DNA from: Gammaproteobacteria bacterium | GTDB taxonomy: Bacteria; Pseudomonadota; Gammaproteobacteria; Steroidobacterales; Woeseiaceae | NCBI GenBank assembly: GCA_009937505.1 | Contig: JAACFJ010000007.1 | Location: 1-35,932, forward strand | DNA: 35,932 nucleotides | Reading direction: 5' to 3' | Shown: in pieces, positions 1-35,932 of the stretch | Numbering within the stretch: the first letter of the stretch is position 1 | Layout of the letters: the number at the start of each line of letters is the position of its first letter | The notes under the pieces: generated by a model | What the model saw: the letters and a program-made list of their open reading frames with translations, nothing else | What the model was told of the DNA's origin: nothing | Database searches by the model: none | Made by a program: the position numbers and the translations under genes

Positions 1-398
1 CCGCCATGCGGGTTCTCGGGATTGTCGGTGTTGCGATAGAGCATCGACATCGTGACCTCGGTGAGCTTTATCGCCATGCCGAGGAAACCGATTATCCACA
101 TCCAGAACATGGCACCAGGGCCGCCCAGCGCGATCGCGAGCGCAACGCCGCCGATATTGCCGAGGCCGACGGTTGCGGACAGAGCTGCCGACAGCGCCTG
201 GAAATGATTGATGGCGCCGGGATCGTTCGGGTCGTCGTAGATACCCCGCACGACGGCGGGACCGTGCGTGAGCGCACGGTATTGGGAGAAGCCGCTCCAT
301 ATCGTAAACAGGATGCCCGTGCCGACAATCGCGAACAGCACGTACTCGTGCCAGAGATAGCTGTTGAGCGTGGCCAGGACGGCGCTGAAGTTGCCCAT
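1..398 (-). CDS. AGCS-family sodium:alanine/glycine symporter, N-terminal part (runs off the window)
   Basis: This is the first ~132 residues of an inner-membrane amino-acid:cation symporter of the alanine/glycine:cation (AGCS) family, which couples alanine or glycine uptake to Na+ or H+. The protein begins MGNFSAVLATLN, then has a hydrophobic helix (HEYVLFAIVGTGILFTI). The AGCS signature region follows: the substrate-site segment FQALSAALSATVGLGNIGG (roughly residues 66-84), then ALGGPGAMFWMWIIGFLGMAIKLTE and the end MLYRNTDNPENPHG. The ATG at 396-398 is the first Met of this frame and gives the length expected for the family N-terminus. The C-terminal two thirds lie beyond base 1. It follows the thiolase gene on the same strand, separated by a palindromic spacer of about 140 bp, so co-transcription is possible but not evident. 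Family assignment is secure; the actual substrate is inferred. Confidence 0.9.
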   Translation of the reverse strand, partial: MGNFSAVLATLNSYLWHEYVLFAIVGTGILFTIWSGFSQYRALTHGPAVVRGIYDDPNDPGAINHFQALSAALSATVGLGNIGGVALAIALGGPGAMFWMWIIGFLGMAIKLTEVTMSMLYRNTDNPENPHG

Positions 399-409
399 CA
401 GGGCCCGTC

Positions 410-539
410 AACCCGATGAACACGGCCGCTGCGGCAGACAATTTTCTCGTCCGGCAATGCGGAATGAGCGCCGCGTAGCCAGGCTACACCAGCGAACGAC
501 AACGTAGTCGGCGGGAAAATCGCTGCGCCTCGTCGGGTT
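410..539. repeat. Imperfect long palindrome between thiolase and symporter genes
   Basis: The spacer carries nested inverted repeats around a centre near base 481. The core is GTAGCC-A-GGCTAC (475-487). An intermediate pair is ATTTTCTCG (441-449) against CGGGAAAAT (512-520). An outer pair, AACCCGATGA (410-419), faces TCGTCGGGTT (530-539). The outer right arm overlaps the thiolase stop codon at 538-540. The arms are degenerate. A MITE- or REP-like palindrome is the likeliest reading; a terminator or attenuator between the two genes is the alternative. Confidence 0.4.
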
Positions 540-1824
540 ATGCGGCTTCCATGATCGCCGTAACGCCCATGCCGCCTGCAGCGCAAACGGAAATCAGGCC
601 CCGCCCGGAACCGTTCTCGCTGAGAAGCTTCGCCATCGTCGCGATTACCCGGGCACCGGTTGCGCCGAAGGGATGACCGATCGCGACGCTGCCGCCCTTG
701 ACGTTCAGCTTCGAAAGATCGATCGGCCCCATGGCCTCGTTTCGACCGAGTTTCTCGCGGCAAAACTTCTCGGACTGCCAGGCTTTCAGCGTGGCGATGA
801 CCTGTGCTGCAAATGCTTCATGTATCTCGTAAAAGTCGAAGTCCTGCAGCCGGAGATCGGCCTGCCTCAACATGTCCGAGACCGCGTATGCGGGCGCCAT
901 CAGCAGGCCTTCGTCGTGGATGAAGTCGACGGCAGACACCTTCGCGAAGGTCAGGTACGCGAGTATCGGCAGGTTCTTCTTGCGAGCCCAGTCCTCGTTT
1001 GCGAGCAATACCGCCGCGGCGCCATCGGTGAGCGGCGTGCTGTTGCCTGCCGTCATCGTACCGTCGGCAGACTTGTCGAACACGGGTTTCAGTTTCTGCA
1101 GTTTCTCGAACGTCGTATCGCGGCGGACGTTGTTGTCCTCCTCCGCATCCATGAAGGGCACGACGAGGTCCTCGTACCAGCCGGCATCGTAGGCTGCCGC
1201 AGCCTTTACATGACTTGCGAGTGCGAGTTGGTCCTGGTGTTCACGCTGCACGTCCCATTCTTTCGCCGTGATTTCCATGCTCTCGCCCATGGAAAGGCCG
1301 GTGCGCGGTTCGACGACGCCGGGGAATTGCGGCGCAAAGTGCCTGGGGCGCAGCCGGAACCACGGCATGATCCGCTGCACCGCCGAGCGAGCGGCATGCA
1401 CGTCCAGCAGGATGTGGCGGAATTCGTCGCGAAACACGATCGGCGCGTCGCTGACGGTATCGGTGCCGCCGGCGATCCCGCAGTCTATCTGGCCCAGTGC
1501 GATCTTGTTGGCGATCAGGATTGTTGCTTCAATGCTCGTGCCGCAGGCGCGCTGCAGGTCCACGCCGGGCGTGCGCAGCGTGAGTCCCGAGTCGATCACG
1601 CTCTCGCGCGCGAGATTCCAGTCGCGCGAATGCTTGATAACCGCACCCAGGGCGACGTCGCCCATAGTCTGGCCGCGCAGATCCAGCTTCGTGACGAGCC
1701 CCTGCAAGGCCGCGGCCATGAGGTCCTGGTTGGTGCACTTTCTGTATATGGAATGTGAGCGACAGAACGGGATACGCGAGCCGCCGACAACGGCAACGCG
1801 ATTGGAACGACCATCGTGCAGCAT
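538..1824 (-). CDS. Acetyl-CoA C-acyltransferase (thiolase, FadI-like)
   Basis: A 428-residue thiolase that catalyses reversible thiolytic cleavage of 3-ketoacyl-CoA (beta-oxidation) or condensation of acetyl-CoA. The nucleophilic Cys94 sits in QRACGTS, the active-site His335 in EIHEAFAAQ, and His384 and Cys414 in GGSVAIGHPFGATGAR and CAAGGMG. The loop region (RDEFRHILLDVHAARS, RTGLSMGESME, EEDNNVRRDT) resembles FadI, the anaerobic/long-chain beta-oxidation thiolase, more than FadA or PhaA, and the length fits FadI (about 436 residues). No fadJ-type hydratase/dehydrogenase partner lies in the window, so no gene name is assigned. A good ribosome site (CCGGAGG, read on the minus strand) lies just before the ATG at 1824. 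The gene is divergent from the MATE gene across about 160 bp. Confidence 0.92.
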   Translation of the reverse strand: MLHDGRSNRVAVVGGSRIPFCRSHSIYRKCTNQDLMAAALQGLVTKLDLRGQTMGDVALGAVIKHSRDWNLARESVIDSGLTLRTPGVDLQRACGTSIEATILIANKIALGQIDCGIAGGTDTVSDAPIVFRDEFRHILLDVHAARSAVQRIMPWFRLRPRHFAPQFPGVVEPRTGLSMGESMEITAKEWDVQREHQDQLALASHVKAAAAYDAGWYEDLVVPFMDAEEDNNVRRDTTFEKLQKLKPVFDKSADGTMTAGNSTPLTDGAAAVLLANEDWARKKNLPILAYLTFAKVSAVDFIHDEGLLMAPAYAVSDMLRQADLRLQDFDFYEIHEAFAAQVIATLKAWQSEKFCREKLGRNEAMGPIDLSKLNVKGGSVAIGHPFGATGARVIATMAKLLSENGSGRGLISVCAAGGMGVTAIMEAA

Positions 1825-1983
1825 AATGCCTCCGGAGAGAGAGTTTCACACGAACGCGTAGCAACTTTACACTATTGACCGAGTGGAACGTAGAAGCGTC
1901 TCCCACAATTTCCAGGTGGCAATACTGCTTCTGCGCATCCACATATCCCGGCCGGGAAATCCCGGCAGCCACGGCAGATACAG

Positions 1984-3357
1984 ATGCGGCAAAAAGTCCG
2001 ACGTTTCGGGCGCGAGACCAAAGTGCTATTGAGCATCGCGTGGCCGTTGATCGTCAATAATCTGTCGGTCGCAGGCATGAACTTCACCGACGCCGTGATG
2101 GCAGGCCGGCTCGGAGCCGAATCGCTGGCGGCTGTAGCGGTAGGCGGCAGCGTCTGGTTCATGGGGTTTGCGTTGGTGCTCGGAGTGTTGATGGCCATCT
2201 CGCCCATCTCCGCGCGTCACTACGGCGCCGGCGACGTGGCGCTGATCGGGCGCTATACGCGCCAGGGCGTTTACCTCGGCATCTTCCTCGCCATCCCGAT
2301 CATGCTGTTCGCCTGGTTCCTCTCCGCGTCGACGCTGACGGCCATCGGTATCGATATCGCCTTTCGCGACATGACGGTCGGTTACGTAAAGATGATCTCG
2401 CTCGGGGCACCCGGGATGTTCATCTTCCTGGCGCTGCGATTCACGACGGAGGGCATCGGTTACACCAAGCCGATCATGTACACGTCTATATTCGCGCTGG
2501 CCTGTAACGTGTTTCTGAACTGGGTATTCATTTTCGGCAAGCTCGGCGCGCCGGCGATGGGTGCTGTCGGCTGCGGGCTCGCGAGCGGCATCACGATGTG
2601 GATCATCGCGATCATACTGGCGACCTACATGATCTCGAGCCGGGTGTACGAACCATTGGACCTGTTTTCGCGGTTATCGCCGATGCGCCCGAGCGTGCTG
2701 AAGGAGATCGTCTATCTCGGCGTACCGATAGCAATCACGATCACGGCCGAAGCCGGGCTTTTCAACGCCGTGTCGATACTGATGGGTACCCTTGGGCCGG
2801 AGATAACGGCCGCTCACCAGATTGCAATAAACTTCGCCTCGACGATGTTCATGGTGCCGCTGGCGCTGAATTCGGCGATCACCATCCGCGTCGGTCATTC
2901 ACTGGGCAGGGGCGACCTCGAGTACGCGCGCTTCGCCGGTGGCTTCGGAATCTTCGTGTGCGCCCTTTTCATGGCTTGCTCCGCGACCTTCCTGTTGCTG
3001 TTCCGCGATGTGGTTGTGAGCATGTATACGCAGGATACGGCGGTCAAAGGCATCGCGATTTCGCTGTTGCTGATGGCGGCCATCTTCCAGGTGGCGGACG
3101 GCATCCAGATCGGTGCCGCGGGCGCACTGCGCGGCTACAAGGACACGCGACTACCGATGGCAATCAATATCTTCGCGTACTGGGTTATCGCGTTCCCGCT
3201 CGCCTACATGGCGGCGGTCACTTACAAGCTGCCGCCCAACTACATCTGGGGCGGGTTCGTTGCCGGGTTATCGGTGGCGGCCATCATGCTGACCTGGCGT
3301 TACGCGCGGATCTCCGCAGAAGCGGCCAGGGAGTCCAGCCTGGTAAGGGAACAGTGA
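1984..3357 (+). CDS. MATE-family multidrug efflux transporter (NorM-like)
   Basis: A 457-residue inner-membrane antiporter of the MATE family, expected to export cationic drugs or metabolites in exchange for Na+ or H+. About twelve hydrophobic helices are visible. MATE hallmarks include SIAWPLIVNNLSVAGMNFTDAVMAGRLG in the first helix pair, the repeat in the second half (YLGVPIAITITAEAGLFNAVSILMGTLG), and QIGAAGALRGYKDTRLPM, typical of NorM proteins. The two-lobe symmetry and the length match the family. The ATG at 1984 has only a weak ribosome site, but the N-terminus (MRQKVRRFGRETK then the first helix) is what NorM homologs show. The last codons (LVREQ) and the stop lie in a degenerate copy of the repeat described just downstream. 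One of three different MATE genes in this window. Confidence 0.93.
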   Translation: MRQKVRRFGRETKVLLSIAWPLIVNNLSVAGMNFTDAVMAGRLGAESLAAVAVGGSVWFMGFALVLGVLMAISPISARHYGAGDVALIGRYTRQGVYLGIFLAIPIMLFAWFLSASTLTAIGIDIAFRDMTVGYVKMISLGAPGMFIFLALRFTTEGIGYTKPIMYTSIFALACNVFLNWVFIFGKLGAPAMGAVGCGLASGITMWIIAIILATYMISSRVYEPLDLFSRLSPMRPSVLKEIVYLGVPIAITITAEAGLFNAVSILMGTLGPEITAAHQIAINFASTMFMVPLALNSAITIRVGHSLGRGDLEYARFAGGFGIFVCALFMACSATFLLLFRDVVVSMYTQDTAVKGIAISLLLMAAIFQVADGIQIGAAGALRGYKDTRLPMAINIFAYWVIAFPLAYMAAVTYKLPPNYIWGGFVAGLSVAAIMLTWRYARISAEAARESSLVREQ

Positions 3358-3376
3358 CCCTAGTTCCACCACTTAT

Positions 3377-3437
3377 GGGGACAGTGACTTAAAGTGCCAG
3401 GCGACAAGTGCGCCTGGCACTTTAAGTCACTGTCCCC
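3377..3437. repeat. Perfect 27-bp inverted repeat between convergent genes (REP/RAYT-style, possible bidirectional terminator)
   Basis: Left arm 3377-3403 begins GGGGACAGTGACTTAAAG. The right arm, 3411-3437, is its exact reverse complement, with a 7-base loop (ACAAGTG). The element fills the space between the convergent MATE and DUF924 genes, and its last base is the first base of the DUF924 stop triplet (CTA on the plus strand). A partial direct copy (GGGAACAGTGAC) lies at 3347-3358 and contains the MATE stop codon. GGGGACAGTGACTT-type repeats are, from memory, found near REP-associated tyrosine transposases in many proteobacteria; no such transposase is in this window. Confidence 0.85.
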
Positions 3438-4099
3438 TAATTCTGGCCGAAGTCGGGCGCGTCGCTGGCCAGGTACTCGTCTTCTTCAGGCGTGTTGTCG
3501 CGGCCGAGTAACGTGTTCCGGTGCGGAAAACGGCCGTACTGATCGACGATGTCCCGGTGCAGTTCGGCGAACTGCGCGATGGTCAGGAAGGTTTCCTGGA
3601 AGGTTGGTGACACGGCCTCTGCGAGTTTGCCGTAAAGCTCGACGGACTTGGCCTGCACCTTGCACGACTCGGCGTGTTGAAGCGGCATGTAGAAGAACGC
3701 GCGCTGGATAGGCGTCAGCCCGCGATCTTTCTTCTGCATAGCGCCTTCGACACACAGCTTGAGCGCCGCGTTGTCTTTTTCGAATGCCTTTGCCGAACCG
3801 CGATAGATGTTGCGGCGGAACTGGTCGAGCAGCAGGATCAGCGCCAGCCGCCCCCGGGATTCGTCGGCCCAGTGATCGAGCTTGCCTTCGGACGCTTTCT
3901 CGACGTCGACGGAGAAATTCTGCTGAATCTCGTGATCGAATGTCGGGTCTTCGCCAAACCAGATATCCATGCGATGGTCGATCTGCGGTGCGCTCAGTTC
4001 ATGCTCCTTGAACCAGAATGCGAGGATCGTATCGATGCGATCCTGATCCTCGTCGGTGATGGTTGCGCCCCTGCTTTCGGAAAGAAGTTTGACTGACAT
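3437..4099 (-). CDS. DUF924 family protein
   Basis: A 220-residue soluble alpha-helical protein of the DUF924 family, whose biochemical role is unknown. Family features seen are ILAFWFKEHE near the N-terminus, MDIWFGEDPTFDHEIQQNF, the LDQFRRNIYRGSAKAFE block, FFYMPLQHAES, and the C-terminal GRFPHRNTLLGRDNTPEEDEYL. The start is set at the ATG at 4099 (MSVKLLSESRG). The frame is open upstream to a GTG at 4171, but that extension crosses two small palindromes and lacks family similarity. The 5' leader contains CCCGgtatCGGG followed by GGGTCGACCC (4107-4125), which could form alternative hairpins. It converges on the MATE gene, and its stop codon touches the inverted repeat there. Confidence 0.88.
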   Translation of the reverse strand: MSVKLLSESRGATITDEDQDRIDTILAFWFKEHELSAPQIDHRMDIWFGEDPTFDHEIQQNFSVDVEKASEGKLDHWADESRGRLALILLLDQFRRNIYRGSAKAFEKDNAALKLCVEGAMQKKDRGLTPIQRAFFYMPLQHAESCKVQAKSVELYGKLAEAVSPTFQETFLTIAQFAELHRDIVDQYGRFPHRNTLLGRDNTPEEDEYLASDAPDFGQN

Positions 4100-4224
4100 A
4101 TTGTGTCCCGGTATCGGGTCGACCCCGCTTGAATTACCGCAAGACTGCCGACAAAGTGGGACCTGTGTCACAAATCGGATCGCATCGGCCGTCTGCGCTC
4201 GACTTTCTCAGTAGACTTTAGCAG

Positions 4225-4716
4225 ATGATGGCCGAGGTATCCGACATCCGGGCGCTGACCGGACCCACGGCCTGGCGCCCCTTTTTGACAGCGCTGCTCG
4301 CGACTGGCCTGGCGTCGTGTGGGGGGCCTCCCGAGAGCTCGGAACAACAGCTTCGCGCGTGGGTCGACCGGGGCCACGAAGCGGCCGAACGCAAAGATCG
4401 TAGCGCCCTCGTAGAGATGATCTCACCAACCTACAGCGATGCGCGCGGTAATTCCCGTGACGACATCGAGAACCTGTTTCGCTTCTATTTCCTGCGCGCA
4501 AAGAACGTCGGGCTGCTGGTCGGCATCGACGACATCGAGATCTTCGATGACTCTGCGGCGCGGGTGATGCTTACCGTCGCGATGGGCGCGACCACGGACG
4601 CCGTGCTGGGGTTCAATGCCGACGCCTACGAATTCGAGCTAGACCTCGAGAATGCCGGAGGTGAGTGGTTGCTCGTCAGCGGGCGCTGGACCGACGTCGG
4701 CAACGAACTGCGCTAG
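4225..4716 (+). CDS. Small lipoprotein, possibly NTF2/SnoaL-like fold
   Basis: A 163-residue predicted lipoprotein. The N-terminal hydrophobic segment (FLTALLATGLASC) ends in a lipobox with the lipidated Cys32. The mature part (EQQLRAWVDRGHEAAERKDRSALVEMISPTYSDARG, then DDIENLFRFYFLRAKN, and a C-terminal strand pattern ending GGEWLLVSGRW) has the helix-then-sheet layout of NTF2-like proteins. That fold assignment is an inference from pattern only. Two ATG codons occur in tandem at 4225 and 4228; either may be used. It is followed after 9 bp by a second lipoprotein gene whose ribosome site overlaps this stop region, so the two are very likely co-transcribed. Function unknown; the location is probably the periplasmic face of the inner or outer membrane. 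Confidence 0.8.
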   Translation: MMAEVSDIRALTGPTAWRPFLTALLATGLASCGGPPESSEQQLRAWVDRGHEAAERKDRSALVEMISPTYSDARGNSRDDIENLFRFYFLRAKNVGLLVGIDDIEIFDDSAARVMLTVAMGATTDAVLGFNADAYEFELDLENAGGEWLLVSGRWTDVGNELR

Positions 4717-4725
4717 GAGGTTGCC

Positions 4726-5226
4726 ATGATGGAAACTACCCGATTAAGGAAGTTCACACTGGGCGCCGTAGCCTGTTTCGCAGCAGGCTGTGCAAGTACC
4801 GGCATAACCGTCGAGAAGCCCGGCGTCAGCCTTCGTAACGTGGAGGTCGCGAAGATCGACCTGGATCACCAGACATTCGTACTCGATTTCGACGTCATCA
4901 ACCCCAACCCCTTCCCGCTGCCGATCCGTTCGGTTTCCTACGGTGTTGAACTCGACGGCTTTCGCTTCGCAAGCGGCGAAACGCTGGGCGAGTTCACGGT
5001 GCCGGCGAACAGCGACAGCCATTTCGAAATTACCGTCGACGTCGATCTGATGCGCACCGCACCGCAGCTGATGTTCATCGTCCGGGACGGCATCCACCGG
5101 GATATTCCCTATGCGCTGGAGGGCCGCTTCGCCATCGATGTGCCCTTTGCGAACCCGGTTTCGTTTCGCAACGAAGGCTCGATACGGCTCAATGCCGGCG
5201 AGCTGGCTGCCGGCCGCAGCGATTAG
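4726..5226 (+). CDS. LEA type 2 (LEA14-like, WHy domain) lipoprotein
   Basis: A 166-residue lipoprotein. The signal sequence ends in FAAGC (lipidated Cys22). The mature domain has the LEA14/WHy pattern: GVSLRNVEVAKIDLDHQTFVLDFDVINPNPFPLPIRSVSYGVELDGF, then GETLGEFTVPANSDSHFEITVDVDL. The INPNPFPLPI motif is diagnostic of the LEA type 2 family, a fibronectin-like beta sandwich found in desiccation-related plant proteins and in bacterial envelope lipoproteins of unknown role. A strong AGGAGG lies 5 bases before the ATGATG start. It forms a two-gene unit with the preceding lipoprotein. No evidence ties it to the glutamate synthase genes downstream. Confidence 0.88.
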   Translation: MMETTRLRKFTLGAVACFAAGCASTGITVEKPGVSLRNVEVAKIDLDHQTFVLDFDVINPNPFPLPIRSVSYGVELDGFRFASGETLGEFTVPANSDSHFEITVDVDLMRTAPQLMFIVRDGIHRDIPYALEGRFAIDVPFANPVSFRNEGSIRLNAGELAAGRSD

Positions 5227-5235
5227 AATCGCGCT

Positions 5236-5255
5236 ATGGTTACGCGCGTAACCAT
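5236..5255. promoter_or_regulatory. Perfect 20-bp palindrome (candidate operator) upstream of gltB
   Basis: Two exact 10-base half-sites (ATGGTTACGC and its reverse complement) meet with no loop, 10 bases after the LEA-type lipoprotein stop codon and about 190 bp before gltB. The absence of a loop and of a following T tract argues against a simple terminator. A dimeric regulator site is plausible, but the regulator is unknown. Confidence 0.5.
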
Positions 5256-5287
5256 GGAGCCGGCCTTGCGCCCGTCCGCCGACTAAC

Positions 5288-5357
5288 TACTTAAGTTTTT
5301 GTTTTTTATAAACTTGCTGCGGCGCACTCGCGAGTTCCACGGCGCCTGACATATACT
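5288..5357 (+). promoter_or_regulatory. Putative gltB promoter region (AT-rich tract plus TATACT)
   Basis: An abrupt AT-rich run (ACTTAAGTTTTTGTTTTTTA and TAAACTT) in GC-rich surroundings is followed by TATACT at 5352-5357, about 87 bases before the gltB ATG. No convincing -35 box stands at 17 bp, so the exact start is uncertain. The AT run could act as an UP element or a regulator site. Confidence 0.35.
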
Positions 5358-5443
5358 CGATCGTTCGGGTTGGTCGCTGACAACCACCCAATTTCAAGGC
5401 AAAAACCAAACAGGGGGCGCGCCAAGCGAACCTCGAGGCGACT

Positions 5444-8400
5444 ATGACGGAGCGATCAGTACAAAGAGGTGCAGCAGGGCTTTACGACCCGGCCTTCGAG
5501 CGCGACAGCTGCGGCTTCGGACTTATCGCCAATCTCGATGATCTGCCGAGCCACTTCGTCGTCGAGACCGCGATCGCTGCCCTGGCCCGCCTCATGCATC
5601 GCGGCGCCGTGGCCCCAGACGGCAAGACCGGCGATGGTTGCGGTTTGCTGATCAAGTTTCCGTTTCGTTTTCTCCGGGAGGTGGGCGAAGAACTGGGGTT
5701 CAACCTCGAGGAGCGTTTTGCGGCCGGAGCCGTTTTCCTCAGTCACGACAAGACAGTTGCGGCAACCGCGCGCGCCGTGATCGAGACTGCTGTCCGGGAG
5801 GCCGGTCTCGAGGTCGCCGGCTGGCGCGAGGTCCCGACGAACCCGTCGGCGTGCGGGGAGATTGCGCTCAAGACGCTGCCGCGCATCGAGCAGGTCTTCG
5901 TCAACGCAACCGAGGGGATGCCGCGAGGCCGCTTCAACCGGCGCCTGTTTCTTGCGAGGCGTCGTGCCGAGAACCGCCTCGAAGACGGCGAAACGTATAT
6001 CGCCAGCTTGTCCTCCGTGACGATCAGCTACAAGGGCATGATCATGCCAGGGGCGCTGCCGGAGTTTTACCCGGACCTGCGGGACCCGCGCCTGGAATCC
6101 TCGGTCTGCCTGTTCCACCAGCGGTTCTCGACGAATACGCTGCCCGAGTGGCGCCTGGCGCAGCCGTTCCGCTTCCTCGCCCATAACGGCGAGATCAATA
6201 CCGTCCAGGGCAACCGCAACTGGGCGCAGGCGCGGGCAAAGAATTTCCGCTCCGACAAGCTCGATGACATTTCGGACCTGGACCCCGTCATTTCGCTCAC
6301 GGGGTCTGACTCATCGAGTCTCGACAACATGCTCGAGGTACTGCGGGCGGGCGGCATGGACGTGTTGCAGGCGATGCGTATCCTGTTGCCGCCGGCGTGG
6401 CAGACCGTGGACGATATCGATCCGGAAGTGCGCGCCTTTTACGAATTTTTCGATTGCCAGATGGAGCCCTGGGACGGGCCGGCCGGCATTGTATTGACCG
6501 ACGGCCGGTATGCAGCCTGCTGCCTGGATCGCAACGGGCTGCGCCCGGCGCGCTTCGTGATAACGAAGGATCGTCACATCACGATCGCATCGGAAATCGG
6601 CGTTTACGACTACGACGAAGAGGACGTCGTGGAAAAGGGTCGCCTCGGTCCGGGAGAGATGCTCGCCGTCGATCTCGTCAACGGCGGGCTGCTCGATACC
6701 GACGAGATTCACGAGAGGCTGAAGAGCCGCGCTCCTTACAAGAAGTGGCTGAAGCAGGGCGTCCGGTATCTCGATTCGGAACTGATCGATACGCACACGA
6801 CCGCGGAACCGTTCGAACCGGCCACGCTCGCGGTTTACCAGAAGATGTTCAACGTAAGCCGCGAGGAACTCAGCGACGTGATCGCCGTACTGGCCAAGGC
6901 CGAGCAGGAAGCGGTCGGCTCGATGGGCGACGATACGCCGATGGCGGTTTTGTCCAGCAAGGTACGTTCGCCCTTCGATTATTTCCGGCAGCAGTTTGCA
7001 CAAGTCACAAACCCGCCGATCGATTCGCTGCGGGAGCGCATCGTGATGTCCCTGCAGACGAACATCGGCCGCGAGTCGAGCCTGTTCGACATCGGACCCG
7101 AGCATGCGCAGCAGGTGATCATGAATTCACCCGTGTTGTCGCAGAAAAAGCTCAGGCAGCTGCTCGGGCCGGACATGTACGGAGACGATTACCAGTTCGT
7201 CGATCTCAATGTCGATGACACGATGTCGTTGCCCGACGCGCTCGACCAGATCTGCGACGAGGCCGAAGCCGCGGTCAGGAGTGGCAAGCTCATCATCATG
7301 CTCAGCGATCGCTACCTCGAGCCCGGCAAGCTTCCGGTTCATGCGTTGCTGGCGACGGGTGCCGTGCACCACCACCTCGTTGCCAAGGGGCTGCGCTGCG
7401 ACGCCAACATCATCGTGGAGACCGGTGTGGCGCGCGATCCGCATCACTTCGCCTGCCTGATCGGCTACGGTGCGACGGCGGTGTACCCGTACCTCGCCTA
7501 CCAGTCGCTGCACGACATCGGCAAGCGCGGCAATATCGACAAGCAGCGGCAGCTCGGCCGCAGCTACCGGCGCGGCATCCGCAAGGGCCTGTTCAAGGTG
7601 ATGTCGAAGATGGGTATCTCGTCGATTTCCAGTTACCGCGGCGCGCAGCTTTTCGAGATCGTCGGGCTTGCGGACGAAATCGTCGACCGCTGTTTCAAGG
7701 GCACTACCTCGCGAATCCAGGGATCCGGTTTCGATGACCTGCTGAGCGACGAGAAGGCACTGGCAAAGCTGGCGTGGGAGCCACGCGAACCGATTACTCA
7801 GGGCGGTCTCCTGAAGTACGTGCACGGCGGCGAGTATCACTGTTACAACCCGGATGTCATCGCGATGCTGCAGGCGGCCGTCCGTTCCGGCGACTACGAA
7901 CGCTACCGCGCATACGCGGAGCTCGTGAATAAGCGGCCAATCTCCACGTTGCGTGATCTTATGCACCTAAGGGCCGCGGGCCCGGTGGTGCCGCTCGACG
8001 AAGTGGAGCCGGTCGAGGCCATACTGCCGCGTTTCGACAGTGCCGGCATGTCGCTTGGCGCCCTGTCACCAGAGGCGCACGAAGCGCTCGCAATCGCGAT
8101 GAACAGGATCGGTGCGCGGTCCAATTCCGGCGAAGGTGGCGAGGACCCGGCACGTTACGGTAGCGAACGCGTTTCTAAGATCAAGCAGGTTGCTTCCGGG
8201 CGCTTCGGCGTAACCGCCGAGTATCTCGTGAACGCCGAGGTCATACAGATCAAGATCGCGCAGGGTGCGAAGCCCGGCGAAGGCGGCCAGCTGCCCGGCC
8301 ACAAGGTCAACGATCTCATCGCTCGCCTGCGCTATGCAAAACCAGGGGTCGGGCTTATTTCACCGCCGCCGCATCACGACATTTATTCGATCGAGGATCT

Positions 8401-9907
8401 GGCGCAGCTGATCTTCGATCTCAAGCAGGTCAATCCGGACGCGCTCGTATCCGTGAAGCTCGTGGCCGAACCCGGCGTGGGCACCGTCGCGGCCGGCGTG
8501 GTGAAGGCATACGCGGACCTGATTACGATCTCGGGGTACGACGGGGGCACCGGCGCCAGCCCGCTCAGTTCGGTGAAATACGCCGGCAGCCCCTGGGAGC
8601 TGGGATTGTCGGAAGCAAACCAGGTGTTGCGCATGAATGGCATGCGTCACAAGGTGCGGCTGCAGACCGACGGCGGGCTCAAGACCGGCCTGGACGTCGT
8701 CAAAGCTGCCGTGCTCGGCGCGGAAAGCTTCGGCTTCGGTACGGCACCGATGGTCGCGTTGGGCTGCAAGTACCTGCGTATTTGCCACCTCAATACTTGC
8801 GCGACCGGCGTAGCAACGCAGAACAACGTGCTGCGAAGCGAGTACTTTACCGGTCTGCCCGACATGGTCATCAATTTCTTCCGCTTCGTAGCCGAAGAGG
8901 TTCGGGAACGCATGGCAGAGCTCGGAGTCCGCTCGCTCGACGAACTGATCGGACGGTCTGATCTCGTCGAACTGCAGCAGGGGCGGACAGCCAGGCAGGC
9001 GCGGCTTGATCTGACGCCCGTCATCTCCGATGCGGGTCTTTCCCCGGATGTGCCGCGATTCTGTACGGAATTGCGTAACGAGCCCTTCGACAAGGGCGAA
9101 CTTGCGGAGGCGATGCTCGATGCTGCTCGGGATGCGATTCGAAACAAGGCCGGCGGGCGCTTCGGCTTCGAGGTCTGCAACTATCACCGTTCGATCGGCG
9201 CTCGCCTGTCTGGTGAGATAGCAAGACTGCACGGCAACGAGGGCATGCGCGACGCGCCGATCGACATCCAGCTCGCAGGCACGGCGGGACAGAGTTTCGG
9301 CGCCTGGAACGTGGCCGGCCTGAACCTGAATCTCGTTGGCGATGCGAACGACTACGTCGGTAAGGGCATGGCGGGCGGCCGCATCACGGTTCGACCTCCC
9401 GAGCGCGCCGGCTATGTCGCGCGGGAGACGTCGATCGTCGGAAACACCTGCCTGTATGGCGCTACCGGAGGCCAGCTGTTTGCCGCCGGGCGAGCGGGTG
9501 AACGCTTTGCGGTGCGGAATTCCGGCGCGACTGCCGTCATCGAGGGTGCTGGCGACCATTGCTGCGAGTACATGACTGACGGCGTCGTGGTCGTACTCGG
9601 ACGCACCGGCGTGAATTTCGGTGCGGGCATGACCGGCGGTTTTGCATATGTGCTGGACATCGACAGAGGTTTCGTCGATCGCTACAACCACGAACTCATC
9701 GATATCCATCGCGTGTCGCCGGAGAGCATGGAGGCGCACCTGCATCACCTGCGTTCGCTGATCATGGCGCATATCGAGGCGACGAACAGCGAATGGGGCG
9801 ACATGATTCTCGACGACTATCGCACGTTCCTGCCGAAATTCTGGCTGGTCAAGCCGAAAGCCGCCGAGCTCGGCTCGCTCATCGAGTCCCTGAGGCAGGC
9901 GGCATGA
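5444..9907 (+). CDS. gltB: Glutamate synthase (NADPH) large subunit
   Basis: The 1487-residue alpha subunit of glutamate synthase, which moves the amide of glutamine to 2-oxoglutarate to make glutamate in central ammonia assimilation. Domains in order: a class II glutamine amidotransferase with catalytic Cys23 after a short propeptide ([13 protein letters not shown]); the central domain; the FMN-binding (beta/alpha)8 synthase domain (about 800-1200) with [14 protein letters not shown]; the 3Fe-4S cysteines Cys1108, Cys1114 and Cys1119 in [12 protein letters not shown]; and a C-terminal GXGXG beta-helix domain ([27 protein letters not shown]). Length and order match bacterial GltB. The small-subunit gene follows after 51 bp, interrupted only by a REP-like unit. 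The start follows GAGGCG at suitable spacing. The annotation is secure. Confidence 0.98.
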
Positions 9908-11371
<1,464 letters not shown>

Positions 11372-11398
11372 GTAACTGTCGAGTATGCGGTGCATCTC

Positions 11399-12451
11399 AT
11401 GATAGCTACCAGATATTTGCAGGACCTGGGCTGGCGGGCGTTTTTCCAGTCGCAGCTCGTCGGCGAGGGTCCGGATTCAGTGCGTCCTGCTCGGGTGCTT
11501 GCCGTGCATCGTGGTCGCATTGATGTTGCCGGGGAGGCGGTGCCCGGCAGTATCGAGCTGAGCGGTCACTCAGCAGAACTCGGTATCGCTGTCGGCGATT
11601 GGGTGCTGGTTGATTCGAGCGGTCCGCGTGTTACTCGTGTGCTGGATCGGTTTGGCGTGTTCAAGCGACGCTCGGCCGGCACGGTTGCGGAGACCCAGCT
11701 AATCGCCGCCAACGTCGATACTTTGTTCATCGTCACTTCGGCCAATCGCGATTTCAACGTCGCGAGACTCGAGCGCTACCTGGCGATTGCCTACGAGGCC
11801 GGCGCGTTTCCGGTGATCGTGATTACGAAGGCAGATATGGTCGACTCGGTTGATGAGTTCGTTAGCCGGGCGGCACACCTGTCACCGGGATTGCTGGTCG
11901 AAGCTCTCGATGCGCGCGATGTTGATGCAGTCGATGTTTTGAGGCCGTTCTGTGAGCCGGGCCAGACCGTGGCGCTGTTGGGTTCGTCGGGCGTAGGCAA
12001 GTCGACGTTGATAAACACGCTTGCGGGCACACATCAGGATACGAAAGCAGTGCGCGGGGACGATCAGCGTGGCCGTCATACGACGACGGGAAGGTCAATG
12101 CATCCTTTATCGACCGGTGGGTGGTTAATTGACACGCCGGGTATGCGTGAGCTGCAGCTCGTTGATGTCGGCGATGCGCTGGACGACGTGTTTGCGGAGG
12201 TATTCAGCCTTGCGGAGGCTTGTCGGTTTTCCGATTGTTCGCACGAGTCGGAGCCTGGCTGTGCAGTGCTCGCTGCGATAGAGCAAGGCGAGCTCGATCC
12301 GGAGCGACTGCGGAGGTACCGCAAACTGCTCGCTGAGGACCGCCGCAACACGGAGACGCTGGCAGAAAGGCGAACCAGGGACAAACACTTCGGCAAGAAG
12401 ATCAAGACTATCTTGTCGGATAAACGAAAGGAGAAGGGTCGAAAACAGTAA
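11399..12451 (+). CDS. rsgA: Ribosome small-subunit-dependent GTPase A
   Basis: A 350-residue circularly permuted GTPase that assists late 30S ribosome maturation. An N-terminal OB-fold (DVAGEAVPGSIELSG, AVGDWVLVD) precedes a permuted G domain in which G4 (TKAD, residues 143-146) comes before G1 (GSSGVGKST, 195-203) and G3 (DTPG, 245-248). A zinc site follows: Cys275, Cys280, His282 and Cys288 in CRFSDCSHESEPGC. The C-terminus is very basic (KHFGKKIKTILSDKRKEKGRKQ), consistent with rRNA contact. A GTG three codons upstream (11390) has a GAG at good spacing and is an alternative start. It is co-directional with gltBD with a short gap, so it may be transcribed with them. Confidence 0.96.
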   Translation: MIATRYLQDLGWRAFFQSQLVGEGPDSVRPARVLAVHRGRIDVAGEAVPGSIELSGHSAELGIAVGDWVLVDSSGPRVTRVLDRFGVFKRRSAGTVAETQLIAANVDTLFIVTSANRDFNVARLERYLAIAYEAGAFPVIVITKADMVDSVDEFVSRAAHLSPGLLVEALDARDVDAVDVLRPFCEPGQTVALLGSSGVGKSTLINTLAGTHQDTKAVRGDDQRGRHTTTGRSMHPLSTGGWLIDTPGMRELQLVDVGDALDDVFAEVFSLAEACRFSDCSHESEPGCAVLAAIEQGELDPERLRRYRKLLAEDRRNTETLAERRTRDKHFGKKIKTILSDKRKEKGRKQ

Positions 12452-12709
12452 TGGCGAAAATAGATCCAGATGGCTATCCTTGCCGAACCAGTCGTAGCGG
12501 CCAGCCTCATTATCAGATCAGAACGAAGAACGAGGTCATGAAACGAACCTCGACGATTGGATGCACGCTCGTCACGTCATTGCGTCTTAAGCCAGTCGAC
12601 GGCAGTGCCTCGGCCGCGTGCAATTCCGGGCGTTCTCTGCCACCTTGTACAGAAATAATAGGTTTGGCCGCATCCTCGGCGCCGCCTATAAGATTCAAGA
12701 GGTGAGTCA
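12452..12709 (+). other. Spacer without a supported gene
   Basis: Between rsgA and the cupin-like gene. An 84-codon frame begins at an ATG overlapping the rsgA stop (TAATG), but its translation is low-complexity with no recognisable fold, and coding periodicity is not evident. The last bases (AGAGGTGAG) form a good ribosome site for the ATG at 12710. Base composition becomes more AT-rich here than in the flanking gltBD and OPT genes. Confidence 0.5.
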
Positions 12710-13402
12710 ATGGCCAGACCCGAGAAGCCCCGGTTCAGCCGTAAACGGCGCACAGTGATTGCCGGAGTAGCGGCGATATCCAGTCAAGTCATCATGCCGA
12801 TCGCAACCTATGCGACTACGAAGCGACCCACATCAGTCGGGAGAGAGAAAATGGATGTTGATCGATTTGTCGAAGATTGCCTGATCGCGAATCAGGAATC
12901 GGATGCACAAGCTGCGGTCAGGGAAGTGCTGGCTAAAGCGGTCTCGACACCTAACGCTGTTATATCGGCCCTTGGGGAGCCGGAAAACGCAGGACTTAAT
13001 GTGCTTCTAAGCTCATCAACACTAACGATTTTTGCCGCTACCTGGACTCCTCAGATGAATCTCATGCCACACGATCATTTGATGTGGGCGAACATCGGAA
13101 TCTATACGGGTCGCGAAGACAACATTTTCTGGGAGAGGTCTGCTGACGGAATCAAGGCATCCGGAGCTGAGGCTCTGTTTGTTAGAGATGCTGCATCGCT
13201 ACCCGAGGATGCAATACATTCAGTGACCAATCCATTATTGCGATTCACTGGCGGGATTCATATTTACGGCGGTGATTTCTTCGATACGACCAGAAGCCAA
13301 TGGAATCCGGAGACTCTCGAGGAAGAACCGTCCGATGGCGCTGTTATTCGTGGCATTTTTCAGCGTGAAAATGAAAGACTGGGCCTGGGCTCAAACTCCT
13401 GA
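12710..13402 (+). CDS. Predicted metal-dependent cupin (double-stranded beta-helix, cysteine-dioxygenase-like) protein
   Basis: A 230-residue protein whose core (from MDVDRFVEDC, residue 48) matches a family of uncharacterised double-stranded beta-helix proteins resembling thiol dioxygenases. Candidate metal ligands are His121 and His123 in MPHDHLMWANIG and His170 in AIHSVTN; His184 lies in GGIHIYGGDFF. The enzyme activity is not known. The start is uncertain. The ATG at 12710 has AGAGGTGAG ahead of it and gives a 47-residue basic-plus-hydrophobic leader (RKRRTVIAGVAAISS) that could be a membrane anchor or Tat-like signal. The ATG at 12851 has GGGAGAGAG at good spacing and matches where the domain should begin. 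It lies in the AT-richer patch with the DM13 gene. Confidence 0.75.
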   Translation: MARPEKPRFSRKRRTVIAGVAAISSQVIMPIATYATTKRPTSVGREKMDVDRFVEDCLIANQESDAQAAVREVLAKAVSTPNAVISALGEPENAGLNVLLSSSTLTIFAATWTPQMNLMPHDHLMWANIGIYTGREDNIFWERSADGIKASGAEALFVRDAASLPEDAIHSVTNPLLRFTGGIHIYGGDFFDTTRSQWNPETLEEEPSDGAVIRGIFQRENERLGLGSNS

Positions 13403-13461
13403 CGAATAGCTATCGAACGACCGCTTCTTGCCGTTAGCTGCAGGTCAGGTAAGGAGGAGAT

Positions 13462-13941
13462 ATGCGCAGTGCAGTAAGAAAGCTGATCCCTATTGGCACA
13501 CACGCATTGGCCATCGGTGTCGGCTTCGCACTCGGGATCTATTTGCTGCCGATCTTGATAGCACCGGAAAGCCCCGGTGTCGAGGCGGTCCGATCTACGG
13601 CCGACATCGCTCGATTCAAGGGAATATTTCGCCGTGATCTGGCGGACAGTGATGTATTTCATTGGGGCGAGGGAAACCTGTTCATTGGTCCCGACAACAT
13701 CGCTTTCGAGGGCCGCCTGGCGCCTGGGCCCGACTACCGATTGTATTTGTCGCCCAAATTCGTTGAGACGGAAACAGATTTTGAATCGCTGAAATCCGAG
13801 ATGGTGCAGGTGGGTTTCGTGCAGACATTCGAGAATTTCATGGTTGCTGTCCCGGAGTCAGTAGATCCAGGGGAGTTCAATGCTGCGATCGTCTGGTGCG
13901 AATCTTTCGGTCAGTTCATTACCGCTGCCGCCTATCAATAG
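13462..13941 (+). CDS. DM13 domain protein, membrane-anchored
   Basis: A 159-residue protein with one N-terminal membrane helix (about residues 12-33, HALAIGVGFALGIYLLPILIA) followed by a DM13 domain facing the periplasm. Matching features are FEGRLAPGPDYRLYLSP, LKSEMVQVGFVQTFENFMVAVPESVDPGEFNAAIVWCESFGQFITAA, and the conserved Cys146 in the VWCE motif. DM13 is a small beta-sandwich thought to have a redox or electron-transfer role in animals; the bacterial role is unknown. A strong AAGGAGGAG ribosome site sits directly before the ATG. The cupin-like gene lies 59 bp upstream, so a joint transcript is possible. Codon use is more AT-rich than in the flanking genes. Confidence 0.85.
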   Translation: MRSAVRKLIPIGTHALAIGVGFALGIYLLPILIAPESPGVEAVRSTADIARFKGIFRRDLADSDVFHWGEGNLFIGPDNIAFEGRLAPGPDYRLYLSPKFVETETDFESLKSEMVQVGFVQTFENFMVAVPESVDPGEFNAAIVWCESFGQFITAAAYQ

Positions 13942-14643
13942 ACGATGTTGAGCTGCGAATCTCCTCTCATCGATGGCAGCTTCTGGCCGAAATCGGATCG
14001 ACAGATCAGGCTGTTTCAGTGCCGCTGAACACCTGCTTTCAGTGAAAGCTGTCGTTCAACCAGGACATATGCCGGCCATCCACATTAAAGCTGTCGTTGA
14101 GCCAGCAACGGCCTGAGCGACCGCTGATAACCCTTGGCGGACGGCCAAACGACTGTAAATCGGATGTCGTTTGATTCTGCTTAACAAAGGAGACGAGCTC
14201 GACGAGCTTGTCGCAGGGCTTGCGCAATGCGGTGGGTCAATAGTCCAGTGCTAACATGCTAAATCTACGGGCGCCAAATCGCGGGTCGACAAGCTTCCGA
14301 AGCAGGTCCCATAGGGGCGCAGCACTACGCTGCTGGGCCTAAAACATGCCTTCATTACTTTGTTAATTGGCCCTCGGGTGCTGACCGACCCACTATAAGC
14401 CCTGCATGACATTGATAATCAACCTATCTGGCGGCATCCAGGCTACGCAGTACGCGACTGGCGATGACGGGGTTGAGCACTGTTTCCGGACCGTGGTCAT
14501 TTCACAATCCGGTATCGGGAAAATCAGACGCATCGTGACCAGTCAGTCAGCAAGGGCGCCGGAAGAACAAGAAATAACAAAACCGTGCGCTGAGATAAGT
14601 AGAATGCCGTTCAGGAATCGATCCAAGACGTGAGGAGAAAACG
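13942..14643. other. 0.7-kb non-coding stretch with short direct repeats
   Basis: No frame here gives a recognisable protein. Two 19-base near-copies, AAAGCTGTCGTTCAACCAG (14045-14063) and AAAGCTGTCGTTGAGCCAG (14087-14105), lie 42 bp apart. A motif GCTTCTGGCCG (13979-13989) just after the DM13 stop is nearly the same as GCTTCTTGCCG (13423-13433) just after the cupin-like stop, suggesting a dispersed intergenic repeat. The stretch is AT-richer than the window average and may be decayed mobile or gene DNA. The last bases are GTGAGGAG, the ribosome site of the next gene. Confidence 0.5.
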
Positions 14644-14826
14644 ATGGGCGAACTCGGATTCTGGGCGCTGCTACACCTGGCGTTCGTGGTCTATGCGCTG
14701 GTTCAGATCTTTGGCAGCAACGCGGACACCACGAATAAGATCCTCTGGGTTTTGCTCGTAGGGTTGTTTCCCCTGTTCGGATTGATCATCTGGTTTCTCG
14801 CCGGGCCTGGAACGCCGAAAAAATAG
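14644..14826 (+). CDS. PLDc_N domain mini-membrane protein
   Basis: A 60-residue protein made of two hydrophobic helices: FWALLHLAFVVYALVQIF, and ILWVLLVGLFPLFGLIIWFLAG joined through the turn NADTTNK. The DTTNKILWVLLVGLFPLFGLIIWFL pattern is that of the PLDc_N family, the membrane segment found at the N-terminus of cardiolipin synthases and also as stand-alone small proteins of unknown role. A GTGAGGAG ribosome site stands 6 bases before the ATG. It lies 45 bp before the OPT transporter gene on the same strand and may share its message. The call is fairly secure despite the short length, because the motif and ribosome site agree. Confidence 0.8.
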   Translation: MGELGFWALLHLAFVVYALVQIFGSNADTTNKILWVLLVGLFPLFGLIIWFLAGPGTPKK

Positions 14827-14871
14827 CGTATCGACAAAAACAGCAACTCCCATGAGGGATTGGAGCCAGCG

Positions 14872-16803
14872 ATGACGGACAAAGCACCCCCCGAACTCAC
14901 TTTTCGTGCGATAGTGCTTGCGATCGTCCTCGCGGTAATTCTCGCGGCCGCCAATGCTTATCTTGGCCTCTTTGCAGGCATGACCATCGCGTCGGCGATA
15001 CCGGCCGCCGTCGTATCGATGGCCGTACTGAAGATGCTCGGTGGCGGCCACATCCTTGAGAACAATATCGTTGCGACCGGTGCATCGGCAGGCACTTCTA
15101 TTGCAACCGGCGTGATTTTCACGATTCCAGCCCTGATTCTTCTCGGCTACTGGGTTGACTTCCGCTATACGTGGGTACTCGCTATCGCCGGCCTCGGCGG
15201 ACTTCTCGGTGTGCTGTTTTCCGTGCCGTTGCGTCGATCATTGATCGTCGACCAGGGTCTCGCGTTTCCCGAAGGCAAGGCGGCGGCCGAAGTGCTTCGG
15301 ACCGGTGACCGGCCCGGGGAAGGCCTGAAGATCCTCGCGGGAGCGGCCGGCCTCGGCGGCCTGATGAAGCTGTCGGCAGGCAGCGGTTTGCGGCTCATCC
15401 CCGACACGGCCTCCGCATCGGTATGGTTCGACAAGACGATCGGCTATTTCGGCACCAACCTGTCCCCGGCACTCTTCGGCGTCGGGTATATCGTCGGACT
15501 CAACATCGGCGTCGTCATGCTTGCGGGCGGCACCATCGCATGGCTCGTCGCGATACCGATTTACAGCACTTTCTTTCTTGCTGGCGACCCCGTTCTGAGT
15601 GTCGAACTGGCCGGTGCGAGCGCGGAGGACGCCGCGTATGCGATCTGGTCGACGCAGGTCCGCTACCTGGGCGTCGGGGCGATGCTCGTTGGCGGTGTCT
15701 GGACGCTGATCTCACTGCGCAAGTCGCTCGTGTCGGGTATCAAGAGCGGTCTGACGGCAGAGCACGGCCCAGGCGGCTCGGCAGTCCCCGCCACCGAGCG
15801 CGATCTGCCCATGCGCTACATCCTGATCGGTACGGCGCTGTTCACGTTGCCGCTACTGATCCTTTACCAGGCGATCGTGGACCAATGGCTGGTCAGCATT
15901 CCGATGACGGTGATCATGATTACGGCAGGCTTCCTGTTCGTTTCGGTGTCGGCCTACATGGCCGGTCTCGTCGGCTCGTCCAATAACCCCGTGTCGGGAC
16001 TGACGATCGCGACGATCCTGTTCGCGGCGCTGGTGCTTGCGGTGCTGTTAGGGCGCAGTTCGCCTATCGGAGCCGTTGCGACAATCATGATCGGTGCCGT
16101 CGTCTGCTGCGCAGCCTGCATTGGCGGCGACAACCTGCAGGATCTCAAGTGCGGCTACATCCTCGGCGCGACGCCCTGGAAGCAGCAGTTGATGCTTGCG
16201 GTCGGCGGCGTATCGAGCGCGTTCATCATGGCGCCCGTGCTGAGCCTGCTCGCGCAGGCCTACGGTATCGGCGTGCCGACGGAAACCCACCCGAACCCGT
16301 TGCTTGCGCCACAGGCGAACCTGATGGCTTCGGTAGCCCAGGGCATCTTCGGCGGCAAGCTGCCGTGGACAATGATCGGTATCGGGGCGGCGATCGGCGT
16401 GGTGATTATCCTTCTCGACCAGTACCTGAAAAAGATCGGTGCCGCCTGGCACGTTCCGGTATTGGCCTGTGCGGTCGGCATCTATCTGCCGTTGGAGCTC
16501 AGCGTGCCGATCTTCGCGGGTGGGTTCGTTGCACATCTCGTCGAGCGCCGTTTCCCGCCGGGCGAGGCCGAGGGCGATCGTGAACGCATCCACCAGAAAG
16601 GCACCCTGTTCTCGGCGGGTTTGATTACGGGCGAGGCACTGATGGGCATTATTATCGCGATACCAATCGTTGCGGTTGGGTCGGCAGAGGTTCTGGCGCT
16701 GCCAACCGCGCTGCATTTCGGCGGTTGGCTGGGCCTGTTTTTTCTCGCTGGTGTGGGTATGACTCTTTACAGGACGGCAGTTAACCAATCGGGGCCGGTC
16801 TGA
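14872..16803 (+). CDS. OPT-family oligopeptide (or metal-chelate) transporter
   Basis: A 643-residue inner-membrane protein with about 14-16 hydrophobic segments. It belongs to the OPT family, whose bacterial members import peptides or metal complexes with protons. Visible family features are the N-terminal ELTFRAIVLAIVLAVILAAANAYLGLFAGMTIASAIPAAVV, the VDQGLAFPEGKAAAEVL motif after helix 4, the SSNNPVSGLTIATIL segment, and NLQDLKCGYILGATPWKQQ. The ATG at 14872 is chosen because GGAG stands 6 bases before it; an in-frame TTG at 14860 is less likely. The gene converges on the EncFtn-like gene with an 89-bp gap that shows no obvious terminator. Substrate not determinable from sequence. Confidence 0.93.
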   Translation: MTDKAPPELTFRAIVLAIVLAVILAAANAYLGLFAGMTIASAIPAAVVSMAVLKMLGGGHILENNIVATGASAGTSIATGVIFTIPALILLGYWVDFRYTWVLAIAGLGGLLGVLFSVPLRRSLIVDQGLAFPEGKAAAEVLRTGDRPGEGLKILAGAAGLGGLMKLSAGSGLRLIPDTASASVWFDKTIGYFGTNLSPALFGVGYIVGLNIGVVMLAGGTIAWLVAIPIYSTFFLAGDPVLSVELAGASAEDAAYAIWSTQVRYLGVGAMLVGGVWTLISLRKSLVSGIKSGLTAEHGPGGSAVPATERDLPMRYILIGTALFTLPLLILYQAIVDQWLVSIPMTVIMITAGFLFVSVSAYMAGLVGSSNNPVSGLTIATILFAALVLAVLLGRSSPIGAVATIMIGAVVCCAACIGGDNLQDLKCGYILGATPWKQQLMLAVGGVSSAFIMAPVLSLLAQAYGIGVPTETHPNPLLAPQANLMASVAQGIFGGKLPWTMIGIGAAIGVVIILLDQYLKKIGAAWHVPVLACAVGIYLPLELSVPIFAGGFVAHLVERRFPPGEAEGDRERIHQKGTLFSAGLITGEALMGIIIAIPIVAVGSAEVLALPTALHFGGWLGLFFLAGVGMTLYRTAVNQSGPV

Positions 16804-16892
16804 ACCCAGCAGAATAAACGAAGATAGAGTTTTCGATACTGGATGATCAGCGTGCGGTTGCCACAGAGATCGAAGGCCACCCTCGGTGATAT

Positions 16893-17180
16893 TCACTCGT
16901 GCGCGATTTTCTCGGTCGTGAAGAGATAGTCCTTCAGTTCCTTGTCGAAACTCGGGTCACGGCGCCGGATCCACTCGAGCACCATCGCGGCGTGCTCTTT
17001 TTCCTCGTCGCGGTTGTGCGCAAGGATCGCGGCGAGTTCCTTGTCCCTGCATGCGTCAACTCGCTGGTTGTACCAGTCGACCGCCTCCAGTTCCTCCATC
17101 AACGAGACGATCGCGCGGTGCATGTCGCGCGTTTCGTCGCTTAGTTCCTCGACCGGCTCGTGATAACCCTCGTTAGCCAT
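16893..17180 (-). CDS. EncFtn-like ferritin (encapsulated ferritin family), stand-alone
   Basis: A 95-residue four-helix-forming ferroxidase of the encapsulated-ferritin family. It follows the Rhodospirillum rubrum EncFtn pattern closely, with numbering shifted by two: iron-site Glu30, Glu60 and His63 (Glu32, Glu62 and His65 there), entry-site Glu29 and Glu32, and Trp36-Tyr37 in MEELEAVDWYNQRVDA, then AILAHNRDEEKEHAAMVLEW. EncFtn makes an annular decamer that oxidises Fe(II). Here the protein ends at YLFTTEKIAHE, lacking the long linker and encapsulin-targeting peptide seen at the C-terminus of cargo versions, and no encapsulin gene is in the window. The ATG at 17180 has AAAGGAG at good spacing. 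The frame is open further upstream but that extension has no similarity. It is divergent from the secreted-protein gene at 17362. Confidence 0.9.
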   Translation of the reverse strand: MANEGYHEPVEELSDETRDMHRAIVSLMEELEAVDWYNQRVDACRDKELAAILAHNRDEEKEHAAMVLEWIRRRDPSFDKELKDYLFTTEKIAHE

Positions 17181-17361
17181 GAATATCTCCTTTATCGCCA
17201 TCGTAATGCGGAAAGTGAATGCCTGCTGCAAATGATACCAAGCTGTTGTGCTCGTGCCCGCTCGCAACCGGACCACACTTCGGAAACTACGTAGAGCGAC
17301 AACGTCAACGCCGGGGCTGCCGCGCCGTTTTACTAAGTGAACGCACGAGAGGAGCGATACC

Positions 17362-17865
17362 ATGAGAACCCTACTGAAATACAGTGCACTTCTTGTCGCT
17401 GCAATGGTTCTTTTGCCCATTGACGGGTTTGCGCAGGGACGCGGACAGGGAGGCGGCGGCGACCAGGCACACGCCAGAGATCGGGCCCAGGTCGAGCGCG
17501 GCCAGTCCGATCACGATCGTGACCGCATCCGTGATCGCGACCGCATCCACGAGCCGGCCATGGATCCTGCTCAGGACGCCACGCAGACGCAGGAACGCAA
17601 ACAGTCCCAGGAGCGCATGCAGGTCCAGGAGCAAAAGCAGGTTCATGTGCCGGGCACGGGAAACGGTCCTGATTCAGACATCTACGGCCATGAAATGATG
17701 ACCGCCCAGGAACGCAACCGTTATCGCGAGCAGCTGCGGCTGGTCGAGTCCGACCCGGAACAAAAGACCCGTTTCCTCGCACAGCATCGTGAGCAGATGC
17801 AGGCCCGCGCAGGAGCGCAAGGCGTTGCGATCGGCGATGGTGGTGAGAAGGAAGAAGCCGAGTAA
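17362..17865 (+). CDS. Secreted Gln/Arg/Asp-rich protein of unknown function
   Basis: A 167-residue protein with a cleavable signal peptide (MRTLLKYSALLVAAMVLLPIDGFAQ). A low-complexity, highly charged segment follows (about residues 26-95, rich in DRD, RDR, QEQK and QERM). The C-terminal block DIYGHEMMTAQERNRYREQLRLVESDPEQKTRFLAQHREQMQARA is probably a helical hairpin; similar blocks occur in uncharacterised periplasmic proteins of proteobacteria. I know no biochemical function. An AGAGGAG ribosome site precedes the ATG. It shares direction with the beta-barrel gene 60 bp downstream, with a GC-rich hairpin between them. It could be a periplasmic chaperone or metal-binding protein, but nothing seen proves that. 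Confidence 0.8.
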   Translation: MRTLLKYSALLVAAMVLLPIDGFAQGRGQGGGGDQAHARDRAQVERGQSDHDRDRIRDRDRIHEPAMDPAQDATQTQERKQSQERMQVQEQKQVHVPGTGNGPDSDIYGHEMMTAQERNRYREQLRLVESDPEQKTRFLAQHREQMQARAGAQGVAIGDGGEKEEAE

Positions 17866-17881
17866 GGCGACAGAAGCAGTC

Positions 17882-17903
17882 GGGGCCGGCGCAAGCCGGT
17901 CCC
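17882..17903 (+). terminator. GC-rich hairpin between secreted-protein and beta-barrel genes
   Basis: GGGGCCGGC-gcaa-GCCGGTCCC pairs over nine positions (one G:U) and is followed by only three T residues. It may attenuate transcription or shield a message end, but it is not a textbook intrinsic terminator. Confidence 0.4.
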
Positions 17904-17925
17904 GTTTCGAACAGGGGAATCCGAC

Positions 17926-18750
17926 ATGAAGGCGGATAGAAGAATAACGGCGACCGTTGCGATCGCCGCGTTCGTACTCATAAGTGCAGACGGCGCAGCC
18001 CAGGATGCCGGTGCCGACCTGCGGTTTTCGACGGGGTTTGAATACAGCACCGGCAAGTATGGCGGCACCGACGATATCGAGGAACTCTATGTCCCGTTCA
18101 CCTTTCGGGCCGGGTTCGACCGGATCGGGTTTCGCCTGACGGCACCGTGGCTCAGGGTGACCGCGCCGGAAGACACGATCGTCACCGACGCCGGTGCGGA
18201 GCCTTTGCCGGGTGATGGTGCGACGGTTACCGAGAGCGGTTTCGGCGACATCGTGGGCGCGCTGACGTTCTACGATCTGTATGTCAGCGATACAGGCAAT
18301 TTCGTCGTTGACGTCACGGGAAAGATAAAGTTCGGCACCGCCGACGAGTTGAAGGGCCTCGGCACCGGGGAGAATGACTACACTTTGCAGTTCGACGCTT
18401 ACCGTTTCTTCGACAGGCTCTCGCTGCAGGGCTCGGCCGGCTACCGGTTGCGCGGCGACCCGCCCGGAGTTGGCCTTAACGACGTGTTCCTCGCATCGGT
18501 CGGGGGCGCCTACCTGGCCTCGAACAATACGATGGTCGGTATGTATCTAGACTATCGCGAAGCGGCCATCAGCGGCAGCGACGACATCCAGGAACTCTCG
18601 GGATTCGCATCGTTCCGCCTCGGCAGGGCATGGCGCATGGAGCTCTATGCGTTCACCGGCCTGACCGACAGCAGCACGGATTTCGGTGGCGGAATATTAT
18701 TCTCGACCGACCTGAGCCAGCTTCGCGTCAGCGAGCGGCAGGACTACTGA
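17926..18750 (+). CDS. Outer-membrane beta-barrel protein (transporter-like)
   Basis: A 274-residue protein with a signal peptide (ending VLISADGAAQ) and then alternating amphipathic strands with aromatic girdles: STGFEYSTGKYGG, LYVPFTFRAGFDRIGFRLTAPWLRV, FGDIVGALTFYDLY, and FFDRLSLQGSAGYRLRG. It resembles the 'putative MetA-pathway of phenol degradation' type of outer-membrane channel, but the substrate cannot be inferred. The C-terminal strand (MELYAFTGLTDSSTDFGGGILFSTDL) is followed by a short polar tail. It probably shares a message with the secreted Gln/Arg-rich gene. Its last 54 bp overlap, convergently, the 3' end of the sortase-system kinase gene, which places it at the border of that locus. 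Confidence 0.8.
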   Translation: MKADRRITATVAIAAFVLISADGAAQDAGADLRFSTGFEYSTGKYGGTDDIEELYVPFTFRAGFDRIGFRLTAPWLRVTAPEDTIVTDAGAEPLPGDGATVTESGFGDIVGALTFYDLYVSDTGNFVVDVTGKIKFGTADELKGLGTGENDYTLQFDAYRFFDRLSLQGSAGYRLRGDPPGVGLNDVFLASVGGAYLASNNTMVGMYLDYREAAISGSDDIQELSGFASFRLGRAWRMELYAFTGLTDSSTDFGGGILFSTDLSQLRVSERQDY

Positions 18751-20757
18751 GAACCGGACGCCGCCGTCGGCGTTTTCTGCCGTAATGCGGCCGCCATGGC
18801 CCTCGGCGATGAGCTTCGCGACGTAAAGGCCTAGCCCGAGGTGCTTGTCGTTGCCGCCAGCGCGCACCGACACCATCGAGTCGAAAAGCTGCGAGCGCAT
18901 GCGCTCCGGCAGCGGTGGGCCCGGGTTGTGAACACTCAACACCAGCCCGGCGTCGCTCGATTCGAGGCCGATCCTGATCAGGTCCCCCTCCGAACTGAAA
19001 TCGGCAGCATTGTCGACGAGTTTGTCGAGCATCTGGATAAGCAGCTCGGCTGAGCCGCTTACCGTCGTTGTGGCGGGCGTGCACTCGAATTCGATCCGGC
19101 GGTCGGAGTAAACGTCTTTGTATGCCTCCACGGTCGACGACAGGACATGGCGCAGCTCGAACTGCTCGGGCTCGGCATGCTCCATGATTTCCTCGACGCG
19201 ACTGGCTTCGCTCATGGCGTTGAGGATGCGGCGTAGCCGGTTGGCGCCGTCTTTGGCGCGTGCCGTGTAGTCAGCCGATGCACCTTCGAGCGCTTCGTGC
19301 TCGAGGTTTTCGAGGGATGACGTGACGATGGCAAGCGGCGTGCGAAGTTCGTGCGACAGTTTCGATGCGAGTGAGCGCAGGTAATCGTTGTAATCCGCAA
19401 GCTGGCCGAGCACGTAGGAGAAGCTGCGAGAGAGGTCGCCGACCTCGTCGCCGGATTCGGCGCTCGGCAGTGCCGCTCGAAGGCCCGGGCCTTCGAGCGC
19501 CTCTTCCGCTGCGAGACTGAGCCGCCGGATGCGCCTCGACAGCCAGGTTGCATAACCGAGCAACGCCGCCGCCACGAGTACGGTCGCGATAAGCGTGAAA
19601 TTCATCAGGCGCGCAAGACCTTCGTTCCTGAGGCTGAGGATCGCATCGGTGCCCTGCTGCAATACGACGGCTCCGATGGTGTTGCCGTCGCCGGTGACCG
19701 GTTCGGCGACGGCGACGATGGCCCTGCCGCTGTCCAGACTACGGAACCAGCTTTCCGAGCTTCGGCCGTCGAGGGCCGCAGCGATATATGGCTGACGCTC
19801 CCGGCCACTCGGATCGGGCTCGGCAAACGCGGGCTCGGTGCCGGGTTCCACGAGGGCCTTGTAAGCGATCCGCAGCCAGTTCGAGACCGCTCCCTGTACG
19901 GGTTGTGGTGCCGTCCCGGGCGAGCCCACGGCCGCAATGCGCCAGCCGCTGCGGTCGGTTATCAGCATACGCGTCCCGGGCTGCACCAGTTTTTCTGCGA
20001 GCAAAGTCAGGTCGGGCGACGTCGTGACAAACGGCCCCGGCACCTGCCCGGCGAAACTCGCGCTGCGGACACCGGCTTCGTGCTCGCTCGAGGTATTGAT
20101 GACGTTCATGCCGAGGTGGGTACCGAGCAGGTTTGCCGGGATCCGGGCCTCAACCTGGTAGCCGCCGGCGACGTCCTGCCAGCGCGCCAGCACCGCCGGC
20201 TCGGGGGCGAAGCCGAACGAGCCTCGCAAGTAGGCGATGACCGGGCCTGGCGCTTCCGCGGAGAATATCAGCGATTCGCTCGCCATCGGCGGATTCGCAC
20301 TGATTAACACGACCCGATCCGCGTAAACCGGGCCGTCGTCGATTGCGACCGTTGACGACGACGCATACACGACATCGTTATCGGTCACCGCCGCATAGAA
20401 ATAGACGTAGCGGCCGTGCAGGCCAACAGCGACGCGGATCGGACCGTCGGCACCCCTGATCTGCCGCAGCGAGCCCGGTGGGAGGGACCAGTCGTTGACG
20501 TAGCCGTCGATCAACGGTTCGGTGTCGAGACGATGTCCATACAGCTGATCGGCGGGGGTATCGTTGCCGCCGGGCCGCGCGGGGAACTCCTCCGGGTACC
20601 GTTCCAGTGATTCCGCTACGGCGCTCGCCGTTCCCGAGAGCATCTGCTGCTGGCTCTGCCGCAGCGCCGACTCAGTCTCGCGAATGAATTCGCAGCCGGC
20701 CCACGGCAGCACGAGCGTCAGCAGGCTGACCAGTAGCAACTGCCGTTTGAGATTCAT
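18697..20757 (-). CDS. pdsS: Proteobacterial dedicated sortase system histidine kinase
   Basis: A 686-residue sensor kinase that phosphorylates the neighbouring regulator. Layout: membrane helix 1 (about residues 4-20); a long periplasmic region beginning with a CBM9/DOMON-like module (PLIDGYVNDW at 81-90, strands to about 235); a second periplasmic part; membrane helix 2 (about 386-406); HAMP; the HisKA box with His469 in KLSHELRTPLAIV; and the ATPase domain with the N box at Asn583 (LDKLVDNAADFSSEGD) and the G2 box DKHLGLGLYVAKLIAEGHGG. The architecture and its position beside regulator, VIT/VWA target and sortase match the marine-proteobacterial dedicated sortase kinase family. The CBM9-like sensor suggests a carbohydrate or envelope signal (inference). 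The regulator gene ends 13 bp before it. Confidence 0.92.
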   Translation of the reverse strand: MNLKRQLLLVSLLTLVLPWAGCEFIRETESALRQSQQQMLSGTASAVAESLERYPEEFPARPGGNDTPADQLYGHRLDTEPLIDGYVNDWSLPPGSLRQIRGADGPIRVAVGLHGRYVYFYAAVTDNDVVYASSSTVAIDDGPVYADRVVLISANPPMASESLIFSAEAPGPVIAYLRGSFGFAPEPAVLARWQDVAGGYQVEARIPANLLGTHLGMNVINTSSEHEAGVRSASFAGQVPGPFVTTSPDLTLLAEKLVQPGTRMLITDRSGWRIAAVGSPGTAPQPVQGAVSNWLRIAYKALVEPGTEPAFAEPDPSGRERQPYIAAALDGRSSESWFRSLDSGRAIVAVAEPVTGDGNTIGAVVLQQGTDAILSLRNEGLARLMNFTLIATVLVAAALLGYATWLSRRIRRLSLAAEEALEGPGLRAALPSAESGDEVGDLSRSFSYVLGQLADYNDYLRSLASKLSHELRTPLAIVTSSLENLEHEALEGASADYTARAKDGANRLRRILNAMSEASRVEEIMEHAEPEQFELRHVLSSTVEAYKDVYSDRRIEFECTPATTTVSGSAELLIQMLDKLVDNAADFSSEGDLIRIGLESSDAGLVLSVHNPGPPLPERMRSQLFDSMVSVRAGGNDKHLGLGLYVAKLIAEGHGGRITAENADGGVRFSVVLPLADAKLAQVGRE

Positions 20758-20770
20758 CAGGGCTTCGCGG

Positions 20771-21463
20771 TTAGTCCGCTATCCAGCGGTAGCCCATGCC
20801 GTAGACGGTTTCGATGCAGCCGAAGTCGGCGTCGACGGCCTGGAACTTGCGTCGAATACGCTTCACGTGGGATGTGATCGTGTTGTCGTCGAGCACGGCC
20901 TGTGCAGCGTCCATGAGCTGCTGCCGATTCTTGACGTGGCCAGGGTAACGCGCCATCGCGTGCACCAGCCAGAACTCCGTCAGCGTCAGGCCGACCGGAA
21001 TGCCCTGCCACTGTACGGTCATCCTGTCGGTATCGATCTCCAGGCTGCCGCGGGTGATGCGCCCGCCCTCTGCCTGCGGTTTCTGCATTGCGTCGAGACG
21101 GCGAAATAACGCTGCGATTCGCGCCATCAGGTGCGGGAGGCTGATGTCCTTGGTGAGGTAGTCGTCGGCGCCCAGGCGCAGTCCGGACACCGCATCGAAC
21201 TCGCTGTCCCGTGCAGTCAGGAAGATGATCGGCAGGTCTGCCGACTGAGCCCGCAGTTCCCGGCACAGTTCGAAGCCGCCTTCGACGTCGTCCTTCAGGT
21301 TGATGTCGATGACGACGAGGTCGGGCAGCCTTGACGCAAAGGCTTCCAGAGCCGGGGCGCGCGAATCGTACGCGTCCACGGCGTAACCCTCGCGGCGAAA
21401 AGCCGCCGCGTAGTTGTCGCGGATTGCCGCCTCGTCTTCGACGATCGCTATGCGTTTGGCCAA
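20771..21463 (-). CDS. pdsR: Proteobacterial dedicated sortase system response regulator
   Basis: A 230-residue OmpR/PhoB-type regulator. The receiver domain (residues 1-120) has the acidic pair Glu9-Asp10 and Glu11 (IAIVEDEAAIR), phosphoacceptor Asp53 (LVVIDINLKDD) and the conserved Lys in DDYLTKD. The C-terminal winged helix (about 140-228) shows TLTEFWLVHAMARYPGHVKNRQQLMDA and the recognition helix HVKRIRRKFQ. The start is set at a TTG (21463): GGGGGA stands 6 bases before it and the protein then begins directly with KRIAIVEDE as in homologs. An upstream TTG at 21490 lacks that support. It is cotranscribed with the kinase gene (13-bp gap) and divergent from the sortase target gene. Direct repeats in the shared promoter are a likely binding site. 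Confidence 0.92.
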   Translation of the reverse strand: MAKRIAIVEDEAAIRDNYAAAFRREGYAVDAYDSRAPALEAFASRLPDLVVIDINLKDDVEGGFELCRELRAQSADLPIIFLTARDSEFDAVSGLRLGADDYLTKDISLPHLMARIAALFRRLDAMQKPQAEGGRITRGSLEIDTDRMTVQWQGIPVGLTLTEFWLVHAMARYPGHVKNRQQLMDAAQAVLDDNTITSHVKRIRRKFQAVDADFGCIETVYGMGYRWIAD

Positions 21464-21483
21464 ATCGAATCCCCCGGAACCTG

Positions 21484-21520
21484 GCCACAATTTGCCACAT
21501 TACGCCGGTGCATTGCCATG
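21484..21520. promoter_or_regulatory. Tandem direct repeats with ~10-bp period, candidate PdsR binding site
   Basis: GCCACA at 21484 and again at 21494, then weaker copies GCCGGT at 21504 and GCCATG at 21515, fall on the same helix face. They lie in the 121-bp region between the divergent regulator and target genes. OmpR/PhoB-family regulators usually bind direct repeats spaced about 10-11 bp, which makes the adjacent regulator the natural candidate. The link is inferred. Confidence 0.5.
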
Positions 21521-21584
21521 CCGTCGTCCGTGGCGCGACGTATTGGATTGTTTGAATCACCGTAGCGCTGCCGGGAGACCCGTA

Positions 21585-23636
21585 ATGTCACAACAAAAAG
21601 CACTGATGATAATGGTCGTTGCGATTGCCTGGCTGTGGATGCCTGTCGCAACGGGCGAGGAATGGCGGCCGGCAGACGTACAGTCCGGCACGCTGCTCCT
21701 GAAAATGCAGGCGGGGATCGTCGCGGCGACCCGCACGAACACTGAAGTCACGATGACCATAAGCGGCCTCGTTGCACGCGTGTCGGTCCGCCAGGAATTT
21801 CGCAATGAAGGCGGAGAGTGGGTCGAGGGCATCTACGTATTTCCATTGCCGGACGAGGCGGCGGTCGATCGCATGCGGCTGCATATCGGCGAGCGTTTTA
21901 TCGAGGGAGAAATCCGGGAGAAGGAAAAGGCGAGGAAGGACTATGAGCGCGCACGTAGCGAAGGCAGGAAGGCCAGCCTCGTCGAACAGCAGCGCCCGAA
22001 CCTTTTCACGACGTCCGTGGCAAACATAGCGCCGGGGGAACGGGTCGTTGTCGAAATCGAATACTTCGAAGACCTGCATTACGACAATGGCACCTTCGCT
22101 ATCCGTTTTCCCATGACCCTGACGCCTCGCTATATTCCGGGCGCGCCGCTTCCCGACCGGAAGGGCAGCGGCTGGTCGCCCGATACGATACGGGTGAGCG
22201 ACGCATCCTTCATTACGCCGCCGCAGGTGACGGAATCTCGCGACCATAAGATCTCGCTGCGTGCCAGCATCGATGCCGGGATGCCGCTGGAGATCGTTGC
22301 CAGCCGATATCACCCGGTGGACGTTTCAGAGAGCAACAGCCGGTACACGGTATCGCTGGCCAACGACTCGGTTCCGATGGACCACGACTTCGAGCTGTTA
22401 TGGCGGCCGGTGCCCTCTGCCGTGCCGCGCGCAATGGTGTTCAGCGAGACCATCGAAGAGCAGCCTCACTATTTGCTCATGGTCGTACCGCCCGACGCCG
22501 CGAAGGATGTGCCGCTGTCCATGCCGCGCGAGCTGCTTTTCGTCGTGGATACTTCCGGGTCCATGCATGGCGTCTCGATCGCCCAGGCAAGAAAAGCCCT
22601 GGGACAGGCTCTCGATGGTTTGAGCGCCAATGATCGCTTCAACATCATCGAGTTCAACTCGGCGACAAGGGCGCTTTTTCACCAGAGCGTTGCGGCCGAC
22701 GCCGCAAACGTCGCTCATGCACGGAATTTCGTGCAGGGGCTCGAGGCAAACGGTGGTACCGAGATGCGGCCGGCCCTCAGGCTCGCGCTGGATTCGGCGG
22801 CCGTCGAATCGCACCTGCGGCAAATCGTGTTCATCACCGACGGGAGTGTCGGCAACGAAGAAGAACTCTACGAGATGATCGAGGCGCGACTCGGCAATGC
22901 ACGGTTGTTTACGGTGGGTATCGGTTCCGCACCCAACAGCTGGTTCATGCGCAAGGCGGCAGAACTCGGACGCGGGACCTTCGTCGTGATCAGCGCACTA
23001 CACGAGGTCGGCGAGAAGATGGATCGCTTGTTCGACAAGCTCAGGAATCCGCAGGTTACGAACATTAATGTCAGCTGGCCGGGCGGCACGGTAATGGAGA
23101 CTTATCCGGACACCGTGCCCGATCTTTATCTCGGCGAGCCCGTTACGGTCAGGGCGAAGGCGGCAGTACCTTTCCTGCCGGGTTCTGCGGTCCGTGTCAG
23201 CGGGGATTCGGCTGCCGGGGCATGGACCCGCGATCTACCGCTGGAAAGCGGCGAGGACAATCCGGGTATCGGTGCGCTCTGGGCGCGGGCGAAGATCGCT
23301 GCGCTTCACGACGAGGAGCGGCGGGGCGCAGATCCCGAGCTAACCCGGAAAGCGGTCATCGATACCGCGGTTGCCCACCATCTCGTCAGCAAGTACACGA
23401 GCCTGGTCGCGGTTGACAAGACGCCGGTGCGGCCCGCCGGCGATCTGCTCGCGAGGGAACCGGTGCCGAACCTGCTGCCTTACGGTCAAAGCATGAACGC
23501 GATATTCGGTTTCCCGGCGACCGCGACGAACGCGCCCGTACTGCAGCGGCGCGGCCTGCTGATGTTATCCGTGGCCCTGCTGTTGCTCGGCGCGGGAACT
23601 TTGCGGCGGAGCGTAAACCGTGCGCGGCTGGCCTAG
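21585..23636 (+). CDS. Marine proteobacterial sortase target protein (VIT + VWA)
   Basis: A 683-residue surface protein, the dedicated substrate of the neighbouring sortase. A signal peptide (MSQQKALMIMVVAIAWLWMPVATGEE) is followed by a VIT domain (about residues 35-185; VRQEFRNEGGEWVEGIYVFPLP, NIAPGERVVVEIEY). A von Willebrand A domain comes next, with a complete MIDAS motif, Asp322-x-Ser324-x-Ser326 in VVDTSGSMHG, and FITDGSVGNE. The C-terminal sorting region is FPATA (643-647), a hydrophobic helix (LLMLSVALLLLGAG) and a basic tail (RRSVNRAR). The pentapeptide differs from canonical LPXTG. The ATG at 21585 has GGGAG 7 bases upstream and directly begins the signal peptide. The sortase gene overlaps its 3' end if the GTG start there is used. 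Confidence 0.93.
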   Translation: MSQQKALMIMVVAIAWLWMPVATGEEWRPADVQSGTLLLKMQAGIVAATRTNTEVTMTISGLVARVSVRQEFRNEGGEWVEGIYVFPLPDEAAVDRMRLHIGERFIEGEIREKEKARKDYERARSEGRKASLVEQQRPNLFTTSVANIAPGERVVVEIEYFEDLHYDNGTFAIRFPMTLTPRYIPGAPLPDRKGSGWSPDTIRVSDASFITPPQVTESRDHKISLRASIDAGMPLEIVASRYHPVDVSESNSRYTVSLANDSVPMDHDFELLWRPVPSAVPRAMVFSETIEEQPHYLLMVVPPDAAKDVPLSMPRELLFVVDTSGSMHGVSIAQARKALGQALDGLSANDRFNIIEFNSATRALFHQSVAADAANVAHARNFVQGLEANGGTEMRPALRLALDSAAVESHLRQIVFITDGSVGNEEELYEMIEARLGNARLFTVGIGSAPNSWFMRKAAELGRGTFVVISALHEVGEKMDRLFDKLRNPQVTNINVSWPGGTVMETYPDTVPDLYLGEPVTVRAKAAVPFLPGSAVRVSGDSAAGAWTRDLPLESGEDNPGIGALWARAKIAALHDEERRGADPELTRKAVIDTAVAHHLVSKYTSLVAVDKTPVRPAGDLLAREPVPNLLPYGQSMNAIFGFPATATNAPVLQRRGLLMLSVALLLLGAGTLRRSVNRARLA

Positions 23637-24201
23637 GACGAAGGGAGGCTGGGTGATGGCCTGCGTACTTTGCCTCGGATTCTGGCAGCTCGGCGAAGGG
23701 GCCTATATTCCCGCCAAGGCCTGGCTCGCGCAGGAACTGATGCAACGCGCATGGGAGCGTGCTGCGGAAGGCAGTGAGCGACCGGCGCCCTGGCCGTGGG
23801 CGGATACCTGGCCGGTCGCGCGGCTCAGGGCGCTGGGTGGAGACATCGACCTGATCGTCCTCGCCGGCGGATCGGGACGCACACTGGCATTCGGCCCCGG
23901 GCACCTGAGCGCAAGTGCATTGCCCGGCAAGCCCGGCAACGCCGTGATCGCAGGGCATCGGGACACTCATTTCAACTTCCTGCAGCGCCTTGCTGTCGGC
24001 GAGTCGCTCGTGGTCGAGACGGTGGACGGGCAGTCGCACCTCTACCAGGTCGTGCATATCGACGTGGTGGATTCACGCCGCAGCAGCCTGCTGCTCGATA
24101 CAGACGAGAGCGTGCTCAGCCTTGTCACCTGTTATCCATTCGACGCCCTGGAGCCGGGCGGCTCGATGCGCTACGTGGTCACCGCGAGGATGCTGTTCTG
24201 A
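23620..24201 (+). CDS. Class GN sortase
   Basis: A 193-residue transpeptidase that should cleave the sorting signal of the adjacent VIT/VWA protein and anchor it in the Gram-negative envelope. An N-terminal membrane helix (VMACVLCLGFWQLGEGAYI) is followed by KAWLAQELMQRAW and PWPWADTWPVARL, both characteristic of the GN class. The catalytic triad is His113 in AGHRDTHF, Cys171 in LVTCYPF and Arg184 in SMRYVV. Two starts compete. The GTG at 23620, inside the target gene's last codons, gives a basic N-terminus suited to topology. The ATG at 23656 has the stronger ribosome site (AAGGGAGG). The 3' end overlaps the convergent NUDIX gene by 23 bp. With the target gene it forms a two-gene operon. Confidence 0.93.
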   Translation: MRGWPRTKGGWVMACVLCLGFWQLGEGAYIPAKAWLAQELMQRAWERAAEGSERPAPWPWADTWPVARLRALGGDIDLIVLAGGSGRTLAFGPGHLSASALPGKPGNAVIAGHRDTHFNFLQRLAVGESLVVETVDGQSHLYQVVHIDVVDSRRSSLLLDTDESVLSLVTCYPFDALEPGGSMRYVVTARMLF

Positions 24202-24721
24202 GTGCGGAAACCCTGAGGATCGCGGCGACACTGATGGCGTCCGTGATCTCGCCGTCATTGACGAGCCGAACGGCCTCATCCAGCGGCAGCCTGCGGATCT
24301 CCAGGTCTTCAGTCTCTTCGAACTCGGTCTCGCCCTGGGTCAGTCCTTCGGCGATGTAGACGATGCCGACTTCATCGGTGATCGAGTTGCTGGTGTGCAG
24401 CCGCATCACCTCGGACCAGCGCATGGCGGTCAGGCCCGTTTCTTCCCTGAGTTCCCGTTTCGCGGCAACGAGGGGCGACTCGTCGAGCGGCGCGCCACCC
24501 ATGGGCAACTCCCAGGAATATTCGCCCAGCGTGTAGCGTTGCTGGCCGACGAGCCACGTGCTGCCGTCATCATCCAGCGGCATGATCGCGATGGCGCGAT
24601 TCTTGAAGTGCACGTAACCGTAGTGATTCTTGCCGCCACCGGGATTGATGACGTGGTCTTCACGGACCTCCATCCAGGGATTCTCGTAGACGGTACGTGA
24701 GTCGAGTTGCTTCCAGCTCAT
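24179..24721 (-). CDS. NUDIX hydrolase (ADP-ribose pyrophosphatase-like)
   Basis: A 180-residue hydrolase of nucleoside diphosphate derivatives. A canonical Nudix box runs from Gly75 to Leu97: G, five residues, Glu81, seven residues, Arg89-Glu90, then Glu93-Glu94 and Gly96-Leu97. The N-terminal strands (SRTVYENPWMEVREDHVINPGGG, YGYVHFKNRAIAIMPLDDDG, WLVGQQRYTLGEYSWELPMGG) resemble ADP-ribose or sugar-nucleotide pyrophosphatases. The exact substrate is unknown. The ATG (24719-24721) overlaps the SRPBCC stop codon in an ATGA arrangement, so translation is probably coupled. It runs convergently into the sortase gene with 23 bp of shared coding sequence. Confidence 0.93.
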   Translation of the reverse strand: MSWKQLDSRTVYENPWMEVREDHVINPGGGKNHYGYVHFKNRAIAIMPLDDDGSTWLVGQQRYTLGEYSWELPMGGAPLDESPLVAAKRELREETGLTAMRWSEVMRLHTSNSITDEVGIVYIAEGLTQGETEFEETEDLEIRRLPLDEAVRLVNDGEITDAISVAAILRVSALRTASSR

Positions 24722-25170
24722 ACAGTGCGCTCCGCTTGCTGCGTTTCGGCAAACAGTTTGAAGTTGTTCATCATGTCTTCGTTACGTTTTCGAATCGTTC
24801 CGGCGAAGAAGATGCTGAGAAAGCGGAAGATGCCCTTGAACGAATGGTTCCCATACCTGGCCCAGCGCGTGCAGCCATTACCGGCGTCTTCGAAGTGGTT
24901 GACGATGAGTGCATTGCCCACGTCCGACTCGTAGGTGCCGGCCATGAAATGTGGCTCGCGCCGCTCGGTTACGGTTTCGGTGAGCGTTACCTTGCGGCCG
25001 TTTTCATTGTAGACCAGCTCGGCAACGGCACCGGGTTGACCGTCTTCGCCGCTCTTGCGCGTGAACGACTCGAGCGCCGGCTGCCAGGCCTTCATATTGG
25101 CGGGGTCGTCGAAGGCCGCCCATACTGCGCCCTGGTCGGCGTCGATGACGATGTCGTGCCTGAACTTCAT
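24718..25170 (-). CDS. SRPBCC (START/polyketide-cyclase-like) family protein
   Basis: A 150-residue protein of the SRPBCC helix-grip superfamily, which binds hydrophobic ligands. It begins MKFRHDIVIDADQGAVWAAFDDPANMKAWQPALESFT, the usual N-terminal strand-helix pattern of these proteins. The middle holds beta strands (GRKVTLTETVTERREPHFMAGTYES, NALIVNHFEDAGNGCTRWARYG), and a long C-terminal helix follows (IRKRNEDMMNNFKLFAETQ). The ATG at 25170 is used; the frame continues upstream but into the promoter of the divergent MATE gene. It is coupled to the NUDIX gene through a 4-bp overlap. Ligand and role unknown. Confidence 0.88.
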   Translation of the reverse strand: MKFRHDIVIDADQGAVWAAFDDPANMKAWQPALESFTRKSGEDGQPGAVAELVYNENGRKVTLTETVTERREPHFMAGTYESDVGNALIVNHFEDAGNGCTRWARYGNHSFKGIFRFLSIFFAGTIRKRNEDMMNNFKLFAETQQAERTV

Positions 25171-25187
25171 GTTCGCAGCCCACTCTA

Positions 25188-25202
25188 ATTGCGTTTCGCA
25201 AT
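25188..25202. promoter_or_regulatory. Inverted repeat in the 46-bp divergent promoter of the SRPBCC and MATE genes
   Basis: ATTGCG-ttt-CGCAAT is a perfect 6+6 repeat placed between the two divergent start codons (25170 and 25217). The space is so short that any protein bound here would affect both promoters. It could be a small operator; no regulator gene adjoins it. Confidence 0.4.
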
Positions 25203-25216
25203 GATAACCTTGCCCG

Positions 25217-26602
25217 ATGAACTCACCCAAGCCGAGGCTTACACAGGGACCTGTCGGCGGGCACCTGGTCGACATGACTGTGCCCGTGCTTCTCGGCATC
25301 GCGACGATGATGGCACAAGGCCTCGTCGACACGTGGTTCATCGGCAAAGTCGGTGACGCACAGCTCGCGGCTTTCAGCTTCGGGTTTCCCATTCTCATGA
25401 TCGTCACCAGCGTTGCGATCGGGCTGGGGGCGGGCACGTCCTCGGTCGTGGCTCGCGCGATCGGCGCGGACGATCAACACCGGGCGCGGCGGCTGTCAAC
25501 CGACAGCCTGTTACTGTCTTTCCTGGTAACCGCGATCATCAGCGCGATCGGCATTCTCACGATCGGACCGCTGTTTCGATTGCTCGGCGCCCCCGACGAG
25601 TTGATGCCGCTGATCCGCGGCTTCATGACCATTCTGTACATGGGCGTGCCGTTCATCGTCGTCGGGATGGTGGGCATGGCAAGCATGCGGGCCACCGGAG
25701 ATACGCGCCTGCCCAGTATGCTGATGATTCTTGCAGCAGTGCTCAACGTCATCCTCGACCCGATACTGATCTTCGGCGTGGGGCCGCTGCCGGCGATGGG
25801 GCTGAACGGTGCCGCGATGGCGGCATTACTTGCGCGCGCCTCGATCTTTGTCGGCACGCTTTACCTGATGCGGCACCGCCTGGACATGGTGACTTTCGAC
25901 AAGCCCGACCCGGGCGAGTTGCGGCGGTCGTGGCGGGACATCCTGCACGTCGGCATACCCGCTGCCGGCACCAACGTCATCGTGCCGGTTGGCGCGGCCG
26001 TCGTTACCGCCATGATCGCGCGCTTCGGCCCGGACGCGGTTGCCGGTTTCGGCGTTGCAAGCCGCATCGAGTCGATGATGCTGGTCATGTACTACGCCTT
26101 GTCCGCGATTATCGGGCCCTTCGTCGGGCAGAATTTCTCCGCCGGAAAGGAGGACCGCATCCTGCGCGCGCTATGGCTCTGCACAGCGTTCTGCATCGGC
26201 AGCGGGCTCGTCATTGCGGGCCTGCTTGCGTCGATGTCCGGCTGGCTTCCCGGCCTCTTCAGCGACAGCGAGAGTGTCCGGGACGTTACGTCCATGTTTC
26301 TCTGGCTCGTGCCGGTCAGCTATGGGACCTACGGCATGGTCATGGTGATGAACGCGTCCTTCAATGGCCTCGGTTATCCGATGCCGGGCGTGATCATCAG
26401 TGTCTGCCGGATAGCCGTGCTCTATATCCCGGCCGCACTCATCGCGATGCGGTTTTTCGATATCGCCGGCATTTTCGCCGCCTATGCGATTGCAAATATC
26501 GTTTCGGGACTCGGCGCATACGCCTGGGCGCGTAGCGCCGTTCGCCACCGCTGCGCCGAGGAGGCGGTGCTGCGTAAAGCCCCAGCGGAGGTCCGGCCGT
26601 GA
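25217..26602 (+). CDS. MATE-family efflux transporter
   Basis: A 461-residue inner-membrane antiporter with about twelve helices. The family pattern is clear: GHLVDMTVPVLLGIATMMAQGLVDTWFIGKVGDAQLAAFSFGFPI, then MVGMASMRATGDTRLPSMLMILAAVLNVILDPILIFGVGPLPAMGLNGAAMA, and the second half starting HVGIPAAGTNVIVPVGAAVVTAMIA with VAGFGVASRIESMM. The motifs place it in the MATE branch with DinF/MepA-like proteins rather than with the NorM-like gene at 1984. The ATG follows a short divergent promoter. The VOC gene starts inside its stop codon (GTGA), implying coupled translation and perhaps a joint resistance function (inference). Substrate unknown. Confidence 0.93.
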   Translation: MNSPKPRLTQGPVGGHLVDMTVPVLLGIATMMAQGLVDTWFIGKVGDAQLAAFSFGFPILMIVTSVAIGLGAGTSSVVARAIGADDQHRARRLSTDSLLLSFLVTAIISAIGILTIGPLFRLLGAPDELMPLIRGFMTILYMGVPFIVVGMVGMASMRATGDTRLPSMLMILAAVLNVILDPILIFGVGPLPAMGLNGAAMAALLARASIFVGTLYLMRHRLDMVTFDKPDPGELRRSWRDILHVGIPAAGTNVIVPVGAAVVTAMIARFGPDAVAGFGVASRIESMMLVMYYALSAIIGPFVGQNFSAGKEDRILRALWLCTAFCIGSGLVIAGLLASMSGWLPGLFSDSESVRDVTSMFLWLVPVSYGTYGMVMVMNASFNGLGYPMPGVIISVCRIAVLYIPAALIAMRFFDIAGIFAAYAIANIVSGLGAYAWARSAVRHRCAEEAVLRKAPAEVRP

Positions 26603-27015
26603 CTATCCGCATCCGCGAGATCGACCATATCGTGCTTCGTGTGAGCGACCTCGATCGCATGCTCGAGTTCTATTGCGAAGTACTCGGCTGCAGCATCGAT
26701 CGGCGCAAGGATGCTATCGGGCTCATCCAGCTACGTGCCGGCCGTTCGCTCGTCGATCTTGTTCCTGTCGACGGAGAGCTTGGCCGCGCGGGCGGCGCCG
26801 CGCCCGGGCGCGAAGGACGCAACATGGATCATCTCTGTTTTCGTCTCGAGACATTCGACGAAGCGTCGATCGTCGAACACCTGGAAGGCCACGGTGTCGA
26901 TGCCGGCCGGGTGACTTCCCGTTACGGCGCCGAGGGCCAGGGCCCCTCCATGTATATCAGCGACCCGGAAGGCAACATTGTCGAATTAAAAGGCCCGCCG
27001 AACCCGGATCCTTAG
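26599..27015 (+). CDS. VOC family protein (glyoxalase/bleomycin-resistance/dioxygenase fold)
   Basis: A 138-residue protein with the vicinal-oxygen-chelate fold. The first module starts IREIDHIVLRVSDLDRMLEFYCEVLGC; the second starts NMDHLCFRLETFDEASIVEHL and ends MYISDPEGNIVELKG. Candidate metal ligands are His10, His78 and Glu129. Such proteins act as glyoxalases, ring-cleaving dioxygenases or drug-binding resistance proteins; the specific activity is not visible. The GTG start overlaps the MATE stop by four bases, so a joint detoxification role with the pump is plausible. Its TAG stop is the first triplet of the REP-like element that follows. Confidence 0.92.
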   Translation: MTIRIREIDHIVLRVSDLDRMLEFYCEVLGCSIDRRKDAIGLIQLRAGRSLVDLVPVDGELGRAGGAAPGREGRNMDHLCFRLETFDEASIVEHLEGHGVDAGRVTSRYGAEGQGPSMYISDPEGNIVELKGPPNPDP

Positions 27016-27062
27016 GAGCGTGCCTCGGCGCGCGAACGGTCGCGCCTCAAGAAACGCTCCTA
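27013..27062. repeat. Head-to-head pair of REP-like units forming the whole intergenic space and both stop codons
   Basis: Two 25-nt units lie back to back in opposite orientation, 27013-27037 and 27038-27062, without any base between them. Each starts TAGGAGCGT and carries a GCGCGA core; each matches the unit at 9927-9951 at 20 of 25 positions. The outer arms pair (TAGGAGCGT with ACGCTCCTA). The first three bases of each unit, TAG, are the stop codons of the two converging genes. The structure may also act as a bidirectional transcript end. Confidence 0.85.
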
Positions 27063-28376
27063 CGGCAGTGTTGGAAGTACGCTTCGGCGGTAGCCGAAGT
27101 GCATGCCGACGCCGCGACTTGCCAGGAACAGCAGGAAGGCGAGCCAGAGACCGTCGTTGCCGAGCGGCTGCAGCACAAACCAGACCGGAATGAACACGGC
27201 GAACGCAGAGAACACCATGATGTTCCGCATCTCACGGGCGCGCGTTGCACCGACGTACACGCCGTCGTAGAGAAACGACCAGACGGAAACCAGCGGCGAG
27301 ACGATCATCCAGGGCAAGTAGCGCAAGGTCGTCTCGCGGACCGCCGGCAGATCCGTCAGCACGTTGATGAGCTGCGGCCCGAGGAACAGGTACGCGGCAC
27401 TGAACCCGGCGGCGAAGATCAGGGACCACTTGAGGCACAGGGTGACGGAACGTTCGAGCACATCCCGCCGCTGCTGGCCAACCGCCTTGCCGACGAGGGC
27501 TTCGGCGGCATGCGCAAGCCCGTCGAGGCCAAAGGCCGTAAGGTTCTGCAGCTGCATCAGTATCGCGTTCGCGGCGAGGATCAGCCCGCCCATGCGCGTA
27601 CCCTGCGCCGTGACGAAGGCGATCGTGAACATCAGCGCCATGGTTCGCACGAACAGGTTGGCGTTGATCGAAAAAAACGCCGCGTACTCGCGAAAATTGA
27701 CGAACTTTTCCATTGGCCAGTGACCGCTGCGCTTGCGGAGTTCCCGTGCGGCAAAGTAAAGCGCCACCCCGAGCCCGGTGTACTCGGCGAAGACGGACGC
27801 GAGCGCCACGCCGTCGACCTTCATCCCCAGGACGAGTACGAACAGGAGATCGAGCACGATGTTGGTCAGGTTGATGGTCAGGAAGATGACCAGCGGTACG
27901 CGCGCGTTCTGCAGACCGAGGAACCAGCCGATCATTACGAAGTTGGCGAGCGTACCGGGGGCACTCCAGATGCGGATGGAAAAATATTCGAGGGCATATT
28001 CCCGAAGGGCCCCGTTTGCGCCGAGCAGTTTCATCGCGACCTGGCCGACGGGCCACTGCAGGAAAATTACGGTCAGGGCGATCAGCTGTGCAACGATGAG
28101 CGCCTGGCCGAGGGATACGCGCAAGCCGTCGAAATCATCGGCGCCAAAACGCTGGGCCGCTATACCGGTCGTGCCCATGCGCAGGAAGTTAACGCCGGTA
28201 TACAGGAAGCTGAAAATCGTGCCGCCGATGGCGACGGCCCCGAGGTAGACGGGACTATCGAGATGACCGACAACGCCGGTATCCACCATGCCGAGCAGCG
28301 GCACCGAGATATTCGACAGAATCATCGGCGCGGCGATGCGCCATACGTCACGGTCGCGCGGCAACTCGATCGCCAT
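27060..28376 (-). CDS. MATE-family transporter of the DinF type
   Basis: A 438-residue inner-membrane MATE protein resembling DinF. It starts MAIELPRDRDVWRIAAPMILSNISVPLLGMVDTGVVGHLDSPVYLGAVAIGG; the DTGVVGHL motif and TNIVLDLLFVLVLGMKVDGVALASVFAEY are typical of DinF. Further support comes from LTAFGLDGLAHAAEALVGKAVG and YDGVYVGATRAREMRN in the second half. In E. coli dinF follows lexA and is SOS-linked; there is no lexA here, so no such regulation is implied. The ATG at 28376 is preferred over a TTG one codon upstream. The stop is supplied by the REP-like element. It lies 13 bp downstream of the DUF962 gene, so the two form an operon. Confidence 0.9.
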   Translation of the reverse strand: MAIELPRDRDVWRIAAPMILSNISVPLLGMVDTGVVGHLDSPVYLGAVAIGGTIFSFLYTGVNFLRMGTTGIAAQRFGADDFDGLRVSLGQALIVAQLIALTVIFLQWPVGQVAMKLLGANGALREYALEYFSIRIWSAPGTLANFVMIGWFLGLQNARVPLVIFLTINLTNIVLDLLFVLVLGMKVDGVALASVFAEYTGLGVALYFAARELRKRSGHWPMEKFVNFREYAAFFSINANLFVRTMALMFTIAFVTAQGTRMGGLILAANAILMQLQNLTAFGLDGLAHAAEALVGKAVGQQRRDVLERSVTLCLKWSLIFAAGFSAAYLFLGPQLINVLTDLPAVRETTLRYLPWMIVSPLVSVWSFLYDGVYVGATRAREMRNIMVFSAFAVFIPVWFVLQPLGNDGLWLAFLLFLASRGVGMHFGYRRSVLPTLP

Positions 28377-28389
28377 CAAGACGTGACGC

Positions 28390-28857
28390 TCAGAACGGTA
28401 TGCCGAGCCGCCGGTACAGCACGGAGAGCAGCCACGCCGGACCGATCATCATGAGCTGCAGGTCCTTCAGGACCGGACCCGGGCCCGGCTCGTTGCGGTG
28501 ACCGAGCCACAGGCCGATCGTGCCACCGACCAGCAGGCCACCAGCGACGTGCGGGTGCGAATAGAGCGACTGCTCCAGCCACAACTGAATTGCAGCGACG
28601 CCAAGGATGAACGGCAACATACCGATCGCGATCGGTAGCGAGATGATGAAGTAGTAAACGGCGGCCGCCATCAGGAACGCGCTGCCCCAGTTCAGCAGCG
28701 GTGATATTTCGTAGAACTGGGCCGGCACCGGCAACGACCAGAGTAAACCGACGGTCCCCGTAACGACCATCGGAACGGCGATCCAGTAGAGCACCGGGTA
28801 GGTAAGGTTCTCGTGGGTCTCGCCGTAGCGCTCGAGCCAACCGTCGCTATCAGTCAT
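28390..28857 (-). CDS. DUF962/Mpo1-like membrane protein
   Basis: A 155-residue membrane protein with about four helices. The N-terminal block WLERYGETHENLTYPVLYWIAVPMVVTGTVGLLW matches the DUF962 family, whose yeast member Mpo1 is a 2-hydroxy fatty acid dioxygenase. His15 of the first motif is present. A second conserved His that I recall in this block appears to be Tyr24 here (VLYWIAVP), so catalytic identity with Mpo1 is uncertain. Later HPHVAGGLLVGGTIGLWLGHRNE supplies further histidines. It is the first gene of the unit with the DinF-like pump and is divergent from the OmpA-type lipoprotein gene across 120 bp. Confidence 0.8.
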   Translation of the reverse strand: MTDSDGWLERYGETHENLTYPVLYWIAVPMVVTGTVGLLWSLPVPAQFYEISPLLNWGSAFLMAAAVYYFIISLPIAIGMLPFILGVAAIQLWLEQSLYSHPHVAGGLLVGGTIGLWLGHRNEPGPGPVLKDLQLMMIGPAWLLSVLYRRLGIPF

Positions 28858-28913
28858 CGCTGTTTCCGCATCCTGGGCAGTATTTGACCATAAACGCAGC
28901 CATTAAGTGTGCG

Positions 28914-28942
28914 TTCAGTCACGGAGCGCTACAATTCATAAT
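28914..28942 (+). promoter_or_regulatory. Putative sigma-70 promoter of the OmpA-type lipoprotein gene
   Basis: TTCAGT (28914-28919), 17 bases, then CATAAT (28937-28942), 35 bases before the ATG at 28978, with GGGAG as ribosome site. The -10 box matches five of six consensus bases, the -35 box three of six. Confidence 0.4.
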
Positions 28943-28977
28943 GTAAACTCATGTGAGGATTTCAGGGAGATTTCGCT

Positions 28978-29655
28978 ATGGGCAGCAAGACGAGAAAATC
29001 CTTATTCGCGATTGCGGGCATTGCCGCGATTCTTAGTGGCTGTGAGACGCTCGACCCCTATACCGGGGAGTCGGAGACCAGCAAGGCGACGAAAGGCGCG
29101 CTCATCGGGGCCGCGGCCGGCGCTGTAGCTGGCCTGATGTCGGGCGATGATGCGGTGGAGCGCCGGCAGCACGCGCTGATTGGCGCAGGCATAGGCGCCC
29201 TGGCGGGCGGTGCAGTCGGGAATTACATGGACCGGCAGGAAGCCGAGCTTCGGGCCGAACTGCAGGGAACTGGTGTCAGCGTCACGCGGATGGGTGACAA
29301 CATCACGTTGAACATGCCGGGCAACGTCACGTTCGATACGGACAGTGCCGCGTTGAGGCCTCAGTTTTTCGGTGTGCTGAACTCGGTAGGCAAAGTGTTG
29401 ACGGAGTACGACAAGACCGTCGTCGAGGTCGCTGGCCACACGGACAGCACCGGCAGCGATTCGCATAACATGGCGTTGTCGCAGCGCCGTGCAAATACCG
29501 TCGGCGAATACCTCTACACGCAGGACATCATGGACCAGCGGATCATAACGGTGGGCATGGGCGAGCATCATCCAATCGCCGACAATTCGACGCCGGAGGG
29601 CCGTCAGCTCAACCGGCGCGTCGAGATCACGCTGGTACCCGTCACCGCGGGCTGA
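28978..29655 (+). CDS. OmpA-family lipoprotein with glycine-zipper (YiaD-like)
   Basis: A 225-residue outer-membrane lipoprotein. The signal sequence ends in LSGC with lipidated Cys22. A glycine-zipper segment follows (ATKGALIGAAAGAVAGLMSG, then HALIGAGIGALAGGAVGNYMD, about residues 37-85). The C-terminal OmpA domain binds peptidoglycan: VTFDTDSAALRPQFFGVLNSVG, VEVAGHTDSTGSDSHNMALSQRRANTVGEYL and NRRVEITLVP. The order lipobox, glycine zipper, OmpA domain matches YiaD. It probably links the outer membrane to the cell wall. It is not the OmpA-type partner (PdsO) of the sortase system, which it neither adjoins nor resembles in architecture. The gene stands alone with its own promoter. Confidence 0.93.
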   Translation: MGSKTRKSLFAIAGIAAILSGCETLDPYTGESETSKATKGALIGAAAGAVAGLMSGDDAVERRQHALIGAGIGALAGGAVGNYMDRQEAELRAELQGTGVSVTRMGDNITLNMPGNVTFDTDSAALRPQFFGVLNSVGKVLTEYDKTVVEVAGHTDSTGSDSHNMALSQRRANTVGEYLYTQDIMDQRIITVGMGEHHPIADNSTPEGRQLNRRVEITLVPVTAG

Positions 29656-29682
29656 ACGGTCGCTACAGAAACAGGGGAGCGC

Positions 29683-29702
29683 GCCAGCCAGGGATGGCTG
29701 GC
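29683..29702 (+). terminator. Hairpin after the OmpA-type lipoprotein gene
   Basis: GCCAGCC-agggat-GGCTGGC, 7-bp stem with a 6-base loop, 28 bases past the stop codon. No T tract follows, so it could be a REP-like palindrome or transcript-stabilising stem rather than an intrinsic terminator. Confidence 0.4.
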
Positions 29703-29744
29703 ACCGCTTTCATCTTCTGCCCAAGAACAACAAGAAGGGCGCTT

Positions 29745-30062
29745 ATGCGATCAGCCTATACGAAGGCCGACACGGGCCGGTGGATCGAAGATACAGGGTT
29801 CGTCCGGCGCCTGTTGTCGGATGACGACGACGGATCGCGGCACCAGCGCTTCGTTATCCAGTCGAGCAATAAGCAGACGCTCCTGATTGCTCACAACATC
29901 GAACTTGCAGACCGGATTCCGCTTTCGCTCGGCGACCGGGTCCACTTCCGCGGCATGTACGAATGGAACGATCTCGGCGGCCTGGTGCACTGGACGCACC
30001 ACGATCCACTGGGCGAGGAGGATGGTGGCTGGATAAGGTATCGGCGCAAGGTCTACGCTTAG
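29745..30062 (+). CDS. DUF3465 domain protein without signal peptide
   Basis: A 105-residue OB-fold-like protein. GSRHQRFVIQSSNKQTLLIAHNIELADRIPLSLGDRVHFRGMYEWNDLGGLVHWTHHDP is the diagnostic DUF3465 block. Most members I recall are secreted, with an N-terminal signal; here the ATG at 29745 (AAGAAGGG at good spacing) gives MRSAYTKADTGRW with no signal sequence. An upstream in-frame ATG at 29694 sits inside the hairpin and adds no convincing signal peptide. The protein may be cytoplasmic, or the N-terminus may have been lost. Function unknown. A small stem (30062-30080) abuts its stop and precedes the convergent carrier gene. Confidence 0.82.
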   Translation: MRSAYTKADTGRWIEDTGFVRRLLSDDDDGSRHQRFVIQSSNKQTLLIAHNIELADRIPLSLGDRVHFRGMYEWNDLGGLVHWTHHDPLGEEDGGWIRYRRKVYA

Positions 30063-30098
30063 CAGGTCAACTTCACCTGCACCATCGAGCGACACGAA

Positions 30099-31505
30099 CT
30101 ACGACACCAGTCCGACCGCCTCTCCGAAGTGAATGGACAGCACAAGGAAGACCGCTGCAAGCACGAGAATTTTTACCATCAACGGCGCCACGAAGCGGAA
30201 CCAGGCCGTGTATGGCACCTTACCCAGTGCCAGCGCGCCCATGACCAACGCGCTGGTCGGTACGATCATGTTGGTAAAGCCATCGCCAAACTGGAACGCG
30301 AGCACGGCCGTCTGCTGCGGTACACCGGTCAGTGTCGCAATTGGCGACATGATCGGCATTGTCACGAACGCCTGCCCGGTACCCGACGGAATAAAGAGGT
30401 TCGTCAACGACTGCACGATCAACATGCCGATAGCCGCGACGTCAGCAGGAAAACCTTCGAGCGCGCTCGAGATCGACATGACGATCGAATCGATGATCTG
30501 GCCATCCTCGAGGACAACAGCGATCGCCCGGGCAAATCCGACGATCAATGCCGGTGCGGTCATCTTGGCGCAGCCCTCGAGGAATGTTCGGCTGATTTCC
30601 GCCGGCCCCATGCGCACGATTGCCGCCGATATCAGGCCAATGCCGAAGAAGATCGAGTTGAGTTCCATGATGAACCAACCGTGATTCGACGCACCCCAGA
30701 CGAAGAATGCGAGACCGAGGAAAAAGACGACCAGGATCGCGATGCGGCCGTTTGTCAGCTGGATATCATCAGGCGTCTCGAAACCCGAGCTGTAATCAAT
30801 GTCTGCAACGTAGCTGGCTGACGGGTCCCTCTGCACTTTCATCGCGTAGCGATACACGTGGTGAAATCCGAGCGCAAGAAAGGCCAGCATCATGACGAAT
30901 CGCGCTTCCCATCCCGACGTCAGCGTCACGCCCGCAATGTTCTGTGCAATCAATACACCGAACGGGTTGATGCCGGCGCAGCCCCAGCCGATTCCGTACG
31001 GCACCCACACCATGCCCATGGCGACGACTGCATCCATGCGCATGGCAAGGGTCATTGTCACGATGATCGGTATGAGCGGGACATACTCCTCCCCCATCCC
31101 GATGGTGAACGAGCCCACGCTGAACATCGCGAAGCACCCGAGTATCAATATCCATGGATTGTGACCGAGATGATGGACCGACCGGTGGAGTGCCGCATCG
31201 ACCGCCCCTGTTTTGCGCAGGACCTCTATGACTCCGCCGACGATGAAGATCAGGAAAATGATGTCCTGTGCATCGGCGAGGCCTTTCGTGACACCCTCGA
31301 GGAAGTGCCAGGCTGGCAGCGTAACCTCCTCATCCGGGCTGACTGTTTCATACGTGCCCGCTACAACCATCGATCGATTCGGGTTATCAGGGAATGGCTC
31401 ACGCTCGAAGGTGCCCTGTGGCACAACGTAGGACAGCAGTTGCGCAAAGATGATGAACCCGAAGATCAGTGCGAGCGAATCGATATTGATGCTGCGCTTC
31501 TGCAT
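30099..31505 (-). CDS. YfcC-like carrier (DcuC / C4-dicarboxylate anaerobic carrier superfamily)
   Basis: A 468-residue inner-membrane protein with 11-13 helices. It belongs to the YfcC family of the ion-transporter superfamily, members of which are proposed amino-acid or organic-acid transporters. It begins with one helix ending in SYVVPQGTFERE. It continues with the family block DIIFLIFIVGGVIEVLRKTGAVDAALHRSVHHLG, GSFTIGMGEEYVPLIPIIVTMTLAMRMDAVVAMGMVWVPYGIGWGCAGINPFGVLIAQNIAG, and the C-terminal SLTNLFIPSGTGQAFVTMPIMSPIATLTGVPQQTAVLAFQFGDGFTNMIVPTSALVMGALALG. Substrate not determinable. Its long leader (31506-31730) shows no gene and no confident promoter. It converges on the DUF3465 gene. 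Confidence 0.9.
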   Translation of the reverse strand: MQKRSINIDSLALIFGFIIFAQLLSYVVPQGTFEREPFPDNPNRSMVVAGTYETVSPDEEVTLPAWHFLEGVTKGLADAQDIIFLIFIVGGVIEVLRKTGAVDAALHRSVHHLGHNPWILILGCFAMFSVGSFTIGMGEEYVPLIPIIVTMTLAMRMDAVVAMGMVWVPYGIGWGCAGINPFGVLIAQNIAGVTLTSGWEARFVMMLAFLALGFHHVYRYAMKVQRDPSASYVADIDYSSGFETPDDIQLTNGRIAILVVFFLGLAFFVWGASNHGWFIMELNSIFFGIGLISAAIVRMGPAEISRTFLEGCAKMTAPALIVGFARAIAVVLEDGQIIDSIVMSISSALEGFPADVAAIGMLIVQSLTNLFIPSGTGQAFVTMPIMSPIATLTGVPQQTAVLAFQFGDGFTNMIVPTSALVMGALALGKVPYTAWFRFVAPLMVKILVLAAVFLVLSIHFGEAVGLVS

Positions 31506-31729
31506 GAATGGCGCCTTTATTCCTACTTATTCACGTGCATTTTGAGGAGACGAAATTCTATCGTGTCGGCGAGTCCGCTGGAACGAATAGTTAACCGGGA
31601 ATTCAGTTTTAGAGGCTGGCAGGAGGGTGTCTTGCGGAGCCGAGGTCATCGGGGCAAGGCGGGGGGTCCGGCCATCACCCGGCGGCACGGTGTGCCCGGA
31701 GTTCTGTTCAGGCAACGTTCGTCGCCACA

Positions 31730-31757
31730 AAAAAGCCGCTCAATCGAGCGGCTTTTT
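31730..31757 (-). terminator. Rho-independent terminator of rpoH
   Basis: A 12-bp stem (AAAAAGCCGCTC / GAGCGGCTTTTT) with loop AATC lies 20 bp past the rpoH stop codon at 31777. Read on the minus strand, a GC-rich stem runs into a T tract, the classical form. The A tract on the other arm makes it usable in both directions. Confidence 0.92.
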
Positions 31758-31776
31758 GCTGTTTCGATCGGTCAGC

Positions 31777-32640
31777 CTACAGGGCCATCGCCGATCGAAG
31801 CTTCTTGATTGCGTTGGCTTCGACCTGGCGGACGCGCTCCGCCGAGATGCCGTATTCATCAGCGAGATCGTGCAGCGTCCGCTTGTCCTCCGTCAGCCAG
31901 CGGCTCTCGATGATGTGCCGGCTGCGATCGTCGAGGGTCCTGATGGCGGCAGCCATGCGATCGGTCGCGTCTTCGTTGAAGTCCGCCGTCTCGACGAGCT
32001 TCGCGGGATCGGAGTTCGGGCTGGGCAGGTAAGCGGCCGGCGCAAACGCGCGCTCGTCATCGGCATCCGGTGCCGGATCGAAGATCGCGTCCCGTGCGTG
32101 AAGCCGCTTCTCCATCTCGGTGACTACCTCGGGGCTGACGCCAAGATCTGCAGCGACTGCCTGAGTTTCGTCGAACGTCAGCCATGAGAGATTCTTCTTC
32201 GCCTTGCGAAGATTGAAGAAGAGCTTGCGTTGCGCTTTCGTGGTCGCGACCTTGACGATGCGCCAGTTGCGCAGCACGAATTCGTGGATCTCGGCGCGAA
32301 TCCAGTGGACCGCAAATGACACGAGACGCACGTCGTAGCCGGGGTCGAAACGTTTCACGGCCTTCATGAGGCCGACGTTGCCTTCCTGGATCAGGTCGCT
32401 GAGCGGCAGGCCGTAGCCGGTGTAGCCTTTCGCAATGTGCACCACAAAGCGAAGGTGCGCGAGGACAAGTTCGCGTGCCGCATCAAGGTCATCTTCCTCA
32501 CGGAACCGGTTCGCGAGCGCCTGCTCATCTTCCTTGCTGAGCACAGGCACGGAACCGACCGCCTGGATATAGGCGTCGAGACTGCCGACCGGTCCGGCCA
32601 GCATCAGTTCCTGATTTCGAAGCGCTACAGCTGTGGTCAT
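31777..32640 (-). CDS. rpoH: RNA polymerase sigma-32 (heat-shock sigma factor)
   Basis: A 287-residue sigma-70-family factor that directs transcription of heat-shock genes. Region 2 (AHLRFVVHIAKGYTGYGLPLSDLIQEGNVGLMKAVKRFDP) is nearly that of E. coli sigma-32. The RpoH box, QRKLFFNLRK (residues 137-146), separates it from other sigma factors. Region 4 ends HDLADEYGISAERVRQVEANAIKKLRSA. The ATG at 32640 has AAGGAGAG at 7 bases. A CIRCE operator lies 28 bases before the start, so the HrcA repressor is likely to control it. A strong terminator follows the gene. It is downstream of ftsX on the same strand, the conserved gammaproteobacterial order. Confidence 0.98.
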   Translation of the reverse strand: MTTAVALRNQELMLAGPVGSLDAYIQAVGSVPVLSKEDEQALANRFREEDDLDAARELVLAHLRFVVHIAKGYTGYGLPLSDLIQEGNVGLMKAVKRFDPGYDVRLVSFAVHWIRAEIHEFVLRNWRIVKVATTKAQRKLFFNLRKAKKNLSWLTFDETQAVAADLGVSPEVVTEMEKRLHARDAIFDPAPDADDERAFAPAAYLPSPNSDPAKLVETADFNEDATDRMAAAIRTLDDRSRHIIESRWLTEDKRTLHDLADEYGISAERVRQVEANAIKKLRSAMAL

Positions 32641-32668
32641 TCAGTTCTCTCCTTGTGGGACGGCAATT

Positions 32669-32695
32669 TTAGCAGTCGACGTATTAGAGTGCTAA
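32669..32695. promoter_or_regulatory. CIRCE operator (HrcA binding site) in the rpoH leader
   Basis: TTAGCAGTC, nine bases (GACGTATTA), then GAGTGCTAA. This matches the CIRCE consensus TTAGCACTC-N9-GAGTGCTAA at 17 of 18 arm positions, with exact spacing. It lies 28 bases upstream of the rpoH ATG (minus strand) and 128 bases beyond the 3' end of ftsX, consistent with a repressor site at the rpoH promoter or leader. Confidence 0.88.
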
Positions 32696-32823
32696 CCAAA
32701 GCGAACGTTCCGCAAGGATGCCAGAATTTTTCCTTTTTAAAAGAGTAAGTTACAAATCGTTACGAAATGTTCGCCGGGCCCCGCCCCGTATGACGCAGCG
32801 CCGCATGCGCAGCCCGAAAACGG

Positions 32824-33789
32824 CTATTTCGGCTCTATCGAGCGCATGTGGCGCGCGGCTGCCAGCCACGATCCAGCCAGGCCCAGGATCACACCGACGG
32901 CGACAATGGCGAGGCTGTCCCGGAGGTCCAGGGTGAGCATGGTGACGCCGCTTTGGTACAGGCCCGCCAGCCGGGCAACGGTCGGGCGCAGCATGTACAG
33001 GCCGTACTGAACGAGACCGAGGGCGAGTACCGAACCGAATAGCCCGAACCAGAAGCCGCTCCACAGGAACGGCCGGCGCACGAAGGCATTGGTTGCGCCG
33101 ATGAGCTTGGTAACTTCGATCTCGTCACGGCGGTTTTGAATCTCGAGCCGGATCGTGTTGCCGATGATGACGATTATTGCGGCACCCAGCAGGCCGGCGC
33201 CGATCATGATGGCTTGTTGCACGATCTCGAGTATCGCGTGGAATCGCTGCACCCACTCGGTGTCGACCTGCACGAATTCGGTCTCCGGCAGGCTGTCGAG
33301 TTCCTCTCGTAAGAGAGTCATCGATTGAGGTGTGTTCGCAGGGCTGGGCCTTACCACCAGTGTATGCGGCAGCGGGTTGTCGGGAAGATGATCGAGAGCA
33401 CTGCCGAAGCCGGACTGTTCCTTGAATTCTGCCAACGCCTCTGCCGCCGTAATCAGTCGCACGTCATCCACGTCGGCACGCTGTGATATCAACCGGGCGA
33501 GCGCCTCCGCTTCGTCGACGGAAACACCTGCGTCGAGGAAAACGGAAAAGTCGAGCGCGTCGTCCCAGCCGCTGCTGATGGCAGTGAAGTTCTTGATGGC
33601 GAGGTTAAGCGCCGCGGGTATCGCGAGAGTTACCGCAATAACGAGAATAATCATCAGGCTCGCAAACGGCTGGTGCAAGAGCCTGCTGAACGACGCCGAT
33701 GCCGTCCTGCCGTGACGCCCGAGCCAGATGGCCACCGGTCCCGAAGAACGCAGCGGTGCCACCGCGTCGGAATGCCGTGTCACCGCCAT
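32824..33789 (-). CDS. ftsX: Permease-like cell division protein FtsX
   Basis: The 321-residue membrane partner of FtsE, which controls peptidoglycan hydrolase activation at the septum. There is a cytoplasmic N-terminus, then helix 1 (FASLMIILVIAVTLAIPAALNLAI), a periplasmic loop of about 110 residues (DFSVFLDAGVSVDEAEAL to SLPETEFVQVDTEWVQRF), and three further helices. Typical FtsX features are AIVIIIGNTIRLEIQNRRDEIEVTKLIGATNAFVRRPF, read here as AIIVIIGNTIRLEIQNRRDE, and the final LAGSWLAAARHM. Its start overlaps the end of ftsE by 10 bp, so synthesis is coupled. Order ftsY-ftsE-ftsX-rpoH is as in E. coli. Confidence 0.96.
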   Translation of the reverse strand: MAVTRHSDAVAPLRSSGPVAIWLGRHGRTASASFSRLLHQPFASLMIILVIAVTLAIPAALNLAIKNFTAISSGWDDALDFSVFLDAGVSVDEAEALARLISQRADVDDVRLITAAEALAEFKEQSGFGSALDHLPDNPLPHTLVVRPSPANTPQSMTLLREELDSLPETEFVQVDTEWVQRFHAILEIVQQAIMIGAGLLGAAIIVIIGNTIRLEIQNRRDEIEVTKLIGATNAFVRRPFLWSGFWFGLFGSVLALGLVQYGLYMLRPTVARLAGLYQSGVTMLTLDLRDSLAIVAVGVILGLAGSWLAAARHMRSIEPK

Positions 33790-34508
33790 CCGTCATCGCC
33801 TCCCTGCGGCACGTAGTCGTCGTCGAAATGCGCCACGAAGTCGTCCTCGTCCGTCGCTTGCTGCAGACGACCCTCCTCGAGTCCGATGCGTCGGCAACCC
33901 AGTTTGTCGATGAGAGCGATGTCGTGGCTCGCGATCAAAAGCGTAACGCCGACCTCGTTGAAGCGCCGGAATATGCGCATGACTTCAAGCGACAGGTCGG
34001 GATCCAGATTGCCCGTCGGTTCATCGGCAATCAGCAGTTTGGGCCGGGTCACGATTGCCCGTGCAATACCGACTCGCTGTTGTTCGCCCGCCGAAAGCGT
34101 TTCGGGATTCTTGTTTTCCTTGTGCAGCAGGCCGACCTGGTCGAGGGCGGCGCGCACGCGCTTGCCGGCATCGCGGGGGCTTAGACCGGCGATGATCAGC
34201 GGCATCGCAACGTTGTCCGACACCGGACGGTCATAGAGCAGTTTGTGGTCCTGGAACACCATGCCGATCTGTCTGCGATAGCCGGGAATCTTGCGGCGGC
34301 GCACGCGATGCGTGTTCTGGCCATCGACGATGACCTGGCCGCTCGTCGGCCGCTCGATCAGCGCAATCAGTTTGAGCATCGTGCTCTTGCCGGCGCCCGA
34401 GTGCCCGGTAACGAATACCATCTCACCCTTGTCGACGGACAGCGACAACCCGGACAGTGCTTCCTGCCCGCCCGGGAATTGTTTGGTCACGTTTTCGAAC
34501 TGAATCAT
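33780..34508 (-). CDS. ftsE: Cell division ATP-binding protein FtsE
   Basis: A 242-residue ABC-type ATPase that works with FtsX at the division site. The Walker A motif is GHSGAGKST (residues 35-43), the Q loop GMVFQDHKLLYDRPVSDNVAMPL is characteristic of FtsE, the signature is LSAGEQQRV, Walker B is LLIADEPTGNLD, and the switch His lies in IASHD. The C-terminal tail after the ATPase core (LQQATDEDDFVAHFDDDYVPQGGDDGWR) is acidic and somewhat longer than in E. coli (222 residues). It overlaps ftsX by 10 bp and begins 11 bp after ftsY. Confidence 0.97.
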   Translation of the reverse strand: MIQFENVTKQFPGGQEALSGLSLSVDKGEMVFVTGHSGAGKSTMLKLIALIERPTSGQVIVDGQNTHRVRRRKIPGYRRQIGMVFQDHKLLYDRPVSDNVAMPLIIAGLSPRDAGKRVRAALDQVGLLHKENKNPETLSAGEQQRVGIARAIVTRPKLLIADEPTGNLDPDLSLEVMRIFRRFNEVGVTLLIASHDIALIDKLGCRRIGLEEGRLQQATDEDDFVAHFDDDYVPQGGDDGWR

Positions 34509-34519
34509 CTGTGCCTTGC

Positions 34520-35479
34520 TCAGCCCTGTTCGCCGCTGGCGAGGAGTGCGTCGACAAAGTCTTCCGCGACAAACGGCTGCATGTCCTCGGCAGACTCGCC
34601 GATACCGATAAACCGCACCGGCACCTGCAGCGCGTTGGCGATAGCGAGCAGGATGCCACCCTTGGCGCTGCCGTCCAACTTGGTGACCGTAATACCCGTC
34701 AGGCCGAGCGCATCGTGGAACTTCTGCGCCTGCACCAGCGCGTTCTGGCCCTGGCTGGCGTCGAGCACCAGCATGATCTCGTGCGGCGCCGTCTCGTCCC
34801 GCCGCGCAATCACGCGGCGGATTTTTGCAAGTTCGTCCATCAGGCCCTGCTGGTTCTGCAGTCGGCCGGCCGTGTCCGCCAGCAACACGTCGATGCCGCG
34901 CGCCCTGGCGGCTTCCCAGGCATCGAATATCACCGCGGCGGGATCCGCGCCGCTTTGCTGCGCAACGACCGGGACCTCGTTGCGCTGTCCCCAGGCCTGC
35001 AGCTGTTCGACGGCCGCTGCGCGGAACGTATCGCCGGCAGCGAGCATCACCGACATTCCCTGGTCCCTGAATCGCCTCGCCAGCTTGCCGATGGTCGTGG
35101 TCTTGCCAGCACCGTTGACCCCGACCATCAGGACGACGAATGGGCGGTGTTGCGGGTCGATGTCGAGTGGTCGTTCGACGGGTGACAGGATGTCAACGAG
35201 CGAACGGTGCAGTCCGCGCCGCAGCGATTCCAGGTCCTTGAGTTCCTTGCGCGCGAGCTTTTGCTGCAGGTCTTCGATGATGCGGGTCGTTGTGTCGATG
35301 CCTACGTCGGCCATGACAAGCATTGATTCGAGTTCCTCGAGCGCATCCTCGTCGATCTTGCCGCCCGGTGCCAGGTTCGCGAGATCATAGGTCAGCCAGC
35401 TGTCGCCGCTGTTGAGGCGGGCACGCAAGCGCTTGATGAATCCCTGGCGTTCGGCGGGTTTGTCCTTCTTCCCTGGCAT
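34520..35479 (-). CDS. ftsY: Signal recognition particle receptor FtsY (short form)
   Basis: The 319-residue SRP-receptor GTPase that delivers ribosome-nascent chains to the membrane. The N domain (LTYDLANLAPGGKIDEDALEELESMLVMADVGIDTTTRII) is followed by the G domain with G1 GVNGAGKTTT (residues 120-129), GDTFRAAAVEQLQAW, G3 DTAGRLQ, G4 TKLDGSAKGG and the closing FIGIGESAEDMQPF. The acidic A domain that makes E. coli FtsY 497 residues long is missing; only a short basic leader (MPGKKDKPAERQGFIKRLRARL) precedes the N domain. It is the first gene of ftsY-ftsE-ftsX and is divergent from rsmD. Confidence 0.97.
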   Translation of the reverse strand: MPGKKDKPAERQGFIKRLRARLNSGDSWLTYDLANLAPGGKIDEDALEELESMLVMADVGIDTTTRIIEDLQQKLARKELKDLESLRRGLHRSLVDILSPVERPLDIDPQHRPFVVLMVGVNGAGKTTTIGKLARRFRDQGMSVMLAAGDTFRAAAVEQLQAWGQRNEVPVVAQQSGADPAAVIFDAWEAARARGIDVLLADTAGRLQNQQGLMDELAKIRRVIARRDETAPHEIMLVLDASQGQNALVQAQKFHDALGLTGITVTKLDGSAKGGILLAIANALQVPVRFIGIGESAEDMQPFVAEDFVDALLASGEQG

Positions 35480-35557
35480 TGCGTCTTAAAGTACCCGGCG
35501 ACCGAAATCGCCTAAACTGTCCAAATCCGGCCCTCGTTGAGTGCCTCTGGGGAAACG

Positions 35558-35932
35558 ATGACGATAATGCCCGGCGCCGAAAACAAGAAATCCCGACCCG
35601 GGCGGCTGCGTATTGTAGCGGGAAAGTGGCGCAGCCGTCTGTTGGATATCGCGGACGTGCCGGGTCTGCGGCCGACGTCGGAGAGAGTGCGCGAGACCCT
35701 GTTCAACTGGCTGGCGCCTTCCATCCAGGGTGCTCGCTGCCTCGATCTTTTTGCGGGCACAGGTGCGCTCGGTTTCGAGGCGCTGTCGAGAGGGGCCACG
35801 TCAGTGGTATTCGTGGAAAACTCGCGTCGTGCTGCAAGAGCGATCGAAAAAAGCGCGCAGATGCTGGGCGCCAAGGAAGCGGTCGTTCATCACGGCGATG
35901 CAGCGGAGTACGTTCGCAAGGCCCGACCCGCC
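35558..35932 (+). CDS. rsmD: 16S rRNA (guanine966-N2)-methyltransferase RsmD, N-terminal part
   Basis: The first 125 residues of the methyltransferase that modifies G966 of 16S rRNA. A basic N-terminus (SRPGRLRIVAGKWRSRLLDI) is followed by the family block GLRPTSERVRETLFNWL, which is diagnostic for RsmD. The S-adenosylmethionine motif I is CLDLFAGTGALGFEALSRGA (from residue 61), and VVFVENSRRAARAI follows. The gene continues beyond the window; the NPPF-type catalytic motif is not included. The ATG at 35558 has GGGGAAA at good spacing; an ATG at 35567 is possible. It is divergent from ftsY, the usual arrangement in gammaproteobacteria. Confidence 0.95.
   Translation, partial: MTIMPGAENKKSRPGRLRIVAGKWRSRLLDIADVPGLRPTSERVRETLFNWLAPSIQGARCLDLFAGTGALGFEALSRGATSVVFVENSRRAARAIEKSAQMLGAKEAVVHHGDAAEYVRKARPA

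What the first reader, a model, noticed from the sequence alone, without database searches (positions are those of the whole stretch)
16893..17180. Orphan EncFtn without encapsulin or cargo tail
Seen: all iron-site residues of encapsulated ferritin (Glu30, Glu60, His63, Trp36, Tyr37) in a 95-residue protein that ends right after the ferritin-like helices. No encapsulin shell gene is in the 17 kb to either side. Known: EncFtn normally sits beside encapsulin and carries a C-terminal targeting peptide. Inference: a free-standing ferroxidase ring, perhaps detoxifying iron without storage, or one that relies on a shell encoded elsewhere.
Basis: partly seen in the sequence, partly recalled or inferred. 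Interest (0 to 1): 0.6.

Follow-up and report, generated by a model that had tools for sequence, protein, structure and literature searches.

The report
Shell-free EncFtn ferroxidase ring protein
The gene encodes a short iron-oxidising ring protein of the encapsulated-ferritin family that works without a capsule; this shell-free form is already known and turns out to be the common form in its bacterial class, and in some relatives it sits inside a peroxide-defence operon.

Summary
The minus-strand ORF 16893-17180 is a 95-residue EncFtn (PF22277, 152 bits) with the known ferroxidase residues, no targeting tail, and no encapsulin gene in the window. It is not an oddity. Its full-length match is Nitrosomonas europaea NE0167 (PDB 3K6C, also 95 aa, ten chains). 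Tail-less EncFtn has been in print as "noEncFlp" (2019) and "s-FLP" (2024), but whether it is encapsulated was left open. I tested that question. Of 274 genomes of the class, 79 have EncFtn and 14 have an encapsulin shell. In all 14, an EncFtn copy with a tail, or fused to the shell, lies beside the shell. None of the 66 genomes with the short form shows a targeting peptide on it; 62 of them have no family-1 shell, and the other 4 also carry a separate tailed or fused copy. No shell occurs in 25 genomes of the window's genus. So a shell elsewhere is very unlikely. One further result: in 19 of 66 genomes the short gene lies within about 1 kb of DUF3501, mostly inside a rubrerythrin-RFO-DUF3501 operon, which suggests peroxide/iron defence. 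In the window's genome that operon exists elsewhere, without EncFtn.

The parts
16893..17180 (-). Short, tail-less EncFtn (s-FLP / noEncFlp), 95 aa plus stop
   Evidence: purifying selection; AlphaFold model pLDDT 87, best PDB match 3k6c
17187..17192 (-). Shine-Dalgarno AAGGAG upstream of the ATG
   Evidence: Sequence; AGGAG-containing words are the commonest shared upstream words among 122 homologues not in the DUF3501 operon
17091..17093 (-). Codon for Glu30 (= R. rubrum E32), ferroxidase ligand
   Evidence: Alignment; R. rubrum residue list
17070..17072 (-). Codon for Tyr37 (= R. rubrum Y39)
   Evidence: Alignment; residue list
17001..17003 (-). Codon for Glu60 (= R. rubrum E62), ferroxidase ligand
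   Evidence: Alignment; residue list
16992..16994 (-). Codon for His63 (= R. rubrum H65), ferroxidase ligand
   Evidence: Alignment; residue list
16896..16907 (-). Codons for the conserved C-terminus Ile-Ala-His-Glu; function unknown, kept in shell-less genomes
   Evidence: His in 80 of 80 named homologues; pattern in 116 of 126 loci without DUF3501 nearby and 8 of 20 with it

Best explanation
The gene makes a shell-free EncFtn. The protein most likely assembles in the cytosol into the ten-subunit ring seen for its 95-residue homologue 3K6C and forms di-iron ferroxidase sites between subunits (E30, E60, H63, Y37). It oxidises surplus Fe(II), using O2 or peroxide, and releases Fe(III) to other sinks rather than into an encapsulin. 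Its role is probably to lower Fenton-active iron during peroxide or oxygen stress, alongside the aerobic-type rubrerythrin system. Shown: the sequence family, the residues, the absence of a tail and a shell, the class-wide split between tailed and tail-less forms, and the operon link in part of the relatives. Inferred: ring, activity, oxidant, and the stress role of this copy.
For: Family and residues. Fold: AlphaFold model (pLDDT 87.0, pTM 0.71) matches 3k6c, 5da5 and 5n5f best. Ten-chain, 95-aa homologue 3K6C. No shell: own 0, 0 of 25 own-genus genomes including itself, G167 0. Class survey: PF22277 79 of 274, PF04454 14 of 274; all 14 shells have a tailed or fused EncFtn beside them; 62 of 66 short-form genomes have no family-1 shell and the other 4 (G014, G196, G236, G247) carry a separate tailed or fused copy. 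Family-2 shell in 2 of 66. Named relatives: 50 of the 80 loci tested, 1 of 50 has a shell (Sulfuricella T08), which has its own tailed EncFtn. Tree: shell-linked rows need 2 changes, shuffled mean 13.1, 0 of 500 as low. Stress link: DUF3501 in 47 of 66 short-form genomes and 72 of the 208 others; within about 1 kb in 19 of 66 (coordinates); near 0 of 15 tailed loci. In nine loci the order is rubrerythrin, RFO, EncFtn, DUF3501.
Against: No assay exists for this protein. In R. rubrum, EncFtn without its shell aggregated on iron addition, and the authors state it cannot mineralise iron on its surface (PMC5012862 passages), so a shell-less ring needs a sink that I have not identified. The stress link is partial: 3 of 80 named loci have DUF3501 nearby, the window copy does not, and on the tree the operon label is no more clustered than chance (15 changes, shuffled mean 15.7). 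The 47/66 against 72/208 contrast (Fisher p 2e-7) is not corrected for kinship. No shared regulator motif was found upstream of 122 copies outside the operon.
Confidence: 0.62

Rival explanations
1. The ring is a partner of the aerobic-type rubrerythrin system rather than an iron detoxifier: it loads iron into rubrerythrin, or serves as a second diiron peroxidase fed with electrons by the Fe-S protein RFO.
For: DUF3501 and RFO both lie near EncFtn in 16 of 146 short loci, mostly immediately beside it with short gaps or overlaps, nine of them with rubrerythrin also in the held flank. RFO is thought to be an electron-transfer protein (PMC5114695 passages).
Against: Most copies, including the window's, are not in that operon, and in the window's genome RFO and DUF3501 overlap directly without EncFtn. 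19 of 66 short-form genomes lack DUF3501.
Confidence: 0.24
2. The short form is still encapsulin cargo, loaded by an unrecognised signal in its last ten residues (a putative targeting peptide LFT..KPIAHE is listed in PMC11202242, Table 2).
For: The C-terminus is strongly conserved (His 80 of 80), and the 2024 review leaves the question open.
Against: That same C-terminus is conserved in genomes without any family-1 shell (62 of 66 short-form genomes have none); family-2 shells occur in 2 of 66. Genomes with a shell have a separate EncFtn with a classical tail or fusion. The own genome is 88% complete, but 0 of 24 further same-genus genomes has a shell.
Confidence: 0.05
3. A relic: cargo left behind after loss of its shell, with no present function.
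For: Ancestral cargo losing its tail after the shell is a conceivable origin, and the tree cannot order gain and loss.
Against: Strong purifying selection (pN 0.053, pS 0.626 to the nearest homologue; median pN 0.10 over 76 comparisons), and 66 of 274 genomes keep the short form.
Confidence: 0.02

Closest known systems
Nitrosomonas europaea NE0167 (PDB 3K6C), type member of the s-FLP / noEncFlp class
   Same: 95 aa, no targeting peptide, full-length alignment with E 6.5e-50, ferroxidase residues, C-terminus IAHE; the Nitrosomonas genome tested (L077) has no PF04454 shell
   Different: Leu instead of Trp at position 36; NE0167 has a solved structure, described as unpublished in the review
Rhodospirillum rubrum EncFtn Rru_A0973 (FLP-TP, encapsulin cargo)
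   Same: Same domain and ferroxidase residues (E32, Y39, E62, H65)
Aerobic-type rubrerythrin-RFO-DUF3501 gene cluster
   Same: Some short EncFtn genes are embedded in this cluster
   Different: Described in 2016 as three genes; the main text has no mention of encapsulin and its figure legend lists only a 'hypothetical protein' as a further neighbour. In the window's genome the cluster is on other contigs without EncFtn

Membership tests
EncFtn-like (Pfam PF22277) | Score over the curated cut-off across the domain | tested here: met
   152.4 bits against 27, profile 2-84 of 85
EncFtn-like (Pfam PF22277) | Ferroxidase residues Glu, Tyr, Glu, His | tested here: met
   E30, Y37, E60, H63 invariant in 20 aligned sequences
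EncFtn-like (Pfam PF22277) | D5 decamer | not testable with these tools
   Only the monomer was modelled; the 95-aa homologue 3K6C has ten chains
Encapsulin cargo (FLP-TP; the name of NCBIfam TIGR04535) | C-terminal targeting peptide | tested here: not met
   Ends LFTTEKIAHE; no motif in three frames downstream
Encapsulin cargo (FLP-TP; the name of NCBIfam TIGR04535) | Encapsulin shell gene beside it or in the genome | tested here: not met
   PF04454 and PF19307 0 in the own assembly; 0 of 25 genomes in the genus, own included. Caveat: own assembly 88% complete
s-FLP / noEncFlp (short, non-encapsulated EncFtn) | About 95 aa, no targeting peptide, outside encapsulin operons | tested here: met
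   definitions in PMC6668986 and PMC11202242
Aerobic-type rubrerythrin cluster | Located with rubrerythrin, RFO and DUF3501 | tested here: not met
   Window copy is alone; the cluster lies on contigs C76/C124. Met in nine of 146 short loci for all three genes

The most novel reading that the evidence does not exclude
Shell-free EncFtn rings are a widespread class of ferroxidase in their own right and a fourth, optional component of the aerobic rubrerythrin peroxide-defence system. The ring removes Fe(II), or supplies iron, where peroxide is being reduced; standalone copies such as the window's act in trans and carry a distinct conserved Ile-Ala-His C-terminus. Encapsulin cargo would then be the minority specialisation of this family in this class.
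Probability: 0.35. Interest if true: 0.62.

Novelty: new member of a known kind. Interest (0 to 1): 0.36.

Why it matters
It bears on a question the 2024 review leaves open: whether short EncFtn proteins are encapsulated. The genome counts say they are not, so how a ferroxidase ring copes without a storage shell becomes a concrete, testable problem, with NE0167 as ready material. It also shows that the NCBI name "encapsulin-associated ferritin-like protein" misleads: the window's shell-less protein scores above that model's cut-off, while a truly shell-linked one falls just below it. The rubrerythrin operon link gives a first hint of function.

Tried and rejected
Shell elsewhere in the genome: searched and not found. 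Family-2 shell as host: 2 of 66 short-form genomes only; the first such search had a silent control, and one search gave strong hits in two genomes. Hidden tail by frameshift: rejected. Short EncFtn as a replacement for canonical ferritins: not supported; 45 of 66 short-form genomes also have a strong PF00210 hit (E below 1e-14; values counted). The own genome has none over the cut-off but is incomplete, and the same-genus genome G167 has one at 2.3e-38. Common regulator: motif scan of 122 upstream regions found only the Shine-Dalgarno sequence; the promoter scan of the window region found no promoter-like site. Conserved neighbours of the window copy itself: none found; even within the genus the location differs (G167 copy beside what I read as pheT and ihfA). 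A first neighbour survey found EncFtn in only 47 of its 81 sequences because of its gene caller and was replaced.

Rows dropped before the class count: of 82 genomes with a PF22277 match at E 0.001 or better, three are below the cut-off; of the 79 above it, G002 and G027 are short fragments and G087 is a 27-bit match. This leaves 66 short-form and 10 tailed-only genomes. One short-form protein (L148, G074) is 122 aa with a lysine-rich tail but no targeting motif. One shell-linked tail (L176, G260) is degenerate (FTVGKP). In the phylum draw (19 of 299 over cut-off), 16 genomes were tested for a shell and 3 have one: in G450 a tailed EncFtn lies beside it; in G365 and G385 the EncFtn is divergent, has no targeting motif and is far from the shell (coordinates, tails).

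Full report
The feature. The minus strand of 16893-17180 encodes a 95-residue protein. It matches Pfam EncFtn-like with 152.4 bits and TIGR04535 with 136.2 bits, both over cut-off. The closest solved structure is 3K6C, N. europaea NE0167, aligned end to end at E 6.5e-50; it too has 95 residues, and the entry has ten chains. An AlphaFold model from 20 aligned sequences (pLDDT 87.0, pTM 0.71) matches 3k6c first, then R. rubrum and H. ochraceum EncFtn. The ferroxidase residues E30, Y37, E60, H63 are in place; W36 is not in the published list for the iron site and is Leu in 3K6C. Substitutions against 76 homologues are overwhelmingly synonymous.

Is it normal for its kind? EncFtn without a tail is not new. 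PMC6668986 (passages read) draws a group "noEncFlp": found outside encapsulin operons, no targeting peptide. PMC11202242 (one section and passages read) names "s-FLP", cites Giessen and Silver 2017 for calling them non-encapsulated, and says it is unclear whether the last ten residues hold an undefined binding sequence, listing LFT..KPIAHE as a putative, uncharacterised targeting peptide. The 2017 paper itself is not held.

Test of encapsulation by counts. In 274 genomes of the window's class, EncFtn is over the cut-off in 79 and the encapsulin shell in 14. In all 14 shell genomes an EncFtn lies beside the shell or is fused to it (coordinates); the 13 unfused ones carry a targeting-like motif such as SLGIGSLK, LTVGSLK or FTIGSLK, one of them degenerate. 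The remaining full-length copies are the short form, in 66 genomes: 65 are 86-103 aa and one is 122 aa; none has the motif. Of these 66, 62 have no family-1 shell; the other four (G014, G196, G236, G247) have a second, tailed or fused copy at the shell. Family-2 shells are in 2 of 66. Among 80 named close relatives (the best 80 of 584), 71 are exactly 95 aa. I tested 50 of these 80 for a shell: 1 of 50, Sulfuricella T08, has one, with its own tailed EncFtn upstream. In the window's genus 0 of 25 genomes, own included, has a shell, and G167 has none. On a tree of 80 proteins the shell-linked rows need only 2 changes (shuffled mean 13.1, 0 of 500 as low), though the tree is weakly resolved from 95 columns. 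I conclude that the short form is a distinct, shell-free form and the prevalent one in this class.

The C-terminus. The last residues are conserved where there is no shell: His in 80 of 80 named relatives. The pattern [IVL][ATSG]H near the end is in 116 of 126 short loci without a nearby DUF3501 but in 8 of 20 with one. A shell cannot be what conserves it. Its function is unknown.

Neighbours. Across 145 short loci the commonest conserved neighbours are DUF3501 just downstream, a CCG-domain Fe-S protein just upstream, and rubrerythrin about 1.4 kb upstream. Pfam confirms these in L025, where a Fur-family regulator and a di-haem cytochrome c peroxidase lie next to the cluster; that regulator and peroxidase recur only in L079. 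This is the aerobic-type rubrerythrin, RFO, DUF3501 cluster of PMC5114695 (passages read), whose main text does not mention encapsulins. By the coordinates, 19 of 66 short-form genomes have DUF3501 within about 1 kb of EncFtn; by protein search in the held flanks 17 of 66 survey loci, 3 of 80 named loci and 0 of 15 tailed loci. DUF3501 is present anywhere in 47 of 66 short-form genomes and in 72 of the 208 others (Fisher p 2e-7, not corrected for kinship). On the tree the operon label is scattered (15 changes, shuffled mean 15.7), so the link does not mark one subclade; poor resolution limits this. The literature searches listed no paper whose title or abstract start reports this link; they cover open-licence papers only, and only the papers named here were opened.

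The window's own genome. DUF3501 (L190:1533-2126) and RFO (L190:193-1536) overlap directly, and a reading frame that I read as rubrerythrin runs off the end of contig C76 (L191 from 5932); EncFtn is not among them. The window copy stands alone between an OPT transporter (14860-16803) and a secreted-looking low-complexity protein (17362-17865). No canonical ferritin reached the cut-off in this 88%-complete assembly.

Mechanism. Established for R. rubrum EncFtn: ring, ferroxidase at the dimer interface, and no mineralisation on its own surface (PMC5012862 passages). Carrying this over, the window protein most likely forms a free ring that oxidises Fe(II). Where the Fe(III) goes is not known. The operon link in relatives makes peroxide and iron stress the likeliest setting. 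For the window copy this is inference by homology, since it is not in the operon.

Verdict. Observation confirmed; interpretation partly supported; a new member of a known kind. The added value is the count-based answer to the encapsulation question and the rubrerythrin-operon lead.

Noticed in passing
window 18697-23636: Proteobacterial dedicated sortase system: histidine kinase (TIGR03785, 534.8 bits, below its 612.2 cut-off), response regulator (TIGR03787, above cut-off) and sortase target protein (TIGR03788, above cut-off).
   Followed up: partly
window 17362-17865 (+) and 17926-18750 (+): A secreted-looking Arg/Asp/Gln-rich protein and a 274-aa protein with a signal-like start, neither with a Pfam or NCBIfam match, divergently transcribed from the EncFtn gene.
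   Followed up: no
L183:1107-1487 and window 16893-17180: TIGR04535 'encapsulin-associated ferritin-like' scores the shell-less window protein above its cut-off (136.2 against 125) but the shell-linked Sulfuricella protein just below (124.5).
   Followed up: yes
L179 (G196:C227:1954-10205): An EncFtn-encapsulin fusion in a single 492-aa open frame in this class; PMC11202242 calls fusion-FLPs commonly archaeal.
   Followed up: no
L210-L213 (G385, G365, G434, G584): Divergent EncFtn without targeting motif (about 84 bits) in one genus of another class of the phylum; two of the four genomes have an encapsulin shell far from it.
   Followed up: no
L025 4038-5852 and L079: A Fur-family regulator closest to Irr/PerR models and a di-haem cytochrome c peroxidase lie divergently next to the rubrerythrin-RFO-EncFtn-DUF3501 cluster in 2 of 146 loci.
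   Followed up: partly

Follow-up and report, generated by a model that had tools for sequence, protein, structure and literature searches.

In the 35,932-nucleotide stretch of gammaproteobacterial DNA analyzed here (the window), the heat-shock sigma factor gene rpoH is preceded by a 27-bp inverted repeat that, judged from its sequence, very probably works as an HrcA operator and is merged with the rpoH promoters. This operator, CIRCE, normally controls chaperone genes. Repression by HrcA/CIRCE and activation by RpoH are commonly regarded as two parallel systems, and E. coli serves as the model for rpoH control. The arrangement at the rpoH gene suggests that the two heat-shock systems are probably wired together.

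The repeat reads TTAGCAGTC-GACGTATTA-GAGTGCTAA on the forward strand of the window and TTAGCACTC-TAATACGTC-GACTGCTAA in the reading direction of rpoH. Its arms match the consensus TTAGCACTC-N9-GAGTGCTAA at 17 of 18 bases around a spacer of exactly N9, and a gap of 28 bp separates it from the rpoH ATG. This bears out the first-pass annotation of the DNA, which had described a CIRCE element with one mismatch and N9 spacing 28 bases before rpoH. With up to three mismatches allowed, the window contains no other CIRCE match, and none of 100 shuffles gave any. Genome-wide (3.09 Mb in a fragmented assembly that is 88% complete) there are three CIRCE sites, the one at rpoH and two perfect ones, and the reversed pattern found no match in the whole genome. 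The features of the locus are compiled in the table.

Table. Predicted features at the rpoH locus of the window.
Feature	Position	Strand	Basis
CIRCE operator (predicted HrcA binding site)	32669..32695	.	17/18 arm bases; 0/100 shuffles; conserved before rpoH
sigma-E type -35 element GGAACGT	32705..32711	-	conserved offset in class leaders; 0/31 at groESL
sigma-E type -10 element TCTAA	32684..32688	-	spacer T-N-A kept at rpoH, not at groESL; N16 spacing as in E. coli
left-arm hexamer TTAGCA resembling a sigma-70 -35	32690..32695	-	promoter scan; weak by itself
sigma-70 extended -10 TGCTAAAAT, right arm plus three bases	32666..32674	-	TGnTAnnnT in class leaders
ribosome-binding site AAGGAG of rpoH	32649..32654	-	sequence reading; relatives G-rich at the same distance
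rpoH, heat-shock sigma factor sigma-32	31777..32640	-	TIGR02392, 396 bits, cut-off 323
ftsX, neighbour upstream of rpoH	32824..33789	-	TIGR00439 over cut-off
ftsE, neighbour upstream of rpoH	33780..34508	-	TIGR02673 over cut-off

From the site the first-pass annotation had proposed HrcA control of sigma-32, and it had tied this proposal to an hrcA gene in the same genome, to further CIRCE sites at groESL/dnaK and to conservation of the site in the rpoH leaders of relatives. We found hrcA present and complete (TIGR00331, 337 bits at a cut-off of 197; PF01628, E = 2e-63), with grpE coming next after it. Each of the two perfect CIRCE sites precedes a groESL operon and immediately follows a sigma-32-like promoter, CTTGAAA-N13-CCCTAT (12/13, a score reached in none of 300 shuffles). 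The leaders of the two operons are nearly identical, the promoter abutting the operator in both. Because the three CIRCE sites of the genome stand there, groESL (twice) and rpoH are the predicted HrcA targets. The whole-genome scan found no CIRCE at hrcA itself. The best sigma-32 promoter match before hrcA was at chance level (9/13), and so we make no claim of sigma-32 control over hrcA. Before rpoH, too, no sigma-32 promoter match rose above shuffles (best 8/13), and autoregulation of rpoH by sigma-32 was rejected as a candidate. The genome also carries an RpoE gene (TIGR02939, 296 bits, cut-off 236), which is adjoined and followed by an ORF that by eye reads as RseA-like.

The window groups with Woeseiaceae, its closest named relative being an uncultured Woeseiaceae genome with a 95% identical RpoH. 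CIRCE (at least 16/18, 25-108 bp before the gene) was present at all 80 named rpoH loci fetched, which come from Woeseiaceae, Steroidobacteraceae, Nevskiaceae and unclassified Gammaproteobacteria, as well as in 30/30 loci of the nearest genomes, the window among them. The reversed motif never reached 15 in the rpoH loci of relatives. Two relatives have a second RpoH-like gene or fragment, at G025:C56:9145-9705 (86% identity over 187 residues) and at G015:C25:25863-26690 (51% identity over 274 residues).

At the level of the class, which as defined by GTDB takes in the former Betaproteobacteria, hrcA was detected in 268 of 369 genomes. The class sample consisted of 140 rpoH leaders from these gammaproteobacterial genomes, chosen as best-scoring RpoH hits and not by random draw, with a site defined as at least 14/18. 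CIRCE stood before rpoH in 110 of 119 hrcA-bearing genomes versus 7 of the 21 in which hrcA was not detected (Fisher p = 9e-9; the Fisher p values given here are optimistic, as related genomes are not independent and kinship is ignored). With one genome per family, 52 of 55 hrcA-bearing families had the site, and the reversed motif was found in 0/140 class leaders. Among the seven CIRCE-positive genomes without detected hrcA, one (G152) is 99% complete and four are only 62-79% complete, so that hrcA was possibly overlooked in these four. Conversely, CIRCE before rpoH is missing in 9 of 119 hrcA-bearing genomes. In family f166 the link between HrcA and rpoH was lost without loss of hrcA, since G415, G209 and G321, all three of them hrcA-bearing genomes of this family, have no CIRCE before rpoH. 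Two genomes of another family, in which no hrcA was detected (G261 and G133, loci L202 and L215), carry a degenerate palindrome, TGTGCACTC-N9-GAGTGTTAA, before rpoH, perhaps an operator in decay or in altered form. The presence of hrcA and the conservation of the site in close relatives and across the class support HrcA control of sigma-32 as a prediction; CIRCE at rpoH is apparently widespread and looks like the usual arrangement in hrcA-bearing Gammaproteobacteria, not a local rewiring.

Alignment of the leaders on the operator (87 non-redundant leaders for the order and 112 for the class; further counts are on 117 class leaders) revealed what the first-pass annotation had missed, an apparent overlap of the operator with sigma-E and sigma-70 promoters. 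In the order-level alignment GG[AG]A[AC]C extends as far as -12, the spacer opens with TAA and the right arm is followed by AAT. Across the class, 79 of 112 leaders have GGAACTT (5/7 or better) at exactly -16 from the left arm, where no other offset exceeds 11, and the end of the left arm together with the spacer reads TCTAA, TCTCA or TCTTA in 66/117. GGAACTT-N16-TCTNA is the known form of the sigma-E promoter. The window matches it with GGAACGT-N16-TCTAA, the -10 element straddling the border between left arm and spacer: two of its bases end the arm and three begin the spacer. At the other end of the operator, the right arm and the three bases after it read TGnTAnnnT in 111/117 class leaders, and TGCTAAnnT at this place has the form of a sigma-70 extended -10. 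The only sigma-70 site returned by a promoter scan of 32500-32900 was TTAGCA-N18-TAAAAT with TG (9/12). At rpoH, moreover, the decay of the two arms is uneven: 39 of 117 leaders have G at left position 2 (TTGGCA, nearer to TTGACA), whereas only 2/117 deviate at its mirror position, which is the first T of the -10. Such asymmetry fits an overlapping promoter and has no explanation in a pure operator.

The conserved composite before rpoH can be written as GGAACTT-N9-TTAGCACTC-TNA-N6-GAGTGCTAA-nnT. It occurs once in its own genome, at rpoH. A phylum-wide scan, which is of low sensitivity with three mismatches over all specified bases and was used for specificity only, found it in 12 of 398 genomes of a sample biased towards complete genomes, many of them enteric- or pseudomonad-like; all 12 belong to the class of the window, and 11 of the matches lie before rpoH and one before clpB. 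In genome G130 the sigma-E/CIRCE composite (L327, contig C8:47853-47898) precedes a ClpB-like ORF, unlike the rpoH gene of this genome, which lies on contig C4 and has no CIRCE.

The operator could be real and the promoter look-alikes a by-product of the CIRCE sequence (TTAGCA...TGCTAA), with the true promoter upstream and HrcA acting as a roadblock. TTAGCA and TGCTAA are indeed part of the CIRCE consensus, the sigma-70 call scores only 9/12, and E. coli rpoH has several promoters. We nevertheless regard this as unlikely, as the key conserved bases (GGAACTT at -16, T-N-A in the spacer, and T29) lie outside the arms and are not a feature of CIRCE at groESL, and as the sigma-E boxes before E. 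coli rpoH are spaced identically although no CIRCE is present there. The comparison with groESL used a control alignment of 31 CIRCE sites from Gammaproteobacteria, which share operator sequence, genomes and repressor with the sites at rpoH. There the operator comes after a sigma-32/sigma-70 promoter, the spacer is variable and no GGAACTT stands at -16. The sigma-E -35 at the fixed offset was found in 84/117 rpoH sites versus 0/31 groESL sites (Fisher p = 2e-14), the T-N-A spacer in 66/117 versus 0/31 (p = 7e-10) and T29 in 112/117 versus 5/31 (p = 4e-19), kinship being ignored in all three. The promoter fusion at rpoH would thus account for a CIRCE spacer that is conserved there and not at groESL.

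It is less probable still, and in our view very unlikely, that the promoters work while HrcA has a small effect on rpoH, the operator being kept mainly since its arms double as promoter. The right-arm bases common to operator and -10 are the best kept, and some genomes without detected hrcA retain the site, as this would have it. The left-arm bases GCACTC, however, are kept at 96-99% across class leaders although no promoter element needs them in full, and the site goes with hrcA (110/119 versus 7/21). Moreover, CIRCE-less leaders retain a sigma-E-like promoter with other bases between the boxes, and the promoter therefore does not need the arms. That the palindrome works at the mRNA level, forming a hairpin or thermometer in the leader of rpoH, was rejected as highly improbable: CIRCE is an inverted repeat and translation of E. 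coli rpoH is thermoregulated, but the predicted transcription starts exclude the left arm, so that the transcript would contain the right arm at most, folding of the leader and early coding region is no better than that of shuffles (z -0.7; a weak test, the E. coli control reaching only z -1.1), and the spacer T-N-A and the upstream GGAACTT would be left unexplained. A chance or decayed palindrome, for which the one mismatch in the right arm along rpoH (GACTGCTAA) might speak, is already refuted by the conservation of the site in 80/80 named relatives and, together with hrcA, class-wide, in line with the 0/100 shuffles and with the recurrence of the same G-to-C mismatch in other conserved rpoH sites (about 10-15% at that position), and practically nothing is left of it.

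From the sequence of the element we infer that HrcA shuts off both promoters and in this way acts as a gate on rpoH, at which a cytoplasmic signal, the folding status read by HrcA/GroEL, meets the envelope-stress signal of sigma-E. A HrcA dimer on CIRCE would cover the sigma-E -10 as well as the sigma-70 extended -10, and we propose that with both -10 elements covered rpoH transcription would therefore be low while HrcA is active. HrcA activity is known from other bacteria to be lost when GroEL is occupied. By analogy, unfolded proteins occupying GroEL would leave HrcA inactive and both promoters open, and sigma-32 would be made. Sigma-32 would then act on groESL, which itself has a sigma-32 promoter and CIRCE, and the rise of GroESL would restore HrcA and shut down rpoH and groESL together. 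HrcA would act twice on groESL, directly and via sigma-32, with GroEL closing the loop. Envelope stress would enter via sigma-E, gated by HrcA.

In E. coli control genomes hrcA is absent, and the E. coli leader before rpoH has GAACTT-N16-TCTGA and no CIRCE. Several other CIRCE-less leaders retain GGAACTT-N16-TCnnA. The simplest reading for E. coli would be that the operator was lost together with hrcA, the sigma-E promoter staying in place. We consider it somewhat more probable than the converse that control of rpoH by HrcA via a roughly 46-bp sigma-E/sigma-70/operator element is the ancestral gammaproteobacterial circuit and that the E. coli pattern is derived from it by loss of hrcA and operator with the sigma-E promoter kept. 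If this is true, the sigma factor itself answers to a chaperonin-sensing repressor in most hrcA-bearing Gammaproteobacteria, with E. coli as a reduced exception. The composite element is compact and testable in cultivated relatives.

Permina and Gelfand reportedly described the HrcA regulons of beta-, gamma- and epsilon-proteobacteria in 2003, possibly with some rpoH sites among them, and Ueki and Lovley are said to have studied Geobacter RpoH in 2007. In the literature searched, with subscription journals mostly outside it, we recognised no earlier description of a sigma-E/CIRCE fusion, whereas CIRCE at rpoH has a precedent in a prediction for Geobacter. The E. coli rpoH promoter P3 (sigma-E) resembles the element described here in its -35/-10 spacing and likewise has ftsX directly upstream of rpoH; in contrast, E. 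coli is without hrcA and without CIRCE at this place. At groEL2 of Myxococcus xanthus CIRCE overlaps promoter elements under dual control by sigma-32 and HrcA, but there the controlled gene is groEL2, and it is the -35 region that the operator overlaps (PMC9040617). For Geobacter sulfurreducens, a perfect CIRCE is predicted at -51 before rpoH (PMC545781, Table 8), and as in our genome hrcA is present and CIRCE is found at groESL too (PMC545781). That prediction, however, concerns one site in a delta-proteobacterium, reported for one species among those covered (PMC545781). Compared by description only, the portion of the published account considered mentions no sigma-E fusion at this site (PMC545781), whereas the operator before rpoH described here appears to be class-wide and promoter-fused.
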